Shown here piece after piece: positions 1 to 64,000 of a stretch of DNA of 64,000 nucleotides. The notes under the pieces were generated by a model, which saw only the letters and a list, made by a program, of their open reading frames with translations, was not told the DNA's origin and searched no databases. The stretch covers positions 1 through 64,000 of the forward strand of contig CANQJZ010000009.1 of assembly GCA_947624385.1 (NCBI GenBank), written 5' to 3'. The DNA comes from an uncultured Oscillospiraceae bacterium. GTDB lineage: Bacteria > Bacillota > Clostridia > Oscillospirales > Oscillospiraceae. The first letter of the stretch is position 1. Every line of letters starts with the position of its first letter. The translations under genes and the position numbers were made by a program.

Positions 1-224
1 AGGGCCTTGTCGATGGTGCGCTTGATGTTGTCGTTGGGCATATTGGCGGCCTTGGCCTTGGTGATGACGGCGGCCAGGCGCATATTGTTTTTCGGGTCGC
101 CGCTGCCGCCTTCCTTGACCGCCACGATGATCTCACGGGCGATCTTGGTGAAGGCCTGGGCCCGCTTGGCGTCTGCCGCGCCCTTTGTCTTTTGTATGTT
201 GTGCCATTTGGAATGTCCGGACAT
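1..224 (-). CDS. yebC: YebC/PmpR family transcriptional regulator (partial, N-terminal 74 residues)
   Basis: The minus-strand frame opens with ATG at 224 and runs off the left edge of the window, so only the first 74 codons are present. The peptide begins [11 protein letters not shown] and continues with [19 protein letters not shown] and [13 protein letters not shown], which is the very conserved start of the YebC/PmpR family (usually about 240 residues). Members bind DNA or act on translating ribosomes; the exact role here cannot be told. An AGGGGG ribosome binding site lies about 8 bases upstream. It follows the SipL-like gene on the same strand but has its own promoter just after that gene's stop codon. 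Confidence 0.95.
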
Positions 225-259
225 GGTTTTTATCCCCCTGTATCGTTACGTTACAGGTC

Positions 260-288
260 ATTGTAGCATAATTTTTTACCAGAATCAA
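260..288 (-). promoter_or_regulatory. Sigma-A type promoter of yebC
   Basis: Reading the minus strand, TTGATT (288-283) is followed after exactly 17 bases by TACAAT (265-260). The predicted start of transcription near 253 leaves a leader of roughly 30 bases before the yebC ATG. The -35 box begins directly after the stop codon of the SipL-like gene. Confidence 0.65.
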
Positions 289-1791
289 CTATCTTGCCTT
301 GGGAATTAAAAGAAGTCCCGCCGTCTGCTCCCCATTGGCGGCGGCAATGGCCTCCACCGTGGAGTGATATTTCTTCGCCACGGCCCACATATCCGCCCCC
401 GGTTCCAGCCGCACCAAGCATATGGACGGCGCCGCCGGCGCCGCTGCCGCCGCCTCCTGGTCCTCTTCGATCGCGCCTATGACATCTATCGTCCTGGTGG
501 TGACCGCTATAGCCTCCATTTGCAGCACGGCCCGCACGTCCAGCGCGCCGGCCGCCGCGCCGCAGTAAACGTCCGCGGCCGTAACGGTCACGCTGTGGAG
601 CGCCGTCCCGGTGGGGATATCCGTGGTGAACTCCGCCGACAGGCGGCACCGGGCCGTTGTAAAGCCGCCGTCCTCCTGCTGCAGCACCGCCCGGATATTG
701 ACCGTCGTCTTGACCGTCTCTCCTTCCACCGTGACGCCGCCCACGGCGGCGGACGCCGCGATGACCTCGCCGGCGCTGCCGATGAGATCGGCGCTGCCCG
801 TCACGGTCTGGCGCATGGACACCGGCTGGGCCGCGCTCACAAGGCTCAGTTCCGACCTCTGGCCCGCCAGCACGGTCCGGTTGCTGTACGCGTCGGCGAT
901 ATAAGTTATCTCCCGCATCTGGCGGCACACCGTCTGGGCCACCAGGTGCAGCTCCGCCTTGATCTTCCCGTCGGCGTCCTGGCGCTCGGGCAGGTCGAAA
1001 TACGCGCCCGTGAACATCATCGTCACCCCGGCGGTCACGTCGGCGGCCTCCACGCCCACCTCCATGATCTGGGACAGCTCCGTCTCATATTTGCCGGACC
1101 AGACGCGCCCGTCGGCCCCGGCCAGCAGCAGCGACGCCCGGATACGGCCCCGGAACACCACCTTACCGCTGACGTATTTCACGTCCTCCAGTTGCGCGTC
1201 CACCCGCTGGAGCATGATCCGGTCCGCCTCCGCGCAGCCCGCCGGCAGCGCGTACTCGTCCGTCACCACGAATGTCTTCTCCCGCACGTCCGCCACCGCG
1301 GCCATCGGGGCCGTGCGCGTGAGGATATGGATGGCGCCGGTCTCCTCCGCCAGACCGGAGGCGATCTCCACCGTGTACTTTTTGTACACCGTGGCCTCGC
1401 AGTCCACCTCCGCCCGGACGGACAGCTTGCGGGAGTTGACCATTTTCGCGTCGATGGCCCGGACCCGCAGCCGGGCCACGGTCTGGCAGTCCTGGTCCGC
1501 GCCGGGCGCGTCCATGCGCACCTCCACCGGCACCGTCACGCTCAGGCTCTGCAATCCCCCGCCGGTCTCCGGCACGTACATCACCGATACGCTCACCGAG
1601 GCGGCCAGGGACACCGCCCCGGCCTCCGTCTCCTTACTGCGCAGCGTGATGACGCCGTCCGCGTCGATGACAGAACCCACGTCCGGCATAGCGTCCGGGA
1701 CGATGCTCTCGGCCGCGAAATCCCGGCTGAGGCTCCCCGTCCAGACCGGGACCAGGTGCTCATAGTTATCCTTTTTCAGGGACGTATCCAT
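289..1791 (-). CDS. SPOCS (DUF3794) and LysM domain protein, SipL-like spore morphogenesis protein
   Basis: A 500-residue protein without a signal peptide. Its body is made of repeated beta-rich DUF3794/SPOCS modules (the opening motif IVPDAMPDV is typical), and the last 45 residues form a LysM domain (PGADMWAVAKKYHSTVE). This SPOCS-plus-C-terminal-LysM layout is that of SipL, which in Clostridioides links SpoIVA to the forespore surface during coat assembly; that role is inferred here from architecture only. The start has a good AAGGAG site. It is the last gene of the long minus-strand run but has a possible sporulation promoter of its own. The family also includes other coat proteins, so the exact SipL assignment is less certain than the spore role. 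Confidence 0.85.
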   Translation of the reverse strand: MDTSLKKDNYEHLVPVWTGSLSRDFAAESIVPDAMPDVGSVIDADGVITLRSKETEAGAVSLAASVSVSVMYVPETGGGLQSLSVTVPVEVRMDAPGADQDCQTVARLRVRAIDAKMVNSRKLSVRAEVDCEATVYKKYTVEIASGLAEETGAIHILTRTAPMAAVADVREKTFVVTDEYALPAGCAEADRIMLQRVDAQLEDVKYVSGKVVFRGRIRASLLLAGADGRVWSGKYETELSQIMEVGVEAADVTAGVTMMFTGAYFDLPERQDADGKIKAELHLVAQTVCRQMREITYIADAYSNRTVLAGQRSELSLVSAAQPVSMRQTVTGSADLIGSAGEVIAASAAVGGVTVEGETVKTTVNIRAVLQQEDGGFTTARCRLSAEFTTDIPTGTALHSVTVTAADVYCGAAAGALDVRAVLQMEAIAVTTRTIDVIGAIEEDQEAAAAAPAAPSICLVRLEPGADMWAVAKKYHSTVEAIAAANGEQTAGLLLIPKAR

Positions 1792-1824
1792 GATGCTATC
1801 GCTCCTTGCATGATATTCTAAGCA

Positions 1825-1854
1825 AGGTTATGCCCGCCTGCGGGCTCATATGAC
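1825..1854 (-). promoter_or_regulatory. Possible sigma-E-like sporulation promoter of the SipL-like gene
   Basis: On the minus strand, GTCATATG (1854-1847) is followed after 14 bases by CATAACCT (1832-1825). The known mother-cell sigma-E consensus is roughly GTCATATT, 14 to 16 bases, CATACAAT. The -35 half matches well; the -10 half matches only in CATA and the last T. The position (start near 1818, ATG at 1791) and the gene product fit mother-cell expression. Confidence 0.35.
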
Positions 1855-1858
1855 AACA

Positions 1859-2011
1859 TCAGCACTTCAATAGCCATATCCCGCCGCCGATCAGCAGCGC
1901 CGCGCCCACCAGCCACCAGAACCACCCCGGCAGTATCAGCGCCAGCACGATCACCGTCCCCGCGCATATGGCCGCGTAGGCGCAGAAGCTGCCACGTCCG
2001 TTTTTCCGCAT
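1859..2011 (-). CDS. Small hydrophobic membrane protein, 50 residues, unknown function
   Basis: The ATG at 2011 is preceded by a GGGAGG site with about 9 bases spacing; a longer in-frame reading would overlap rsgA and has no better start. The peptide begins MRKNGRGSFCAYAA and holds two hydrophobic stretches (about residues 12-27 and 30-48) around a PGWFWWLVG turn, ending in LLKC, so it should sit in the membrane as a hairpin. It lies 50 bases after rsgA, in the neighbourhood where other Firmicutes carry rpe and the sporulation peptide gene spoVM, but it does not resemble SpoVM. I do not recognise the family. Confidence 0.7.
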   Translation of the reverse strand: MRKNGRGSFCAYAAICAGTVIVLALILPGWFWWLVGAALLIGGGIWLLKC

Positions 2012-2061
2012 AAAGACCGCCTCCCACCCATTATATGGGCAGGAGGCGAAACCTGTGCAAT

Positions 2062-2949
2062 TCAGGTGGTTTCCAGCGTCCAGCGGTCCAGCTTCTCCGC
2101 TTCTTCGTATAGCCGCAGATAGGACGCGTACCGGCTTTGGGCGATCAAGCCCCGTTCCGCCGCGTCGCGGACAGTACACCCGGGCTCCGCCCGGTGGGTG
2201 CAGTCGTCAAAGCGGCAGCGGCCCAAATAGGGCCCGAACTCCGGGAAAAGCCCGGCCAATTCCTCCGGCAGGACGGGCGTTTCCGTCTCGTCCCCAAAAG
2301 ACGCAAAACCCGGCGTGTCGGCCAAAAGCGTGCCGTCCCCGATGTCGAACAGCTCCACATGCCGGGTCGTATGCCGGCCCCGGCCCAGTTTTTCGCTGAC
2401 CTCGCCGGTGGGGATGGAAAGCCCCGGCGCCAGGGCGTTGATGAGGCTGCTCTTGCCCACGCCGGAGTTACCGGTGAAGCAGCATATCTTGCCCCGTATG
2501 GCTTCCCGTAAGGCCTCGACGCCCTGCCCGGTCACGGCGCTGACGGGATAGACGCCGTACCCGGTGGTCCGGTATATCTCCAAAAGCTTCTCGCCCGGGT
2601 CCAGGTCGCATTTATTGACCACCAGCAGCACGCCGCAGCGATTTTTCTCGCACCGGACCGTGACCCGGTCGGCGAGATAGGGATCCGTCACCGGCAGCGC
2701 GGCGGACAGCAGCATGACCAGATAGTCCACATTGGCCACCGCCGGGCGGCCGAACGCGTTTTTCCGGGGCAGTATCTCATCCACCGCGCCGGTGCCGTCC
2801 GGGTTTTCCGCGATACGGACCCTGTCGCCCACCAGCGGGACAAGCCCCTCCCGCCGAAAGCGGCCTCTGGCGCGGCATTGGACCAGCGCGTCGGGCGTGC
2901 GGACATAGTAAAATCCGCTGAGCGCCCGCATGATGACGCCTTCGGTCAC
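2062..2949 (-). CDS. rsgA: Ribosome small subunit-dependent GTPase A
   Basis: RsgA (YloQ/CpgA) is a circularly permuted GTPase that checks late 30S ribosome maturation. The motif order shows the permutation: G4 NKCD (112-115) comes before G1 GNSGVGKSS (160-168) and G3 DTPGF (211-215). The N-terminal OB fold is followed by the GTPase and a C-terminal zinc site (Cys245, Cys250, His252, Cys258). The frame opens with GTG at 2949, inside the stop codon of prkC (GTGA overlap); an internal ATG at 2931 is the other possible start and would remove six residues. Coupling to prkC/prpC is conserved across Firmicutes, where RsgA is a known PrkC substrate. Confidence 0.96.
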   Translation of the reverse strand: MTEGVIMRALSGFYYVRTPDALVQCRARGRFRREGLVPLVGDRVRIAENPDGTGAVDEILPRKNAFGRPAVANVDYLVMLLSAALPVTDPYLADRVTVRCEKNRCGVLLVVNKCDLDPGEKLLEIYRTTGYGVYPVSAVTGQGVEALREAIRGKICCFTGNSGVGKSSLINALAPGLSIPTGEVSEKLGRGRHTTRHVELFDIGDGTLLADTPGFASFGDETETPVLPEELAGLFPEFGPYLGRCRFDDCTHRAEPGCTVRDAAERGLIAQSRYASYLRLYEEAEKLDRWTLETT

Positions 2950-4778
2950 TCTGCACCGCCGTTGCTCGCGGCAGAGGAATTTCTGGCGTTGGCCGGGCCG
3001 GTACCGATGGTCAGGTACACCTGCGCGCCGCTGACGATCTGGGTGTTGGGTTCATAGTTCTGCCACAGGACCTGGCCGTTCTGTTCGGCGGTGGAGCTGG
3101 TATAGGTGATCTGGTCCTCGGTGCAGATAAGCCCCTTGCGCTGCAGGGCCAGCAGCGCCGCGGATTTTGTCAGGCCCACCACGTTCGGCACGTCCGTGTA
3201 CGTCACCACCGGGCCGGCGCTGACGTACAGCGTCACGGTGCTGCCGCTGACCACGCTCTGGCCGGGGGCCGGGTCGGAGCTGACCACATAGTTCTCGGTT
3301 ATCGTGTCGGACTGCTGGCGGGTGACGATCACGTTCATGCCCATGCCCTCCAGCTGCACCTGCGCCTCCGTAAAGGGCTTGTTCACGATGTCGGCCGGCA
3401 TGTTCTCCATCTGGATGCCAGAGCTGACCGTCAGCGTCAGGTCGATGCCGTCGGTGACCTTCATGCGGTTGGAGTTGGCCGGCGGGTCCTGGTCCATGAT
3501 GACGCCCTTTTCATAGGACGGGTCCGCCTTGTACACCACCCTGATGTCGTAGGTGGCGTTGACATCCTCGTCCGCAGTGACGGTCTCGATGTTCTCCCCC
3601 ACAAAGCTGGGCAAAATCACCCGCTCGGCGTCGGAGAAGATATCCGCCAGCCAGTACCGCCACACGAATATGAACAGTCCCAGCGCGAATATCCCCACCA
3701 GCGCGAAGCCCAGCAGTGTGCTGATCTTGTTGGCCCTCGTCCGCCGGCGGACATAGCCCTCCCGGGACAGCTCCCCCGCCTTGCTGATACGGGGCACGTT
3801 CTTGCGTATGACGTGTACCTCGTCGTGTACGATACGCACCGGCGTGCCCTCCCCGTCGGCCGCGCCATATTCCGGCGCGCCGGCGGCTTTGCCGCGGGTC
3901 TTTTTCTCCTGCACCGGGGCGGGCGAGTCCGTGATGCTCTCACGGGCAAAGTCCTCCAGGTCGGCCAGCATCTCGTCCGCGCTGGGATAGCGCTCGTCCG
4001 GGTCCGGCTCCATGGCGTGCAGGGTGATGTCCTCCAGCTCCTCCGGAATTTTCGGGTTGAACTGGCTGGGCGCGTCGGGAATGACGGAGTACTGCTGCAC
4101 CGCCACCTGCTCCACCGTCTTGCCGTCGAAGGGCAGCTTGCCGGTGAGCATCTCGTACATGACCACGCCCATGGAGTATATATCGGACCGGGCATCCACC
4201 GCCTCGCCGTGGGCCTGTTCGGGAGAGATATAGTGGATGCTCCCCACCGCCTCGGCGGACGCCTGCTCGGACACGACGGCCTCCTCGATCTGCGCGATGC
4301 CGAAGTCGGCGATCTTCACCCCGCCGTCGGGCAGGATCATGATGTTCTGGGGCTTGATGTCCATGTGGATGATGCCCCGGCTGTGGGCGTGGGACAGGGC
4401 CCGGACCACCTGTGTGGACAGGCGCAGCACCTCCTGCCAGGGCAGGACGAGCTTTTTGCGCATGTACTGTTTCAGGTTGATGCCGTCCACGTACTCCATG
4501 ACGATGTACTCCGTGTCGCCGGATACCACCACGTCATAGACCGCCCGGATATTGGGGTGGCTGAGCATGCCCACCGCCTGGTATTCCTTGCGGAACTGGC
4601 GGCGGCTCTCCGCGTCCATGGCCACGTCGTCCCTGAGCACCTTCACGGCCACGTCCCGCTGCAGCTGCTGGTCGTACGCCTTGTACACCACGGCCATACC
4701 GCCGATACCCAGAACAGAGTCGATCCTGTACCGGTCATCCAGTATTTTCCCAAGACGCCAGTTGACCTTATTTTCCAT
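2946..4778 (-). CDS. prkC: Membrane Ser/Thr protein kinase with three PASTA domains
   Basis: A 610-residue PrkC/Stk1-type receptor kinase. The kinase domain spans about 15-275: glycine loop GIGGMAVVY (24-32), lysine in VAVKV (46), catalytic loop HMDIKPQN (138-145), and DFG (158-160). One transmembrane helix (about 353-376) leads to three extracellular PASTA repeats (about 387-456, 457-526, 527-600), which in this family sense muropeptides or lipid II. The usual HRD of the catalytic loop is HMD here, so the arginine that normally contacts the phosphorylated activation loop is missing. The stop overlaps rsgA by 3 bases and the start lies inside the prpC end by 11 bases, so the kinase, its phosphatase and RsgA are translated as a unit. 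Confidence 0.96.
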   Translation of the reverse strand: MENKVNWRLGKILDDRYRIDSVLGIGGMAVVYKAYDQQLQRDVAVKVLRDDVAMDAESRRQFRKEYQAVGMLSHPNIRAVYDVVVSGDTEYIVMEYVDGINLKQYMRKKLVLPWQEVLRLSTQVVRALSHAHSRGIIHMDIKPQNIMILPDGGVKIADFGIAQIEEAVVSEQASAEAVGSIHYISPEQAHGEAVDARSDIYSMGVVMYEMLTGKLPFDGKTVEQVAVQQYSVIPDAPSQFNPKIPEELEDITLHAMEPDPDERYPSADEMLADLEDFARESITDSPAPVQEKKTRGKAAGAPEYGAADGEGTPVRIVHDEVHVIRKNVPRISKAGELSREGYVRRRTRANKISTLLGFALVGIFALGLFIFVWRYWLADIFSDAERVILPSFVGENIETVTADEDVNATYDIRVVYKADPSYEKGVIMDQDPPANSNRMKVTDGIDLTLTVSSGIQMENMPADIVNKPFTEAQVQLEGMGMNVIVTRQQSDTITENYVVSSDPAPGQSVVSGSTVTLYVSAGPVVTYTDVPNVVGLTKSAALLALQRKGLICTEDQITYTSSTAEQNGQVLWQNYEPNTQIVSGAQVYLTIGTGPANARNSSAASNGGAE

Positions 4779-5520
4779 GTTCGGCGCCGCCTTTCTTCGG
4801 ATAGATCACGATCGCAGTCACATTGTCCCGGGCGTCATTTTCGATGGCCTCCCGGATGAGCACCTGGCAGGCCGTCTCGGCGTCCTGCTCCGCCAGGAGC
4901 ACGCGGTGGAGCTCTGCGTCCTCCAGCGCTTTGGTCAGCCCGTCCGAGCACAGGAGGAACCGGTCCCCCTCCCGGATGGGCACGGAAAACACGTCGCTTT
5001 TCACGAACCTGTCGCTTCCAACGGCGCGGGTGATATATCGCCGGCCGGGGTGCCGCCGGCCCTGGGCCTGGGTGATCTCCCCCCGGTCGATCATCTCCTG
5101 GACCACGGAGTGGTCCTTGGTGATCTGCAAAATGCCGTCCTTGGCGATTCGATAAGCGCGGCTGTCGCCCACGTTGACGAAATAAGCCATACCCTCCCGG
5201 AAATAGCCGCCCACCAGCGTGGTGCCCATGCCGTCGTATTCCTCGGCGCGCTCGGCCAGGCGGTAGACCTTCCGGTTGGCCGCGTCCGTGGCCTGACCTA
5301 AGATCTCGCCCGCGTGCTCCCCGTCCGACGCCTCCAGCGCGGCCCGGGCAAAGGCGAAAAACCGCCCCGCCGCCAGGTCGCTTGCCAGCAGCCCGTGGAC
5401 CTCGCCGCCCATGCCGTCGCACACCACGGCCAGGACCCCGCCGCCGACGGCGCCCAGATCAAAAGAATCCTGATTCTCGGTCCGATAACCGCCCTTGTCG
5501 CTTGCTCCACAGAAATTCAT
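4768..5520 (-). CDS. prpC: PP2C-type Ser/Thr protein phosphatase
   Basis: A 250-residue, soluble PPM/PP2C phosphatase, the partner that reverses PrkC phosphorylation. Metal-binding motifs are in place: ENQD near residue 15, DGMGG (35-39), and later GDSRAY, SDGL and DNVTAIVI. The length is normal for the PrpC/Stp group. ATG at 5520 overlaps the rlmN stop by four bases (ATGA), indicating translational coupling. The gene order rlmN-prpC-prkC-rsgA matches Bacillus subtilis. Confidence 0.96.
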   Translation of the reverse strand: MNFCGASDKGGYRTENQDSFDLGAVGGGVLAVVCDGMGGEVHGLLASDLAAGRFFAFARAALEASDGEHAGEILGQATDAANRKVYRLAERAEEYDGMGTTLVGGYFREGMAYFVNVGDSRAYRIAKDGILQITKDHSVVQEMIDRGEITQAQGRRHPGRRYITRAVGSDRFVKSDVFSVPIREGDRFLLCSDGLTKALEDAELHRVLLAEQDAETACQVLIREAIENDARDNVTAIVIYPKKGGAEHGK

Positions 5521-6563
5521 GTCTTCCTCATCCGCCCGCGGCGAAGCTGTCCGCAGGCCGCGTCGATATCGCTGCCCAGCCGCCGCCGGACCGTGGCGGT
5601 CACGCCGGCGTCGCCAAGCGCCTTGGCAAAGGCCCGTACCGTATCCTCGTCGGATGGCTCCAGCCCACGCTCCGGGACATAGTTGAGCCGTATAAGATTC
5701 ACGTGACTGCCGGTACCCCGCAGCCGCTGGGCCAGCAGCCGTGCGTGCCTGGGCGTGTCGTTCACACCCCGGACCATGGCGTACTCAAAGGATATGCGCC
5801 GCCCGGTGACGCGAAAATACCGCTCACAGGCGTCGTACAGCGCGTCCACGCCGTAGGCCGCGTTCACCGGCATGAGCCGGGAGCGCGTCTCGTCGTCCGG
5901 CGCGTGCAGGGACACGGACAGTGTCAATTGTAAATGAAGACCGGCCAGTTTGTCAATCGCTTCCACCAATCCGCAGGTGGACAGGGATATATGCCGCATG
6001 CCGATGTTGGCCCCCTCCGGGTCGTTCACCAGCGTGAGAAACCGCATCACATTGTCGAAATTGTCCAGCGGCTCGCCGATTCCCATGAGCACGATGTTGG
6101 ATATCTCCGCACCCGCCGCGATACCGGTGCGCAGCACCTCGTCCAGCATCTCCGAGGCCGTCAGGTCCCGTATCTTCCCGCCAATCGTGCTGGCGCAAAA
6201 GGCGCAGCCCATCCGGCACCCCACCTGGGACGAGATGCACACGGAATTGCCGTGCTTATAGCGCATGAGCACCGTCTCCACGCTCTCCCCGTCGGGCAGC
6301 TCCCAGAGAAATTTCTCCGTCCCGTCCAGCGCCGACGTCTGCCGCCGCAGCATTTTCAGGCTGGGAATTTGATAGGCCCCGTCCAGCGTCTCCCGCAGGG
6401 CCCTGGGCAGGTCGGTCATCTCGTCGAACCCCGTCACGCCCCGGCCCAGCCAGCGGAACACCTGCCTGGCCCGGTAACCGGGCAGACCAAGCGCCGCGAA
6501 TTCCGCCGCCAGCTCCGCCGGGAGCATCGCTTTTATATCTTTTTTGCCCGATCCATCCGGCAT
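5517..6563 (-). CDS. rlmN: 23S rRNA (adenine2503-C2)/tRNA methyltransferase RlmN
   Basis: A radical-SAM enzyme that methylates A2503 of 23S rRNA and A37 of some tRNAs. The cluster motif CRMGCAFC and the preceding QVGC are present, as are GEPL and the C-terminal GSDIDAACGQL with the methyl-carrying cysteine. I place the start at ATG 6563 (protein begins MPDGSGKKDIKAML, 348 residues), which matches the family length; the same frame stays open further upstream but that part lies inside rsmB and has unrelated composition. The chosen start overlaps the rsmB end by 31 bases and has no strong ribosome binding site, so an ATG at 6527 remains possible. Confidence 0.93.
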   Translation of the reverse strand: MPDGSGKKDIKAMLPAELAAEFAALGLPGYRARQVFRWLGRGVTGFDEMTDLPRALRETLDGAYQIPSLKMLRRQTSALDGTEKFLWELPDGESVETVLMRYKHGNSVCISSQVGCRMGCAFCASTIGGKIRDLTASEMLDEVLRTGIAAGAEISNIVLMGIGEPLDNFDNVMRFLTLVNDPEGANIGMRHISLSTCGLVEAIDKLAGLHLQLTLSVSLHAPDDETRSRLMPVNAAYGVDALYDACERYFRVTGRRISFEYAMVRGVNDTPRHARLLAQRLRGTGSHVNLIRLNYVPERGLEPSDEDTVRAFAKALGDAGVTATVRRRLGSDIDAACGQLRRGRMRKT

Positions 6564-7780
6564 ATATAAAACCCGTCCGTTCCGTCCATATCCGGCCAGA
6601 AAGTTTTCTCCGCGACCTTTGCAAAATCCGCGTGTACGCCCAAAAACGCCTCCGTGACCGCCTCGTTCTCCGCCCGCCGCCAGGTGCACGTGGAATAGAC
6701 GAGCCGCCCGCCGGGCCGCACCGCCCGGGAAATGGCCTCCAAAAGCTCCGTTTGCAGTTCCGGCAGACCGTCCAGCTCCCCCTTGGGCCGGTAGCGCACG
6801 TCCGGCTTTTTCCGGATCACGCCCAGTCCGCTGCATGGCACATCGGCGAACACCGCGTCATAGTCCCCGCCGTTTATCTCACGCGCATCCCCCGCCTGAC
6901 ATTCGATGCAGGTCAGGCCCATCCGCTCCGCGCCGCTTTTGACCAGCGCCAGCTTTTTGGCGATGATGTCCCGGGCCATCACAAGGCCCTGATTTCCCAT
7001 GGCGATGGCCGCGGCAAAGCTCTTGCCGCCTGGGGCGGCGCATGCGTCCAGTACCCGCATACCCGGCAACAACGCCGCTATTTCAACAGCCGCGTGGGCC
7101 GCCGGGTCCTGCACGTAAAAAAGCCCCTTTTGAAACGCGTCCGACCGGGTGATGTCCCCCGCCCTGTCCAGGACCAGCCCCGCCGGCGTGCGGCGAAGCG
7201 GGAGAAGCTTTCCGAGCGCCGCCTCGTCCGTCCGGCAGGTGTTGCCCTGCACGTACACGGGCGGTTCGGCGTTGTCCGCCGCCAGCACGGCTTCTGCGCC
7301 CTCATAGCCCCGCAGGGCCAACAGCTCTTCCGCCAGCCACAGCGGGTGACTGTACCGGGTAGCGAGGTATTCCGCCGTGCCCTCGCCCGGTATTTCCGGC
7401 AGGTTTTCCCGTTCCCGGTCAAGCCGCCGCAGCACTGCGTTGACCAGCCCCGCGGCACGGCCGTAGCCCAGCGCCCGACAGGCGCTCACCGCCTCGTTCA
7501 CCGCCGCGCTGGCCGGTATTTTGTCCATGAACAGCAGCTGATAGGCCCCCAAACGCAGGATATCCCGGACCTTCGGTTCCAGCCGGCCGCTTGTAAACGC
7601 GTCAATATAGTGGTCGCACAGGGCCATATTTTGCAGCACGCCGTAAAACATCCTGGCGGCCAGGGCCGTATCACGCCCATCCAGGCCCCGTTTCGCGGCG
7701 ATGCTGTCCATCACCTGCCGGCTCCATGCGCTGTCCCTGCGAAAACGCTCCAGCGCTTCCAGCGCCGCCATTCTGGGCAT
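6533..7780 (-). CDS. rsmB: 16S rRNA (cytosine967-C5)-methyltransferase RsmB
   Basis: A 415-residue protein with an N-terminal NusB-like RNA-binding helical domain (about 5-130) and a C-terminal SAM-dependent m5C methyltransferase. The SAM site is seen in LDACAAPGGK, and the two cysteines of the mechanism in DVPCSGLG and VYSTCTW. ATG at 7780 lies two bases after the fmt stop and is preceded by GGAGG located in the fmt end. The position between fmt and rlmN is as in Bacillus (yloM). Confidence 0.95.
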   Translation of the reverse strand: MPRMAALEALERFRRDSAWSRQVMDSIAAKRGLDGRDTALAARMFYGVLQNMALCDHYIDAFTSGRLEPKVRDILRLGAYQLLFMDKIPASAAVNEAVSACRALGYGRAAGLVNAVLRRLDRERENLPEIPGEGTAEYLATRYSHPLWLAEELLALRGYEGAEAVLAADNAEPPVYVQGNTCRTDEAALGKLLPLRRTPAGLVLDRAGDITRSDAFQKGLFYVQDPAAHAAVEIAALLPGMRVLDACAAPGGKSFAAAIAMGNQGLVMARDIIAKKLALVKSGAERMGLTCIECQAGDAREINGGDYDAVFADVPCSGLGVIRKKPDVRYRPKGELDGLPELQTELLEAISRAVRPGGRLVYSTCTWRRAENEAVTEAFLGVHADFAKVAEKTFWPDMDGTDGFYICRMDRAKKI

Positions 7781-7782
7781 GG

Positions 7783-8700
7783 TCAGACCTCCATGGGGTG
7801 GCCCAATAAATAAGCCCCCGCCGCCATCCGCTTGCCCCCGGCCGCCTGTATCTCCGTGAGCAGTATCGTCTCATGCCCGCCGCAGGCTACCTCGATGCCG
7901 TTTTTGTCGGCGCGGACGATAGTCCCCGGCGCTTTTTCCGTAGGCCTGTACGTGTATTCGGCCTTGAACACCTTAAAATCCGTCCCGGCCAAATGCGCCG
8001 TGGCGCATGGCCAGGGCTGCATGCCGTATATATGCTTGCACACCATGCGGGCCGGCTTTGTCCAATCGATAGGCGATTCCTCGCGGCGCAGCGGCGGCGC
8101 GTACGTGGCAAGGCTACCGTCCTGGGGCATGCGCGGGGCAACGCCGGCCTCGATGGCCCGGATGGTCCTTACCAGCAGCTCCGCGCCCATGGGCGCGAGC
8201 CGGTCGAATAACTCCCCGCTGGTCTCGGTCTCGCCGATGGCCGTCTCGGCGGTGTATATCGTGTCACCCTCGTCCATGCCGGAGGACAGATACATGGTGG
8301 TCACGCCTGTGACCGCGTCGCCGGAGAGCACCGCCCGCTGGATAGGCGCGCTGCCCCGGTACCTGGGCAGCAGCGAGCCGTGGACGTTGACGCAGCCGTA
8401 TTTGGGCAGGGCCAGGATATCGTCCGGGATGAGCCGTCCGTATGCGACGACCGCGATAAGGTCCGGGGCCAGCTCCCGCAGGATGGCCAGCGCCGTACCG
8501 TCCCGCAGCTTTTCCGGCTGGTACACCGGCACGCCCGCCGCCAGGGCCGTTTTCTTCACGGCGCAGCTCTCCAGCTTATGGCCCCGGCCCTGGGGCTTGT
8601 CCGGCTGACAGAACGCCCCCACGACATCAAAGCCCTCGTCCAGCAGCTTTTGCAGGGAGCACGCCGCGAAGTCCGGCGTGCCCATGAACACGATCCTCAT
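7783..8700 (-). CDS. fmt: Methionyl-tRNA formyltransferase
   Basis: Transfers a formyl group from 10-formyltetrahydrofolate to initiator Met-tRNA. The 305-residue sequence begins MRIVFMGTPDFA and contains the folate/catalytic motif NVHGSLLPRYRGSAP with Asn, His and a downstream Asp (TGVTTMYLSSGMDEGD), then an OB-fold C-terminal domain. ATG overlaps the stop of def by four bases (ATGA). The def-fmt pair is near universal, because Def removes the group that Fmt adds. The formate-activating enzyme Fhs at 43.9-45.5 kb feeds the same pool. Confidence 0.97.
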   Translation of the reverse strand: MRIVFMGTPDFAACSLQKLLDEGFDVVGAFCQPDKPQGRGHKLESCAVKKTALAAGVPVYQPEKLRDGTALAILRELAPDLIAVVAYGRLIPDDILALPKYGCVNVHGSLLPRYRGSAPIQRAVLSGDAVTGVTTMYLSSGMDEGDTIYTAETAIGETETSGELFDRLAPMGAELLVRTIRAIEAGVAPRMPQDGSLATYAPPLRREESPIDWTKPARMVCKHIYGMQPWPCATAHLAGTDFKVFKAEYTYRPTEKAPGTIVRADKNGIEVACGGHETILLTEIQAAGGKRMAAGAYLLGHPMEV

Positions 8701-9218
8701 TTGTCCCCCTTTTGCTCCTGCTGCTGGCCGTAATAGGCGTCCAGCTCCTCATCGGTCATGATATGGTCGCAAAGCTCCGTGAACATATGCCCGTCCAGGT
8801 GGTCGATCTCGTGGCAGAAGGCCCGGGCCGTCAGCCCGTCGCCCTCACGCTCGAACCAGGCGCCGTTTCTGTCCTGGGCCCGGACCTTCACGTGCTCCGG
8901 CCTTGTCACCATGCCGTATTCCCCCGGCAGGGACAGGCACCCCTCCGGGTCGGTCTGCTCGCCGCTGGCCTCCACGATCTCGGGGTTTATAAGCTCGACC
9001 ACGTACTCCTCCCCCTCCGGCGTGTTGGTTTCCAGCACCACCACCGCCCGGCGGAGAATGCCCACCTGCGGCGCGGCCAGACCCACGCCGTTGGCGCTGA
9101 GCATGGTCTCGGCCATATCGTCCAGCAGCTCGTGCAGCCGGTCGTTGAAGTCCGTCACGGGACGGCAGCGCCTGGTCAATATCTCGTCTCCCTGTCTGCG
9201 TATGTTCCGAAGGGCCAT
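8697..9218 (-). CDS. def: Peptide deformylase
   Basis: A metalloenzyme that removes the N-formyl group from nascent proteins. The three family motifs are clear: GVGLAAPQVG, EGCLSLPG with the metal-binding cysteine, and CHEIDHLDG with the HExxH site. The start at ATG 9218 (MALRNIRRQGDEIL, 173 residues) is supported by AAGGAG upstream and the usual protein length; the open frame upstream of it is composition noise. It lies 17 bases after priA. Confidence 0.96.
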   Translation of the reverse strand: MALRNIRRQGDEILTRRCRPVTDFNDRLHELLDDMAETMLSANGVGLAAPQVGILRRAVVVLETNTPEGEEYVVELINPEIVEASGEQTDPEGCLSLPGEYGMVTRPEHVKVRAQDRNGAWFEREGDGLTARAFCHEIDHLDGHMFTELCDHIMTDEELDAYYGQQQEQKGDK

Positions 9219-9235
9219 ACTCTCGTCTCTCCTTG

Positions 9236-11689
9236 TCAGTTCAGTGGGTCGAAGTCCGCGTACACGGACACGCCCCTGTATCGTTTTCCGTCGTTGCACA
9301 CCGTCAGCGCCCGGTCCACCGCGGCCCGGACCGCCCTGGACGACCGGCAGCTCACCGTCACCCGGTAGCGCCAGGAATTGTTCACCTTGGCTATGGGCAG
9401 CGGCGCGGGACCTATCACCTTCGCGCCGGGTATATCCCGCAGGTCATAAGTAAGCCCGTCCCGCAGCTCCCGGCAGCAGCGCAGCACCGCCGTCTCGTCC
9501 GGCCCGGAGGCCGTCAGCACGAACAGGTCCGAAAACGGCGGCGCCCCCGTCACCTGGCGCAGGGCGATCTCCCCCTCGTAAAATCCCTCGTAATCCTGTC
9601 GTGCGGCCTGGAGAATGATCTGATTCTCCGGCGTAAACGTCTGTATCACGGCCCGACCCGGTTTGTCGAACCGCCCGCTGCGGCCTATCACCTGGGTTAT
9701 CAGCGAGAACGTCCGCTCACCCGACCGGTACTCGCTGTTATAAAGGCTCTGGTCCGCGTTCAGCACGCCCACCAGCGTGACGTTTTCAAAATTGAGCCCC
9801 TTGGTCACCATCTGCGTGCCCACCAGAATGGGGATGCGCTGGACCCGGAACTGCTCAAACAGCGCCCGGTGGCTTCCCACCGGGGCCACGGCGTCGGTGT
9901 CCATGCGCAAAACAGGCGTGTCCGGAAACAGTTCTTTCAGCTCCTCCACGACCTTCTGGGTACCGGTGCCCACGTAGTTGAGCTTTCCCCCGCAGGCGGG
10001 GCAGACGGCGTCCACCCGCTGCACGTGGCCGCAGTAGTGGCACATGAGCCGGTTTCCCACGCTGTGGTAGGTCAGCGGCGCGGTGCAGTTGGGACACTTG
10101 TAAGTATACCCGCACTCCCCGCATGTCACCAGCTTGCTGGCCCCCCGCCGGTTGATGAACAAAATGGACTGCTCGCCCCGGTCGATATTCTCCGCCAGCT
10201 CATCCCGCAGCACGGAAGAAATGCTGGTGTCGTTGCCGGCCTTCAGCTCCCGCTTCATGTCTGCGATACGGACCCTGGGCAGCTGCATGGCGTTATAGCG
10301 CTCGGGCAGAGTGAAAAAGTGATAGCGCCCCGTCTCGGCATAGTACCGGGAGCACACGTCCGGCGTGGCGCTGCCCAGCAGCAGCAGGGCGTTGTGCCGT
10401 GCGCACAGGAACTTTGCCACGTCTCTGGCGTGGTAACGGGGACTTGTCTCGGACTTGTAGGTGTCCTCCTGCTCCTCGTCGATGATGACGGCCCCCAGGT
10501 CCGACACCGGCGCGAAAATGGCGCTGCGGGTGCCGATGATGACCCGTGCGTCGCCCGACCGTATCCGCTTCCACTCGTCGTAGCGCTCGCCCATGGAAAG
10601 GGACGAGTGGAGCACGGCGATGCTGTCGCCGAAGTGGGCGGAAAAGGTCTGGAGCATCTGGGGCGTCAGGGCGATCTCCGGCACCAAAAATATGGCGCTC
10701 TTGCCCCGATCCAGCATGGCCTGGATCAGGTGGATATAGATGGTCGTCTTGCCGCTGCCCGTGACGCCGAACAGCAGCGCCGCCCTGGGCTCTTTCCCGT
10801 CCGCCAGGGCCAAAATGCCCTGGAAAGCTTCACGCTGGGCCTGGTTCAGCACCGGCAGAGGCCGTGCGCTTCCCTGGTCATAGGCTGGCCGGCGGTACAC
10901 CGCTTCACGGGACAGGGTGAGAAGGCCCTTCTCTTCCAGCCGTTTCACCGTCTCACGGCCCGCGCCGGTGAAATAGCACAGGTCCGCCACGCTGGCCTGC
11001 CCCAGCTCCGCCAGCACCCGCAGCACGGCGGACTGGCGCACGGCGCGGCTGTTTTTGGCGGCCTGTTCCAGCGCCTTTTCGGCGCTGACGGCGAGGCTGG
11101 CCCGCAGGATAGTCTTGTCACCCGCCCGGCGGGAAGCGCCCGCCTCGGTCTGCAAAACGCCCTTTTTCACCAGCGCCGCCAGGGCAGGTCCGGGGTTTTT
11201 CTGGCCAAACACGGCCTCCACGTCCGCCAGCTCGCACCGGCCCTTATGGCCCATGACGGCGTCCAGCACCAGCTTCTGGGCCTTGTCGGTCCCGGCGGCT
11301 TCATAGGCCCGGTCCGGGTCCATGCCGTCCGCCAGCCGGTACACCGGCCACACGCTGTACCACAGCCCTGCCGGGAGCATGGCCCGCACCGCGTCCATCA
11401 CCGTGCAGAAAAACCGCTCCCGCATCCAAAGGGCCAGCCTCAGCTGTGTCTCGGACAACAGAGGCTCCTCGTCCAGGACCTCCAGAACGCTCTTGAGCCG
11501 CTTATCCGTCTCGCCGCCCAGGGCCAGCACCACGCCCTCCCGGGGACGGCTGCCCCCAAAGGGCACCGCCACCCGCACGCCGGGCCGCACAGAGGTTACC
11601 AGCGTTTCCGGCACCGCATAGGTATAGGGCCGGTCCACCCAGTAGGTGACCCCGGCCACCGCTATCCGCGCTGTGGTTTGTGTGGTCAA
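9236..11689 (-). CDS. priA: Primosomal protein N', replication restart helicase PriA
   Basis: An 817-residue superfamily 2 helicase that reloads the replisome at stalled forks. An N-terminal 3'-end-binding domain is followed by the helicase core with Walker A GVTGSGKTT and DEEQ in the Walker B position, and a cysteine-rich insert that binds zinc (CGECGYTYKCPNC, CHYCG, CPACGG). The start appears to be TTG at 11689, preceded by GGAG with six bases spacing. It is 48 bases after rpoZ. In Bacillus coaBC lies between rpoZ and priA; it is absent here. Confidence 0.96.
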   Translation of the reverse strand: MTTQTTARIAVAGVTYWVDRPYTYAVPETLVTSVRPGVRVAVPFGGSRPREGVVLALGGETDKRLKSVLEVLDEEPLLSETQLRLALWMRERFFCTVMDAVRAMLPAGLWYSVWPVYRLADGMDPDRAYEAAGTDKAQKLVLDAVMGHKGRCELADVEAVFGQKNPGPALAALVKKGVLQTEAGASRRAGDKTILRASLAVSAEKALEQAAKNSRAVRQSAVLRVLAELGQASVADLCYFTGAGRETVKRLEEKGLLTLSREAVYRRPAYDQGSARPLPVLNQAQREAFQGILALADGKEPRAALLFGVTGSGKTTIYIHLIQAMLDRGKSAIFLVPEIALTPQMLQTFSAHFGDSIAVLHSSLSMGERYDEWKRIRSGDARVIIGTRSAIFAPVSDLGAVIIDEEQEDTYKSETSPRYHARDVAKFLCARHNALLLLGSATPDVCSRYYAETGRYHFFTLPERYNAMQLPRVRIADMKRELKAGNDTSISSVLRDELAENIDRGEQSILFINRRGASKLVTCGECGYTYKCPNCTAPLTYHSVGNRLMCHYCGHVQRVDAVCPACGGKLNYVGTGTQKVVEELKELFPDTPVLRMDTDAVAPVGSHRALFEQFRVQRIPILVGTQMVTKGLNFENVTLVGVLNADQSLYNSEYRSGERTFSLITQVIGRSGRFDKPGRAVIQTFTPENQIILQAARQDYEGFYEGEIALRQVTGAPPFSDLFVLTASGPDETAVLRCCRELRDGLTYDLRDIPGAKVIGPAPLPIAKVNNSWRYRVTVSCRSSRAVRAAVDRALTVCNDGKRYRGVSVYADFDPLN

Positions 11690-11737
11690 TGGCAGCTCCG
11701 TCTCACGGGGCGCGAAAGCGCCCCTCCGGTCTTGTCG

Positions 11738-11950
11738 TCAGTCGTCTTCCTCTTGCTCGTCGCTGTTGATGGTGAGCTTGCCGGTGTACACCTCGTCGAT
11801 GGCGGAGGACACAGGCTTCTTCGTCAGCGGGATACCCAGCTTCTCGGACTCCTGGGAAATGCCGCGGGCCCGCTTGGACACCAGATTGATAAGGGCGTAG
11901 CGGCTGCCGACCTTCTCCACCAGATCGGCTACGGGGGGATAGAGCATCAT
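11738..11950 (-). CDS. rpoZ: DNA-directed RNA polymerase omega subunit
   Basis: A 70-residue protein, MMLYPPVADLVEKVGSRYAL then LVSKRARGI, matching the conserved N-terminal half of the omega subunit, which supports assembly of the beta' subunit. The acidic tail (NSDEQEEDD) is common. The first of two ATG codons at 11950 overlaps the gmk stop by four bases (ATGA). The order gmk-rpoZ is conserved in Firmicutes. Confidence 0.93.
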   Translation of the reverse strand: MMLYPPVADLVEKVGSRYALINLVSKRARGISQESEKLGIPLTKKPVSSAIDEVYTGKLTINSDEQEEDD

Positions 11951-12561
11951 ATGGGTCGATCTCCTTCCATGATCGTATTCAGTCTTATTTTGCTGCGGCA
12001 AAGCTCCGCCGTGATGATGGCGTCCAGCTCCGCCGCGGCTTTTTCCGCGTCGTCGTTAACGACGATGTAGGCGTAATTTTTCGCCCGGGCGTACTCCCGC
12101 CGGGCCTGGTCCATGCGGCCTTGTATCTTTTCCTCGCTGTCGGTGCCCCGGCCCCGGAGGCGGCGTTCCAGCTCCGCCATGCTGGGAGGGCACAGAAACA
12201 CGCTCACCGCGTGGGGTCGCTTCTGCAATACCTGCGCCGCGCCCTGGACTTCGATGTCCAGCATCACGTGATACCCGGCGTTCAGGTTTTCCTCCACCGG
12301 CGCGGACGGCGTGCCGTAGTGATTTCCCACGTACTCGGCATGCTCCAAAAACGCGTCCTGCGCGATCATTTGCTGGAATTGCTCGTGAGTGCAAAAGAAA
12401 TAATGTACGCCCTCCGCCTCGCCGGGACGTGGCGCCCGCGTGGTGGCGGAGACGGAAAAGCGGATATCGCTCCGCCGGCGCGTCAGCGCGGCGATCACCG
12501 TGCTCTTGCCCGCGCCCGACGGGCCGGACAGCACGATCAGCAGTCCCCGTTCAGTCCCCAT
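11947..12561 (-). CDS. gmk: Guanylate kinase
   Basis: Phosphorylates GMP to GDP with ATP. The 204-residue sequence has the P-loop GPSGAGKST near residue 13, then SVSATTRAPRPGE for GMP binding and a conserved EVQGAAQV segment. Its start overlaps the remA end by 11 bases. Together with guaB at 45.6-47.1 kb it covers two steps of guanine nucleotide synthesis. Confidence 0.96.
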   Translation of the reverse strand: MGTERGLLIVLSGPSGAGKSTVIAALTRRRSDIRFSVSATTRAPRPGEAEGVHYFFCTHEQFQQMIAQDAFLEHAEYVGNHYGTPSAPVEENLNAGYHVMLDIEVQGAAQVLQKRPHAVSVFLCPPSMAELERRLRGRGTDSEEKIQGRMDQARREYARAKNYAYIVVNDDAEKAAAELDAIITAELCRSKIRLNTIMEGDRPI

Positions 12562-12808
12562 GGTCCTCTCCTTCCCGCGCCTGAGCCCTCTCCGCCAGCG
12601 CCTCCGGCGTCAGCGGACAGAGGATCACGTGGCCGCTGTCCATGACCAGCACGGCCCCGGTCCTGCGACCGTAAGTGGCGTCGATGAGCCGGCCGTCTTC
12701 CCGCGCCTGGGCCACGGTCCGCTTGATGGGGTTGGACCCCGGGTCCACCGCGGCCACGATACGCTCCGGCGCCACAAAGCTGCCGTATCCGATGCTCACA
12801 AGCTTCAT
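12551..12808 (-). CDS. remA: RemA family DNA-binding regulator (DUF370)
   Basis: An 85-residue protein beginning MKLVSIGYGSFVAPERIVA with DPGSNPIKR, which is the RemA (YlzA) signature. In Bacillus RemA binds DNA and activates biofilm matrix genes; in clostridia its targets are unknown. The protein ends with a charged tail (AREGEDHGD) that overlaps gmk. The gene lies nine bases after yicC, the same neighbour as in Bacillus. Confidence 0.93.
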   Translation of the reverse strand: MKLVSIGYGSFVAPERIVAAVDPGSNPIKRTVAQAREDGRLIDATYGRRTGAVLVMDSGHVILCPLTPEALAERAQAREGEDHGD

Positions 12809-12817
12809 ATCCGGTCC

Positions 12818-13696
12818 TCACTCGATGTTCTGTATCTGTTCGCGTATCTTTTCCAGCTCCGCCTTCATGTCTATCACCGTCTTGGCGATGGCGCTGTCGG
12901 CGCACTTGGAGCCGGTGGTGTTGACCTCCCGATTCATCTCCTGGGTGAGGAAATCCAGCTTCCGGCCCACAGGGGACCCCTCCGCCAGCAGGTGCCGGAA
13001 CTGGGCGATGTGACTGCGCAGCCGCACGGTCTCCTCGTCCACCGCCACCTTGTCGGCGTAGATGGCCGCCTCCTGCAAAATGCGGCTTTCGTCGATGGAG
13101 GCGTCGCCCAGGACCTCCTTCATGCGGCCCAGCAGCTTTTCCCGGTACTCCGCCACCGTCTCCGGTGAGCGCTGCTCCACGGCCGTTACCATGCGCTCCA
13201 GCGCGTCCAGCTTCCCGGCTATATCCTCCGCCAGTTTACGCCCTTCCCGCTGGCGCATGGTGTCGAAACCCTCCAGCGCTTCCGACAGGACGCTCAAAAT
13301 GGCCTGGGTCAGCGCGTCCCTGTCCGCGTCTGTCTTCTCCGTGCTCAGCACGTCGGGGAACCGCACCAGGTTCAGGGCGCTCACGTCCGCGTTCAGATAG
13401 TACTTCACCGCCGTGTCCCGCACGGCCTTGAGATAGGCCGCCGCCAGGTTGTCGTTGACCCGGATGACCGCTTCCTCCGCCTGGCTGGTATCCACCGTGA
13501 CGAACACGTCCACCTTGCCCCGGCTGATGACGCCCGCCACGGCGGAGCGCACCGCTTCCTCGGCAAACAGGCAGTTTCTCGGCAGACGCACGGACACGTC
13601 CAGGTATCTATTGTTGACGCTTTTCAGCTCCGCCGTCACGCCGATGGCGTTATGCTCGCCCTTGGCGCCGCCGTAGCCGGTCATGCTCTTTATCAT
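12818..13696 (-). CDS. yicC: YicC/YloC family endoribonuclease
   Basis: A 292-residue protein with the N-terminal YicC-like domain (MIKSMTGYG, then SVNNRYLDVSVRLPR) and the C-terminal DUF1732 domain (FLTQEMNREVNTTGSK). YicC proteins have been reported as endoribonucleases. The start at ATG 13696 fits the family; it overlaps the preceding membrane protein stop by four bases. YicC-remA-gmk is a standard Firmicute order. Confidence 0.93.
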   Translation of the reverse strand: MIKSMTGYGGAKGEHNAIGVTAELKSVNNRYLDVSVRLPRNCLFAEEAVRSAVAGVISRGKVDVFVTVDTSQAEEAVIRVNDNLAAAYLKAVRDTAVKYYLNADVSALNLVRFPDVLSTEKTDADRDALTQAILSVLSEALEGFDTMRQREGRKLAEDIAGKLDALERMVTAVEQRSPETVAEYREKLLGRMKEVLGDASIDESRILQEAAIYADKVAVDEETVRLRSHIAQFRHLLAEGSPVGRKLDFLTQEMNREVNTTGSKCADSAIAKTVIDMKAELEKIREQIQNIE

Positions 13697-14196
13697 TCGA
13701 AGTACCTCGCAATTTTCACCAGGTAAAACCGTATGAGCGACGAATACGCCACATCGTACAGGAAAAACACCGCCGCGCCCAATGGGTACAGCACATACCA
13801 GGCCAGCTCCCCGCCGGTAAACGTGAACAGGGCCCTGGCCAGCAGCCAGTAGACCACGAACGCGCAGGAATAGAGCGCGAACTTGCACACCCAGCCCAAA
13901 GTCTTGTTGTGGATGCGCTCAAAGAGGCTCTTGGCGATGGGGTAATAGCCGAAAAAGGCGGCGTACATGATGACCGCCGCGCCGGGATAGAGCAGCGCGC
14001 CCAGGCCCGCCGTCACGGCGAACACCGCCAGGGACCACTTCATCCCCGCCATCATCAGCGCCACGCACACCGGCAGGCTGGACAGCGCCACCAGCGCCAG
14101 CCGTCCCGCCGGCAGCCAGGAACCGAGCAGCAGCAGCGCCACGCCCAGAGCCGCCAGGATGGCCATCCGGGCCAGCCGTTTCGTAGAAGCTTTCAT
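13693..14196 (-). CDS. Predicted integral membrane protein, unknown function
   Basis: A 167-residue protein with a short basic N-terminus (MKASTKRLARM) and five or so hydrophobic helices across its length, ending in a basic segment (RFYLVKIARYFE). The overall look (small, five or six helices, GxxLYPGAA loop) is reminiscent of ECF-transporter substrate-binding S components or of the membrane proteins annotated as DUF2232-like, but no decisive motif is visible. It starts two bases after the J-domain gene stop and overlaps yicC by four bases, so it is part of the operon. Confidence 0.8.
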   Translation of the reverse strand: MKASTKRLARMAILAALGVALLLLGSWLPAGRLALVALSSLPVCVALMMAGMKWSLAVFAVTAGLGALLYPGAAVIMYAAFFGYYPIAKSLFERIHNKTLGWVCKFALYSCAFVVYWLLARALFTFTGGELAWYVLYPLGAAVFFLYDVAYSSLIRFYLVKIARYFE

Positions 14197-14197
14197 C

Positions 14198-14839
14198 TCA
14201 CCGGCAGCCGATACACGGGATGAGATTCCCGCCCATGGCCTCGCAGCAGCAGTCCGCGCAGATCAGATTCTGGCACATGTTGCACGCCGCGTCGCCGCCC
14301 GTCATGTCCATGCCCATACCGCCGGCTGGCCGGTAGGCCTGTCCGCCCTGGTTCATGTACTGCACCGCGTTCCGGTACTCCGGGTTGCTTGGGTCCATGG
14401 TGGCGGCGGTGCGGTAATACTGTCCCGCCTGGTCCATCCAGCCCCGGCGCCAGTACACGCTGCCCATAAGATAATACCACTCCGCGTCATGATTGCCGAT
14501 GGCGTTCAGCATCGCCTCCGCCTGGGCCAGATCGTTGGCGTTGATCAAATTGCGGATACGCACATACTGGGCGCTGCCCGACGCGCTCCGGCTCTGGCCC
14601 GCGCTTTGATACGCGCCGCCGCCGTAGCTGTAGGAACTGCCGCCCCCATGCTCCCGGCTTTTGGTGATGGTGTCGTAGGCCTCGTTGATCTCCTTCATCT
14701 TCTCCGAGGCCAGGTCCGCCAGGGGGTTATCGTGATAGTTGTCGGGGTGGTATTTGCGCGCCAGGTCGCGGTAAGCCTTTTTGACCTCCTCGTCGCTGGC
14801 GGACGGGGATACGCCCAGCACGCTGTATGGATCGTTCAT
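14198..14839 (-). CDS. J-domain protein with cysteine-rich C-terminus
   Basis: A 213-residue protein. Residues 1-65 form a J domain ([23 protein letters not shown] in RKYHPDNY), which would stimulate a DnaK ATPase. A Gly/Ser/Tyr-rich linker (about 66-92) and helical repeats resembling TPR units (about 95-155) follow. The last 30 residues carry about eight cysteines ([15 protein letters not shown], then CIGC), likely a metal site. It is not DnaJ itself, since the zinc-finger and C-terminal domains are absent. It overlaps the DUF5685 gene by four bases; the two seem to work as a pair. Confidence 0.9.
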
Positions 14840-15723
14840 AAGTTACTCCGTTTCCTGTGTATTTTCGCGGAAGCGTTCCAGGTCCCGGCGAACACCGCCT
14901 GCGTCGCCGCCGGAAGGCCCAGATAGATCGTATTGGATAAGATGCCCCCGTAGGCATTCTCCCCCATCAGCGCGTAGGCCGAGACCAGGGCGTTGTGGGA
15001 GTGCTGCAATCCGGTGCGCAGCAGCTTTTCATCCTCCGGCGAGAGCCTCCCATTCACGGGCTGGAACCGATAGCGCAGGGGATTATAGCTGTTCGTCTTG
15101 ATGTCCTCCGCCAGATCGTCCGCCGCGTCAAGAATGTAGATGATACGGCCAAGATGATATAAAAGCTCCCCGGCGGCCCGCTGTCGGGCCGGGTCGGCCA
15201 CGCACCCGGATATACTGCGCAAGATCGAGGCGAACTTGTCCGCAGCCGCGTCCAGATTGGCACACTTTTCCCGCTCCAGCGTCTGCAGCGCCGCGAGGTT
15301 TTCCTCCACGGCCGCCGCGAACTGCGGCTGACGTGCCGCCGCCCTGTCATAGGCCCGCTTCAGCGCCAGGCAGGCCAGCCGACAGCCCACCGAGGCGGGA
15401 AATTTGCCATCCTTTGCCCCGTCCGCCAGCTTCCACCAGCCCAGCACCACGGTCATGTCCGCCGCCAATGACAGGCTCTGACAGCTTTCCAGGCACGCCC
15501 TTTTGCGGACCGGGTGGGCCGGACACCGGCGGGGACACATAGCGACAGGCTCGTCCCCGGCCAGGAGCATCGCCAGGAACGTGAAGTCGTAATTGACGAG
15601 AAACCGGCTGAAAAAGCCGAATTTTCGGGCCAGCTCGTGGCACAGTCCGCAGTACACGCCCTGAAAGCGCTCGAACTCGGATACCTTCAGCTCGCCCTTG
15701 ACCGGGCGGACGTAACCGTACAT
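14836..15723 (-). CDS. DUF5685 family protein
   Basis: A 295-residue protein beginning [20 protein letters not shown] with [15 protein letters not shown], which I recognise as the DUF5685 family of clostridia. Cysteines occur in CGLC and in a second group ([16 protein letters not shown]), suggesting a metal or disulfide site; the rest is helical, with [11 protein letters not shown] resembling an acidic helix. Function is unknown. The gene starts on the last base of the RseC-like stop codon and overlaps the J-domain gene, so all three are co-translated. Confidence 0.88.
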
Positions 15724-16121
15724 CAGCGGCTATAGCCGGTGATCTCGTAGTCGATCTTCTTGTGCCGCCGGCCCACGATGGTCACGATGGCCGCGCCCAC
15801 CGCGCAGGAGACAAGGCTCACCACGATGCACTGGCCCTGACCGAGCTTCATCAGCGCGCCGATGGCGTAGCCCAGAAACAGCATCGCCACCGGGATCAGG
15901 TAGACCAGCACCGCCGCCTGGACGATCACGCCCGTCTCCGTTTCCAGCGTCACCTTATCGCCGGGCTTGGCGAATATCTTGTTTTTCGCCGCCACCAGAA
16001 TACGCTTGCCATACACGCACTCGCCGCAGCCGGTGCAGTGGCCGCAGGCGGTCCCCCGCTCCACGGCGACCTCCGCCATGCCCTGGTCCAGCAGCTTTGT
16101 CACCACTCCGTTTTGCGTCAT
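15723..16121 (-). CDS. RseC/SoxR-reducing family membrane protein
   Basis: A 132-residue protein. The N-terminal half is soluble with a four-cysteine motif (CGHCTGCGEC, about 22-31), and two transmembrane helices follow (about 65-90 and 96-118). This is the RseC/MucC layout. In Proteobacteria RseC belongs to the SoxR-reducing electron transfer system; in clostridia, homologues occur near Rnf-like genes, but none are visible here. It overlaps cdaR by four bases. Confidence 0.9.
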   Translation of the reverse strand: MTQNGVVTKLLDQGMAEVAVERGTACGHCTGCGECVYGKRILVAAKNKIFAKPGDKVTLETETGVIVQAAVLVYLIPVAMLFLGYAIGALMKLGQGQCIVVSLVSCAVGAAIVTIVGRRHKKIDYEITGYSR

Positions 16122-17398
16122 TCCTCTTCCTCCTCCAGCTGCACATACACGGGATAGGACCCGACAGCGCCGGCGTTTTCAAACCCGTCCACGTACACGG
16201 TGGTCGGCACCCTGTACCGTCCGGCTCCGTATCCGGCCAGACCGGACAGGTCCGCCACCACTCGTATGTTGTTTGCGGTGATCCGCGACAGGATATCGGA
16301 CGGGGCCCGGACCGTGACCACCTTGTTCATATCGATGATGCTGGCGTCCATGCCGTCGGGGGCGTTGATATAGCTCAGATTCGTCACGATGAACGTATCG
16401 GCGGCGAGGCCCACCAATTCCAGACTCACCTTGGCCGTCGTCTCCCCGGACAGACACTCCACGCCGTTGGGGAGCATGATGTTGTACTCCGTCTCCGGGA
16501 ACTCCAGCGCGTCCGCCAAATTTATGTTGGCCAGCGCGATGGTATTCAGGCCGTCCAGCGTGGCCGCGTCGCCCGCCACGGTGATGGTCTCGGGCTGGAT
16601 ATGCTTGACCACGTTTTCCTCCGCCGACGCGCCGCCGCCGCTCTGGAGCACCACGTCCAGCGCTACCTGCTTGATGGTGCTCACCGGCACGGTGACGGTC
16701 ACGGTGTCCGCGTCCGCCTGCACGTCCTCAAATTCCAGCACATTGCCGCCCTCGTCCAGCAGCACGTAGTTCCCCTCGGCGGAGAAGGACGAGCTGACCT
16801 CGTCCCGGCCCACCACCACGCGCACCGCGTCGATCTGCTCCAGCTCCTCCTCCGGACCGGTGAAGGTCACGTTGGCGGGGTCAAAGGTCATCTCGGCGCT
16901 GTCCACCATATAGCCGTCCGCCGTGGTCCCCTCGAAGGAGCCGGTCACGGGGAAGCTGACGGTGGACAGTTTGCTGATCTGCAAGCCGATGGTGGCCGGG
17001 GACTTGTTGGTGTCCCGTATGCTGGCCTGGTTCACCGTCGTCGGATAGGAGATGGTATAGCTCATGGTCCGGTATCCGGCCATGGTGATGTTGGACAGGT
17101 TCACCACCGCCCGCAGATCCGCGCTGGTGATTTGGGAGATGTCCCGCCGCGTACCCGTCAGGGTCACGTTCACCGTGTCGGTCTCCTGGTCGGACACTAC
17201 CAGATTGAGCGTGTCCCGCAAAGCCTCCTGGCCGGTGAAGGTCACCTCCACGCCATAAAAGGTCTGGGTCCTGGTGGCCCCATAGTTCGACGTATAGTAT
17301 ATCCACAGCATCAGGGCCGCACACAGGCTGAATATTACCCAGAACACGCGGCTGTCCAGTATCCTGCCGATCACATTTACTCTGCCGTTATCGCGCAT
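16118..17398 (-). CDS. cdaR: CdaR family protein with YbbR domains
   Basis: A 426-residue protein: a short cytoplasmic N-terminus, one transmembrane helix (about 18-40), and several extracellular YbbR-like beta modules of about 80 residues. CdaR is the membrane partner that modulates the c-di-AMP synthase CdaA, and the two genes are fused in expression here (11-base overlap). The acidic C-terminus ends in QLEEEEE. In most Firmicutes glmM follows cdaR; here an RseC-like gene takes that place. Confidence 0.94.
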   Translation of the reverse strand: MRDNGRVNVIGRILDSRVFWVIFSLCAALMLWIYYTSNYGATRTQTFYGVEVTFTGQEALRDTLNLVVSDQETDTVNVTLTGTRRDISQITSADLRAVVNLSNITMAGYRTMSYTISYPTTVNQASIRDTNKSPATIGLQISKLSTVSFPVTGSFEGTTADGYMVDSAEMTFDPANVTFTGPEEELEQIDAVRVVVGRDEVSSSFSAEGNYVLLDEGGNVLEFEDVQADADTVTVTVPVSTIKQVALDVVLQSGGGASAEENVVKHIQPETITVAGDAATLDGLNTIALANINLADALEFPETEYNIMLPNGVECLSGETTAKVSLELVGLAADTFIVTNLSYINAPDGMDASIIDMNKVVTVRAPSDILSRITANNIRVVADLSGLAGYGAGRYRVPTTVYVDGFENAGAVGSYPVYVQLEEEEE

Positions 17399-18251
17399 CG
17401 CCGCTCCCCTTTGTCCGTTTCAGCCGGGCCAGCAGCCCTTTTCCTTCGTCCTTCTCTCTGGGCATAAGCTCCTGGCGCAGCAGTTCTTCAAACGTGTCCC
17501 TTGTCAGATGCCGCTTCAAAAGCCCGTCCTCCGCCACGCTGATGGCGCCTGTCTCCTCCGACACGATGACCACCAGCGCGTCGGACCGCTCGCTCATGCC
17601 GATGCCGGCCCTGTGGCGCATGCCCAGGTCCCGGCTCAGGTTGGCGTTCTCGCTCAAGGGCAGCATGCAGCCCGCCGCCGCCACGCGTCCCTCCTTCACG
17701 ATCACCGCGCCGTCGTGCAGCGGCGAGTTGTGGAAGAAGATATTCTTCAAAAGCTCCGCCGACACCAGCGCGTCGATCTGGGTGCCGGAGGCCATCGCGT
17801 CGTTGAGCCTGTTCGTGCGCTCAAAGACGATGAGCGCCCCCGTGCGGCTCTGGGACATGTCCTCGCAGGCGTAGACGGTCTGGCGGATGACCCGCACCAG
17901 CGCTTCCCCGCCCACGTCCCGTCCGAACAGGGAAAACAGCCGGTAAGACCCCACGCGCTCCAGGGCGCGGCGTATCTCCGGCTGGAACAGCACGATCACC
18001 GCCAGCACGCCGATCTCGAACACCTGCCGCAGAATAAAGCTTGTCAGCGTCAGGCGCAGCGCGCTGGACAGGGCCAGCGCCACCAGCAGCAGCAGTATCC
18101 CCTGGGCGACCCGCACAGAGTTGGTCCGCCGGATGAAGGATATGGCGGCGTATATCGCCACCGCCACCAGCAGCACGTCCAGCACATCGGACAAACTCAT
18201 GGACAGGATCAGCCGCAGATTGTCGGTCACGCTTTTTACAAAATCGCTCAT
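17388..18251 (-). CDS. cdaA: Diadenylate cyclase CdaA
   Basis: Makes cyclic di-AMP from two ATP. The 287-residue protein has three transmembrane helices at the N-terminus (about 20-95) and a DAC domain (about 110-255) with DGA (180-182) and RHR (212-214), the hallmark catalytic motifs. A basic tail follows. It is the first gene of the long minus-strand run and has a near-consensus promoter about 50 bases upstream. The ribosome binding site is weak. Confidence 0.96.
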   Translation of the reverse strand: MSDFVKSVTDNLRLILSMSLSDVLDVLLVAVAIYAAISFIRRTNSVRVAQGILLLLVALALSSALRLTLTSFILRQVFEIGVLAVIVLFQPEIRRALERVGSYRLFSLFGRDVGGEALVRVIRQTVYACEDMSQSRTGALIVFERTNRLNDAMASGTQIDALVSAELLKNIFFHNSPLHDGAVIVKEGRVAAAGCMLPLSENANLSRDLGMRHRAGIGMSERSDALVVIVSEETGAISVAEDGLLKRHLTRDTFEELLRQELMPREKDEGKGLLARLKRTKGSGDAR

Positions 18252-18307
18252 ATAACTGGCACCATCGTCATCGTTTTTCCTGTATATCCATTCTGATTCA
18301 ACTTTGT

Positions 18308-18336
18308 ATTATATTACAAAACCCCGCCGTTGGCAA
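18308..18336 (-). promoter_or_regulatory. Sigma-A type promoter of the cdaA operon
   Basis: Minus strand TTGCCA (18336-18331), 17 bases, TATAAT (18313-18308). Transcription would start near 18301, giving a leader of about 50 bases. It is the only clear strong promoter for the operon that runs down to about 0.3 kb, apart from the candidate before the SipL-like gene. Confidence 0.8.
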
Positions 18337-18370
18337 TACAATTTCTCCCAAACCCGCAAAACCCTGCGTG

Positions 18371-19486
18371 CTACGCCAGCGCCAGCAACGCCTCCGCCGC
18401 CGTCAGCGCCTCCCGGCTGGTGTTAAAGGGCGAAAAGCTGAACCGGACCGTCCCGGACGCGAGCGTGCCCGCCGTCTCGTGGGCCAGGGGCGCGCAGTGC
18501 AGCCCCGCCCGCACGGCGATGCCACGCTCCGCCAGACGCGCCGCCACGTCCTCGCAGTCCATGCCGTCCAGCCGGACGGACACAACGCCGGCCTGGTTTT
18601 TCGGGTCATCCGCCCGGAAAAGGTACACCCCGTCCGCGCCGGAAAGCCTCTCGCAAAATACCCGCAGCAGCTCCCGCTCATGGGCCAGCACGGCGTGGCA
18701 GGTCCGCTGCTGCAGCCATTTTACCCCCGCCAGCAGCCCCGCTATCCCCGGCACGTTGTGGGTCCCCGGCTCCAGCCGGTCCGGCAGAAATTCCGGCATG
18801 ACCGCCTCCTGGCTTTGGGACCCGGTGCCGCCGTAGAATAGCGGCGTCACATCCTCGTCCCGGCACAGCAGCACGCCGGTGCCCTGGGGACCCAACAGCC
18901 CCTTGTGCCCGGGCATAGCCGCGAAGGCGCAGCCCAGGGACTCAAAGTCCAGCCCCACACTGCCCGCGCTCTGGGACGCGTCCACAATGAGGGGCACCCC
19001 CTGCTCCCGGCAAAGCGCCGCGATACGCTCCACCGGCAGGATATAGCCGAACACGTTGGACACATGGGTACACACCGCCGCCTTTGCCCCCGGCAGCAGC
19101 TCCCGGAAGGCCCGCACCATGTCCTCCGGCCGGAACAGGGGCGAGCGCGCCACCCGTATATCCGCGCCCAGCCCGTGCAGAGGCCGCCACACGGCGTTGT
19201 GCTCATACCCGGAGATCACCACCTTATCCCCCGGCCCCACCAGGCTCCGGATGGCGATATTGAGCCCATGGGTGGCGCTGGACGTGAACACCACCCTTGC
19301 CGGGTCCCGCATGCAGAAAAGGTCCGCCAGCGCCAACCGGCAGTCCAGCAGCGTATCTGCCGCCAGCATGGCGCTTTCGTACCCGCCCCGGCCGGGGCTT
19401 GACATGGTCCGCATGGCCTCCGACACCGCGTATCGGACCGAGGCCGGCTTCAAAAACGACGTGGCGGCGCTGTCAAGATAGATCAT
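18371..19486 (-). CDS. Class V aminotransferase, cysteine desulfurase-like (EF2568 type)
   Basis: A 371-residue PLP enzyme beginning MIYLDSAATSFLKP with MSSPGRGGYE, which resembles the EF2568 group of cysteine desulfurase relatives. The Schiff-base lysine is in MPGHKGLLGPQGTG, and the reactive cysteine is present in RAGLHCAP, as in SufS-type enzymes. It may release sulfur or selenium from (seleno)cysteine. The EF2568 group is known from clusters for selenium-dependent molybdenum hydroxylases, but no such hydroxylase gene is seen in this window. ATG at 19486 overlaps the DUF3343 stop by four bases. Confidence 0.9.
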   Translation of the reverse strand: MIYLDSAATSFLKPASVRYAVSEAMRTMSSPGRGGYESAMLAADTLLDCRLALADLFCMRDPARVVFTSSATHGLNIAIRSLVGPGDKVVISGYEHNAVWRPLHGLGADIRVARSPLFRPEDMVRAFRELLPGAKAAVCTHVSNVFGYILPVERIAALCREQGVPLIVDASQSAGSVGLDFESLGCAFAAMPGHKGLLGPQGTGVLLCRDEDVTPLFYGGTGSQSQEAVMPEFLPDRLEPGTHNVPGIAGLLAGVKWLQQRTCHAVLAHERELLRVFCERLSGADGVYLFRADDPKNQAGVVSVRLDGMDCEDVAARLAERGIAVRAGLHCAPLAHETAGTLASGTVRFSFSPFNTSREALTAAEALLALA

Positions 19487-19731
19487 TCCGACACCTCCAG
19501 CGTTCCGTCCGGATGGCGCAGGATGGTCCGCTCCGGCGTAAGGCCCGCGCCGGTGAGCAGGTGCAGGGCCCAGTCCCGGTTCCGGGCCGCCACGATCACG
19601 CAGTAGGCGCACCCCCGTGTTGCGGCCGCCTTGGGCACGCGGGAGACCGTTCCCGTCACGCCCGCCCGCTCCAGCACCCGGGACGCCCGCTGGGCATAGG
19701 TCAGGCTCCGGAATGTCAGTAAATATTGCAT
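19483..19731 (-). CDS. DUF3343 family protein (putative Se/S carrier)
   Basis: An 82-residue protein starting MQYLLTFRSLTYAQRASRVL, with cysteines in TRGCAYCVIV. This is the DUF3343 fold, described as a putative selenium or sulfur carrier and often encoded next to cysteine desulfurases. The ATG at 19731 is chosen because GGGAGG stands 7 bases upstream. That ribosome binding site is part of a strong hairpin. Translational overlap with the desulfurase-like gene supports a donor-carrier pair. Confidence 0.85.
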   Translation of the reverse strand: MQYLLTFRSLTYAQRASRVLERAGVTGTVSRVPKAAATRGCAYCVIVAARNRDWALHLLTGAGLTPERTILRHPDGTLEVSE

Positions 19732-19738
19732 AAAACAA

Positions 19739-19776
19739 CCTCCCGCCAATGGTCACAGGCCATTGTATGCGGGAGG
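19739..19776 (-). terminator. Hairpin between ispF and the DUF3343 gene, containing the latter's ribosome binding site
   Basis: On the minus strand CCTCCCGC (19776-19769) pairs with GCGGGAGG (19746-19739), extended inside by CAATGG with CCATTG, and is followed by TTGTTTT. It can act as the terminator of ispD-ispF, yet its 3' arm holds the GGGAGG that serves the DUF3343 start, so folding would both end transcription and hide the site. Confidence 0.65.
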
Positions 19777-19794
19777 CGGTCTGATTGGTCCGTC

Positions 19795-20262
19795 TCAGAC
19801 CAGCAGCGCCACCGCGTGGGCGCTGATGCCCTCGCCGGCGCCGGTGAAGCCCATGTGTTCCTCTGTCGTGGCCTTCACGCTGACAGCGGAAACGTCCACG
19901 TCCAGGTCTGCGGCGATGTTCTCACGCATTTTGTCTATGTACGGCGCCAGCTTGGGCCGCTGGGCGATCACGGTCACGTCGCAGTTTTCCACGCGGTAGC
20001 CGGCCTCACGGACCGTCCGGACCGCCCCGCGCAAAATGACGCGGCTGTCGATGCCCTCCGTGGCCGGGTCACTGTCGGGGAACAGCTTTCCGATGTCCCC
20101 CAATGCCGCCGCGCCCAATATGGCGTCCGCCAGCGCGTGCAGCAGCACGTCCGCGTCCGAGTGGCCCAACAGCCCCTTTTCAAATGGTATCTCCACCCCG
20201 CCCAGTATAAGCTTTCTGCCTTCTGTCAGCCGGTGGGCGTCATAACCGTGTCCGATCCTCAT
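19795..20262 (-). CDS. ispF: 2-C-methyl-D-erythritol 2,4-cyclodiphosphate synthase
   Basis: Fifth step of the MEP isoprenoid pathway. The 155-residue sequence starts [12 protein letters not shown] with the metal-binding Asp and His, and shows [24 protein letters not shown] and the C-terminal [15 protein letters not shown]. The length is typical. ATG overlaps the ispD stop by four bases; the two enzymes act two steps apart in the same pathway and are often paired or fused. Confidence 0.97.
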
Positions 20263-20996
20263 TGCATTTCCCTCTCCTGCCAGATAAGCCGCGCCAGACG
20301 CAGGTCCAGCGGCGTGGTGATCTTGATATTTTCCTCGCTGCCCTGGGATAGGGCGATCCTGCCCCCGATGCGCTCCACCGCCGCGCAGTCGTCGGTGACC
20401 TCCGGTGCGTTTTCCGCCGCGTCCAGCAGCGCCCCGCGGATGAGGTCGGCCTGGAAGCACTGGGGCGTCTGGGCCGCATATAAATGGGCCCGGTCGGGCG
20501 TACCCGTGACCATGCCCTTATCCGCCACCTTTACCGTGTCCCGCACCGGCACGGCCGGCACCGCCGCCGTATGGCGATAGGCGGCCCACAGCGCGTCCAT
20601 GACGATCTTCTCCGTCACAAGAGGTCTGGCCCCGTCGTGGATGGCGATGAGCTCCGCCTCCGGCGGCACGGCCATCACCCCCGCGAGGCAGGACTGGGCC
20701 CGCGTCTCGCCGCCGGGGACCACCGCCGCCAGCTTGCCTATACCGTATTGACGGCACAGGTCACGCACCGCGTCCACGCTCTCCCGTCTTGCGGCGACCA
20801 CGATGGCCTTGACCGCCTCCGTACCCTCAAAGGCCAGCAGCGTCCGGGCCAGCACGGGCATGCCGCCCAGGTCCTCCGCCAGCTTATCGCCGCCGAAGCG
20901 GGTCCCGGAGCCCCCCGCCACGATCACCGCCGCCGCGTATGGCAGCCGCCCCGCCTTCATCTTATCCGAAATCGCGCCCATACCCATCCTCAACAT
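20259..20996 (-). CDS. ispD: 2-C-methyl-D-erythritol 4-phosphate cytidylyltransferase
   Basis: Third step of the MEP pathway, coupling MEP to CTP. The nucleotide-binding motif [25 protein letters not shown] and the C-terminal region are as in IspD. Three candidate starts lie close together (20996, 20987, 20981); the first gives 245 residues, while the GAGG within the first codons would suit a slightly later ATG. A near-perfect promoter lies about 28 bases upstream on the minus strand. Confidence 0.95.
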
Positions 20997-21023
20997 ATCC
21001 GCCGAATTTGTCCCATATAGTGG

Positions 21024-21052
21024 ATTATAACCATTTTGCGCGCTTTACGCAA
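21024..21052 (-). promoter_or_regulatory. Sigma-A type promoter of ispD-ispF
   Basis: Minus strand TTGCGT (21052-21047), 17 bases, TATAAT (21029-21024). The start of transcription would be near 21017. The -35 box sits just in front of, and would overlap, the first codons of any SpoVB-like reading that began at the TTG at 21036, which is one reason to place that gene's start at 21057. Confidence 0.7.
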
Positions 21053-21056
21053 GGGC

Positions 21057-22568
21057 ATGGGAGGGATCGGCTTGCTGCGGGACAGGACCCTGGCCTTCAA
21101 CACGGCGCTGCTCACCGCCTCCGGGCTTGTCATGCGGTTCGTGGGCATGATCTGGCAGATCTGGCTGGTGAGCCGCATCGGCGAGGCCGGCATCGGCCTT
21201 TTTCAACTGGTCATGAGCGTGAACGCCCTGGCCGTGACAGTGGCCATGTCGGGCAGCCGCTACGCCGTCACTCGGCTCGTGAGCGAGGAACGTGGCCTGG
21301 AAAGGCCGAACGGCGCGGCCCAGGCTCTGGGCGAGACCATGCTGTACGGCCTCTTTTTCGGCTTAGCCGCCGGGCTCATCCTCATGCTCACGGCGGAACC
21401 CCTGGGCTTTCTCTGGCTGGAGGACGCCCGGACCGTGCGGCCGCTGTTCATCCTGGCCCTCACCATGCCGCTGACCGGCCTGGACTCGGTCATGCACGGG
21501 TACTTCACCGCCGTTGGCCGGGTGTGGAAGAGCGTGTCCGTGTCCGTGTGCCAGCAGCTTCTCACCATCGGCGTGACCGCGTGCGTGCTGCTGGTCGGCC
21601 CGGCGGCTGACCTGGAATTTGCCGTGGCGGGCATCACCGCCGGCGCGCTGATCGGCGAGGCGTTCGGCCTTATGGCGCTTGGCGCGGCCTACGCCATCGA
21701 CCGGCGAAAGCACGGCATCGTCCGGGATAAGTCCCTCCCGCCTGTGTCTGGCATGACGCGGCGGCTTCTGACCATCGCCCTGCCCCTCGCGGCGGCGTCC
21801 TATGCCCGCAGCGGCCTTTCCACGCTCCAGCATCTGTTGGTGCCCCGGGGCCTTCGTTCCTCCGGCCTGACGGCGGAGCGGGCTCTGGCCGGTTACGGGG
21901 TGATCCAGGGGATGGCGCTGCCGGTGGTGCTGTTCCCCTCCTGCCTGATGATGGCCGTGGCGGAGCTGATCGTGCCCAAGCTCACGGAGCGGCAAATGCG
22001 TGGTCAGACCGACTCCATCCGCCAGGTGACGGAGGACGTGCTGTGGAAGAGCCTGCTGTTCAGCGCCATCACCGCCAGCCTCTTTTTGTCCCTGGGGGAC
22101 AGTCTGGGCCTGGCCCTTTACGACTCCCCCCAGGCCGGGCGATACATTCAAATTTTCGCCTGCATCGTGCCGGTCATGTACATGGATATGGCAGCGGATG
22201 GGTGCCTGAAGGGCCTGGGCGAGATGCTGTTCTGCATGGCGGTCAATATCGCGGACGTGGGCCTTTCCGCGCTGTTGGTCTGGCTGCTGCTGCCCCGCTG
22301 GGGCCTGGGAGCTTATATCTTCGTCATATGCTTCACGGAGGTGTTCAACTTCGCCCTGAGCCTGTGGCGGCTTTGGAAAGTCTCCGGCGTGCGTCTGCCC
22401 TTGCGGCGCGTGCTATACGCGGCGCTGGCGGCGGTCATAAGCGGCGCTTTGGCACGTTTCGTGGGCACTTTTACCGGCGCGGATGGCAGCCTGTGGGCGC
22501 TGGCACTTTCCATGACGGCGGGGCTGGGACTGTACGCCCTGGCCCTGAGGGGACGGCTTGACCTTTGA
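21057..22568 (+). CDS. spoVB: SpoVB-like polysaccharide/lipid flippase (MOP superfamily)
   Basis: A membrane protein of about 503 residues with some 13-14 hydrophobic helices, in the MATE/MOP flippase superfamily. The N-terminus (LAFNTALLTASGLVMRFVGM) and the oligosaccharide-flippase pattern match stage V sporulation protein B, which works in spore cortex precursor export; other flippases such as MurJ-like or Wzx-like proteins cannot be excluded. The start is uncertain: ATG at 21057 is preferred, TTG at 21036 is in frame with no good ribosome binding site. It is followed closely by the CoaX-like gene. Confidence 0.85.
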   Translation: MGGIGLLRDRTLAFNTALLTASGLVMRFVGMIWQIWLVSRIGEAGIGLFQLVMSVNALAVTVAMSGSRYAVTRLVSEERGLERPNGAAQALGETMLYGLFFGLAAGLILMLTAEPLGFLWLEDARTVRPLFILALTMPLTGLDSVMHGYFTAVGRVWKSVSVSVCQQLLTIGVTACVLLVGPAADLEFAVAGITAGALIGEAFGLMALGAAYAIDRRKHGIVRDKSLPPVSGMTRRLLTIALPLAAASYARSGLSTLQHLLVPRGLRSSGLTAERALAGYGVIQGMALPVVLFPSCLMMAVAELIVPKLTERQMRGQTDSIRQVTEDVLWKSLLFSAITASLFLSLGDSLGLALYDSPQAGRYIQIFACIVPVMYMDMAADGCLKGLGEMLFCMAVNIADVGLSALLVWLLLPRWGLGAYIFVICFTEVFNFALSLWRLWKVSGVRLPLRRVLYAALAAVISGALARFVGTFTGADGSLWALALSMTAGLGLYALALRGRLDL

Positions 22569-22614
22569 CAGCGGCAATTGAATATGATAAGCTATGGGCG
22601 GGAAGTGATGGAAA

Positions 22615-23388
22615 ATGCTTTTGACCGTTGATCTGTCCAACAGCCGCATCACCCTGGCGGGCCTGGAGGACGGCGCCGTGCGCTTTTCCTGCCAGATGGC
22701 CACCGTCAAGACACGCACAGCGGACGAGTACGCGGCGCTGATGCAGCTGCTTCTGACCCGCCAGGGCGCGGACTGCGCCGCGCTGGACGGGTGCATCCTG
22801 GCGTCCGTGGTGCCGGAGCTGACGCTGGTGCTGCGCCAGGGGCTGGAGCTTTTGACCGGCATCGCCCCCATGGTGGTGGGTCCGGGCGTAAAGACGGGCC
22901 TGAACATCCGCCTGGACGACCCCTCCGAGCTGGGGGGCGACTTTGTGGCGGCCGCCGTAGCGGCCCAGGCGGACTATCCCCTGCCCGTCATAACCGTGGA
23001 TATGGACACCGCCATCGGCCTGGGCGTCACCGACGGCCAGGGCCGGTACATCGGCGGCGTCATCGCACCGGGCGTGCTGGCCTCCGCCGCCGCCCTCACC
23101 AGTCGGGCCTCCCTGCTGCACAACGTGGTCCTGAAGGCCCCCAGCCATATCATCTGCAAGAACACCGACGAAAGCATGCGCTCCGGCATCATCTACGGCG
23201 CCGCCGCCATGCTGGACGGGCTTCTGGCCGGGATGGAGGAGGAACTGGGCGGGCCGGCCACGGTAGTGGCCACCGGCGTGTGGGCCCCCGCCGTCATCCC
23301 CTGCTGTCGCCGGAAAGATATTCATTTAGACGGCGACCTTATCCACCGCGGGCTGTGGCTCATTTGGAAGAAAAACCAAAAATCCTGA
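22615..23388 (+). CDS. coaX: Type III pantothenate kinase homologue with altered motifs
   Basis: A 257-residue protein with the ASKHA fold of CoaX, which phosphorylates pantothenate at the start of CoA synthesis. Family landmarks are recognisable: GLNIRLDDPSELGGDFV (95-111), GRYIGGVIAPG and GIIYGAAAMLDGLL. However, the N-terminal phosphate loop is DLSNS (6-10) rather than the usual DxGNT, the GADR motif reads GGDF (107-110), keeping only the aspartate, and the second phosphate motif reads DMDTA. It may be a paralogue with a shifted or lost activity. It ends in front of a strong terminator. Confidence 0.8.
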   Translation: MLLTVDLSNSRITLAGLEDGAVRFSCQMATVKTRTADEYAALMQLLLTRQGADCAALDGCILASVVPELTLVLRQGLELLTGIAPMVVGPGVKTGLNIRLDDPSELGGDFVAAAVAAQADYPLPVITVDMDTAIGLGVTDGQGRYIGGVIAPGVLASAAALTSRASLLHNVVLKAPSHIICKNTDESMRSGIIYGAAAMLDGLLAGMEEELGGPATVVATGVWAPAVIPCCRRKDIHLDGDLIHRGLWLIWKKNQKS

Positions 23389-23404
23389 AAATCAATAAAT
23401 AATC

Positions 23405-23435
23405 ACCGGCAGCGGACCATCCGCTGCCGGTTTTT
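23405..23435 (+). terminator. Bidirectional intrinsic terminator after coaX
   Basis: ACCGGCAGCGGA (23405-23416) pairs perfectly with TCCGCTGCCGGT (23420-23431), followed on the plus strand by a run of five T. On the minus strand the same stem is followed by GATTATTTATT, so it can also end the gltA transcript. Confidence 0.9.
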
Positions 23436-23454
23436 ATGCAATGGTAACAAGTTC

Positions 23455-24783
23455 TTACTGATGGGGATTTTCCTGTATGTACTTGTGGATACCGGCCGCC
23501 GCGGCGCGGCCCGCCGTCATAGCGCCGATGACCGTGCCCACGCCGGTCACCGCGTCGCCCCCGGCGAACACGCCCACCCGGCTGGTGGCGCAGCTCACCG
23601 GGTCCGCGGCGATGCCGCCGGATTCCGTGGCACCCAGACCCGGCGTGGTGTGCAGCAGCAGCGGGTCCGGTCCCGTGCCCACGGCCACGATAACGGTGTC
23701 CGCCGCCAGCTCATCCGGCCCGGAGCCTGACAGCTTCAGCGCCCGCACCCGGCCGTCCTCCCCGGCCAGTATCTCTGTCACCTTCGTCTCAGGCAAAAAT
23801 ACCACGCCCTCGTCCTGGGCGCGCCTGACCTCTTCCCGGCGGGCTGGCAATGCTTCCACAGGCTTTGTACACGCCACCCGTGCGTCCGCCGCCCCTAAGC
23901 GCAGCGCCGTTCTGGCCGCGTCCACGGCCATATCCCCGTCGCCCACGACGGCCACGTGCTTGCCCGCCATCACGCCGGCTGCCAGCTCCTCTGAGCGCAT
24001 CAGCAGGTCCTTGGCCGACAGCACCCCCGGCAGGTCCTCGCCGGGCACGTTCAGCTTTAATAGCATGCCAGCCCCGGAGCCGATGAACACCGCCTCGAAG
24101 CCCTGTTCAAACAGCGCGTCCACGCTGTCGGCCTTGCCCACGGTGGACTCGGTGACGATCTCCACCCCCAGGTTTTCCAGCCGCACGATCTCCATCTCCA
24201 CCACGGACCGCGGCAGACGAAACGCCGGGATGCCCAGCATCATCCGGCCCCCTGCCCTGTCCATGGATTCGTACACGGTCACCTCATAGCCCAGCCGGAC
24301 CAGCTCGCCCGCACATGTCAATCCCGCGGGCCCGGAGCCGATCACCGCCACCCGGTGGCCGTTGGGCTCGGCGTACTCATCGTCGGGCGATGGCCCGCCG
24401 TTTTGGATGTGCCAGTCGGCCGTGAACCGCTCCAGGCAGCCGATGGCCACCGGCTCGCCCTTGATGCCCCGGATGCACCGGCCCTCACACAGGCTCTCCT
24501 GAGGGCACACCCGGCCGCACACTGCTGGCAGGTTGCTCACGGCAAAAAGCGTGTCATAAGCGCCCTTGAAGTCCCCCTCCGCCACCTTGGCGATAAAGGC
24601 CGGGATAGGCACCGCCATGGGGCAGCCCTGCACGCACCGAGGCTCCTTGCAGTTCAAACACCGCTTCGCCTCGTCGATGGCCGCCTCCGCCGAATACCCC
24701 AGCGCCGCCTCGTCAAAGTTGCCCAGCCGCGCCCTGGGGTCCTGCTCGGGCATGGGGTTTTTGTCCATGCGCATGTTCGCCAT
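23455..24783 (-). CDS. gltA: NADPH-dependent glutamate synthase, homotetrameric type (GltA)
   Basis: A 442-residue flavoprotein related to the small subunit of glutamate synthase. An N-terminal double [4Fe-4S] domain (CLNCKEPRCVQGCP, then CGRVCPQESLCEGRC) precedes FAD (VIGSGPAGL) and NAD(P)H (VVGDGDMAVD) binding domains. Family members in anaerobes are called GltA, or serve as the NfnB/SudB-like subunit of electron-bifurcating complexes; no partner subunit is encoded next to it here. A GGGAGG site precedes ATG at 24783. It follows murF by 13 bases. Confidence 0.88.
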   Translation of the reverse strand: MANMRMDKNPMPEQDPRARLGNFDEAALGYSAEAAIDEAKRCLNCKEPRCVQGCPMAVPIPAFIAKVAEGDFKGAYDTLFAVSNLPAVCGRVCPQESLCEGRCIRGIKGEPVAIGCLERFTADWHIQNGGPSPDDEYAEPNGHRVAVIGSGPAGLTCAGELVRLGYEVTVYESMDRAGGRMMLGIPAFRLPRSVVEMEIVRLENLGVEIVTESTVGKADSVDALFEQGFEAVFIGSGAGMLLKLNVPGEDLPGVLSAKDLLMRSEELAAGVMAGKHVAVVGDGDMAVDAARTALRLGAADARVACTKPVEALPARREEVRRAQDEGVVFLPETKVTEILAGEDGRVRALKLSGSGPDELAADTVIVAVGTGPDPLLLHTTPGLGATESGGIAADPVSCATSRVGVFAGGDAVTGVGTVIGAMTAGRAAAAGIHKYIQENPHQ

Positions 24784-24796
24784 GATGTGCCTCCCG

Positions 24797-26152
24797 TCAG
24801 TTCGTTCTCTCCGTCAACGCGTTTACGATCTTCTCAAAGCCCATGGCCCTGCTGGCCTTCACCAGCACGGCGTCACCCGGCCGCACCAGCGCGTCCAGGC
24901 TTGCGATCAGTTCCTCCGCTGTGGCGAACCAGGGCGTGTCAGGCCCAGCGCCCACGGCGATCTCTTTTGCCTCAAGGCCGCACGCCACCACCGCGTCGCA
25001 CTTTTCCGCCGCGAACGCGCCGACGGCCCGGTGCAGGGCAGGACCCGCCGGCCCCAGCTCCCGCATGTCCCCCAGAATGGCCACATGCCGCCCGGTCAGC
25101 CGGGTCAAACTCTCGATGGCGCTGCGGGTGCTGGTGGGGTTGGCGTTGTAGCAGTCGTCCAGAATGACGAGTTCCCCCGCGTGGACCACCCGGCCACGGC
25201 TGCCCACCGTCTCATAGGCGGCGATACCGGCGGCGATCTCCTCATCCGTAAAGCCCAGCTCCAGCCCCACGGCCGCGCCCATCAGGGCCGCGTAGACCAT
25301 GTGGTCCCCAAAGGCGGGAATGGTGACCGGGATACGCCGTTGGCCAGCCAAAATGGCGCAGCCCATGCCGCTTTCTCCCGCCGGCTCTACGTCCACGGCC
25401 CGCACGGCACAGTTCCCGCCCAGACCGAACAGCACGGTCCGGCGGCCGAAATCATGCTCCCGGAGCAGCTCGTCGTCCCCATTTGCGATAATGACGCCAT
25501 CGGGACCCATGCCCTCCGCCATCTCGCCCTTGGCCCGGAGCACACCGGGCCTGTCGCCCAGAAATTCCAGGTGGGCGTCGCCGATGAGGGTGAACACGCC
25601 TATATCCGGCCGGACCATTTGGGTAAGCCGGCGCATTTCCCCGAAGCCGGAGATGCCCATCTCCACCACGGCCGCCTGGTGATGTTCCCGCAGTCGGAAC
25701 AGGGTCAGGGGCACGCCCAGCTCGTTGTTGAAATTCTTCTCGGTCCGCAAGGTGTCGAACCGGGCGGACAGCACCGCGGCGATCATCTCCTTGGCGGTGG
25801 TCTTGCCCACGGAGCCGGTCACGCCGATGACGGGTATGTGGAACTGTCCCCGGTACCATGCCGCCAGGGCCCGCAGGGCCGCCTGGGTATCCGCCACCCT
25901 GATCTGGCACACGTTCGCGTCCGCGAACCGCTCGCACAGCACGCACGCCGCGCCCTTTTCCGCCGCCTGGGAGATAAAATCGTGGCCGTCCACGCGGGCA
26001 CCCGGAATGGCCGCGAACAGACACCCGGCCTGGATGGTCCGGCTGTCCGTGGTGACGAATGCCAGCTCCCCCGCCGGGATACTGCCCCGTATCTCACCGC
26101 CCGTGACGGCCGCCACGACCGCCGGTGTGAAATTCTTCATCGTATCACGCAT
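24797..26152 (-). CDS. murF: UDP-N-acetylmuramoyl-tripeptide--D-alanyl-D-alanine ligase
   Basis: Adds D-Ala-D-Ala to the peptidoglycan precursor. The 451-residue Mur ligase has the P-loop GVTGSVGKTTAKEM (about 113-126), a following NNELGVP segment, and DDCYNANPTS in the C-terminal domain. The first ATG at 26152 overlaps ddl by eight bases; another in-frame ATG at 26140 is possible, and neither has a strong ribosome binding site, so coupling to ddl is likely. Ddl makes the dipeptide that MurF uses. Confidence 0.96.
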   Translation of the reverse strand: MRDTMKNFTPAVVAAVTGGEIRGSIPAGELAFVTTDSRTIQAGCLFAAIPGARVDGHDFISQAAEKGAACVLCERFADANVCQIRVADTQAALRALAAWYRGQFHIPVIGVTGSVGKTTAKEMIAAVLSARFDTLRTEKNFNNELGVPLTLFRLREHHQAAVVEMGISGFGEMRRLTQMVRPDIGVFTLIGDAHLEFLGDRPGVLRAKGEMAEGMGPDGVIIANGDDELLREHDFGRRTVLFGLGGNCAVRAVDVEPAGESGMGCAILAGQRRIPVTIPAFGDHMVYAALMGAAVGLELGFTDEEIAAGIAAYETVGSRGRVVHAGELVILDDCYNANPTSTRSAIESLTRLTGRHVAILGDMRELGPAGPALHRAVGAFAAEKCDAVVACGLEAKEIAVGAGPDTPWFATAEELIASLDALVRPGDAVLVKASRAMGFEKIVNALTERTN

Positions 26153-27170
26153 ATTTTTTCATCGACGCGTCGATGAGCGCCTGACACAGCCGCTCATAGT
26201 CCATGCCCATGGCCCGACCCATCCGGGGTATCAGGCTGGTAGGCGTCATGCCGGGGAGTGTGTTTGCTTCCAGACAATAAAACACGCCGTCCTTGCCCAT
26301 GATGAAGTCCACCCGGCCGTAAGCCTCCAGGCCCAGCACGCCGTATACCTTCTCCGCCAGACGCTGGATGGCGGCGGTCTGGTCTGCCGTCAGATCGGCG
26401 GGGCACGGTTCGTCCGTCAGCCCGGGCTGGTACTTGTTCTTGTAGTCGTAAAATCCCGATTTGGGGATGATCTCGGTCACCGGCATGGCCTTCCCGTCCA
26501 GCACGCCCACGGTCAGCTCCCGCCCGGCGATAAACTGCTCCACCAGCACGCTGTCCTCATACCGGAACGCCAGGTCCAGCGCCGCGCCAAATTCCTCCGG
26601 ACCCTGCACGATGGTGGTGCCCACGCTGCTGCCGCCGGAGCAGGGCTTCACCACGCAGGGAAACTTTGGCTCTGGGGTCGTCTCGCCCTTATGTATGGTC
26701 ACGCTGTCCGGCACCGGCACGCCAGCGGCCCGGAGCAGACTCTTGGACACGCTCTTGTTCATCGCCAGGGCGCTGGCCAGATAGCCGCTGCCCGTATAGC
26801 GCACGCCGTTTATGTCCAAATAGGCCTGCAGCTTGCCGTTTTCCCCTTCCTCGCCGTGCAGGGCCAGAAATACGATGTCCGCCGCCCTGCATATATCCGC
26901 CACGTTCGGGCCGATCAGGCCCTGACCGGGGCGCATTGCCCGCACCGCCGCCAGGTCCGGAGCGCTCTCCGCCACGGCAAAGGCGCTGTCGCCATCCTCG
27001 GCGGTGAACACGTCGTCTATGGCTGCCATCGGCTCCGTCCGGCCCAGAAACAGGTCCAGCAGCACCGCCCGATGGCCCAGCGCCCGCAGGGCCCTGGCAA
27101 TGCCCCGGCCACTGGACAGGGACACGTCCCTCTCGTTGGAAAGCCCGCCGCAGAGCACCGCGATCTTCAT
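26145..27170 (-). CDS. ddl: D-alanine--D-alanine ligase
   Basis: A 341-residue ATP-grasp enzyme joining two D-Ala. It starts MKIAVLCGGLSNERDVSLSS (the Ddl signature region), with HGEEGENG, KPCSGGSSVG, and EANTLPGMTPTSL in the C-terminal metal site. ATG at 27170 has GGAGGGG upstream. It is the first gene of ddl-murF-gltA and has a clear promoter. Whether it makes D-Ala-D-Ala or D-Ala-D-Ser/Lac is not decided by eye. Confidence 0.96.
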   Translation of the reverse strand: MKIAVLCGGLSNERDVSLSSGRGIARALRALGHRAVLLDLFLGRTEPMAAIDDVFTAEDGDSAFAVAESAPDLAAVRAMRPGQGLIGPNVADICRAADIVFLALHGEEGENGKLQAYLDINGVRYTGSGYLASALAMNKSVSKSLLRAAGVPVPDSVTIHKGETTPEPKFPCVVKPCSGGSSVGTTIVQGPEEFGAALDLAFRYEDSVLVEQFIAGRELTVGVLDGKAMPVTEIIPKSGFYDYKNKYQPGLTDEPCPADLTADQTAAIQRLAEKVYGVLGLEAYGRVDFIMGKDGVFYCLEANTLPGMTPTSLIPRMGRAMGMDYERLCQALIDASMKKYA

Positions 27171-27198
27171 ATCTTCCCCTCCCTTGCTTAGCTTTGTC

Positions 27199-27227
27199 AT
27201 TTTACCATATATAGAAGATTCGTGCAA
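27199..27227 (-). promoter_or_regulatory. Sigma-A type promoter of ddl-murF-gltA
   Basis: Minus strand TTGCAC (27227-27222), 17 bases, TAAAAT (27204-27199). The start would be near 27192, about 20 bases before the ddl ATG. Confidence 0.7.
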
Positions 27228-27232
27228 TTGTA

Positions 27233-27261
27233 TTGTCATGTTTTCAAAAATATGTTACAAT
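27233..27261 (+). promoter_or_regulatory. Sigma-A type promoter of the exonuclease gene
   Basis: Plus strand TTGTCA (27233-27238), 17 bases, TACAAT (27256-27261), start near 27268. The promoter is back to back with that of ddl, with only five bases between the two -35 boxes. Confidence 0.75.
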
Positions 27262-27302
27262 ATTTTGTACCGCGCATATGGCGCACAGGAAGGAAACACC
27301 CC

Positions 27303-28259
27303 ATGCCATACATTGTCCTCGACCTGGAATGGAACCAGGCCATGAGTGCGAGATCCTCCGTTTTCAACCATCTTCCCATCCGCCTGCGGGGCGAGATCAT
27401 CCAGATCGGCGCCGTCAGGCTGAACGACGACTTCACCCCCGGCGAGGAATTTCAGTGCGACGTGAGCCCCGTGTGGTTTCGGAAGATGCACTTCAAGGTC
27501 AAGAAGATCACCGGCTTTGACAACGCCCGTCTGGCCCAGGGCACACCGTTCCCCCAGGCGTTGGAGAAATTTCTGGCCTGGTGCGGGCCCGACTGCACCT
27601 TCATGACCTGGGGCTATGACGACAGCGGCATCATGGAGCAAAACTGCATCATCCACGACCTGGACATCGACTGGATGGGCCAGTGGGTGAACCTGCAGCT
27701 CATCTACAATATGCTCACCGAGGACCCGGACCGGAACCAGAAATCTCTGGAGACCGCCATGGAGCACTTCTCCATCGAGCAGACCCGCGTGGCCCATGAC
27801 GCCCTGGGGGACGCCTATAACACCGCCCTGGTGTGCTCCCGGCTGGATATGGCCCGCGGCCTTTTGGAATACGACAGGCTGGCCCGCCAGCTTGCCATCC
27901 AACCCGCCGGCGGGCAAAACGGTCTCAAGCCCATTGAGCACTCCGTCTCGGCCGTGTACAGCACCAAAGAAGAGCTTTGGGCGGCGGCGGAAGAGGCCCG
28001 GGCCGTGTGTCCCGTGTGCGGAAAGCTCTTGGAGCGGACCCGCTGGGTCAGCCAGGGCGACAGGCGGTACATGTCCCTTGCCAAGTGCGACGAGCACGGG
28101 TCCTATCTTTGCCGCATACGTTTACGCAAGCGGGATGACGGCACCTGGATCGCCAACCGGCTTCTTTACGAGGCGGACGAGGAAATGGTCAAGAGCTTTC
28201 ACGACCGCAACGACCGCGCCCGCCGCCGCAGACGCCGCAGCCGCAAAAAATCGCAGTAA
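27303..28259 (+). CDS. DEDDh-type 3'-5' exonuclease, KapD-like, with C-terminal zinc-ribbon-like tail
   Basis: A 318-residue protein. The N-terminal exonuclease domain (about 1-190) has DLEWN for the first Asp/Glu pair, later the central Asp in WGYDDSGIM, and HDALGDAYNT with the His and Asp of the fourth motif. This resembles the KapD/ERI-1-like group of RNase T family enzymes. The C-terminal part has CPVCGKLLERTRW and KCDEHGSYLC, a likely zinc site, then a strongly basic tail. It may act on RNA or DNA ends; no direct target is indicated. AGGAAGGA precedes ATG. Confidence 0.88.
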   Translation: MPYIVLDLEWNQAMSARSSVFNHLPIRLRGEIIQIGAVRLNDDFTPGEEFQCDVSPVWFRKMHFKVKKITGFDNARLAQGTPFPQALEKFLAWCGPDCTFMTWGYDDSGIMEQNCIIHDLDIDWMGQWVNLQLIYNMLTEDPDRNQKSLETAMEHFSIEQTRVAHDALGDAYNTALVCSRLDMARGLLEYDRLARQLAIQPAGGQNGLKPIEHSVSAVYSTKEELWAAAEEARAVCPVCGKLLERTRWVSQGDRRYMSLAKCDEHGSYLCRIRLRKRDDGTWIANRLLYEADEEMVKSFHDRNDRARRRRRRSRKKSQ

Positions 28260-28293
28260 GAGAGAATGCGGCGCCAGCCGCACATTATGGACG

Positions 28294-28412
28294 GCCCCCC
28301 TGTGTAAGGGGGGGCTGTCACGCGCAAGCGTGACTGGAGGGTTGTCTGTTATCCGACGCTACAACCCCACCGCCTCGCTCCGCTCGGCACCTCCCCTTGC
28401 ACAGGGGAGGCT
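28294..28412. repeat. Palindromic repeat element, copy A
   Basis: About 120 bases. It begins GGCCCCCCTGTGTAAGGGG, has an inner hairpin (GTCACGCGCAAGCGTGAC), a central GTCTGTTATCCGACGCTAC, a second hairpin region and ends CTTGCACAGGGGAGGCTT. Its two ends are inverted versions of each other. A second full copy (59803-59931) has the central stretch in reverse complement, so the two lie in opposite orientation. Size and symmetry suggest a MITE-like or REP-like element; there is no coding capacity. Confidence 0.8.
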
Positions 28413-28422
28413 TTCAATAATG

Positions 28423-28449
28423 ATGGGCGCGGCAGATAGCCGCGCCCAT
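28423..28449 (-). terminator. GC-rich hairpin, possible terminator of the BspA-like gene
   Basis: ATGGGCGCGGC (28423-28433) pairs with GCCGCGCCCAT (28439-28449). On the minus strand the stem is followed by CATTATTG, a weak T-rich run. A very similar GC hairpin followed by the same TTCCATATGG stretch lies at 59770-59791. Confidence 0.55.
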
Positions 28450-28458
28450 TCCATATGG

Positions 28459-28514
28459 AAGGCCCCTTTGTGTAAAGGGGGCTGTCAGCGCTTTGCGCTG
28501 ACTGGGGGATTGTT
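28459..28514. repeat. Half copy of the palindromic repeat (copy B)
   Basis: AAGGCCCCTTTGTGTAAAGG, then GTCAGCGCTTTGCGCTGAC and GGGGGATTGTT: the left half of the element seen in full at 28294-28412 and 59803-59931. It abuts the stop codon of the BspA-like gene on the minus strand and shares two bases with it. Confidence 0.75.
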
Positions 28515-30789
28515 ATTTCGTATACTTCAAACTGTTACTCGCCTTGTACGGCCCGAGCAGCGTTTTCTTGTCGTTCTCACAGCACCGCACCGTGAACGTA
28601 TACGTGACGCCGTTCTTGAGGTACTTCGCCGCTCTTGTGTAACTCGTCGCGGTGGTGGTCCCGATCTTCTTCCACCCGCCGTTACCTTCCTTGTAATACA
28701 CCATATATCTCGGCGAACCGGTCACCTTATTCCAACTGACCTTAATTCCCCCGGCCACTTTCGCGATCTTCACCGTGGGCGCGGCAAGCTGGCCGACGTA
28801 CTTCAAACTATTACTCGCCTTATACGGCCCCAGCAGCGTTTTCTTGTCATTCTCGCAGCACCGCACGGTGAACGTATACGTGACATTGTTCTTGAGGTAC
28901 TTCGCGGCCCTGGTATACGTCGTGCTGGTCGTGGTCCCGATCTTCTTCCATCCGCCGTTGCCCTCCTTGTAGTAGACCATGTAACGGGGTGAACCAGATA
29001 TCTTGTTCCAGGTCACTTTGATTCCCCCGGCTACCTTGGCGATCTTCACCGTGGGAGCCGCCAGTTGGCCGACGTACTTCAAACTATTACTCGCCTTATA
29101 CGGCCCGAGCATAGTCTTCTTATCATTGGCACAGCACCGCACTGTGAACTGATACGTCACGCCGTTTTTCAGATTCGCCGCCTTGCGCGTGTAGGTGGTA
29201 GATGTCGTAGTCCCGATCTTCTTCCACCCACCGTTATTTTCCTTGTAATACACCATGTATCTCGGCGAACCAGCGATCTTGTTCCAGCTTACCTTGATGC
29301 CCGTGGAAACCTTCTCGATCTTCACCGTCGGCGCGGCCAACTGCGGCTTAGGCGTAGCCGTAGGCTTAGGTGTGGCGGTGGGCTCGGGGGTGGGTTCCGC
29401 CGTGGGCACAGGTGTAGGTTCCGCCGTGGGCACCGGCGTAGGTTCTGCCGTAGGCTCGGGGGTAGGCTCCGCCGTAGGTTCCGGCGTAGGCGTGGCATTC
29501 AGTTCCTCCAGAGTCTTGAAGGTGTAACCGTACCGGACCGCGTAGGCCTCCGCTGTGGAACCAGCGACGCCGTAAATCGTGGTCTTACTGGTTTTTCCCA
29601 GGGTCTCGGTCCCATTGTAGATGGAGCAGGTGGCATTGGGGATAACGATAGACGTTAAACCAGAATTAAACGCTCCCGAATCTATGCTGACCACACTTTT
29701 GGGAAGCGTGATATTGGTCAAACTGGCACAGGATTGAAACGCTTGTTTTCCTATGCTGGTCACTCCCTCGGGAATGGTTACGCTTGACAGCGTATTGCAG
29801 GAATAAAACACTTTTTCTCCAATACTTGCCACGCCGGAGGGAATGGCAATAGAGGCCAGCGCGTCGCACTCATTAAAAGCATAATTGCCGATCGACACAA
29901 GGCTGTCCGGTAAAATGACGCCGGTCAGGACACTGCAGCCGCTGAAAGCAGCGTTTCCAATACTCACCACCCCCTCAGGAATGGTAACGCTGGCTAGACG
30001 TTTACAGGTAAAAAACGCACTAGAGCCAATGGTAGTCACACTCTGCGGAATGACGATCCTGGGCAGGCTGGTACAATTATAAAATGCGGCATCGCCAATA
30101 CTGGTAACACTGTCAGGAACTATGACGCTGGCCAGGCTGGTGCAACCATAGAATGTATTGTTGCCAATACTGGTAAGCGCGTTGCTGAGCGTGACAGTTG
30201 TCAGCTTACCGCATCCGAGGAATGCTGAAAAGCCTATGGTTGTCACGCTGTTCGGGACCGAAACGCTCACCAGCGCACTACAGTTGTAAAACGCCTTCGA
30301 GCCGATATTTGTCACGCCATCAGCTATTGTTATGCTGGACATCTTGTTAAGGCCGTAGAACGCGGATGTCCCGATGCTAGTCACGCCGTTGGAAATGACT
30401 ACCCGAATGATCTGATCTCTGTAATCATACCAGGGTTGTTCGCCACCGTGAGTTGTTATGAACAGATTGCCACCGTAATATGTGTCAAAGTCATCCTCCA
30501 TTGCCCCGCTGCCGGTGATGGTCAGGGTGCCACCGGAAAAGGACCATTGTACACTGGCGGTAAAGTTTCCATTTACCTTTGGTCCGCAGTTGCCGGAGGT
30601 GGGTGTATCTGCAGCGGGCGACGGTTCGTCTGCTGGTTCTTCCACCTCCACTACTTCTTCCGGTTCTATGACCGGTTCCTCCGTCACGACTTCTTCCGCC
30701 GTGACCGGCTCTTCCTCCGCGAACGCTGGAACGCTCAGGGAAAAGAGCGTCGCCAGCGCCAGGAGCAAACACAAACCGCGCTTTGCCAT
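28513..30789 (-). CDS. Secreted BspA-like leucine-rich repeat protein with three fibronectin-like modules
   Basis: A 758-residue protein. A signal peptide (MAKRGLCLLLALATLF, cleavage after AFA near 25) is followed by an acidic Glu/Pro/Val-rich stretch (26-63), a BspA-type N-cap (SFSGGTLTITGSGAM), and about twelve LRR_5 repeats (about 115-400; pattern ITIADGVTNIGSKAFYNCS). A Pro-Thr-Glu-rich linker (about 430-485) leads to three nearly identical fibronectin-III-like modules of about 90 residues. There is no LPxTG, SLH or transmembrane anchor, so it is probably released or held non-covalently. BspA-like proteins in other gut and oral bacteria bind host surfaces; that role is inferred. Its tail is nearly the same as in the gene at 56.6-59.8 kb. 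Base composition of the repeat region is richer in A and T than its neighbours. Confidence 0.92.
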   Translation of the reverse strand: MAKRGLCLLLALATLFSLSVPAFAEEEPVTAEEVVTEEPVIEPEEVVEVEEPADEPSPAADTPTSGNCGPKVNGNFTASVQWSFSGGTLTITGSGAMEDDFDTYYGGNLFITTHGGEQPWYDYRDQIIRVVISNGVTSIGTSAFYGLNKMSSITIADGVTNIGSKAFYNCSALVSVSVPNSVTTIGFSAFLGCGKLTTVTLSNALTSIGNNTFYGCTSLASVIVPDSVTSIGDAAFYNCTSLPRIVIPQSVTTIGSSAFFTCKRLASVTIPEGVVSIGNAAFSGCSVLTGVILPDSLVSIGNYAFNECDALASIAIPSGVASIGEKVFYSCNTLSSVTIPEGVTSIGKQAFQSCASLTNITLPKSVVSIDSGAFNSGLTSIVIPNATCSIYNGTETLGKTSKTTIYGVAGSTAEAYAVRYGYTFKTLEELNATPTPEPTAEPTPEPTAEPTPVPTAEPTPVPTAEPTPEPTATPKPTATPKPQLAAPTVKIEKVSTGIKVSWNKIAGSPRYMVYYKENNGGWKKIGTTTSTTYTRKAANLKNGVTYQFTVRCCANDKKTMLGPYKASNSLKYVGQLAAPTVKIAKVAGGIKVTWNKISGSPRYMVYYKEGNGGWKKIGTTTSTTYTRAAKYLKNNVTYTFTVRCCENDKKTLLGPYKASNSLKYVGQLAAPTVKIAKVAGGIKVSWNKVTGSPRYMVYYKEGNGGWKKIGTTTATSYTRAAKYLKNGVTYTFTVRCCENDKKTLLGPYKASNSLKYTK

Positions 30790-31071
30790 AGTGCTATACC
30801 GTTCCTTTCTTTTTTGGTGTCCGGCAGTCAGGCCCGGAGCGGGTTTTGCCCGCCCCGCGACCCTTCTACCGAGACAAACAAAAGACGGCGCAGGGAAACT
30901 TCCCTACACCGTGGAACGACAGCACTGCCCCCATATAAACCGCCTTGTAAAAACAAGCCGTTACGGTTATAATGGGTCCGGCGCAGTTATCCTGCTGTGT
31001 GGGAGCCGCATCTCCTGCATAGGGGCGTGGAGGACGGCCATCCTTCACGTCCCGCCTTTTGTTTACCTCGT
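30790..31071 (-). promoter_or_regulatory. Long structured leader of the BspA-like gene, with an internal terminator-like hairpin
   Basis: About 280 bases lie between the predicted transcription start and the ATG. On the minus strand a 12-pair stem (CGGTGTAGGGAA at 30911-30900 with TTCCCTGCGCCG at 30897-30886, counting G-U pairs) is followed by TCTTTTGTTTG, like an intrinsic terminator. A second hairpin, CGGGGCGGG with CCCGCTCCG, follows. A small open frame of about 60 codons exists here but has no convincing start signal. The layout resembles an attenuator or riboswitch leader; no known aptamer was recognised. Confidence 0.45.
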
Positions 31072-31077
31072 GCCTCT

Positions 31078-31106
31078 ATTGTAGCGCATTATCGCACGCA
31101 ACGCAA
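31078..31106 (-). promoter_or_regulatory. Sigma-A type promoter of the BspA-like gene
   Basis: Minus strand TTGCGT (31106-31101), 17 bases, TACAAT (31083-31078), start near 31071. It begins right after the xerD terminator. Confidence 0.7.
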
Positions 31107-31110
31107 GCAT

Positions 31111-31150
31111 AAAAATCGACAGGACCCGAAAAATCGGGTCCTGTCTTTTT
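31111..31150 (-). terminator. Intrinsic terminator of xerD
   Basis: GACAGGACCCGA (31118-31129) pairs perfectly with TCGGGTCCTGTC (31134-31145). The minus-strand read ends in GATTTTTATG; the plus-strand read also ends in a run of T, so it can work both ways. It begins four bases after the xerD stop. Confidence 0.9.
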
Positions 31151-32046
31151 CACGCCCTGGGATGGGCCTTCACATAAACGTCCTTGAGCTGCTTTTTCAC
31201 CAGCTGAGAATAGATCTGGGTGGAGCTGATGTCCGCGTGGCCCAGCATTTCCTGAATGGAGCGCAGGTCCGCGCCGTTTTCCAGCAGGTGTGTTGCGAAG
31301 CTGTGGCGCAGGGTATGGGGCGTGATGTCCTTTTCGATGCCGGCCTTCTGCTGATAGCTCTTGACGATCTTCCAGAAGCCCTGGCGGCTCATGCGCTCGC
31401 CGCTGACGTTCACGAACAGCGCCCGCTCACCGGGCGTTGCCAGCATCTCCGGCCGAATGAACTCCACGTAATCCTTCAGCGCCTTGATGGCCTTGGGATA
31501 CAGCGGGATGGCCCGGACCTTGTTGCGCCCCCGGCAGTTGATGATGCCGGCGGACAGGTTCAGGTCCGTCACGTCCAGACCGATGAGCTCGCTGACCCGG
31601 ATGCCCGTGGCGTACAGAAGCTCCAGCATCGCCCTATCCCGATAGCCCTTCCGGTCGGAGCACTGGGGCTGGGCCAGCAGCAGCTCCACCTCCTGGGCCG
31701 TCAGTATCTCCGGCAGCTTATGGGTGGCCTTATCCGGCACCAGCTTGCCGGTGGGGTTCGTCTCCACATAGCCGCGCAGGACCATCCACACATAGAAGTT
31801 CTTCAGCGACGCGATACTGCGGGACACCGTGGCCACCGACTTTCCCGCCTGGCGCAGGTGGTCGATGTAACCGCACAGATCGTCCTCGTCCGCAGTGACA
31901 TAATCGACGCCGTCCGCCTCGATGTACTCGCCGAACTGCCGCACGTCCCGGAGATAGGAGCTGAGCGTGTTTTTCGAGGCCCGCTTCTCGTCCGTGAGAT
32001 AGCGCTCATATCCGCCCAGGCATTCTGCATTCGTCACCATGGTCAC
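31150..32046 (-). CDS. xerD: Site-specific tyrosine recombinase XerD
   Basis: A 298-residue tyrosine recombinase. The N-terminal SAM-like domain (about 8-100) is followed by a catalytic domain with Arg150 (ATGIRVSE), Lys176, His244 and Arg247 (HTLRHSF), His270 (LGHADI) and Tyr279. Normal length and full catalytic set fit the chromosomal XerD that resolves dimers with XerC at dif. No dif-like site was identified in this window. ATG at 32046 or 32040 are both possible. It follows an AT-rich stretch after the YrzE-like gene. Confidence 0.92.
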   Translation of the reverse strand: MTMVTNAECLGGYERYLTDEKRASKNTLSSYLRDVRQFGEYIEADGVDYVTADEDDLCGYIDHLRQAGKSVATVSRSIASLKNFYVWMVLRGYVETNPTGKLVPDKATHKLPEILTAQEVELLLAQPQCSDRKGYRDRAMLELLYATGIRVSELIGLDVTDLNLSAGIINCRGRNKVRAIPLYPKAIKALKDYVEFIRPEMLATPGERALFVNVSGERMSRQGFWKIVKSYQQKAGIEKDITPHTLRHSFATHLLENGADLRSIQEMLGHADISSTQIYSQLVKKQLKDVYVKAHPRA

Positions 32047-32326
32047 GCTCCTTACGCATGCTTAACATAATCAGTGACCATAATATATATCAAATTCAGA
32101 GAGTAATCAATAGGTTTTCATAAAAAATGTCATTTTTGTTACTTTTAACGGACGTTATGTCAATTAAATCTTTAAAATAGTTACGTTTTGTAATAATTAA
32201 TTTCCCTTATTCTCTGGATTCTTGTCTATCGCTGGTATCAATCGTTACAATTTATGACGAGATTTAGTGTTTTTGTAATTAAATTAAAGCCCCTGGCGAG
32301 TAATAACAAATAGTTATTAAAATTGC
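32047..32326. other. AT-rich intergenic region upstream of xerD
   Basis: About 280 bases that are far more AT-rich than anything around them, with several runs such as TTTTTGTTACTTTT and TAATAATTAATTT. GTTAC/GTAAC-containing stretches recur three or four times. It should contain the xerD promoter on the minus strand, but I could not choose one with confidence. No open frame or hairpin terminator is convincing. Confidence 0.6.
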
Positions 32327-32728
32327 CTAACGACGCCGCCTTTTGTGGGCATTTTGACGAATGGAGGCCGCGGCGCCGATGGCTCCGCCCAGCAAAACAG
32401 CCGCCGCCAGGTAGACGAGCCAGGTTCCAAAGGCGCTTTTGCTCCCGGCCAATGCGCACGCCAGCGCCGCCAGCAGGATATACCCCCCGGCGATAACGCC
32501 GCCGGTGGCAAGGGCCTCTTTGCCCCTGCTTTTGACGATGACGGCCGTCACGGCCAGCACGGACAGGCCCGCCGCGATCAACACCGCCGCGCCGCCGGCG
32601 GCCTCCGGCAGAAACTCCCGCGTGACGGCCCATGCCAGCGGCAGGCACAGCAGCGCCGTCAGCGCCAGCACACACCCCTCTCCGATGGCCGCGCAGACCA
32701 GAAACGAGCGTTTTTTGAAAAATGTCAT
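32327..32728 (-). CDS. TIGR04086 (YrzE-like) family membrane protein
   Basis: A 133-residue protein with four hydrophobic helices and basic ends (MTFFKKRS at the start, HKRRRR at the end). Size, four-helix layout and the position next to yajC match the TIGR04086/YrzE family of Firmicutes, whose function is unknown. The assignment rests mainly on context. A hairpin holding a GGGGGG ribosome binding site lies just upstream of the ATG. Confidence 0.7.
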   Translation of the reverse strand: MTFFKKRSFLVCAAIGEGCVLALTALLCLPLAWAVTREFLPEAAGGAAVLIAAGLSVLAVTAVIVKSRGKEALATGGVIAGGYILLAALACALAGSKSAFGTWLVYLAAAVLLGGAIGAAASIRQNAHKRRRR

Positions 32729-32738
32729 GATAAAGATA

Positions 32739-32778
32739 CCCCCCGGTGATCAGGCTGGTAAAGCCTATTCCCGGGGGG
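32739..32778 (-). promoter_or_regulatory. Hairpin between yajC and the YrzE-like gene, holding the ribosome binding site
   Basis: CCGGGGGG (32771-32778) pairs with CCCCCCGG (32739-32746), with an inner AGGCT/AGCCT stem. On the minus strand the 3' arm ends GGGGGG and is followed by TATCTTTATC and then ATG, so it can both end yajC transcripts and cover the start site of the next gene. Confidence 0.55.
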
Positions 32779-32806
32779 AGAAAATCATGCGTATGAAATT
32801 ATCGCG

Positions 32807-33214
32807 TCAGTCCTTGGGCTCCTCGGTCTGCTTGCCCACGCTGGACACGGCCCACTTCATCAGCTGCAGCCGTACCCGGTCGTCGCTGGTCTCGATGACG
32901 ATGGCGTTCTCGCGGACGTTGACCACCTTGCCCATGATGCCGCCGATGGTGGTGATGGTGTCGCCCACGGCCAGGTTATCGCGCATCTGCTGGGCCTGCT
33001 TTTTCCGCTTGTTCTCCGGCCGGATCATGAGGAAGTAGAACACGCCGATCATGAGCACCAGCATAATGATCATGCTGATGCCGCCGCCGGCGGCGGTAGC
33101 TGTCGCCGCGCCGTCTTCCGTGGTCGCCGCGGGCACGCAGCCGCTGGCCATGAACACGCCCAGCGCCACCATCACAAAAAGGGCCAGGACCCTGGTAATG
33201 CGAGAAAGTTTCAT
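32807..33214 (-). CDS. yajC: Preprotein translocase subunit YajC
   Basis: A 135-residue protein. After an N-terminal hydrophobic segment with a lipobox-like ASGC (about 23-26) comes the family's transmembrane helix (MIIMLVLMIGVFYFLMIRPE) and the cytoplasmic domain DTITTIGGIMGKV. YajC joins SecDF at the Sec translocon. The extra hydrophobic start with a cysteine is longer than in many YajC proteins and may be processed as a lipoprotein signal. GGAGG precedes ATG 33214. The queA-tgt-yajC order is widely conserved. Confidence 0.94.
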   Translation of the reverse strand: MKLSRITRVLALFVMVALGVFMASGCVPAATTEDGAATATAAGGGISMIIMLVLMIGVFYFLMIRPENKRKKQAQQMRDNLAVGDTITTIGGIMGKVVNVRENAIVIETSDDRVRLQLMKWAVSSVGKQTEEPKD

Positions 33215-33254
33215 CTGTATACCTCCAAATAGATTAGCTCCATTATAAATGCGA

Positions 33255-34388
33255 CTATATCCTCGTGTCAAGAAGTTTGGAATATTTTGCCCGGTAGGCG
33301 GCGAAGGTCCCGGCGTCCAGCGCGGCGCGTATCTCCGCCATCAGGTTATTATAAAACCACAGGTTGTGCATCACCGCCAGCCGCAGACCCAACGTCTCCT
33401 GGGCCGCGAACAGGTGCCGGATATAGGCGCGGCTGTAGCGCTGGCAGACCGGGCAGGAGCACTCTGGGTCGATGGGGCTTTCGTCCAGGGCGTATTTCTC
33501 GTTTTTCAGGTTGATGACGCCCCGCTTGGTGAACAAATGCGCGTGGCGCCCGTTCCGGGCGGGCATCACGCAGTCGAACAGGTCTACCCCCCGCCAGACG
33601 CCCTCGATGATGTTCCCCGGCGTGCCCACGCCCATGAGATACCTTGGCCTGTCGGCGGGCATGTACTCCTGGACCAGCTCGATGGTGTCGTACATCTCCT
33701 GATGGGTCTCCCCCACCGCCAGCCCGCCGATGGCGTAACCGGGCAGGTCCAGCGCCGCGATGGCCTTCATATGCTCCACCCGCAGGTCCGGGTAAATGCC
33801 GCCCTGGTTGATGCCGAAGAGCATCTGGCCGGGGTTCACCGCGTCCGGCTCGGCGTTATATTCCGCCAGCGCCTTTTTGCACCGGACCAGCCACCGGTAT
33901 GTCCGCTGTGTGGCCGCCTCGAAGTACTCACGGGGCGATGGTATCTTCACGCACTCGTCGAAGGCCATCGCCACGTCGCTGCCCAGATTGGCCTGGATAC
34001 GCATGCTCTGCTCCGGCCCGATGAACAGGTGCCGACCGTCCACGTGGCTCTGGAATGCCACGCCCTCCTCCGTCACCTTGCGCAGCCCCGCCAGGGAGAA
34101 CACCTGAAACCCGCCGCTGTCGGTCAAAATAGGCCCGCGCCAGGTCATGAACTTGTGCAGCCCCCCAAGCTGCTTGATACGCTCGTCGCCGGGGCGCACG
34201 TGCAGGTGGTAGGTGTTGGAAAGCTCCACCTGGCAGCCCAGGTCCTCCAAGTCCTTGGCGGACAATCCGCCTTTAATGGCCGCCACGGTGCCCACGTTCA
34301 TAAAGGCCGGGGTCTGCACCGTGCCGTGGGGCGTTATAAATTCCCCCCGCCGGGCGTGGCCCTCGGTCTGTCGCAAAAGTCTGTACAT
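33255..34388 (-). CDS. tgt: tRNA-guanine transglycosylase
   Basis: Exchanges guanine at position 34 of GUN-anticodon tRNAs for a queuine precursor. The 377-residue sequence contains the nucleophile region TDSGGFQVFSL, GGLAVGE, and the zinc site CSCPVCQ followed by His in LAVMHN. Length is normal. It lies 18 bases after queA, the next enzyme of the queuosine pathway. Confidence 0.97.
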   Translation of the reverse strand: MYRLLRQTEGHARRGEFITPHGTVQTPAFMNVGTVAAIKGGLSAKDLEDLGCQVELSNTYHLHVRPGDERIKQLGGLHKFMTWRGPILTDSGGFQVFSLAGLRKVTEEGVAFQSHVDGRHLFIGPEQSMRIQANLGSDVAMAFDECVKIPSPREYFEAATQRTYRWLVRCKKALAEYNAEPDAVNPGQMLFGINQGGIYPDLRVEHMKAIAALDLPGYAIGGLAVGETHQEMYDTIELVQEYMPADRPRYLMGVGTPGNIIEGVWRGVDLFDCVMPARNGRHAHLFTKRGVINLKNEKYALDESPIDPECSCPVCQRYSRAYIRHLFAAQETLGLRLAVMHNLWFYNNLMAEIRAALDAGTFAAYRAKYSKLLDTRI

Positions 34389-34406
34389 AGCTTCCTCGCA
34401 GTTGAA

Positions 34407-35429
34407 TTAATGGATGAACATCGCGTCGCCGAAGCTGAAAAACCGGTACTCCCGCCGGACCGCCTCGGCGTAGGCGTTCAGAATGTTCTCACGCCCCGCC
34501 AGGGCGGACACCAGCATCACCAGCGTGGAACCGGGCAGGTGGAAGTTGGTCACCAGCGCGTCAACGCACTTGAATTTATAACCCGGATAGATGAAGATGT
34601 CCGTCCAGCCGCTCTCCGGCCGGAGCAAGCCGTCCTCGCCGGTGAAGCTCTCCAGCGTCCGGCAGGACGTGGTACCCACGGACACGACCCGGCCGCCCGC
34701 GGCCCTGGCCCGGTTCACCGCCTCCGCCGTCTCAACGGGCACGGTGCAGTACTCGCTGTGCATCTCGTGGTCCTCCACGTTCTCCGCCTTCACGGGCCGG
34801 AACGTGCCCAGCCCCACATGCAGCGTCACGAACCGCACATCCACGCCCATGGCCCGTATCCTGTCCAGCAGCTCGGGGGTGAAATGCAGCCCCGCCGTGG
34901 GAGCCGCCGCGCTGCCCGGATGGACGGAGTAGACGGTCTGGTACCGCTCCGGGTCGTCCAGTTGTTCTTTGATATACGGCGGCAGAGGCACCCGCCCCAG
35001 TCGTTCCAGCACCTCCAGAAAGATGCCCTCGTAGGAAAAGCGCACCACACGGTTGCCGTCGGGCAGCACTGCCTCCACCCTGCCCGTCAGCTCGCCGTCG
35101 CCGAATATGATCTGCGCGCCGTCCCGCAGCTTTTTCCCCGGCCGGACCAGGCACTCCCAGCGCCCTTCGCCCATATCCCGCAGCAACAGCACCTCCGCCG
35201 CGCCGCCGGTGGGCCGCGTACCGATGAGCCGGGCCGGTATCACCCGGGAGTCGTTGAGCACCATGCAGTCCCCCGGCCGCAGATACTCTGGCAGATCGTA
35301 AAAATGCCGGTGGTCCATCGCGCCGGTGGTCTTGTCCAGCGCCAGCAGTCTTGACCCGTCCCGGCGCTCCAAGGGCGTCTGGGCGATCAGCCGCTCCGGC
35401 AGGTCGTACATAAAATCAGATGTCTTCAA
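34407..35429 (-). CDS. queA: S-adenosylmethionine:tRNA ribosyltransferase-isomerase QueA
   Basis: Makes epoxyqueuosine from preQ1-tRNA. The protein starts (M)[18 protein letters not shown], the typical QueA N-terminus, and contains [12 protein letters not shown] and [10 protein letters not shown] place the start at TTG 35429 because GGAGG stands five bases upstream and the length becomes 340, the usual value. That start is one base after the stop of the SLH/SpoIID gene, whose end supplies the ribosome binding site. Confidence 0.95.
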
Positions 35430-35430
35430 C

Positions 35431-37092
35431 TCAGCCTCCGCTCTGGATGCTTGTCCCGGTGTAGTAAAAGCCCAGGATCGCCTCACAGCTCTTGTTGTAA
35501 TATTTCCCCATGGCGTAAGCCCCCCAGGCGCTCAGACCCACCCGGTGGCTGGCGCTGACCATGGATCTGTAGCTGCCGCCGGCGGCGGCGATATCGCCCT
35601 TGGCGGCCTGTTCATAGGGGTCCGCCTTGCCGACCAGATAGGCGTAGTTCGTGCCGTAGACCGCGGACGAATCCAGTGTCTGGCCGCCGTCGCAGGAGGA
35701 AAAGCACGTCACGCATATCTTGCCGTTATAGGTCAGATACTCACCCCGCGTCGCGTCCACCGCCGCGTCCGACGCGCTAAAATAGCTCTCGCTGGCCGAT
35801 ATGCCCCGGCCCCGGTATATCTGTGTCCCCGAGCCGGTCACGATGTCCATGCCGTAAGCGCCGTATATGCTCCAATTATAGCTCATCACATAGCTTCTGC
35901 ATGCGATGGCCGCCGCCTTCATGACCTCCGCGGGCCAGCTGTTGGAAAACTCATAGGGCACCACGCCCTTCACGTAATCCTCCACGTCCACATAGTTCAC
36001 GACGGTTATGTACCCGGACTTTCCGTCTGCCTGGGTGAGCTCAAAGTCGCCGAAATACTTATACCCCTCGTTCACCCGCGTGACGGCCTTGCCGGAGCTC
36101 ACCGGGTGCAGGGCCAGCGCTCCCTCGGTGGTATAGACCACGTTGCCCGCGCTGTCTGCCACCGTGAATACCGTTCCGCTGGTGGTCACGGTCACGCTCG
36201 CGCCGTCCACGGACCCCACGGCGGAGAACTGCCGTCCGGACATGACGCCGTAGGCAAAGCCGGTGCCGTTTTCGCAGGTGAGGGTCACGGACGGGACGCT
36301 GGTATCGATGTTCTTCGTCTTGATGAGGATACCCGCCCGTATCACGCTGGACTGGATGGCCACGGACCCGCCGGGTCGGGTGGCGGGGGTATCCGGCAGT
36401 AAATTGGGGTCAAGCGCCTCCGGCTGCTCGCCGGGGGATGCGGTACCGCCGCCGGAGCCGGCCCCGGCAAAGCGCATGAGCATGGTGGCCGCCTCCGCCC
36501 GTGTGGCGGAGCCAAGGGGGTTCAGCTTGCCGTTGGCGTTGCCCTGGATGACGCCGCAGCGCTGCATGGCGTCCACGTCGGCCTTCGCCCAGGAACTGAT
36601 CTGGCCGCTGTCGGGGAACGTGTTGACCGCGCCGGACTGGCCCAGCGCCAGCCCCATGGCGGCGGCGAACCGGTTCAGCATGGCGCACATCTGCTCCCGG
36701 GTGACATTGGCGTCGGGGCTGAACTTATTGTTGCCCGTGCCGGAGACGATGCCCGCCGCCTTGGCCCAGGCGGCGTACCCGGCGTAATAGGCCCCTGCGG
36801 GCACGTCGGCGAAGCCCGCGCTCTTCCATCCCGCCGGGTCCACCCCGGCGTACCGGCCCAGCACGGTCACGAACATGGCCCGGGACATGCTCACATTCGG
36901 GGAGAACGCCGAGTCGCTGGTGCCTTTGAACAGGCCCTGCCCCACCACGTAGTTCACGGCCTCATAATACCAGTTGGAGCTGTTCACATCGGAAAAGCCG
37001 GCGGCCTCCGCCCCTGTCGGCAGACATACCGCCGCCAGCAGGACCATGACCAGCGCCGCCGCGAGACGGCGCGCGCGCCGCTTGTTGTGCAT
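35431..37092 (-). CDS. SLH-domain protein with SpoIID/LytB domain
   Basis: A 553-residue secreted protein: signal peptide ([16 protein letters not shown], cleavage after AEA near 31), three SLH modules (about 32-75, 92-137, 153-200; [16 protein letters not shown]), a Gly/Pro linker, and a SpoIID/LytB domain in the C-terminal half (about 340-545; [39 protein letters not shown]). SpoIID-type proteins are lytic transglycosylases that trim glycan during engulfment; SLH modules bind secondary wall polymers. The combination suggests a wall-bound amidase enhancer or hydrolase active in growth or sporulation. It has a consensus promoter and leads queA-tgt-yajC. Confidence 0.92.
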
Positions 37093-37164
37093 AAAATGAC
37101 CTCCGCCGAAAGCTCTCCCGTCTGTTGACGGGAAAGCGCGCAAGTGCTATACTTTACAGGCTAT

Positions 37165-37193
37165 ACTATAAACAAAAACCGACGCAATGTCAA
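37165..37193 (-). promoter_or_regulatory. Sigma-A consensus promoter of the SLH/SpoIID-queA-tgt operon
   Basis: Minus strand TTGACA (37193-37188), 17 bases, TATAGT (37170-37165). Transcription would start near 37158, about 65 bases before the ATG. In that leader a short hairpin (CTTTCCCGTC with GACGGGAGAG) can be seen. Confidence 0.75.
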
Positions 37194-37206
37194 CGATTAT
37201 GTAACC

Positions 37207-37236
37207 TTGCACCCCTTTTTCGCGGCTGCATACACT
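37207..37236 (+). promoter_or_regulatory. Promoter of asd
   Basis: Plus strand TTGCAC (37207-37212), 18 bases, TACACT (37231-37236). The start would be near 37243, leaving just room for the CAGGAGGT ribosome binding site before ATG 37257. Confidence 0.55.
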
Positions 37237-37256
37237 GATTCAGGAGGTCATCAAAC

Positions 37257-38342
37257 ATGGAAAAGCTGAAAGTTGGCGTCATTGGCGGCACCGGTATGGT
37301 GGGCCAGCGTTTTGTCTCCCTGCTGGCGGAGCACCCCTGGTTCGACCTGACGGTCATCGCGGCCAGCGGCCGCAGCGCCGGAAAGACTTACGAGCAGGCC
37401 GTTGGGTCCCGCTGGGCGCTGGAAGTGCCCATGCCGGAAAAGGCCAGGGCCATCGTGGTCAAAAACGCCGTGGACGATATGGCCGCCATCGCCGCGGAGG
37501 TGGACCTGGTGTTCTCCGCCGTGGATATGAAGACCGACGAGATACGCGCCCTGGAGGAAGGCTACGCAAAGCTGGAGTGTCCGGTGGTATCCAACAACAG
37601 CGCCCACCGCTGGACGCCTGACGTGCCCATGGTGGTGCCGGAGATCAACCCGGAACACCTTTCCGTCATCCCGGCCCAGCGCAAGCGCCTTGGCACGAAG
37701 CGGGGCTTCATCGCTGTCAAAAGCAACTGCTCCCTGCAGAGCTATGTACCCGCGCTGCACCCGCTGAAGGACGAGTTCGGCCTGGAAAAGGTGCTGGTGT
37801 GTACCTATCAGGCCATATCCGGCGCCGGCAAGACCTTTGAGACCTGGCCGGAGATGGTGGATAATGTCATCCCCTACATCGGCGGCGAGGAAGAAAAGAG
37901 CGAGCAGGAGCCCATGAAGCTCTGGGGCCATGTGGAAAACGGCCGGATCGTGAACGCCGCCGGCCCGTCCATCACCGCTCAGTGTCTGCGTGTGCCCGCC
38001 AGCAACGGCCATATGGCCGCCGTATTCGCCAGCTTTGCCAAAAAGCCCTCCAAGGATGAAATTCTGGCCCGCTGGGCCGCCTTCTCCGGCAAGCCCCAGC
38101 AGTTGGCGCTCCCCTCCGCCCCCAAACAGTTCCTGCATTATTTTGAAGAGGACAACCGGCCCCAGACAAAGCTGGACCGGAACCTGGAGGGCGGTATGGC
38201 CGTGAGCGTTGGCCGGCTTCGGCCCGACACTCAGTACGACTACAAGTTCGTGTGCCTGAGCCACAACACCCTGCGGGGCGCGGCCGGCGGCGCGGTGCTG
38301 CTGGCGGAGCTTCTCCGGGCGGAGGGCTGGCTGGATAAATGA
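37257..38342 (+). CDS. asd: Aspartate-semialdehyde dehydrogenase
   Basis: Reduces aspartyl phosphate to the semialdehyde, the branch point to lysine/DAP, threonine and methionine. The 361-residue sequence has the NADP loop GVIGGTGMVGQR and the catalytic cysteine in VKSNCSLQ, with QAISGAGK following. Length and motifs fit the archaeal/fungal-type branch rather than the short enterobacterial form. AGGAGGT precedes ATG. dapA, the next enzyme toward DAP, follows after about 70 bases. Confidence 0.95.
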   Translation: MEKLKVGVIGGTGMVGQRFVSLLAEHPWFDLTVIAASGRSAGKTYEQAVGSRWALEVPMPEKARAIVVKNAVDDMAAIAAEVDLVFSAVDMKTDEIRALEEGYAKLECPVVSNNSAHRWTPDVPMVVPEINPEHLSVIPAQRKRLGTKRGFIAVKSNCSLQSYVPALHPLKDEFGLEKVLVCTYQAISGAGKTFETWPEMVDNVIPYIGGEEEKSEQEPMKLWGHVENGRIVNAAGPSITAQCLRVPASNGHMAAVFASFAKKPSKDEILARWAAFSGKPQQLALPSAPKQFLHYFEEDNRPQTKLDRNLEGGMAVSVGRLRPDTQYDYKFVCLSHNTLRGAAGGAVLLAELLRAEGWLDK

Positions 38343-38361
38343 CCTCCCAAATTTAACGCAA

Positions 38362-38394
38362 AAGACGCCGTGGGCCGATCGTCCGCGGCGTCTT
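38362..38394 (+). terminator. Hairpin between asd and dapA
   Basis: AAGACGCCGTGG (38362-38373) pairs with CCGCGGCGTCTT (38383-38394) with one G-T pair, followed by CCTATT. The T run is weak, so it may only partly stop transcription, or act as an RNA processing or stability element between the two lysine genes. Confidence 0.55.
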
Positions 38395-38413
38395 CCTATT
38401 AGGAGGAATCGAA

Positions 38414-39301
38414 TTGAAAACGCCGATATTTACCGGCTCCGGCACCGCCATCGTCACGCCGATGCTGGACGGCGCCATCGATCTGGACGCCCTTGCCCGC
38501 CTCATCGAGGCCCAGGCCGCTGGCGGCACCGCCGCGCTGATCGTCTGCGGAACTACAGGCGAGGGCGCCACATTGACCCCCGACGAGCGGGAAAAGCTCT
38601 TTCGCTTCGCCGTGAAAAAGAGCGCCGGCCGGATGAAGATCGTGGCCGGCGTGGGCTCCAACGACACTGCCGCCGCCCTGGCAATGGCCAAACGGGCCGA
38701 GAGCGCCGGCGCGGACGGGCTGCTGCTTGTCACGCCCTATTACAACAAGACAACCCAGGCCGGCCTCGTCAAGCACTTCACCTATATCGCGGACCGGACC
38801 GAACTGCCCATCATCGTCTACAACGTCCCCAGCCGGACCGGCGTGGGCGTGACGCCGGAAACATACGCCGCCCTGGCCGACCACCCCCGCATCAACGCCG
38901 TCAAGGAGGCCAACGGGGACATCGGCGCGTTCGCCCGGACCGTGGCCCTGTGCGGCGACAGGCTCAACTTTTTCAGTGGCAACGACAGCGACACCGTCGC
39001 CATGATGGCCCTGGGGGCCAAAGGCGTCATATCCGTGGCCAGCAACATCGTACCCGCCGCCGTGAGCCGCCTGTGCGACCTGTGCCTGGCCGGGGACTAC
39101 CCCGCCGCGGCGGCCCTCAACCGGGAATACATGGACCTGTTCACCGCCCTGTTCTGGGAGGTGAACCCCATCCCGGTCAAGACTGCCATGGGCATGATGG
39201 ACCTGTGCTCGCCCGAGATGCGTCTGCCTCTGGTCCCCATGGGCGACGGCCACCGGCAAGCGCTTGCAAAGGTGCTGGCCGCCCACGGCCTCATCCGATA
39301 A
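38414..39301 (+). CDS. dapA: 4-hydroxy-tetrahydrodipicolinate synthase
   Basis: Condenses pyruvate with aspartate semialdehyde, the first committed step to DAP, lysine and dipicolinate. The 295-residue TIM barrel shows CGTTGEGATL, TPYYNKTTQAGL with the catalytic tyrosine, IVYNVPSRTG, and the Schiff-base lysine in AVKEANGD. AGGAGG lies 10 bases before ATG. DAP is needed for the wall, and dipicolinate for spores. Confidence 0.96.
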   Translation: MKTPIFTGSGTAIVTPMLDGAIDLDALARLIEAQAAGGTAALIVCGTTGEGATLTPDEREKLFRFAVKKSAGRMKIVAGVGSNDTAAALAMAKRAESAGADGLLLVTPYYNKTTQAGLVKHFTYIADRTELPIIVYNVPSRTGVGVTPETYAALADHPRINAVKEANGDIGAFARTVALCGDRLNFFSGNDSDTVAMMALGAKGVISVASNIVPAAVSRLCDLCLAGDYPAAAALNREYMDLFTALFWEVNPIPVKTAMGMMDLCSPEMRLPLVPMGDGHRQALAKVLAAHGLIR

Positions 39302-39315
39302 AATCCACAATATGG

Positions 39316-39347
39316 CAAAGCGGCCCGGTTTTCCGGGCCGTTTTTGC
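39316..39347 (+). terminator. Intrinsic terminator of dapA
   Basis: CGGCCCGG (39321-39328) pairs with CCGGGCCG (39333-39340), flanked by AAAG and followed by five T. Almost the same 30-base unit recurs at 39552-39584. Confidence 0.9.
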
Positions 39348-39594
39348 GCAGACTGTCAAAAAATTAGCAAACATGCGTAAAGCAAGGGGGAGCTCGAGGG
39401 GGACGGTAGTCCCGCCTCGAATGGGATAAATAGCCGCCATGCGCACGCTTTGCGGGCGCGTGGGCCGCGTAGCGGCGTTTTTTGCGGCGGCTCGCCGCCG
39501 GGAAAAACACGGCGTTTTCAGGCCGTCAAAAACCTTTTTTGACGGCCTGGGCAAAGCGGCCCGGTTTTCCGGGCCGCTTTTGCGGTGTTCAGGT
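39348..39594. repeat. Non-coding hairpin cluster with a second copy of the dapA-type terminator
   Basis: No convincing gene is seen. The stretch holds a bulged hairpin (CGAGG at 39395 with CCTCG at 39415), GGCGGC/GCCGCC-type short stems, a perfect palindrome with arms CAGGCCGTCAAAAA (39519-39532) and TTTTTGACGGCCTG (39536-39549), and finally a near-identical copy (39552-39584) of the dapA terminator unit. On the minus strand this last copy lies just after the lipoprotein gene and can serve as its terminator. Confidence 0.65.
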
Positions 39595-39984
39595 TCAGTC
39601 CTTGTCGCTGGGCGCGGGCGTGGCCTCGGGGTTGGTGCTGGCCTGGGCGTTATTGTCCCTGGCGCTGCCGTTATCCTGGCCGTTGCCGGTCATGTCGTCT
39701 ATCATGTCCTCGCCGGCGTCCACGATGTCGTCCACCGCGTCCTCACCGGCGCCGACAACGCCGTCCACAGCGTCCCGACCCTCGTCGATAACGCCGTCCG
39801 CCGTGCTGTCGTCAGGCTCGTCGGTTGGCTCGGGCGTGGCGGTGGGCCGGCTGGTGGGCGTGGGTTTGGCCGTGGCGGTGGCCGTAGGCACAGGCCGGTT
39901 CTCTCCGCTCATGTCCTTGGCGCAGCCGCCCAGCAGGCTCAGCAGCATCACAGCCGCGAGTATGATCGTCAAGATGCTTTTCAT
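39595..39984 (-). CDS. Small lipoprotein, unknown function
   Basis: A 129-residue protein with a lipoprotein signal: MKSILTIILAAVMLLSLLGG followed by Cys21. The mature part is a Pro/Thr/Ala-rich stretch (residues 30-58) followed by an acidic region with three related repeats of about 11 residues (GVIDEGRDAVD, GVVGAGEDAVD, DIVDAGEDMID) likely to be helical, then a disordered tail. Family unknown. GGAGG precedes ATG 39984. It should be anchored to the outer face of the membrane. Confidence 0.8.
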   Translation of the reverse strand: MKSILTIILAAVMLLSLLGGCAKDMSGENRPVPTATATAKPTPTSRPTATPEPTDEPDDSTADGVIDEGRDAVDGVVGAGEDAVDDIVDAGEDMIDDMTGNGQDNGSARDNNAQASTNPEATPAPSDKD

Positions 39985-40081
39985 CTTTATGCCTCCGTCG
40001 AATAGTATTGTAACAGCTCTATTATGCCTATATTTCCGCGGAAATTTCATAGGCGCAAAAATTTTTCTTTCCATGTTCCTA

Positions 40082-40110
40082 TTGCGTCAAAAAGCCCCGT
40101 GTGTCATAAT
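40082..40110 (+). promoter_or_regulatory. Promoter of the SLOG-type gene, placing the transcript start at the ATG
   Basis: Plus strand TTGCGT (40082-40087), 17 bases, CATAAT (40105-40110). The ATG at 40117 is seven bases after the -10 box, where transcription normally begins, and no ribosome binding site fits in between. Confidence 0.55.
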
Positions 40111-40116
40111 GGTCCC

Positions 40117-40635
40117 ATGGAACGAGAAAAGACATGTTGTTTTACCGGCCACCGGGCCGAAAAGCTCCCCTGGGGCAGCAACGAGCGCGACACGCGCTGT
40201 CTGCGCCTGAAGCAGGCGCTGGCGGACGTGCTGTCGAGCCTTTACGCCGCCGGCATACGCCACTTCATCTGCGGCATGGCCACCGGCGCGGACATGTATT
40301 TTGGCGAATCTGTATGCGCCCTGCGGGAGGAGCACCCGGACGTGACGCTGGAGGCCGCCGTGCCCTTTCAGGGCCAGGAGCAGCGCTGGGACGAGCGCTG
40401 GCGGACGCGCTATTTCCGCCTGGCGGAGGCATGCGACAAGATCACCGTCCTGCACAGCGCCTATACGCCCACCTGCATGCGCGACCGCAACCGCTATATG
40501 GTGGACGCCTCCCGCGTACTTGTGGCCGTCTATAACGGCGAGCCGGGCGGCACACAAAGCACCATGCTCTACGCCATGCGCCAGGGGTTGGAGATCATCG
40601 AGATCACCCCGGAGGGCGGCCGCCGGACCGTCTGA
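40117..40635 (+). CDS. SLOG domain protein, DUF1273/YpsA-like
   Basis: A 172-residue protein beginning MEREKTCCFTGHRAEKLPW, with FICGMATGADMYFGE and YNGEPGGTQSTMLYA. These are the glycine-rich nucleotide-binding motifs of the SLOG superfamily (DUF1273, YpsA, LOG-like). Such proteins are thought to bind nucleotides or NAD-derived ligands; YpsA affects cell division in some Gram-positives. Substrate unknown. The gene stands alone between the lipoprotein gene and tRNA-Val, and it may be translated from a leaderless message. Confidence 0.88.
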   Translation: MEREKTCCFTGHRAEKLPWGSNERDTRCLRLKQALADVLSSLYAAGIRHFICGMATGADMYFGESVCALREEHPDVTLEAAVPFQGQEQRWDERWRTRYFRLAEACDKITVLHSAYTPTCMRDRNRYMVDASRVLVAVYNGEPGGTQSTMLYAMRQGLEIIEITPEGGRRTV

Positions 40636-40664
40636 GCGCCCGGCAGGAATTTTGTACAAAGCTC

Positions 40665-40693
40665 TTGACATTCATAGCGATTTACGGTAGAAT
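40665..40693 (+). promoter_or_regulatory. Strong sigma-A promoter of tRNA-Val
   Basis: TTGACA (40665-40670), 17 bases, TAGAAT (40688-40693). Transcription would start near 40700, eight bases before the tRNA. Confidence 0.85.
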
Positions 40694-40707
40694 ACCAAAC
40701 ACTGAAA

Positions 40708-40783
40708 GGACGATTGGCGCAGCTGGTAGCGCATCCGCTTGACGTGCGGGAGGTCACAAGTTCGAGTCTTGTATCGTCCACCA
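40708..40783 (+). tRNA. tRNA-Val (anticodon GAC)
   Basis: 76 bases with a full cloverleaf: acceptor GGACGAT with ATCGTCC, D arm GCGC/GCGC around AGCTGGTA, anticodon stem TCCGC/GCGGG around TTGACGT (anticodon GAC), variable AGGTC, T arm ACAAG/CTTGT around TTCGAGT, then A and an encoded CCA. The 3' half (40738-40783) is repeated at 42145-42190. Confidence 0.97.
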
Positions 40784-40788
40784 AGTCG

Positions 40789-40858
40789 AAAGGCTTCTGA
40801 AGATTCGAGGTCCTGGCAAGCCAGGCCCCTCATCGGTCAGAAGCCTTTCTTCCTTTTC
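40789..40858 (+). terminator. Terminator of tRNA-Val
   Basis: AAAGGCTTCTGA (40789-40800) pairs perfectly with TCAGAAGCCTTT (40837-40848), followed by CTTCCTTTT. An inner CCTGG/CCAGG hairpin fills the loop. Confidence 0.75.
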
Positions 40859-41048
40859 CCATCGCAAACGCTTCTCTGGTTTGCGATGGGAGCCCTGATA
40901 ACAAGGTTGCCGCCCGATGGGCGGCGATTTGATCAACGCCGGTAAATATGGGGACTGTCAGGACTGACGGTCCCCTGTCTATTTTTTTATGATAAAATTG
41001 ACCGGAACGCGCTTTTGGACGTGTATAGGGTGAAAGGAGGATATTGGT
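40858..41048 (+). promoter_or_regulatory. Leader region with hairpins upstream of the ECF sigma gene
   Basis: Three further hairpins follow the tRNA terminator: CCCATCGCAAAC (40858-40869) with GTTTGCGATGGG (40879-40890); GCCGCCC (40909-40915) with GGGCGGC (40919-40925); and GGGGACTGTCAG (40950-40961) with CTGACGGTCCCC (40964-40975), the last followed by TATTTTTTTA and so a likely terminator. Downstream, TTGACC and a GGAAC motif precede the sigma gene, but I could not fix its promoter. AAAGGAGG lies nine bases before ATG. Confidence 0.6.
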
Positions 41049-41534
41049 ATGGAAAGATCCGTGCGGCGGACTGATGACGCGGAGACAGTCGTGCGCCTCT
41101 ATGGTGACATGCTGTTCCGGCTGTGCCTTGTCATGCTGGGCAGCGAGGCGGACGCGGAGGACGCGGTGCAGGAGACCGTCATGAAATATCTGTGGAAAGC
41201 ACCTTGTTTTGAATCGCCCGCACACCAGAAGGCGTGGCTCATCACCGTCGCGAAAAACGAATGCCGCGATATGCTCCGGGCTAGACGGCGGCGTCCGCAG
41301 TTCAGTCTGACATGTGCGGAAGGCGTCTCCCTGGACGAGGCGGACAGCGGGATACTGGACGCGCTCATGTCCCTGCCGGAAAAATACCGTCTGGTACTGG
41401 TGCTCTACTATGTGGAGGAGTACCGCATCCAGGACATCGCCCGCATCATCGGCCGGTCGCCCTCGGCGGTGAAAATGCGATTGCAAAAGGGCAGAAAACT
41501 GCTGGATGAAGCATATAGGAAGGAGTATCTGTGA
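41049..41534 (+). CDS. ECF-type RNA polymerase sigma factor
   Basis: A 161-residue sigma-70 family protein containing only regions 2 and 4, as in the extracytoplasmic function group. Region 2 (about 12-80) includes the DAEDAVQETVMKYLW segment; region 4 (about 100-155) has LPEKYRLVLVLYYVEEY, then a helix-turn-helix SPSAVKMRLQKGRKLL. It should direct polymerase to a small set of promoters and be held by the membrane protein encoded next. The two genes lie one base apart. Both sit between tRNA-Val and a copy of its 3' half, so they may have arrived together. Confidence 0.92.
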   Translation: MERSVRRTDDAETVVRLYGDMLFRLCLVMLGSEADAEDAVQETVMKYLWKAPCFESPAHQKAWLITVAKNECRDMLRARRRRPQFSLTCAEGVSLDEADSGILDALMSLPEKYRLVLVLYYVEEYRIQDIARIIGRSPSAVKMRLQKGRKLLDEAYRKEYL

Positions 41535-41535
41535 T

Positions 41536-42129
41536 ATGGACATTGAAAGATTGCGGGTAACGCTTGGGAAGCTGAAAATGCCGGAGCAGATGAAAGCGCG
41601 GATCGTAGTCAGCTGCGCCGAAACGGCCCCTGACAAGAAGGCCTCAGCCGTGAATGCCCCAAAACGGACAGTGCTGATCGCGGCGGTCATGTCCGTTCTT
41701 CTCTGCCTTTCCGCCATCGGCGCGGCGGCGGCAGCCGGATATTTCAAAGACATGATCCGGGCGGACGGCACCGTGGTCGGGACGGCCTATGAGCAGGCCA
41801 CGGAGGACCTGACACTGAGCGCGTCTGTGGACGGAGACCAGCTGCATGTCACGGTGACGATGCTCTGCCCCGCCAGGCCCCCTTACAGCGAGTTTGAGCA
41901 GCTCAGCATCGGCTCTTGCCGGATCGCGGACATGTCCGGCAAGGTGGTCCTTGAAAATGCCAGTACGGGACCTGCCCCGGTTCTCGACGGAAAGGCGGAG
42001 TTGACGCTGCCCCTGGACGGGCTCGTAAGCGGGCGCTATGCGCTGACCGTCAGCCTGTTCACCGGCAGCAAAAAGGCGGATCAGCCCCTGCCGGTCAGCG
42101 GCACCTGGCAGTACGAATTTGAGATATAA
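41536..42129 (+). CDS. Membrane anti-sigma factor-like protein
   Basis: A 197-residue protein: a short cytoplasmic part (MDIERLRVTLGKLKMPEQMK), one transmembrane helix (about 45-70, LIAAVMSVLLCLSAIGAAAA) and an extracellular domain of about 125 residues rich in beta strands (GDQLHVTVTMLCPARPP, GSGTWQY-like end). This is the usual layout of clostridial ECF anti-sigma factors with a DUF4179-like ectodomain, although the N-terminal part has no zinc motif. The role is inferred from the sigma gene one base upstream. AGGAG precedes ATG 41536. Confidence 0.78.
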   Translation: MDIERLRVTLGKLKMPEQMKARIVVSCAETAPDKKASAVNAPKRTVLIAAVMSVLLCLSAIGAAAAAGYFKDMIRADGTVVGTAYEQATEDLTLSASVDGDQLHVTVTMLCPARPPYSEFEQLSIGSCRIADMSGKVVLENASTGPAPVLDGKAELTLPLDGLVSGRYALTVSLFTGSKKADQPLPVSGTWQYEFEI

Positions 42130-42144
42130 TTCCTCCAAGGTGTA

Positions 42145-42190
42145 CTTGACGTGCGGGAGGACACAAGTTCGAGTCTTGTATCGTCCACCA
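42145..42190 (+). repeat. Copy of the tRNA-Val 3' half, att-like direct repeat
   Basis: 46 bases from the anticodon loop to CCA match tRNA-Val 40738-40783 at 45 positions; the single change is T to A in the variable loop (42161). The T arm is intact. The 5' half of a tRNA is absent, so this is not a working tRNA. The repeats are 1407 bases apart. This is the usual mark left when an element integrates into the 3' end of a tRNA gene. Confidence 0.9.
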
Positions 42191-42198
42191 CACGGAAA

Positions 42199-42226
42199 CC
42201 CCCGACGACCATCCGGTCGCCGGGGG
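42199..42226. terminator. Bidirectional hairpin terminator between the cassette and the NanA-like gene
   Basis: CCCCCGACGACC (42199-42210) pairs with GGTCGCCGGGGG (42215-42226) with one mismatch, loop ATCC. Plus-strand continuation CTTGCTGTCT is weak; on the minus strand the stem is followed by TTTCCG. It lies just beyond the right tRNA copy. Confidence 0.65.
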
Positions 42227-42247
42227 CTTGCTGTCTATACCGTTTAT

Positions 42248-43183
42248 TTATTGATTAGCCCTTATGCGCCTGGCGATGTCCAGGCCGATCTGCTCCCGCT
42301 GGTCCAGGTCCAGCAGCGCGTCCACCAGCCGCTTTTCCTCGTCCGCGGTGAAGTTGTTGAACGGCCGCCGGACGTATCCCACCGGCACGCCGGCCGCCCG
42401 GAGCCACAGCTTCAGGCACGCCATCATGCTGCCGCTGGCAATGCCGATCTCGATGACGTGCAGTGCCTTTTTTTGCAGCACAGCCGCGCCCGCCGCGTCG
42501 TTATTCTTCACCGCGTCCCAAATGCGCAGGTACAGGTCCGGGATGCAGTTATAGAACGAGCCGACAAGGCCGTCCACGCCCAATGCGATGTTGGAAGCGC
42601 CCATCTCGTCGCACCCGCCGTAGACGAGAAAGTCCTCCCCGCACGCGTCCTTGAACTGGGTGACCTCGTAAAGGGCCGTGCCGGTGTATTTCACGCCCCG
42701 GACGTTATCGATCTTCCCCAGCCGACCGATCATGTCCGCGCTCAGCATGCCCGCCAGAGGGATGTTGTACACGATCATGGGCAGGTCCACCGCCTCGGCG
42801 ATATCCCGGTAATAGTCGTAGACCTGCTGGTCGGAGAACTTATAGTAAAACGGCGGCACGCTGGATATGCCCGCCGCCCCGGCGCGCTTGGCGTGCCTGG
42901 CCAGATCGATGGACATTTTCGTGGAGATAGCGCCCACATGTACCACCACCGGCAGCTTGCCGCCAACCTCGTCCATCACCACGTCCACCTGGCGCATGCG
43001 CTCGGCGCTGTCCTGCAAAAACGCCTCGCCCGTTGACCCGGTAAGGTACAGCCCGCCGATGTCATAGCCCATCAGATGGCGGATGAACGCCCTGGTGGCC
43101 TTCTCGTCCGGCTGCTCGTTTTTGTCGAACACCGACAGCACCGCCGGGATGACGCCCTTGAAAGACTCGATAATGCAGCTCAT
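42248..43183 (-). CDS. N-acetylneuraminate lyase-like DapA family aldolase
   Basis: A 311-residue class I aldolase. It shows GGLYLTGSTGEAFL, the catalytic tyrosine in MIVYNIPLAG and the lysine in GVKYTGTALYE. The GSTGE motif favours the N-acetylneuraminate lyase (NanA) side of the family over DHDPS (dapA at 38.4 kb has CGTTGEG). The substrate may be sialic acid or another 2-keto acid; no sialic acid transport or kinase genes are near. It is the last gene of the guaB-fhs-tmk run, 16 bases after tmk. AGGGAGG precedes ATG. Confidence 0.85.
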   Translation of the reverse strand: MSCIIESFKGVIPAVLSVFDKNEQPDEKATRAFIRHLMGYDIGGLYLTGSTGEAFLQDSAERMRQVDVVMDEVGGKLPVVVHVGAISTKMSIDLARHAKRAGAAGISSVPPFYYKFSDQQVYDYYRDIAEAVDLPMIVYNIPLAGMLSADMIGRLGKIDNVRGVKYTGTALYEVTQFKDACGEDFLVYGGCDEMGASNIALGVDGLVGSFYNCIPDLYLRIWDAVKNNDAAGAAVLQKKALHVIEIGIASGSMMACLKLWLRAAGVPVGYVRRPFNNFTADEEKRLVDALLDLDQREQIGLDIARRIRANQ

Positions 43184-43199
43184 AGTCGTTCCTCCCTGT

Positions 43200-43865
43200 T
43201 CAAATATGCAGTTTTTCCAATACTTCGGCGTGTATGTCCTCCGCCGTGCGCATAGCGCCGTCCCGGACGCAGCGGACCTCCGTCCAGCCCAGGGTCCTGG
43301 CGCAGTATTCCGCCGCCTGGCGGGACCGGGCCATGTAGGCCCTGTCCGCCTCGTGGATATCCTCCCGGCTCTCGTCGCCGTGATAGCGCTTCAACAGCAG
43401 CTTTTCCGTCACGGCCGCCTCGGTGCGCAGAAAGAACACCTGGTCCGGCGCGGGAATGCCCAGCAGCTCGTATTCAAAATGGAAAAGCCACTTTAAAAAC
43501 CCCGGCCACTGTTCCTCCGGCAGCTTGGAGCACTGGTGTACGGCGTTGGAGGTCGTATACCGGTCCGCCACCACCACGCCGCCGGCACGGTAAAACGTCT
43601 CCCAATCCTTTTTGAAACTGGCGTACCGGTCCACGGCGTAAAAGCTGGAGGCGGCGTAGGCGTTCACGTCCCCCGGCTCCTTGCCAAAATCGCCCCGCAG
43701 GTACATCTTCACCAGCGCCGAGGAATCGCTCGCATAGTCCGGGAAGGACACCTGACGGACGGACACGCCCCGGCTTTGCAGCGCCGCAAACAGCAGCTTC
43801 GCCTGGGTGGCCTTGCCGCTGCCGTCCACGCCCTCCAGCACGATCAGTTTTCCTTTTCCTTCCAT
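43200..43865 (-). CDS. tmk: Thymidylate kinase
   Basis: Phosphorylates dTMP. The P-loop LEGVDGSGKATQ stands at the N-terminus, VVADRYTTSN carries the DRY-like motif, and a LID region follows. ATG at 43865 is preferred (221 residues); an in-frame TTG at 43874 would overlap the fhs stop by four bases but lacks a ribosome binding site. The VVADRYTTSN region and inserted FHFEYELLG segment resemble the longer Tmk type of clostridia. Confidence 0.92.
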   Translation of the reverse strand: MEGKGKLIVLEGVDGSGKATQAKLLFAALQSRGVSVRQVSFPDYASDSSALVKMYLRGDFGKEPGDVNAYAASSFYAVDRYASFKKDWETFYRAGGVVVADRYTTSNAVHQCSKLPEEQWPGFLKWLFHFEYELLGIPAPDQVFFLRTEAAVTEKLLLKRYHGDESREDIHEADRAYMARSRQAAEYCARTLGWTEVRCVRDGAMRTAEDIHAEVLEKLHI

Positions 43866-43870
43866 TTCTC

Positions 43871-45538
43871 TCAAAACAGGCCGGAGATGACGCCCTTATC
43901 GTCCACGTCGATCTTCTCCGCGGCGGGCACTTTTGGCAGCCCCGGCATGGTCATGATGTCCCCGGTGAGCACCACCACAAAACCCGCCCCGGCGGAGACC
44001 TTGACCTCCTTCACCGTGACGGTGAAGTCCTCCGGCGCGCCCAGTTTCGCCGGGTCGTCGGAAAAGCTGTACTGTGTCTTGGCGATGCAAACGGGCAGAC
44101 CGCCGAAGCCAAGCTCCGTCAGCCTCGCGATCTGCTTCTGCGCCGCCGGCAGGATGGAAATGCCCGCGCCGCCGTAGACCTTTTGCACCACCGCCTCGAT
44201 CTTTTTCTCCAGCGGCATATCCAGCGCATAGCTGAACCGAAAATCGGGCTTTTCTTCCTGGCACAGCCGCACCACCTCGTGGGCCAGGTCCACGGCCCCC
44301 GCGCCGCCCTTGGCCCAGAAGTCACCCAGCACGGCCTTTACGCCCAATTTTGCGCAGCTTTCGATGACCTGCTCCACCTCCGCGTCCGTGTCCGTGGGAA
44401 ACCGGTTCACCGCCACCACGCATGGCAGGCCGTACACATTTTTGATGTTGGAAACATGCCGCAGCAGGTTGGGCATGCCCTTTTCCAGCGCCGTTAGATC
44501 CTCGCGGCCCAGCTCAGTCTTGGCAAGCCCCCCGTGCATTTTGAGGGCCCGTATGGTCGCCACGACCACCACCGCCGCGGGGGTCAGATTCGCGCAGCGG
44601 CACTTGATGTCCAAAAACTTTTCCGCGCCCAGATCGGCGCCGAAGCCCGCCTCGGTCACGGCGTAGTCCCCCAGCTTCATCGCCATCCTTGTGGCCAGCA
44701 CGCTGTTGCACCCGTGGGCGATGTTGGCGAAGGGCCCGCCGTGGACGAACGCGGGAGTGCCCTCCAACGTCTGGACCAGATTGGGCTTCAATGCGTCCTT
44801 CAAAAGGGCCGCCATCGCGCCCACCGCCTTCAGGTCCTTAGCCGTCACAGGCGCGCCGTCATAGGTATAGGCCACCACGATTCGGCCCAGACGCTCCTTC
44901 AGATCCCGGACGGACCCGGCCAGGCAGAACACGGCCATGATCTCCGTGGCCACAGTGATGTCGTACCCGTCCTCTCTTGGCACGCCGTTGACCCGCCCGC
45001 CCAGGCCGTCCACCACGTGGCGAAGCTGCCGGTCGTTCATGTCCACGCAGCGCTTCCATGTGACGCTCTTGGGGTCGATTTTTAAAGCGTTGCCCTGATA
45101 GATATGGTTGTCCAGCATAGCGGCCAGCAGGTTATTGGCCGCGCCGATGGCGTGAAAGTCGCCGGTGAAGTGCAGGTTGATGTCCTCCATGGGCACCACC
45201 TGGGCATAGCCGCCGCCGGCCGCGCCGCCCTTGACGCCGAACACGGGCCCCAGAGACGGCTCCCGCAGAGCCAGCACGGCGTTTTTGCCGATACGCCGCA
45301 AACCGTCCGCCAGACCGATGCTGGTGGTCGTCTTACCCTCGCCAGCGGGGGTGGGCGTGATGGCGGTCACCAAAATGAGCTTCCCGTCGGACCGTTGGCT
45401 CTCGTCCAGCAGGGCGTAGTCCACCTTGGCCTTATACCTGCCGTATGGCTCCAGGTATTTCTCGTCCACGCCGGCCTTTTCGGCGATGGCGCCGATAGGC
45501 TCCATTTTACAGGCCTGGGCGATCTCGATATCGGTCAT
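43871..45538 (-). CDS. fhs: Formate--tetrahydrofolate ligase
   Basis: Activates formate onto tetrahydrofolate with ATP, producing the 10-formyl donor for purines and fMet-tRNA; in acetogens it is a step of the methyl branch. The 555-residue sequence has the P-loop [16 protein letters not shown] (about 61-76), EPSLGPVFG and FTGDFHAI. Full length and motifs are intact. It starts 16 bases after guaB, so one-carbon supply and purine synthesis are expressed together. Confidence 0.97.
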
Positions 45539-45554
45539 GGGTATCCCCCCTTTT

Positions 45555-47057
45555 TTACTGCATAGCGCTGGTATTGCGCAGCGTCACGTCGTGATAGCCG
45601 CCCTCCACGATGCTTGTCTCGCTGACCAGGGTGAGCCGTGCGTCCCGCTGCAGGGCGGGGATATCGGTGACGCCGCAGTTGCACATGGTGGACTTGACCT
45701 TGTACAGCGTCTTCTGCACGTTCTCGTGCAGGCCGCCGGCGTAGGTCACGTAGCTGTCCACGCCTTCCTCAAAGCTGAGGCTCTCGCCGCCGCCCAGGTC
45801 GTACCGCTGCCAGTTGCGGGCCCGGTTGGACCCCTCGCCCCAGTATTCCTTCACGATGGTGCCGTTTATATTCAGCTTGGGGGTAGGGCTCTCGTCAAAG
45901 CGGGCGAAGTACCGGCCCAGCATGACGAAATCCGCGCCCATGGCCAGCGCCAGGGTGATATGGTGGTCCATGACGATGCCGCCGTCGGAGCAGATGGGCA
46001 CATAGACGCCAGTCTCTTTAAAATACTCGTCCCTGGCCTTTGCCACCTCGATGACCGCCGTGGCCTGACCCCGGCCGATGCCTTTCGTCTCCCGGGTGAT
46101 GCAGATGGACCCGCCGCCGATACCGACCTTCACGAAATCGGCCCCGGCCTCCGCCAGGAACCGAAAGCCCTCCGCGTCCACCACGTTGCCCGCGCCGACT
46201 TTCACGCTCTCGCCGTAGCGCTCCCGTATCCACTGGATGGTCCGCTTCTGCCAGATAGAATGGCCCTCGGAGGAGTCGATGCACAGCGCGTCGGCCCCGG
46301 CGTCCACCAGCACCGGGACCCGCTGGGCGTAGTCCCGGGAGTTGATGCCCGCGCCCACCATCAGCCGCTTTTCCCCGTCCAGCATCTCGTCCGGGTTTTC
46401 CTTGTGGCTGTCGTAGTCCTTGCGGAAGACGAAATATTCCAGCCGTCCGTCGGCGGACACGATGGGCAGTGCGTTGAGCTTGTGGTCCCAGATGATATCG
46501 TTGGCCTCCTTGAGGCTGGTACCGGCGGGGGCCGTGACCAGCTTTTCCAGCGGCGTCATGAAGTCCCGCACCCGCTCGTCCGTGGACATGCGGCTGACCC
46601 GGTAGTCCCGGCTGGTGACGATGCCAAGCAGCTTGCCGCCCGCGGTACCGTCCTCGGTCACGGCCACGGTGGAAAAGCCGTTTTTCGCCTTCAATGCCAG
46701 GATATCGGCCAACGTGGCGTCCGGCGTCACGTTGGACGCGCTGACCACGAAGCCGGATTTATAATTCTTCACCCGTGCCACCATCGCCGCCTCGTCCTCA
46801 ATGGACTGAGAGCCGTAGATGAAGGAAAGTCCTCCCTCCCGGGCCAGGGCGATGGCCAGGGTGTCGTTGGACACGGACTGCATGATGGCGCTGACCATGG
46901 GGATACTGAGCGTGATGGCCGGGGTCTCGCCCTTTTTGAACTTCACCAGAGGCGTTTTCAGACTGATATTGTCCGGCACGCACTGCTCCGAAGTATATCC
47001 CGGTATGAGCAGATACTCGCTGAACGTGTGGGACGGTTCGCTGTAAAAATAGGCCAT
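45555..47057 (-). CDS. guaB: IMP dehydrogenase
   Basis: Oxidises IMP to XMP, the first step to GMP. The start at ATG 47057 ([17 protein letters not shown], 500 residues) is supported by AAGGAGG. A split (beta/alpha)8 barrel surrounds two CBS domains (about 100-225), and the active-site loop reads [13 protein letters not shown] with Cys319. In most IMPDHs the loop is [16 protein letters not shown] is a variant I associate with a sub-branch in anaerobes. It leads guaB-fhs-tmk-NanA-like on the minus strand. Confidence 0.95.
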
Positions 47058-47158
47058 AAGTTCCTCCTTGCGGGCTGCGCGCCCTGCTTTCACGGATGTT
47101 TCTGCCATTGTAGCATGAAGCAAATTCCAATGCGTTACAAAATGACACCAATTTTAAC

Positions 47159-47187
47159 TTGTACCGGAAAAAGCCATAGTGTAATAT
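47159..47187 (+). promoter_or_regulatory. Promoter of the Na/Pi cotransporter gene
   Basis: TTGTAC (47159-47164), 17 bases, TAATAT (47182-47187), start near 47194. Confidence 0.6.
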
Positions 47188-47213
47188 GGATGCTGGAGTA
47201 AGTTCGACATAAG

Positions 47214-49067
47214 ATGTTTTGGGGAAACGACCCCGGAGATATGCACACTATGGATATGTTTTATAAGATCATCGCCTTATTGGGCGGTCTGGCCATGTTT
47301 CTGTACGGCATGCGGGTCATGGGCGACGGGCTGAAAAGCTGCTCCGGCAGCGCCATGAAAGCGGCCCTTGCCAAGGTCACCAGCAGGCCCGCCCTGGGCT
47401 TTCTGCTTGGCACGCTGGTCACCTGCATGATCCAGAGCTCCACCGCCACCATCGTGCTGACCGTGGGCCTGGTGGGCGCGGGCTTTCTCACCTTCCGCCA
47501 GTCCATCGGCATCGTCCTGGGCGCCAACGTTGGCACCGCCATCACCGCCCAGATCATCCGCCTCATGGACCTGCAGGCCGGCGCTTCCAGCCTATTGTAC
47601 CTTTTCAACGCGGAAAACCTGGCCCCCATCGCCCTCATCCTCGGCATCGTGCTTTTGATGTTCATCCACGGCAGCTCCGCACAAAACATCGGCACCATCG
47701 CCATGGGCTTCGGCGTGCTGTTCATGGGCCTTATCTTCATGAGCGACGCGGTGAGTTCTTTTGGCGACTCTCTGAGCGGCCTTCTGACCGCCTTTGAGGG
47801 CAACCACTTCCTGGGCTTTCTGGCCGGCACGGCCGTCACCGGCGTCATCCAGAGCTCCTCCGCCGTCATCGGCATCCTGCAGACCTTCGCAAGCTCCGTG
47901 GGCGTGCATTTGTCCGGCGTGGTGGGCGTCATCATCGGCGTCAACATCGGCGACTGCCTGACCACGTTCCTCGTCTGCCGTATCGGGGCCAAGCCCGAGC
48001 AGATACGCACGGTCACGGTCCACGTCATCTACAATATCTGCGCCGCCCTTCTCATCACCGTGACGCTGGCCGTGCTTCGCGCCGCGGGCGTCATCGGCGA
48101 CAGTCTCTGGTACGCCACGCTGGACTCCGGCGGCGTGGCGAACGTACACGGCCTTTTCCGGCTCATCCCGGCGGTGCTTTTCCTGCCCCTGTCCGGCGTG
48201 TTCGCCCGGCTGGCGGAAAAGCTCGTGCCGGACAAGCCCGCGCCCCCGGAATACCTGGACATCGTGGAGAACCTTCGGGAGCTGGACAGCCACCTGGTCA
48301 CCAACCCCCGTATCGCCCTGGACCAGTCCGCCCATCTCATCGGCCATATGGCCGACGTGGCCCAGAGCAACTACCGTCTCGCCACCAGCCAGCTCTTCGC
48401 CTTTGACGCCAAGCAGACCGAGCGTCTTTCCCGGCGGGAAGCGCTGCTGGACAAGATGGCCGACGCCACCAACCAATACCTGGTCAACCTCTCCCCCCAC
48501 ATCACCATCACCTCGGACAACCTGAGCCAGAGCTTCCAGGTCAAGGCCCTGACCTGCTTTGAGCGCATCGGGGACCTGGCCGTGGACATTGAGCACGACG
48601 CCCAGCTTCTGCACGAAAGCGGCAAATCACTGTCCGAACAGGCGCGGGTGGACCTGGAAAACACCATTTGCGCCGTGACCGATATCCTGACGCTCTCCTG
48701 CCGGACGTTCAAGCAGAACGACGTCCGCAGCGCCCGGGCCGTGGAGCCGCTGGAGGAGGTCATCGACGACCTGATCGAGGCCATGAAGGCCCGGCACGTG
48801 GACCGCATGACCCACGGCATCTGCGACGTGTACACTGGCATCCTCTACCAGAACATCCTGCAGAGCATGGAGCGTGTGTCCGACCAGTGCTCCGACCTGG
48901 CCGTGTATATCCTGAGCCGCAACGACAGCGCCATCACCGGCCAGGAGCACCAGTACCTGCACGACCTGCACCACTCCGACAACGAGGCGTACCGCCAGAT
49001 GTTCCGGGACAACTACGCCAAGTATTTCCACGCCGACGCAAACCCGTCGGAAGCAAAAAAATCTTGA
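47214..49067 (+). CDS. Na+/phosphate cotransporter family protein with PhoU-like domain
   Basis: A protein of up to 617 residues. Two inverted Na/Pi repeats carry the QSSTATIVLTVGLV and QSSSAVIGILQTF motifs and GANVGTAIT / GVNIGDCLT partners within about nine transmembrane helices (about 15-330). The C-terminal 230 residues form a PhoU-like four-helix domain. This matches the NptA/YjbB type, which moves phosphate with sodium. The start is uncertain: the ATG at 47214 gives the longest frame, but ATG codons at 47241, 47250 and 47256 follow a CCGGAG and would also leave the first helix whole. The stop codon overlaps the -35 box of the next promoter. Confidence 0.92.
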   Translation: MFWGNDPGDMHTMDMFYKIIALLGGLAMFLYGMRVMGDGLKSCSGSAMKAALAKVTSRPALGFLLGTLVTCMIQSSTATIVLTVGLVGAGFLTFRQSIGIVLGANVGTAITAQIIRLMDLQAGASSLLYLFNAENLAPIALILGIVLLMFIHGSSAQNIGTIAMGFGVLFMGLIFMSDAVSSFGDSLSGLLTAFEGNHFLGFLAGTAVTGVIQSSSAVIGILQTFASSVGVHLSGVVGVIIGVNIGDCLTTFLVCRIGAKPEQIRTVTVHVIYNICAALLITVTLAVLRAAGVIGDSLWYATLDSGGVANVHGLFRLIPAVLFLPLSGVFARLAEKLVPDKPAPPEYLDIVENLRELDSHLVTNPRIALDQSAHLIGHMADVAQSNYRLATSQLFAFDAKQTERLSRREALLDKMADATNQYLVNLSPHITITSDNLSQSFQVKALTCFERIGDLAVDIEHDAQLLHESGKSLSEQARVDLENTICAVTDILTLSCRTFKQNDVRSARAVEPLEEVIDDLIEAMKARHVDRMTHGICDVYTGILYQNILQSMERVSDQCSDLAVYILSRNDSAITGQEHQYLHDLHHSDNEAYRQMFRDNYAKYFHADANPSEAKKS

Positions 49068-49092
49068 CAATCTCCCCTTACGGGTCTATACT
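49064..49092 (+). promoter_or_regulatory. Consensus sigma-A promoter upstream of asnB
   Basis: TTGACA (49064-49069), 17 bases, TATACT (49087-49092). The predicted start near 49099 falls on the first base of the following terminator stem. Confidence 0.75.
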
Positions 49093-49098
49093 GCGGAT

Positions 49099-49139
49099 AA
49101 GAGCAACGGCGTTCTTACGAACGGCGCTGCTCTTTTTTT
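49099..49139 (+). terminator. Intrinsic terminator directly downstream of the asnB promoter
   Basis: A stem of 16 positions (49099-49114 with 49119-49134, two mismatches, loop TTAC) followed by five further T. It can end the cotransporter transcript; for a transcript starting at the 49064 promoter it would form at the very 5' end. asnB starts 22 bases later. Confidence 0.85.
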
Positions 49140-49160
49140 GTCGTGGAAGGAGAAAACACT

Positions 49161-50741
49161 ATGTGCGGTATCATGGGATTTACAAAAAGGACGCTTTCAG
49201 AGGACCAGCTTCGGCCCTATTTCGACCGGACCTGTTTCCGCGGCCCGGACATGACCCGTGTGGAAAAGGCCGGGAGCGGCTGGCTTTGCTTTCACCGGCT
49301 GGCCATCATGGGCCTGCACCCCAACGGCATGCAGCCGTTCCACCTGGACGGGGATATGGCCGTGTGCAACGGGGAGCTGTATCTCTTCCGTCCTATTAAG
49401 GCGGAGCTTGCCAAAGAATATAATTTCCAAAGCCAGTCTGACTGCGAGATCATCCTGCCCATGTACCGCAAGTACGGGCTGGACATGTTCGCCATGCTGG
49501 ACGCGGAATTTGCCATGATCATCTATGACAGCCAAAAGGACCGGTTCGTCGCCGCCCGGGACCCCATCGGCATACGGCCGCTTTTCTACGGCTGTCTGGA
49601 CGACGGGAGCATGGTATTTGCCAGCGAGGCGAAAAACCTGGTGGGCCTGTGTAAAGAGATCGTCCCCTTCCCGCCCGGCCATTATTACGCCGACGGGAAA
49701 TTCACCCGCTACGCCGACGTTACCACGGTGGACCGGTATGTGGACAACGATCTGGAGACCGTCTGCCGCAATATCCGTGAAAAGCTGATATTGGGCGTGG
49801 ACAAGCGCCTGGACGCGGACGCGCCTCTGGGCTTTCTCCTGTCCGGCGGCCTGGATTCCAGCCTGGTCTGCGCCATATCCGCCCGCATCCTGGGCAAGCA
49901 TATCCGCTCCTTCGCCATCGGCATGGATAAAGACGCCATCGACCTCAAATACGCCCGCCAGGTGGCGGACTACATCGGCGCGGACCACACGGAGGTGTAC
50001 ATGACCCGCCAGCAGGTGCTGGACACGCTGGAGGAAGTCATCGCCATGCTTGGCACTTATGACATCACCACCATCCGTGCCAGCATGGGCATGTACCTGT
50101 GCTGCAAAGCCATCCACGACACCACGGACGTGCGTGTGCTGCTGACCGGGGAGATATCCGACGAGCTGTTCGGCTATAAATACACCGACTTCGCCCCCTC
50201 CCCCGAGGCGTTCCAGCAGGAGGCCAAAAAGCGGGTTGACGAGCTTTATATGTACGACGTGCTCCGGGCCGACCGGTGCATCTCCGCCAACTCCCTGGAG
50301 GCCCGCGTACCCTTCGGCGATCTGGATTTTGTCAAATACGTCATGAGCGTAGACCCAAGGCTCAAAGTCAACAGCTACAACATGGGCAAGTATCTGCTCC
50401 GGCACGCCTTTGAAAAGGACCACATCCTGCCCGACAGCATCCTCTGGCGGCAAAAGGCGGCCTTCTCCGACGCGGTGGGCCACTCCATGGTGGACGACCT
50501 GAAGGCATATGCCGAGACAAAGTACACCGACGGGGAATTTGAACAGCGCCGGCTGGCCTACGATTTCGCCCAACCCTTCACCAAGGAGAGCCTTCTCTAC
50601 CGGGAGATATTCGAGAAATACTACCCCGGCCAGGCCCCCATGGTCAAGGACTTCTGGATGCCCAACAAGTCCTGGGCCGGCTGCGACGTGAACGACCCCA
50701 GCGCCCGTGTGCTGGCCAACTACGGCGCCAGCGGCCAATAA
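49161..50741 (+). CDS. asnB: Asparagine synthase (glutamine-hydrolysing)
   Basis: Makes asparagine from aspartate using glutamine nitrogen. The start MCGIMGF exposes Cys2 as the amidotransferase nucleophile after Met removal, which fixes ATG 49161; AAGGAG lies upstream. The N-terminal glutaminase domain (1-about 190) is followed by the synthetase domain with the PP-loop LLSGGLDSSLV (about 228-238). At 526 residues it belongs to the AsnB branch of normal length. Its expression must read through, or start after, a terminator just upstream. Confidence 0.96.
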   Translation: MCGIMGFTKRTLSEDQLRPYFDRTCFRGPDMTRVEKAGSGWLCFHRLAIMGLHPNGMQPFHLDGDMAVCNGELYLFRPIKAELAKEYNFQSQSDCEIILPMYRKYGLDMFAMLDAEFAMIIYDSQKDRFVAARDPIGIRPLFYGCLDDGSMVFASEAKNLVGLCKEIVPFPPGHYYADGKFTRYADVTTVDRYVDNDLETVCRNIREKLILGVDKRLDADAPLGFLLSGGLDSSLVCAISARILGKHIRSFAIGMDKDAIDLKYARQVADYIGADHTEVYMTRQQVLDTLEEVIAMLGTYDITTIRASMGMYLCCKAIHDTTDVRVLLTGEISDELFGYKYTDFAPSPEAFQQEAKKRVDELYMYDVLRADRCISANSLEARVPFGDLDFVKYVMSVDPRLKVNSYNMGKYLLRHAFEKDHILPDSILWRQKAAFSDAVGHSMVDDLKAYAETKYTDGEFEQRRLAYDFAQPFTKESLLYREIFEKYYPGQAPMVKDFWMPNKSWAGCDVNDPSARVLANYGASGQ

Positions 50742-50809
50742 ACGTCTATGCAAATTTCACGAAATATGCTATAATCCCTTAGATTTACATACAGCGAGGG
50801 ATAGACACC

Positions 50810-51595
50810 GTGTGGAAGTATTTTGGCGTAGTCTGCAATGTTTTGACGGTGCTGCTGGGCGGGAGTCTGGGGCTGCTGCTCCGGCGCAGGTCCGGCGGCG
50901 CGCCCCGGAAAAAGGCGGGAAAGTTCCCGTCCCGCGAGCCTCTGCCGGAGGCGATGATGGTGTGTCTCGGCTTTTGCACCGTATTCGCCGCGGCCGGCGG
51001 CATCGTGGGCGTGACCAGCGGCGTGCAGGCGCTCGTCTGCGTGGCCAGCATGGCGGCTGGTCTGCTGATCGGCTGGCTCGTCCGCCTGGACGATAGGCTC
51101 AACCGCCTTGGGGACGCGGTGCTGGCCAAAATTGGCGGCGGTGCGGAGGGCGTGAGCCACCCGGCGGAGGGCTTTGTGACGGCCTGCCTTCTTTTCTGCA
51201 TCGGGTCCATGACGGTGCTTGGCTCCTTTGAGAGCGCCGCCAACCCGGCGGGACATCTTGCCCTGGAGTGTCACACCACCCTTCTCATCAAGTCCATGCT
51301 GGACTTTGTGTCCTCCACCTGCCTTTCGGTGACGTACGGCGCGTCGGTGCTGGCGTCGGCGGCGTTCGTGCTTGTCTTTCAGGGGGCGCTGGTGGCCCTG
51401 GCCGCGTCCATACAGCCCTTTTTGGAGCGGGTGGGCGCCATGCCGTCCATGAGCTGCGTAGGCTCGCTGGTGCTGCTGGCGATCGCGCTGAACCTGCTGG
51501 GCATCAAAAAGATCAAGACCGCCGACTACCTGCCGGCCCTGTTTCTGCCCATACTTATCTGCTGGCTTTTGACGACGGCGGGCGTAGCGGTCTGA
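50810..51595 (+). CDS. DUF554 family membrane protein
   Basis: A 261-residue protein with seven or so hydrophobic helices. The start is GTG (50810) with GAGGG about 10 bases upstream, giving MWKYFGVVCNVLTVLLGGSLG; the GTLxNxxxVxxGGxxG-like N-terminus and TACLLFCIGSMTVLGSFE match DUF554 (YdfK/YqgA). The function is unknown, possibly transport. TATAAT at 50770-50775 with TATGCA 17 bases upstream is a likely promoter. Confidence 0.88.
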   Translation: MWKYFGVVCNVLTVLLGGSLGLLLRRRSGGAPRKKAGKFPSREPLPEAMMVCLGFCTVFAAAGGIVGVTSGVQALVCVASMAAGLLIGWLVRLDDRLNRLGDAVLAKIGGGAEGVSHPAEGFVTACLLFCIGSMTVLGSFESAANPAGHLALECHTTLLIKSMLDFVSSTCLSVTYGASVLASAAFVLVFQGALVALAASIQPFLERVGAMPSMSCVGSLVLLAIALNLLGIKKIKTADYLPALFLPILICWLLTTAGVAV

Positions 51596-51694
51596 CGCGC
51601 TTTCCAATTTTTTGCAAACAGACGGTTGCAGTTTCCGGAAAAATGTGGTTAAATATATTGAAGTGTTTGAAACTCATGATAAGGAGGTGCGTAT

Positions 51695-52549
51695 ATGGGA
51701 AGACCTGACGGCATCCGCGTCCGGGAAGCCTCTAACCCGATATACTATCTGATACCCCAGTTCATGCCGCATCGGCACGACTCCATGAACATGATCACAG
51801 TGGACATACCGGTGGAGCCCCTGCGCCAGTATATGAACGCCCAGCGCAAGCAGGGCCGGCACATCAGCCATATGGCCCTCATCATGACGGCCTACGCCCA
51901 AACGGTGGCGGCGTTTCCGCTGCTGAACCGCTTTCTGGTGAACAAGCGGATATACGAGCACAAGGACCTGAAGGTAGCCCTGGTGGTGCTCCGCGCCGGC
52001 GGCGGCGCCAACGACGACACCGAGTCCAAGCTGGACCTCAGCCCCTCGGACACGATTTTTGATATCCAGAACAAGATCGACAAATACGTGGAGGAAAACG
52101 CCGCCGGCGGCGAGGAAAACGAGACCAGCATCGACAAGGTCATGGGCGTTATCCTGAAAATGCCCTGGCTTATCAACTTCATCGGCTGGGTGTTCCGCTT
52201 TGGGGACAAGCACGGTCTCATCCCCCAGTCGCTTCTGGACGTGAGCCCCTTCCACGCCAGCGTCCTCATCACCAACCTTGCCAGCATCCGCACCAACCAC
52301 ATCTATCACCACGTCTACGATTTCGGCACCACGTCCATCTCCATCGCCATGGGCAACATGCGCGACATCGTAAAGCGCGGCAAGGGCGGTCAGCCCGAGG
52401 TCATCCGTTGCATCCCCCTGGGCATCGTCATGGACGAGCGCATCGCCTCGGGGCACTACTTCGCCCTGGCCTTCGCCCACATGCGGGAGCTGCTGGCCCA
52501 CCCGGAGGAAATGGAAACACCGGCGGACACCTCCCACCCCGTACTGTAA
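51695..52549 (+). CDS. Stand-alone E2 (2-oxo acid dehydrogenase acyltransferase)-fold protein
   Basis: A 284-residue protein resembling the catalytic domain of lipoamide acyltransferases (chloramphenicol acetyltransferase fold), including FPLLNRFLV, DVSPFHASVLITNLAS and PLGIVMDERIASGHYFA (242-258). It has no lipoyl or peripheral-subunit domain, and no E1 or E3 gene is near. The E2 active-site motif DHRxxDG reads DERIASG here, so the catalytic His and Asp are both replaced. It may be a structural or binding relative, or use other residues. AAGGAGG precedes ATG; TTGCAG-17-TTAAAT upstream is a possible promoter. Confidence 0.82.
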   Translation: MGRPDGIRVREASNPIYYLIPQFMPHRHDSMNMITVDIPVEPLRQYMNAQRKQGRHISHMALIMTAYAQTVAAFPLLNRFLVNKRIYEHKDLKVALVVLRAGGGANDDTESKLDLSPSDTIFDIQNKIDKYVEENAAGGEENETSIDKVMGVILKMPWLINFIGWVFRFGDKHGLIPQSLLDVSPFHASVLITNLASIRTNHIYHHVYDFGTTSISIAMGNMRDIVKRGKGGQPEVIRCIPLGIVMDERIASGHYFALAFAHMRELLAHPEEMETPADTSHPVL

Positions 52550-52560
52550 AACTGCATACG

Positions 52561-52595
52561 AAAACGCCGCGGACATCTCGTCCGCGGCGTTTTTT
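52561..52595. terminator. Bidirectional terminator between the E2-fold gene and plsY
   Basis: AAAACGCCGCGGAC (52561-52574) pairs with GTCCGCGGCGTTTT (52580-52593) around ATCTC, followed by more T on the plus strand and preceded by A, so it can end both converging transcripts. Confidence 0.9.
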
Positions 52596-52609
52596 GTCGT
52601 TATAAAAGC

Positions 52610-53284
52610 TCAAAACTTATCCTGCATGCGCTTGTCGCTCTGGCCGGCCGTCCGGCCCCACTTGACCTTTGGCTCCTTGTGGTCGATGAGCCGGAAGATA
52701 TTGCCCCGGTGGCGCCAGATGATGAACATCGCCATGATCAGCACCAGCGAGCCGCACAGGCCCCGCAGCTCCTCCGTGGGGGTGAACAGCCACGTGGCCA
52801 GCGCGCCCGCGAAGCATGCGCACATGCTGGCCAGCGAGACATATTGGGAGAACGCCACCACGATAACGAACACGCCCGTGGCCACCAGGCCCACCCGCCA
52901 GTCCGCCAGCCAAAGCGTAGACATGCAGCACACGACGCCCTTGCCGCCCCGGAACTGGTACTGCACCGGGTACATATGGCCCAGCACCACGCAGAACCCG
53001 GCGAACAGCCGACCCACGGTCACGTAGGTCCCGTCTTTGTCCACGATCAGCATGATGAGCCCGCCGGCCAGCACGGCGATGGCCGTTTTCAGCACGTCCA
53101 CCGCGAACACCGCCGGGCCCCACTTGGCGCCGAACACCCGGACAAAGTTGGTGTACCCGGCGTTGTGGGAGCCGTATTTGCGGATGTCCTTGTGAAAGAC
53201 GAACTTGCTGAGGATCATGGCCCCGTTCAAGGCGCCCAGGCCATAGGACAGGATCGCGATGAGAACGAAAAGAAGCGGTATCAT
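52610..53284 (-). CDS. plsY: Acyl phosphate:glycerol-3-phosphate acyltransferase
   Basis: Puts the first acyl chain on glycerol-3-phosphate for membrane lipids. The 224-residue protein has several transmembrane helices and the PlsY motifs (RKYGSHNAGYTNFVRVFG, LGHMYPV with FRGGKGV). The usual SGNxGATN motif is here SHNAGYTN, a conservative variant seen in clostridia. ATG overlaps the der stop by four bases (ATGA). Confidence 0.93.
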   Translation of the reverse strand: MIPLLFVLIAILSYGLGALNGAMILSKFVFHKDIRKYGSHNAGYTNFVRVFGAKWGPAVFAVDVLKTAIAVLAGGLIMLIVDKDGTYVTVGRLFAGFCVVLGHMYPVQYQFRGGKGVVCCMSTLWLADWRVGLVATGVFVIVVAFSQYVSLASMCACFAGALATWLFTPTEELRGLCGSLVLIMAMFIIWRHRGNIFRLIDHKEPKVKWGRTAGQSDKRMQDKF

Positions 53285-54606
53285 TCGTTGTCTCCTTTCT
53301 GACGGATCGTCAGCTTGACCGGCGTTCCCTCCAGGCCGAACACGGCCCGGATGCGGTTCTCTATATATCTCTGATAGGAAAAATGGAACAATTCCCTGCT
53401 GTTGCAGAAGATGACGAAATGGGGCGGCTTGACGCCGGTCTGGGTCATGTAATAGACCTTCAGGCGGCGGCCCTTGTCCGTAGGCGGCTGCTGCCGCGCC
53501 TGTGCGTCGGCCAGCAGATCGTTCAGCTTTCCGGTGGATATGCGCAGGGACGCCTGCTCATTGGCGGCGTTTATCATATCAAATATACGCCCTGTTCGCT
53601 GTCCCGTCAAGCAGGAGATGAATACCACCGGCGCATAATCCATAAAAGCCAGGTCCTGTTTCACCATTTTCCGCATGCGGTCCATGGTGCCGGTGTCCTT
53701 TTCCACCAGGTCCCACTTGTTCACCACGATAATGCTGGCCTTTCCGGCCTCGTGGGCCAGCCCCGCGATCTTGGTGTCCTGTTCGGTCACGCCGTCTCTT
53801 GCGTCGATCATGATGAGACACACGTCGCTTCGCTCCACGGCCAGCTGTGCCCGCAGCACGGAGAACTTCTCCACCCGGTCGTTGACCCGGCTCTGGCGGC
53901 GAATGCCCGCGGTGTCGATGAAGAGATAGCTTCCAAATTCATTGTCCACGGGGGTGTCCACCGCGTCGCGGGTGGTACCGGGCATATCGGCCACGATCAC
54001 CCGCTTTTCGCCCAGGATATAGTTGATGAGCGAGCTCTTGCCCACGTTGGGCTTGCCTATCACCGCCACGCGGATACGGCCGTCCTCCGCCTCCTCTTCT
54101 TCCGGCGGCGGGAAGTGGGCCACGCACGCGTCCAGCAGGTCGCCGGTGCCGTGGCCGTGTACGGCGGACAGGGCGATGGGATCCCCCAGGCCCAGATTAT
54201 AAAACTCATAGATGCCCGGGTCGTTGGGCCCGATGGCGTCCATCTTGTTCACCGCCAGCACCACGGGCTTGCCGCTGCGCCGCAGGATATCGGCCACGTC
54301 CTTGTCCGCCGCCGTGACGCCGGAGCCGATGTCCGCCACCATGACGATCACGTCCGCGCTGTCGATGGCCAGCATGGCCTGTTCCCGCATGAACAGCAAA
54401 ATCTCGTTGGCCGTGTTGGGCTCGATACCGCCGGTATCCACGATGTCGAAGGTCCGGCCCGTCCACTCGCAGGAGGCGTACAGCCTGTCCCGGGTCACGC
54501 CGGGGGTGTCCTCCACGATGGACAGGCGCTTTCCGGCCAGACGGTTAAAAAGCAGGCTCTTGCCCACGTTGGGCCGGCCCACGATGGCCACCAATGGTCT
54601 CGCCAT
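53281..54606 (-). CDS. der: Ribosome biogenesis GTPase Der (EngA)
   Basis: A 441-residue protein with two tandem GTPase domains: the first with GRPNVGKS, DTGG and NKMD, the second with GKPNVGKSS, DTAG and NKWD, then a C-terminal KH-like domain. Der acts in 50S subunit assembly. The der-plsY pair is common in Firmicutes. Confidence 0.97.
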   Translation of the reverse strand: MARPLVAIVGRPNVGKSLLFNRLAGKRLSIVEDTPGVTRDRLYASCEWTGRTFDIVDTGGIEPNTANEILLFMREQAMLAIDSADVIVMVADIGSGVTAADKDVADILRRSGKPVVLAVNKMDAIGPNDPGIYEFYNLGLGDPIALSAVHGHGTGDLLDACVAHFPPPEEEEAEDGRIRVAVIGKPNVGKSSLINYILGEKRVIVADMPGTTRDAVDTPVDNEFGSYLFIDTAGIRRQSRVNDRVEKFSVLRAQLAVERSDVCLIMIDARDGVTEQDTKIAGLAHEAGKASIIVVNKWDLVEKDTGTMDRMRKMVKQDLAFMDYAPVVFISCLTGQRTGRIFDMINAANEQASLRISTGKLNDLLADAQARQQPPTDKGRRLKVYYMTQTGVKPPHFVIFCNSRELFHFSYQRYIENRIRAVFGLEGTPVKLTIRQKGDNE

Positions 54607-54686
54607 AAACGCTATCCGCCTCCTTTCCTTTGTGTATAGCGTTCTAGGGACGGCCTGCGCCGCCCCATAGATCAGCCCTTGTCAGC

Positions 54687-54709
54687 AAAAAAGGGAGGCG
54701 CGGCCTCCC
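54687..54709 (-). terminator. Terminator of rpmF
   Basis: On the minus strand GGGAGGC (54709-54703) pairs with GCCTCCC (54699-54693), followed by six T. Confidence 0.9.
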
Positions 54710-54723
54710 AGTCTTGCAGAAGA

Positions 54724-54915
54724 TCACTTCTCCTCGTCGCCCACGGCGACGACCTCACGGCCGTCGTACTTGCCGCACTTGGGGCACGCACGGTGAGGCA
54801 CGTGGTACTCGCCGCAGTTGGGGCATGCGACCAGCTTAGGCGCGCTCAGCTTCCAGACGCTGGAACGCCGCTTGCTCTTTCTGGCATGGGAGACCTTTCT
54901 TTTGGGGACCGCCAT
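54724..54915 (-). CDS. rpmF: 50S ribosomal protein L32
   Basis: A 63-residue basic protein starting MAVPKRKVSHARKSKRRSS, with four zinc-binding cysteines (CPNC and CPKC). This is the C+ form of L32. It lies three bases after the DUF177 gene, its standard partner. Confidence 0.97.
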   Translation of the reverse strand: MAVPKRKVSHARKSKRRSSVWKLSAPKLVACPNCGEYHVPHRACPKCGKYDGREVVAVGDEEK

Positions 54916-54918
54916 CGT

Positions 54919-55425
54919 TCACACCTCCTGAATATCATCCAACAGCTGCCCAAGGGCCGCCATTCTCGGATCGATCTCTTTTTTGCAGCCGCAGGGGCCG
55001 TCGTTCAGGTCCTTCCCGCACACAGGGCACAGGCCCTTGCAGTCCGGCCGGCACAGGAATTTCCTGTCCATGTCCAGGATCAAACACGTCTCCACCACGT
55101 CGGACACGTCCACGCCGTCCCCGTCCAGGGGGAAGACGTTCTCGCTGTCCGCGTCCTCCGCGTCCGCCTGCAATGTGGCGGTATAGCGGGGCGTGAGCCT
55201 CTTTTCAAAGGGCTTTCCGCACCGGTCGCAGAGAACGGTCATATCCGCCTCCACGTCGGCGGTCAGCGTCAGCACACCGGCGGTATTTTTCACCACACCC
55301 GTGGCCGTCACCGGCCCATGAAAAGCCTCCAGACCCGGAAACGCCAGCCGCTCCCGGTCCAGCTCGCACCGGAAAGACACGCTCTTTCCCGGCGCTTCGA
55401 TGATTTCGTGCAGATCTAAGATCAT
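54919..55425 (-). CDS. DUF177 (YceD) family protein
   Basis: A 168-residue protein linked to 23S rRNA processing and L32 supply in other bacteria. It carries two cysteine pairs (CDRCGKPF, and CRPDCKGLCPVCGKDL) likely to bind zinc, and the C-terminal DPRMAALGQLLDD is typical. ATG at 55425 (MILDLHEII) is chosen for its AGAGGT site; four residues or so upstream are also open. A perfect consensus promoter precedes it. DUF177-rpmF is a conserved pair. Confidence 0.92.
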   Translation of the reverse strand: MILDLHEIIEAPGKSVSFRCELDRERLAFPGLEAFHGPVTATGVVKNTAGVLTLTADVEADMTVLCDRCGKPFEKRLTPRYTATLQADAEDADSENVFPLDGDGVDVSDVVETCLILDMDRKFLCRPDCKGLCPVCGKDLNDGPCGCKKEIDPRMAALGQLLDDIQEV

Positions 55426-55452
55426 TGGACAAACCTCTACAGTCGCCAAAGT

Positions 55453-55481
55453 ATTATAAATTAAGACAATCCCGTTGTCAA
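55453..55481 (-). promoter_or_regulatory. Perfect consensus promoter of DUF177-rpmF
   Basis: Minus strand TTGACA (55481-55476), 17 bases, TATAAT (55458-55453). The start would be near 55446, 20 bases before the ATG. Its -35 box overlaps that of the plus-strand promoter for the pseudouridine synthase. Confidence 0.88.
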
Positions 55482-55503
55482 TGCTAAATTTTCATGATAC
55501 ACT
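55475..55503 (+). promoter_or_regulatory. Promoter of the RluA-type gene, placing the transcript start at the ATG
   Basis: Plus strand TTGTCA (55475-55480), 17 bases, TACACT (55498-55503). The ATG at 55510 is seven bases after the -10 box and no ribosome binding site lies between. Confidence 0.6.
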
Positions 55504-55509
55504 GTATTT

Positions 55510-56505
55510 ATGAAAGAGTTTACCGTCACGAAAAACGACGCGGGCCAGCGTGCGGACCGCTTTGCCGCCAAGGCGGCCCCGTCCATACCGTCCTCCCTGC
55601 TGCAAAAGGCGTTTCGCCGCAAGGACGTGAAGGTCAACGGCCACTGGGTCAAGCCCGACGTGCGCCTCCAAGAAGGCGACACGGTGCGCCTTTATATCCC
55701 GGACGGGTTTTTCGACCCGCCGGCGCGTGAGCCGTCCGGTTGGCTGGAGAGCGTGAAGCCCCGGCTGGACATCGTATATGAGGACGAAAATATCCTGCTG
55801 GTGAACAAGCGCCCCGGCGTTCTATGCCACGAGGCCCGGGGCTGGTCGGCTGACACGCTCATCGCCCATATCCAGGCTTACGCCTACCAGTCCGGCCAAT
55901 GGGACCCGGGCGCGGAAAACAGCTTCGCACCGGCCCTGTGCAACCGCATCGACCGGGGCACCGGCGGCATCGTCATAGCGGCGAAAAACGCCCCCGCCCT
56001 GCGGGCCATGGACGAGATGATACGCGCCCGCCAGGTGGACAAGCAGTATCTCTGCGTGTGCCTGGGCCGCCCGGAGCCCCCCGCCGGACGGCTGGAGGGC
56101 TGGCTTTTGAAAGACGCGGCGAAAAACCAGGTCTATGTCAAGTCCGGCCCCGCGCCGGGGGCCGCCTTTGCCGCCACGGACTATCAGGTCCTGGCCAGCC
56201 GCGACGGCCTCAGTCTGGTGGCTTGTCGGCTCCACACGGGCCGCACCCACCAGATACGGGTGCAGATGGCAAACGCCGGCTGGCCCCTTTTGGGCGACAG
56301 CAAATACGGCCGGGAAAAGCTGAACCGGCGGCACGGCGAGCACCGGCAGCTTCTCTGGTCCTGGCGGCTCACCTTCGCCTTCACCTCCGACGCCGGCGCG
56401 CTTGCCTATCTCGCCGGCCGGACCTTCACGGTCCCGGACGTACCCTTCGTGGGGAAATATTTTCCCCACGCCGACCTGTCCCCCTCCATCTTGCGCATCG
56501 AGTAG
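55510..56505 (+). CDS. RluA family pseudouridine synthase
   Basis: A 331-residue enzyme with an N-terminal S4-like RNA-binding domain (about 10-65; RKDVKVNGHWVKPD) and the pseudouridine synthase core. The catalytic aspartate lies in CNRIDRGTGGIVI (the family motif is HRLDRxTSG), followed by LHTGRTHQIRVQ. It modifies uridines in 23S rRNA or tRNA; which ones is not decided. The promoter spacing suggests a leaderless mRNA. Confidence 0.92.
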   Translation: MKEFTVTKNDAGQRADRFAAKAAPSIPSSLLQKAFRRKDVKVNGHWVKPDVRLQEGDTVRLYIPDGFFDPPAREPSGWLESVKPRLDIVYEDENILLVNKRPGVLCHEARGWSADTLIAHIQAYAYQSGQWDPGAENSFAPALCNRIDRGTGGIVIAAKNAPALRAMDEMIRARQVDKQYLCVCLGRPEPPAGRLEGWLLKDAAKNQVYVKSGPAPGAAFAATDYQVLASRDGLSLVACRLHTGRTHQIRVQMANAGWPLLGDSKYGREKLNRRHGEHRQLLWSWRLTFAFTSDAGALAYLAGRTFTVPDVPFVGKYFPHADLSPSILRIE

Positions 56506-56519
56506 AAATATAGTATAAT
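56491..56519 (+). promoter_or_regulatory. Promoter of the large BspA-like gene
   Basis: TTGCGC (56491-56496), 17 bases, TATAAT (56514-56519), start near 56526. The leader is about 46 bases and ends with GAAAGGAG before the ATG. The -35 box lies inside the last codons of the pseudouridine synthase gene. Confidence 0.7.
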
Positions 56520-56571
56520 ATATTTTTGTAAGTTGTTTTCAATTTGTTTCCCGGCGAAAGGAGTATGCCCC

Positions 56572-59500
56572 ATGACAAGAAAGCGCCTGAGCCTGTTTCT
56601 GGCGATCCTGATGACCTTCCTGGCCGCCGTACCCGCCCTGGCGGACGCGGCCCCTGTTGTGGACACGGCCGCCCCCACGGCGGAGCACGTACCCGTAGAC
56701 ACAGAAGTCCCCACGGAAGTACCCGTGCCCGTGGACACGGAAGTGCCCACGGAAGTACCCGTTCCCGTGGACACGGAAGTCCCCTCGGAAGAGCCCGTAC
56801 CCGTCGTCACGGAGGCCCCCACGCCGGAGCCCGTGCCTGTCGTCACGGAAGTTCCCGTCGTCACAGAGGCCCCTGAGGTCCCGGACGCGGAGCCTGCGCC
56901 CATAGCCGACGGGGACAGCGTCGCTATGTCCGGCTCCTGCGGCGCCGCTCTGACGTGGGCGCTGACCGTGAACGGCGTTGCCCCCAGTCCTGCTATCCCC
57001 AAGCTTTCGCCGATCCCCCAGGCCACGCCGGACCCCAATGCCACGCCCATACCCGACGCGACCCCGACGCCCACCCGTGCGCCCATCCCCTCTACCACCC
57101 CCAAGCCGACCTACACCCTCACCATCTCCGGCGCCGGCACGATGGCGGACTATACCTACAACAACGCCGCCCCCTGGACGGCCGGCGGGAACAGCCGGTA
57201 TGTCACCAAACTCGTCATCGGCAGCGGCGTGACCAGCATCGGCCAATACGCCTTCGCCTTTTTGACCGCGCTCACCTCCGTGGAGATCCCCGGCACCGTG
57301 ACCACCATCGGCTCCAGCGCCTTTTATGGCTGCTCCAAGCTCACTTCCATCACCATCCCCGAAGGCGTCACCACCATTAACAGCAGCGCCTTCACCGGCA
57401 GCGGCCTGACCTCCATCCGTATCCCCGCCTCCGTCGCGTCCATCTCCCTGGAGGCTTTAGGCGGCTGCGACTACCTGGCCAACATCGAGGTAGCCGAAGC
57501 CAATAAAAACTACTGCACCGAGGGCGGCGTGCTGTTCAGCAAGTTTAACGGCAGAAGGGGCTCGCACCTGTATCTTTACCCGAAGGGAAAGACAGAAACC
57601 TCCTACACCGTTCCCAACGGCGTCGTGTACATCTACAACAACGCTTTTTCCAACTGCGCCAACCTGCGCTCTGTCACCATCCCCTCTGGCGTTACCCAGA
57701 TCGCCAGAAACGCCTTCTATTACTGCACCGGGCTTACCTCCATCCAGTTGCCCGACACGCTGACAAGAATAGATCAGTCCGCCTTCCAGGGCTGCACCGG
57801 CCTCACCTCCGTGACCATCCCGGCCGGCGTTACGAAGATCGGCGAAGCCGCGTTCTGCTACTGCGCCGGCCTTACCTCCGTCACGTTTTCGGGCAATGCC
57901 CTGACCACCATCGGCGACGGCGCGTTTGCCGACTGCTACGCCCTGAGGAGCATAACCATCCCCGGCAGCGTCAAAGACGGCGTCAAAGATTCGGACGGGA
58001 ACTTCACCGGCTTTGGCGAGAGCGTCTTTCTCCGCTGCGTCAGCCTCAATAATCCGACCCTCCCCTCGGGCCTGACGACCATTCCGGAAGAGACGTTCGC
58101 CGGCTGTGAGGCCCTTTCCAGCGTGAGCATCCCCAGCGGCGTTACCACCATCGGCAACAAGGCCTTTGCCTCCTGCACGTCTCTCACGGGCATTTCCCTC
58201 AGCTCCAACATCACCACCATTGACAACGGCGCTTTCTCCGGCTCCGGTCTGCGAAGCGTCAGTATCCCCTCTGGCGTCACCGCCATCAACCACTCCGCCT
58301 TCTACAACTGCAAAAACCTCTCCAGCGTTTCCCTGCCGACCGGCCTTACCTCCATCGGCACCTGTGCCTTTGCCAACTGCGCGAGCCTGACGAGCCTGAG
58401 CCTCCCCTCGAAGCTGGCCACCGTTGGCGCTATGGCCTTCGACGGCGCCGGTCTGCAAAGCGTGACGCTGCCGTCCTCGGTGACCACGATCTGCTACGGC
58501 GCTTTCAGCAACTGCAATTCCTTGACGAGGCTCACCGTCAACAACCCGGATTGCAAGCTCTCTCTGGCCTCTCCGAGCGGTTTGACCGACGGCCAGCCCT
58601 CCGGCAGCCAAGCCGGCACGCTGGGCGTACCCGGCACGACGGTGGTCTATATCCCCACCGCCCGTGAGATCACAGCTGTCGTCTCCTTTGCCCGGGAAAA
58701 CGGCTTCCGCTGCATTACGCCCGCACCCCAGCCCACGGCCACGCCCAGTCCCTCGCCCTCACCCAGCACCTCGCCCTCGCCCAGCACCTCCCCTTCACCC
58801 AGCACCTCGCCATCGCCCAGTCCTTCACCTTCGCCCAGCCCTTCGCCTTCGCCTTCACCCTCTCCCACACCGACCCCTACGCCTACACCTACCCCCACGC
58901 CCACGCCGACTCCCACGCCTACACCCACGCCCGTGCCCACGGCCACGCCGACCCCGGCCCCCACGGTGACCATCGCCCAGACTGACGACGGCATCCAGGT
59001 CACCTGGAACGAGATACCCGGCATTCCCCGGTACATGGTCTATTACAGGGAAAACAACGGCGGCTGGCACAAGATCGGCACCACCACCGCCACCACATAC
59101 ACCCGCAAGGCGTCCGCGCTGAAAAACGGCGTGACCTATGCCTTCACGGTCCGCTGCTGCGCCGACGATAAAACTACCATGCTCAGCGACTATGTGCCCA
59201 GCAACTCCCTGGAATACGTCTCCAACGTCCCGGAGGTGACCATCTCCCTGGCGTCCAACGGCATTCAGGTCACCTGGAACGAGATACCCGGCATTCCCCG
59301 GTACATGGTCTACTACAAGGAAAACGGCGGCGGCTGGCACAAGATCGGCACCACCACCGCCACATCGTACACCCGCAAGGCGGCCAACCTGAAAAACGGC
59401 GTGACCTATGCCTTCACGGTCCGCTGCTGCGCCGACGATAAAACTACCATGCTCAGCGGCTACGAGGCCAGCAATTCCCTCCTGTACTACGCTGCGCCCA

Positions 59501-59763
59501 CCGTGACCATCAGCCGTGCGTCAAACGGCGTCAAAGTGTCCTGGAACAAGGTCTCCGGCGCGCCCCGGTACATGGTCTACTACCGGGAAAACGGCGGCAG
59601 CTGGCACAAGATCGGCACCACCACCGCCACTACCTACACCCGCAAGGCGGCCAACCTGAAAAACGGCGTGACCTACCAGTTCACGGTCCGCTGCTGCGCC
59701 AACGACAAGAAGACCATGCTGAGCCCCTACACGGCCAGCAACAGTTTGAAGTACACCAAATAA
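56572..59763 (+). CDS. Large secreted BspA-like leucine-rich repeat protein with Pro-rich linkers and three fibronectin-like modules
   Basis: A 1063-residue protein. A signal peptide ([16 protein letters not shown], cleavage near ALA-DA at 24-26) is followed by tandem 12-residue units ([12 protein letters not shown] and variants, about 40-100), a BspA-type cap split by a Pro-rich insert ([16 protein letters not shown], insert, [11 protein letters not shown]), about 18 LRR_5 repeats (about 205-690), a Ser-Pro then Thr-Pro dipeptide linker (about 722-795) and three fibronectin-like modules (796-885, 886-975, 976-1063). No wall anchor is seen. Surface adhesion is inferred from family members. 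The three C-terminal modules and the final SNSLKYTK match the protein encoded at 28.5-30.8 kb. Confidence 0.92.
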
Positions 59764-59769
59764 ATATGT

Positions 59770-59791
59770 GGCGCGGCCAACTGGCCGCGCC
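59770..59791 (+). terminator. GC-rich hairpin after the large BspA-like gene
   Basis: GGCGCGGCC (59770-59778) pairs with GGCCGCGCC (59783-59791), loop AACT, followed by CTTCCATATGG. The T run is poor. A similar hairpin with the same flank lies at 28423-28449. Confidence 0.55.
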
Positions 59792-59802
59792 CTTCCATAT
59801 GG

Positions 59803-59931
59803 TCGGCCCCCCTGTGTAAGGGGGGCTGTCAGCGCGAAGCGCTGACTGAGGGGTTGTATCGTCGGATAACAGACAACCCCTCCGAGCGCCGCGAAGCGGC
59901 GCCCACCTCCCCTTGCACAGGGGAGGCTTAC
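59803..59931. repeat. Palindromic repeat element, copy C
   Basis: About 130 bases beginning GGCCCCCCTGTGTAAGGGGG within its left arm, inner hairpin GTCAGCGCGAAGCGCTGAC, centre GTATCGTCGGATAACAGAC (the reverse complement of the centre of copy A with one change), a second hairpin GCGCCGCGAAGCGGCGC, and right arm CTTGCACAGGGGAGGCTTA. Non-coding. Confidence 0.82.
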
Positions 59932-59978
59932 CAAGCGGAAGATATTTTTTCTTCAAGCGCCTTAATTCGAGTTTTCTA

Positions 59979-60007
59979 TTGACAATACGGGCGGATATTG
60001 TTAAAAT
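59979..60007 (+). promoter_or_regulatory. Strong sigma-A promoter of the pot leader
   Basis: TTGACA (59979-59984), 17 bases, TAAAAT (60002-60007). Transcription would start around 60013-60015, within the 5' strand of the first stem of the leader. Confidence 0.8.
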
Positions 60008-60008
60008 A

Positions 60009-60359
60009 CTGTCCGTCTCAATTGGAATCGCTTAATTCCAAAGCAAGATGCGACCGCCGTTCCCTGCCGGGACGGCCAAGGCCAGACGGACAGCCGGGTC
60101 GAACGCCGAATCGCCGCGACATGCGGCTGGCAGCGAAAGCTGCCTTATTGATTGAGTTAAAAGCTCAAGTTTTATAAGTTGGTTACTTTATAACCGGTGC
60201 CGGGCGGCACACAAACTTGTAAAATGGTCAGTAAGAGTAGGGCAAGGCATCTTTGCTTTCGGAAAACTCTCAAATCCATTGGGACGGTTCCGTCTTTAAA
60301 AGACGGTTGACCGCGACAAAACGCAAGTGGAATGTGCCAACGGCATGTTCCACTTTTTT
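60009..60359 (+). ncRNA. Structured leader RNA of potABCD, class not recognised (riboswitch/attenuator candidate)
   Basis: About 350 non-coding bases. CTGTCCGTCT (60009-60018) pairs with AGACGGACAG (60084-60093), enclosing hairpins TTGGAAT/ATTCCAA (60022-60041) and GCCGT..ACGGC (about 60057-60076) to form a multi-branch domain. Further stems: GCCGC/GCGGC (60113-60127), GGCAGC-GAAA-GCTGCC (60129-60144), GGTTA/TAACC, GTGCC/GGCAC (60197-60210), CCGTCTT/AAGACGG, then the terminator. I do not see the marks of tmRNA, RNase P RNA, SRP RNA, 6S RNA, T-box or common riboswitches. Confidence 0.6.
60325..60359 (+). terminator. Intrinsic terminator between the leader and potA
   Basis: AAGTGGAATGTGCC (60325-60338) pairs with GGCATGTTCCACTT (60342-60355), 14 pairs including two G-T, then five T. 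It ends 18 bases before the potA ATG, leaving no room for another promoter. Its 5' arm can instead pair with GGCACA (60206-60211) and ACTT (60215-60218). Confidence 0.88.
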
Positions 60360-60377
60360 CATTATCCGGAGGACGCC

Positions 60378-61492
<1,115 letters not shown>

Positions 61493-61496
<4 letters not shown>

Positions 61497-62383
61497 GGGC
61501 CGACACCGCCCGCCGCCGGTCCTTCGTCACCGGCCTTGTGAGCGCGCCATACGAGCTGTGGGCCGTGCTGTTCATCCTGGTGCCCCTGGCCTTCGTGGCC
61601 TACTACGCCTTCACGGACGACGCTTTTCGCTTCACCACCGCCAACATCACCCGGTTTTTCACCGCCACCTCGCCGGTGGTGAACGCCGACGGCACCCTGG
61701 GCCAGACCCACACCTATCTGCTCATCTCCCTGCGGAGCATGAAGCTGGCGCTGATCTCCACGGTAGTTTGTCTGCTGCTGGGCTATCCGCTGGCCTACAT
61801 CATCTCCCGTGCCTCTCCCAGGGCGCAAAAGACCATGATGACCCTCATCATGATACCCATGTGGATGAACTTTCTGATCCGCACCTACGCCTGGATGACC
61901 ATACTGCAGGACAAGGGCATCCTCAACAGCCTTCTGGGGCTGCTGGGCCTTGGGCCGGTCCACATCATCGGCACGGAGACGGCCGTGGTCATCGGCATGG
62001 TGTACGATTACCTGCCCTACATGATACTTCCGCTGTACTCCGTCATGGCCAAGATGGACGTAAAGCTGCTGGAGGCGGCCCGGGACCTGGGCTGCGCGCC
62101 GGTGGGCGTACTGCGGCGGGTCATACTGCCCCTGAGCCTTCCCGGCGTGGTCAACGGCGTGACCATGGTGCTCATCCCCTCCATCAGCACATTTTATATC
62201 TCCCAAAAGCTGGGCAACGGCCTGTTCTTCCTGCTGGGCGACGCCATCGAGGGCCAGTACACCGCCAACAACCTGCACTTCGCCGCGGCCATCGCCTTCA
62301 TCCTCATGGTGGTCCTGCTGGCCGCTATGGCGGTCATGCGCCGTCTCACCGACAAATACACATATGGGGAGAATGCGGTATGA
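61493..62383 (+). CDS. potB: Spermidine/putrescine ABC transporter permease PotB
   Basis: A 296-residue permease with six transmembrane helices and the cytoplasmic EAA loop [19 protein letters not shown] that docks on PotA. ATGA overlaps at both ends (with potA and potC) show tight coupling. The order A-B-C-D is that of the standard pot operon. Confidence 0.95.
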
Positions 62384-63207
62384 AAAATGCGTCAAAGATC
62401 TTCACAGGCCTGATGTTCCTGTTTCTGTTCGCCCCCATCGCCATCCTGCTGGTGTTCTCCTTCAACGGCGCCAAGAGCACGTCCGTGTTTTCCGGCTTCT
62501 CCCTGAAATGGTACGTGGAGCTGTTTCATGACACGGACACCCTCAAGACCGTGCGCAACACCCTTGTGCTTGCCGTATGCGCCGCCGGCGTTTCCACCGT
62601 CATGGGCACCGCGGCCGCCGTGGGCATCCACCGCATGCGGGGAAAATATCTGCGCTCGGCCATGGACATGGTGACCAACATCCCCATGATAAACCCGGAC
62701 ATCATCACCGGCATCTCCATGATGCTCATGTTCGTCTTTGCGGGCCGTTTATTTGGCCGGGCCAACAGCCTCAGCTACGCCACCCTTCTCATCGCCCACA
62801 TCACCTTCTGCCTGCCCTACGTGATCTTACAGGTGCTTCCCAAGCTGCGCCAGATGGACACGGCCCTGCCGGAGGCGGCCATGGACCTGGGCTGCACCCC
62901 CTGGCGGGCCTTCTGGAAGGTGGAGCTTCCGGAGCTGCTTCCCGGCGTGGTCACCGGCATGATCATGGCCTTCACCCTGAGTCTGGACGACTTTGTGATA
63001 AGCTACTTCACCACCGGCACGGGCTTTCAGACCCTCCCCATCCGCATTTACAACATGACGAAAAAGACCGTCACGCCCAAGATGTACGCCCTGGCGACCA
63101 TCATCTTCTTCGTCATTCTGGCGCTGCTGCTCATCTCCAACCTGACCGGCCGCAGCGACACCCAGGCGCTTCACAGCGCCAAACAGGAAAAGAAAGCGAA
63201 AAACTGA
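62380..63207 (+). CDS. potC: Spermidine/putrescine ABC transporter permease PotC
   Basis: A 275-residue permease with six helices; EAA loop LPEAAMDLGCTPWRAFWKV and the conserved TLSLDDFVISYF near the end are typical of PotC. ATG at 62380 overlaps the potB stop (ATGA). The basic tail ends KQEKKAKN. Confidence 0.95.
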   Translation: MKNASKIFTGLMFLFLFAPIAILLVFSFNGAKSTSVFSGFSLKWYVELFHDTDTLKTVRNTLVLAVCAAGVSTVMGTAAAVGIHRMRGKYLRSAMDMVTNIPMINPDIITGISMMLMFVFAGRLFGRANSLSYATLLIAHITFCLPYVILQVLPKLRQMDTALPEAAMDLGCTPWRAFWKVELPELLPGVVTGMIMAFTLSLDDFVISYFTTGTGFQTLPIRIYNMTKKTVTPKMYALATIIFFVILALLLISNLTGRSDTQALHSAKQEKKAKN

Positions 63208-63229
63208 CAATATATCGGAGGTACACACC

Positions 63230-64000
63230 ATGAAAAAAACCGTGTTCATTCTTCTCGCGGCCATTCTGACCCTGGCGCTGCTGGCCGGCTGCGGCTCGTC
63301 CGACGCCGACAGCAAACCCGCCGAGGACGCCGACGACAGCGGCTCCGCCGGCACGCTGACGCTGAACGTCTACAACTGGGGCGAGTACATCTCCGACGGC
63401 TCCGAGGGCAGCTTCGACACCATCCGGGAGTTTGAGGCCTGGTACGAGGAAAACTACGGCCAGCCCATCCACGTCAACTATGACACCTATGCCAGCAACG
63501 AGGACATGTACAACAAGCTGTCCATCGGCGCGGTGAGCTACGATGTGGTCATCCCCTCCGACTATATGATCGAGCGCATGATCAGCGAGGACATGCTCCT
63601 TCCCCTGGACTTTGACAACATCCCCAACTACGCCAACATCGACGACAGCTTCCACGGCCTGTACTACGACCCGGACGACGTATACTCCGTGCCCTACACC
63701 TACGGCGTGGTGGGCGTGATCTACGACGCCAACGTTGTGGACGAGGCGGACGCCGGCTCCTGGGACCTGCTGTGGAACGAGAAATACGCCGGCCAGATGC
63801 TCCAGTTCAACAACCCCCGGGACGCCTTCGGCACCGCCATGTACCGGGCGGATATCGACGTGAACACCACCGACCGCTCCCAGTGGGACGCGGCCCTCGC
63901 CGACCTGCTGGTCCAGCGTCCGCTGGTCAAGAGCTATGTCATGGACGAGATCTATAACATGATGGAGTCCGGCGAGGCCGCCATCGGCACCTATTACGCC
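63230..64000 (+). CDS. potD: Spermidine/putrescine-binding lipoprotein PotD (partial)
   Basis: The first 257 codons of an extracellular solute-binding protein; the gene continues beyond the window. A lipoprotein signal (MKKTVFILLAAILTLALLAG, Cys21) and an acidic spacer are followed by LNVYNWGEYIS, a hallmark of the PotD/PotF group, and YDVVIPSDYMIERM. It delivers polyamine to PotBC. CGGAGGT precedes ATG. Exact ligand (putrescine, spermidine or related) is not decided. Confidence 0.94.
   Translation, partial: MKKTVFILLAAILTLALLAGCGSSDADSKPAEDADDSGSAGTLTLNVYNWGEYISDGSEGSFDTIREFEAWYEENYGQPIHVNYDTYASNEDMYNKLSIGAVSYDVVIPSDYMIERMISEDMLLPLDFDNIPNYANIDDSFHGLYYDPDDVYSVPYTYGVVGVIYDANVVDEADAGSWDLLWNEKYAGQMLQFNNPRDAFGTAMYRADIDVNTTDRSQWDAALADLLVQRPLVKSYVMDEIYNMMESGEAAIGTYYA

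What the first reader, a model, noticed from the sequence alone, without database searches (positions are those of the whole stretch)
59979..60377. Unrecognised riboswitch or attenuator candidate controlling potABCD
A strong promoter (TTGACA, 17 bases, TAAAAT) starts a roughly 350-base non-coding leader that ends in a good intrinsic terminator 18 bases before the potA start. No promoter fits after the terminator, so potA must depend on read-through. The 5' part folds into a closed multi-branch domain, and the 5' arm of the terminator (AAGT and TGTGCC, 60325-60338) can pair instead with ACTT and GGCACA at 60206-60218, which would also open the GTGCC/GGCAC hairpin. Mutually exclusive stems of this kind are how transcription riboswitches work. 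The downstream genes import polyamines, so a polyamine or related metabolite is a natural ligand to suspect; that last point is inference.
Basis: partly seen in the sequence, partly recalled or inferred. Interest (0 to 1): 0.88.

Follow-up and report, generated by a model that had tools for sequence, protein, structure and literature searches.

The report
Candidate polyamine riboswitch before polyamine genes
A conserved, folded RNA at the start of the messenger for a bacterium's polyamine importer looks like an unrecognised on-off switch that probably senses polyamines such as spermidine, and the same RNA sits in front of polyamine-making genes in other Bacillota; the switch is predicted from sequence, not yet tested at the bench.

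Summary
The leader (about 60014-60359) matches Rfam RF02440 "SpF59_sRNA (ldcC RNA)", a 54-nt entry typed as an sRNA. That entry is only the 5' part of a much larger conserved RNA of roughly 220 nt. A covariance model built here finds one copy in 46 of 391, 19 of 398 and 27 of 299 genomes of three partly overlapping draws. In all 85 distinct genomes with a hit it lies shortly before potA, speD, an Orn/Lys/Arg decarboxylase or a carboxynorspermidine-synthase gene; one exception lies outside the draws. Covariation supports the fold. The terminator's 5' arm is complementary to the 3' strands of P9 and P7, and in homologues this pairing co-varies (0 of 10,000 permutations as good). The window's genome lacks matches to SpeD, SpeE and NspC, so it probably imports polyamines. 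Best reading: a transcription-attenuating riboswitch that senses spermidine or a related polyamine and shuts off uptake or synthesis. Ligand and direction are inferred. It is not the published SAM-I-type spermidine riboswitch. The open papers searched do not describe it as a polyamine riboswitch; preprints and most subscription papers were not covered.

The parts
59979..60007 (+). Promoter: -35 TTGACA 59979-59984, -10 TAAAAT 60002-60007, extended TG; transcript start expected near 60014
   Evidence: consensus scan, 11 of 12; start site inferred
60022..60041 (+). 5' hairpin P0 (TTGGAAT 60022-60028 / ATTCCAA 60035-60041)
   Evidence: read from the sequence and seen in some homologues by eye; not tested for covariation
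60051..60101 (+). P1 (60051-60055/60097-60101) closing the 5' domain, with P2 hairpin inside (60056-60060/60072-60076)
   Evidence: placed by the R1 alignment; covariation: P1 5 of 5 and P2 5 of 5 pairs with changes on both sides in A3; not in the lowest-energy fold of the window alone
60078..60100 (+). Most conserved core AAGGCCAGACGGACAGCCGGGTC; small helix P3, either CGG/CCG (as modelled) or GGC 60080-60082 / GCC 60093-60095
   Evidence: inside the Rfam RF02440 match 60051-60109; the GGC/GCC version keeps pairing in variant members L211 and L238-L241, read by eye
60129..60144 (+). P4 hairpin (60129-60134/60139-60144)
   Evidence: 6 of 6 pairs with changes on both sides in A3
60145..60234 (+). 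P6 (60145-60152/60227-60234) closing the 3' domain
   Evidence: conserved; 98.2% of cells paired, no two-sided changes, so covariation says little
60153..60167 (+). P5 hairpin (60153-60157/60163-60167)
   Evidence: 2 of 5 pairs with changes on both sides in A3, 5 of 5 in A1
60170..60224 (+). P7 (60170-60180/60214-60224); its 3' strand ACTTGT (60215-60220) is also half of the antiterminator
   Evidence: 95% of cells paired, 1 of 11 pairs with changes on both sides in A3; 4 of 11 in A1
60181..60195 (+). P8 hairpin (60181-60185/60191-60195)
   Evidence: 4 of 5 pairs with changes on both sides in A3, 3 of 5 in A1
60197..60210 (+). P9 hairpin GTGCC/GGCAC; its 3' arm is the other half of the antiterminator
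   Evidence: folds in the window; variable in sequence, left out of the pair counts because it aligns badly; complementary to the terminator 5' arm across homologues
60235..60269 (+). P10 stem-loop after the two domains (GAGT 60235-60238 / ACTC 60266-60269, inner GCAA/TTGC)
   Evidence: 97.9% of cells paired for the outer stem in A1; one-sided changes only
60323..60359 (+). Intrinsic terminator (stem 60325-60355, then U-run); 5' arm 60323-60338 is the switching strand
   Evidence: alternative pairing computed; a terminator found in 144 of 193 homologous loci
60378..61496 (+). potA, ATPase of the spermidine/putrescine importer
   Evidence: NCBIfam NF043075 563.1 bits over cut-off 550; TIGR01187 359.8 over 355.6
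61493..62383 (+). potB permease
   Evidence: best NCBIfam model PotB, below its cut-off; Pfam BPD_transp_1
62380..63207 (+). potC permease
   Evidence: best NCBIfam models: polyamine permease/substrate-binding and PotC, both below cut-off
63230..64000 (+). potD substrate-binding protein (runs off the window)
   Evidence: best NCBIfam model PotD, below its cut-off, gene cut by the window end

Best explanation
The leader is a cis-acting, transcription-attenuating riboswitch of a class not yet recognised as such, which most likely senses spermidine (or a close polyamine) and works as an OFF switch. In the sensing fold the RNA forms two closed domains (P1-P3 and P6-P9). If the ligand holds the P7/P9 module together, the downstream hairpin 60325-60355 forms and transcription stops before potA. 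If P7/P9 open, their 3' strands (GGCACA 60206-60211 and ACTTGT 60215-60220) pair with the terminator's 5' arm (60323-60338), the terminator cannot form, and the pot operon is transcribed. Shown computationally: the conserved fold, the recurrent mutually exclusive pairing, and the conserved location before polyamine genes. Inferred: that a small molecule binds, that it is spermidine or a close polyamine, and that binding favours termination.
For: Context: of 148 homologous loci parsed, 141 have PotA (56), SpeD (32), Orn/Lys/Arg decarboxylase (32) or carboxynorspermidine synthase (21) downstream in the same direction; the other 7 end less than 460 nt after the RNA (some loci are the same genome held twice). 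In genome draws with my model R1: 46 of 391, 19 of 398, 27 of 299, one copy each; all 84 distinct non-window loci precede the same four gene families. 16 of 16 PotA loci with more than 4.2 kb downstream also carry PotB, PotC and PotD; of the 40 shorter ones 13 reach PotB. Operons read: SpeD, decarboxylase, SpeE, agmatinase (L055); decarboxylase, SpeE, agmatinase, carboxynorspermidine synthase (L066); that synthase with NspC (L057) (the synthase model is hit below its cut-off). A Lactococcus genome (G870) and a Lactococcus-like bin (G872) carry two copies, one before PotA and one before the decarboxylase. Covariation: A1, 47 sequences, 92.6% of cells paired, 23 of 58 pairs changed on both sides; A3, 61 sequences of the class and phylum draws, 96.1%, 24 of 48 (fitted to the model, and not fully independent of its training set); 0 of 500 shuffles reach any measure in either. 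Switch: 71 dereplicated loci, own aptamer-arm duplex -13.3 kcal/mol against -10.4 +/- 0.27 permuted, 0 of 10,000; variable part only, 67 loci, 0 of 10,000. The window's genome (93.4% complete) has no match to SpeD, SpeE or NspC and no Orn/Lys/Arg decarboxylase match over cut-off, so an imported polyamine is the simplest signal there. In S. pneumoniae the same RNA was listed as a 318-nt RNA with promoter and terminator between SP0915 and SP0916 (SN20, F59; PMC2887815 and PMC3395615, passages seen).
Against: No ligand-binding or expression data. At equilibrium the aptamer-plus-terminator fold is favoured over the forced antiterminator by 8.5-9 kcal/mol when the 5' arm is complete and 20 kcal/mol at full length, so read-through would need kinetic control, a factor, or interactions not modelled. 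The antiterminator signal is an average: a locus's own arm ranks in the best tenth for 30 of 71 loci and 16 of 67 with the variable part. With stricter dereplication to 18 loci it is weaker (27 of 10,000), and one of two controls is also low (terminator loop + 3' arm 24 of 5,000; P4 region 577 of 5,000). My terminator finder missed 49 of 193 loci, 6 of them cut short. Lactococcus-like members (L092, L102, L114) do not fit this antiterminator. One locus, L026/L216, has an intact RNA and a terminator (by eye) before an M28-type peptidase gene (named by recall from its sequence), not a polyamine gene.
Confidence: 0.7

Rival explanations
1. A riboswitch of the same mechanism whose ligand is not spermidine: putrescine, agmatine, S-adenosylmethionine or its decarboxylated form, or an ion or charge signal.
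For: The regulated genes include S-adenosylmethionine decarboxylase and an Orn/Lys/Arg decarboxylase, so substrates or intermediates are possible signals.
Against: The four gene sets share the final polyamine as common denominator: two different routes to spermidine plus the importer. The window genome has no match to SpeD, SpeE or NspC and no Orn/Lys/Arg decarboxylase over cut-off (93.4% complete), which argues against decarboxylated S-adenosylmethionine as its signal. S-adenosylmethionine itself is not excluded; decarboxylases of the other fold were not searched in that genome, so agmatine or putrescine made there is not excluded.
Confidence: 0.14
2. The leader is a conserved attenuator bound by a protein or another macromolecule rather than a small molecule.
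For: The antiterminator is not the equilibrium fold, so a trans-acting factor could be needed. Large parts of the core are invariant in A1, as is also seen in protein-binding RNAs (recalled).
Against: Two closed domains with strictly conserved unpaired letters resemble aptamers; the downstream genes are enzymes or transporters, not regulators. Upstream neighbours were not classified and no partner protein was searched for.
Confidence: 0.12
3. It is a stand-alone, trans-acting sRNA, as Rfam's type 'Gene; sRNA' implies.
For: Rfam RF02440 annotation; listed as an sRNA in S. pneumoniae, where a review table gives F59 a lung phenotype.
Against: Fixed orientation and position before polyamine genes in 85 of 85 genomes with a hit in the draws; terminated leaders of attenuators also appear as short RNAs.
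Confidence: 0.03
4. Ribosome-dependent attenuation through a short leader peptide.
For: The mechanism is known from other bacterial leaders (recalled).
Against: An SD-preceded ORF of 8 codons or more occurs in the leader of 10 of 71 dereplicated loci, fewer than in base-shuffled leaders (27.7 expected), with no shared position; length differences not in threes fall freely within the conserved region.
Confidence: 0.01

Closest known systems
Spermidine riboswitch (SAM-I variant; Salvail et al. 2023, PMC10853860: abstract, introduction, concluding remarks and passages read)
   Same: Precedes polyamine genes (speE, speB, speD, ldcC per the paper), uses a terminator, an OFF switch by premature termination.
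   Different: That class keeps the four-stem SAM-I architecture and is narrowly distributed according to the paper; this RNA has no SAM-family match in Rfam scans, another helix order, and turned up in 46 of 391, 19 of 398 and 27 of 299 genomes of the draws.
Rfam RF02440 SpF59_sRNA (ldcC RNA) / pneumococcal F59 = SN20 = srn235
   Same: Same RNA: the 54-nt model covers window 60051-60109 and scores over its cut-off.
   Different: The entry covers only the 5' domain and is typed as an sRNA; Kumar et al. 2010 suggested SN20 might be an FMN switch from a shared motif (PMC2887815, passages).
odc1 motif (Brewer et al. 2021, PMC8632094, passages read)
   Same: Candidate regulatory RNA before an ornithine decarboxylase gene.
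   Different: Hairpin with pseudoknot and uORF, 272 examples in alpha-proteobacteria, thought to act on translation start choice; other structure and lineage.
raiA motif / ModT (RF03072)
   Same: Conserved structured RNA of Bacillota (PMC11706538, passages).
   Different: No match in the leader or own genome (in one search no control genome rang either).

Membership tests
Transcription-attenuating riboswitch | Lies in the 5' leader of genes of one metabolic theme | tested here: met
   85 of 85 genomes with a hit in three draws, window included; one exception outside the draws, L026
Transcription-attenuating riboswitch | Conserved secondary structure with covariation | tested here: met
   0 of 500 shuffles reach any measure
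Transcription-attenuating riboswitch | Terminator and antiterminator mutually exclusive and conserved | tested here: met
   exact in the window; 49 of 193 loci without a found terminator and Lactococcus-like members do not fit
Transcription-attenuating riboswitch | Direct, selective binding of a small molecule | not testable with these tools
   needs in-line probing or similar
Transcription-attenuating riboswitch | Ligand-dependent change of expression | not testable with these tools
   needs transcription or reporter assays
Spermidine riboswitch (SAM-I variant) | SAM-I architecture | tested here: not met
   no SAM-family match among the Rfam matches to E 10 in 59700-60700, nor to E 0.01 in 6 homologous loci; different helix order
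Rfam RF02440 SpF59_sRNA | Score over gathering cut-off | tested here: met
   60.1 against 37.2 bits
Rfam RF02440 SpF59_sRNA | Acts as a trans sRNA (its Rfam type) | not testable with these tools
   gene context argues for cis action
raiA RNA (RF03072) | Match to the covariance model | tested here: not met
   no match in the window or own genome
Leader-peptide attenuator | Conserved short ORF in the leader | tested here: not met
   10 of 71 loci against 27.7 in shuffles, no shared position

The most novel reading that the evidence does not exclude
A second, structurally independent and far more widespread class of polyamine riboswitch, hidden in Rfam as a 54-nt sRNA fragment, that co-ordinates polyamine import and two different spermidine synthesis routes across Bacillota, and in polyamine-importing gut bacteria acts as the gauge for uptake alone.
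Probability: 0.6. Interest if true: 0.9.

Novelty: new variant of a known kind. Interest (0 to 1): 0.83.

Why it matters
Polyamines are abundant and bind all RNA, so a natural, selective polyamine sensor made of RNA has been hard to prove; [quoted passage not shown] This RNA is large, mostly single-copy and tied to polyamine genes in every drawn genome that has it, so it makes that question directly testable with defined constructs. It would also explain how gut bacteria that seem unable to make spermidine control its uptake, and would turn an sRNA entry in Rfam into a regulatory class.

Tried and rejected
raiA/ModT RNA was my first guess from the conserved core; Rfam and an own-genome search gave no match. 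The published SAM-I-type spermidine riboswitch: no SAM match. Peptide leader: no conserved ORF. RNAalifold's default consensus on A1 gave only 20 pairs, all in the part up to P5; I therefore wrote the structure from the window fold and homologues and counted pairs on it. P3 as CGG/CCG is uninformative (invariant in A1); variant members suggest GGC/GCC instead (read by eye). Phage and plasmid collections: no match, and one Paenibacillus record. My first downstream-gene clustering contained antisense shadows of real genes and one wrong anchor (L087); I replaced it by tblastn with representative proteins. A first context count that took the best E-value labelled many SpeD loci as decarboxylase because of the next gene; the nearest of the four families was used after that. 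Labels mean 'nearest hit of these four families within 1.2-1.4 kb'; other ORFs in between were not excluded one by one, but distances from the end of the R1 match run from -11 to 437 nt in the class draw. 'PotA' labels rest on tblastn, which other ABC ATPases could also meet; the PotB/C/D check covered the 16 loci long enough.

Rows dropped before counts: L026 from the pattern-based set (core variant; reported as the exception); 8 of 148 loci with short flanks from the first alignment (140 kept); 19 of 66 dereplicated loci whose 3' end motif was not found at the expected length, leaving the 47 of A1; 12 of those 47, divergent or badly aligned, leaving the 35 that trained R1; 49 loci without a found terminator, then L044 and L088 for a failed anchor, from the antiterminator test; 4 of 71 more from the variable-part test. 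A3 is not fully independent of R1: it contains the window, and some drawn genomes look the same as training loci (for example L177 and L038).

Literature: ten searches of open PMC papers listed no paper that describes this RNA as a polyamine riboswitch; no preprints and few subscription papers are held, and I could not trace the origin of the name 'ldcC RNA'. Weinberg et al. 2017 is not held. PMC11109978, PMC6429828 and PMC7266159 were only searched for terms, with no hits; PMC2864571 gave one unrelated hit; PMC12335538 and PMC12186494 only cite the 2023 class in the passages seen; PMC12211059 was a false hit.

Full report
Check of the observation. The leader folds far better than shuffles (z -6.8), though the terminator scan alone is not beyond chance (3 sites, 2.0 expected). 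No promoter-like site lies between terminator and potA at the scan's threshold. NCBIfam names the first gene as the polyamine importer's ATPase over its cut-off, and the next three match the importer's other subunits best, below cut-off.

What it is in databases. Rfam 15 gives one match over cut-off in the leader: RF02440 SpF59_sRNA (ldcC RNA), 60051-60109, 60.1 bits. The model has 54 positions and is typed as an sRNA. Papers on S. pneumoniae list the same RNA as F59, SN20 and srn235: SN20 is 318 nt, with promoter and terminator, between SP0915 on the other strand and SP0916 (PMC2887815, PMC3395615 and PMC4387999, passages read). That SP0916 is a lysine/arginine decarboxylase gene is recalled; the Rfam alias 'ldcC' agrees. 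Kumar et al. thought SN20 might act as an FMN switch because of a shared motif. In six homologous loci no other Rfam family reached E 0.01, so the 3' part of the RNA is not covered by a family there.

Homologues. RF02440 is found in 49 of 99 genomes of the window's kin, the window included, once each. From 35 diverse sequences I built a covariance model of 167 positions (R1). It scores the window at 160.2 bits, 60051-60239, once (the window is in its training set). It finds 46 of 391 genomes of the class, 19 of 398 of the phylum (4 shared with the first draw) and 27 of 299 of a second class of the phylum (3 shared with the phylum draw), one copy each; the tool says its stricter filters lose some weak matches. 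Two genomes reached through loci, a Lactococcus and a Lactococcus-like bin, hold two copies each.

Gene context. Of 148 loci parsed have as nearest of the tested families PotA (56), SpeD (32), an Orn/Lys/Arg decarboxylase (32) or carboxynorspermidine synthase (21); the remaining 7 end within 460 nt. Some of these loci are the same genome held twice. In the three draws all 84 distinct loci other than the window lie before the same families: 45 of 45 (decarboxylase 17, SpeD 14, PotA 12, synthase 2), 15 of 15 (synthase 7, decarboxylase 4, SpeD 4) and 24 of 24 (synthase 19, decarboxylase 5). Pfam confirms the families on representatives, and 16 of 16 PotA loci long enough also carry PotB, PotC and PotD. 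Three operons scanned with NCBIfam contain adenosylmethionine decarboxylase, spermidine synthase, agmatinase, carboxynorspermidine synthase (below its cut-off) and carboxynorspermidine decarboxylase. In the two genomes with two copies one precedes PotA and the other the decarboxylase, so one RNA type covers import and synthesis in one cell. One exception stands: L026/L216, an intact RNA and a terminator (by eye) before an M28-type peptidase gene (family named by recall).

Structure. A1 has 47 sequences. On a structure of 58 pairs 92.6% of cells pair, 23 pairs have changes on both sides, and no shuffle of 500 reaches any of the five measures; slid versions pair 35-47%. In A3, 61 sequences (the window plus the 60 other loci of the class and phylum draws), 96.1% of cells pair and 24 of 48 pairs have two-sided changes; that alignment is fitted to the model and overlaps its training set in part. 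P1, P2, P4 and P8 are well supported, P5 partly, P7 weakly (4 of 11 pairs in A1, 1 of 11 in A3); P6, P10 and P3 are too conserved to say; P9 was not counted. Variant members (L211, L238-L241) keep GGC/GCC-type pairing around the ACGGACA loop and break CGG/CCG, so P3 is better drawn that way (read by eye).

The switch. A terminator was found after the RNA in 144 of 193 loci by a simple finder; 6 of the 49 misses are cut short and the seven misses that I printed show a hairpin and U-run by eye. Its 5' arm is complementary to the 3' strands of P9 and P7. For 71 dereplicated loci the duplex of a locus's own strands averages -13.3 kcal/mol, against -10.4 +/- 0.27 when partners are permuted, 0 of 10,000 as good; shuffled arms give -7.3 and the terminator's loop plus 3' arm -9.0. 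A locus's own arm ranks in the best tenth for 30 of 71. With only the variable P9 part the result is -6.9 against -5.7 +/- 0.23, 0 of 10,000 (67 loci); with 18 strictly dereplicated loci 27 of 10,000; the control with the terminator's loop and 3' arm 24 of 5,000 and a P4-region control 577 of 5,000. Relatedness therefore contributes, but the pairing recurs while its letters change (for example L040, L059, L184, L194). Lactococcus-like members use some other platform.

Mechanism. Because the antiterminator is made of strands that the sensing fold needs, stabilising the fold must favour termination. That makes an OFF switch the natural reading for genes that make or import polyamines. Energies at equilibrium favour the terminated state in the window by 8.5-9 kcal/mol at the decision point, so folding during transcription, or a factor, must matter; this is unresolved.

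Ligand. The regulated genes share the final polyamine: importer, both aminopropyl and carboxynorspermidine-type routes, and the decarboxylase that feeds them. The window's genome (93.4% complete) has no match to SpeD, SpeE or NspC and only a weak, below-cut-off fragment for the Orn/Lys/Arg decarboxylase (decarboxylases of the other fold and carboxynorspermidine synthase were not searched there), so its signal is most simply an imported polyamine. Spermidine is the first candidate; this is inference.

Known systems. The spermidine riboswitch of 2023 is a SAM-I variant (PMC10853860; abstract, introduction, concluding remarks and passages read). This RNA works like it by inference but is not a member: no SAM-family match and a different fold. 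Ten searches of open papers listed no description of it as a polyamine riboswitch.

Verdict. A candidate new class of polyamine riboswitch, strongly supported as a cis-acting attenuator of polyamine genes, moderately supported as a polyamine sensor, and untested at the bench.

Noticed in passing
window 59800-59932: Just upstream of the promoter lies a palindromic element of about 125 bases with 50 listed matches in the same genome, itself and some part-length or opposite-strand matches included, many at 80-90% identity: a dispersed repeat family.
   Followed up: partly
window 56533-59763: Large BspA-type leucine-rich-repeat protein (Pfam LRR_5) with a long proline-rich repeat stretch and fibronectin-like repeats, probably a surface protein.
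   Followed up: partly
L209 1501-1702, L211 1500-1706: Members with an intact 3' domain but a strongly altered 5' core, still before a decarboxylase and speD; possible variants of ligand specificity.
   Followed up: no
L102, L114, L212-L215: Lactococcus-like members lack the usual P7 ACTTGT module and carry a different stretch (CCCAAGAAA...CGCTT), so they need another expression platform.
   Followed up: partly
L026/L216: Intact RNA and a terminator before an M28-type peptidase gene, the only non-polyamine context seen.
   Followed up: partly
window 60113-60127: Extra GC-rich hairpin between the core and P4, present in the window and some PotA-type relatives in A1 and absent from most other members.
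   Followed up: no
window 40708-40780: tRNA gene, the only other Rfam match over cut-off in the window.
   Followed up: no
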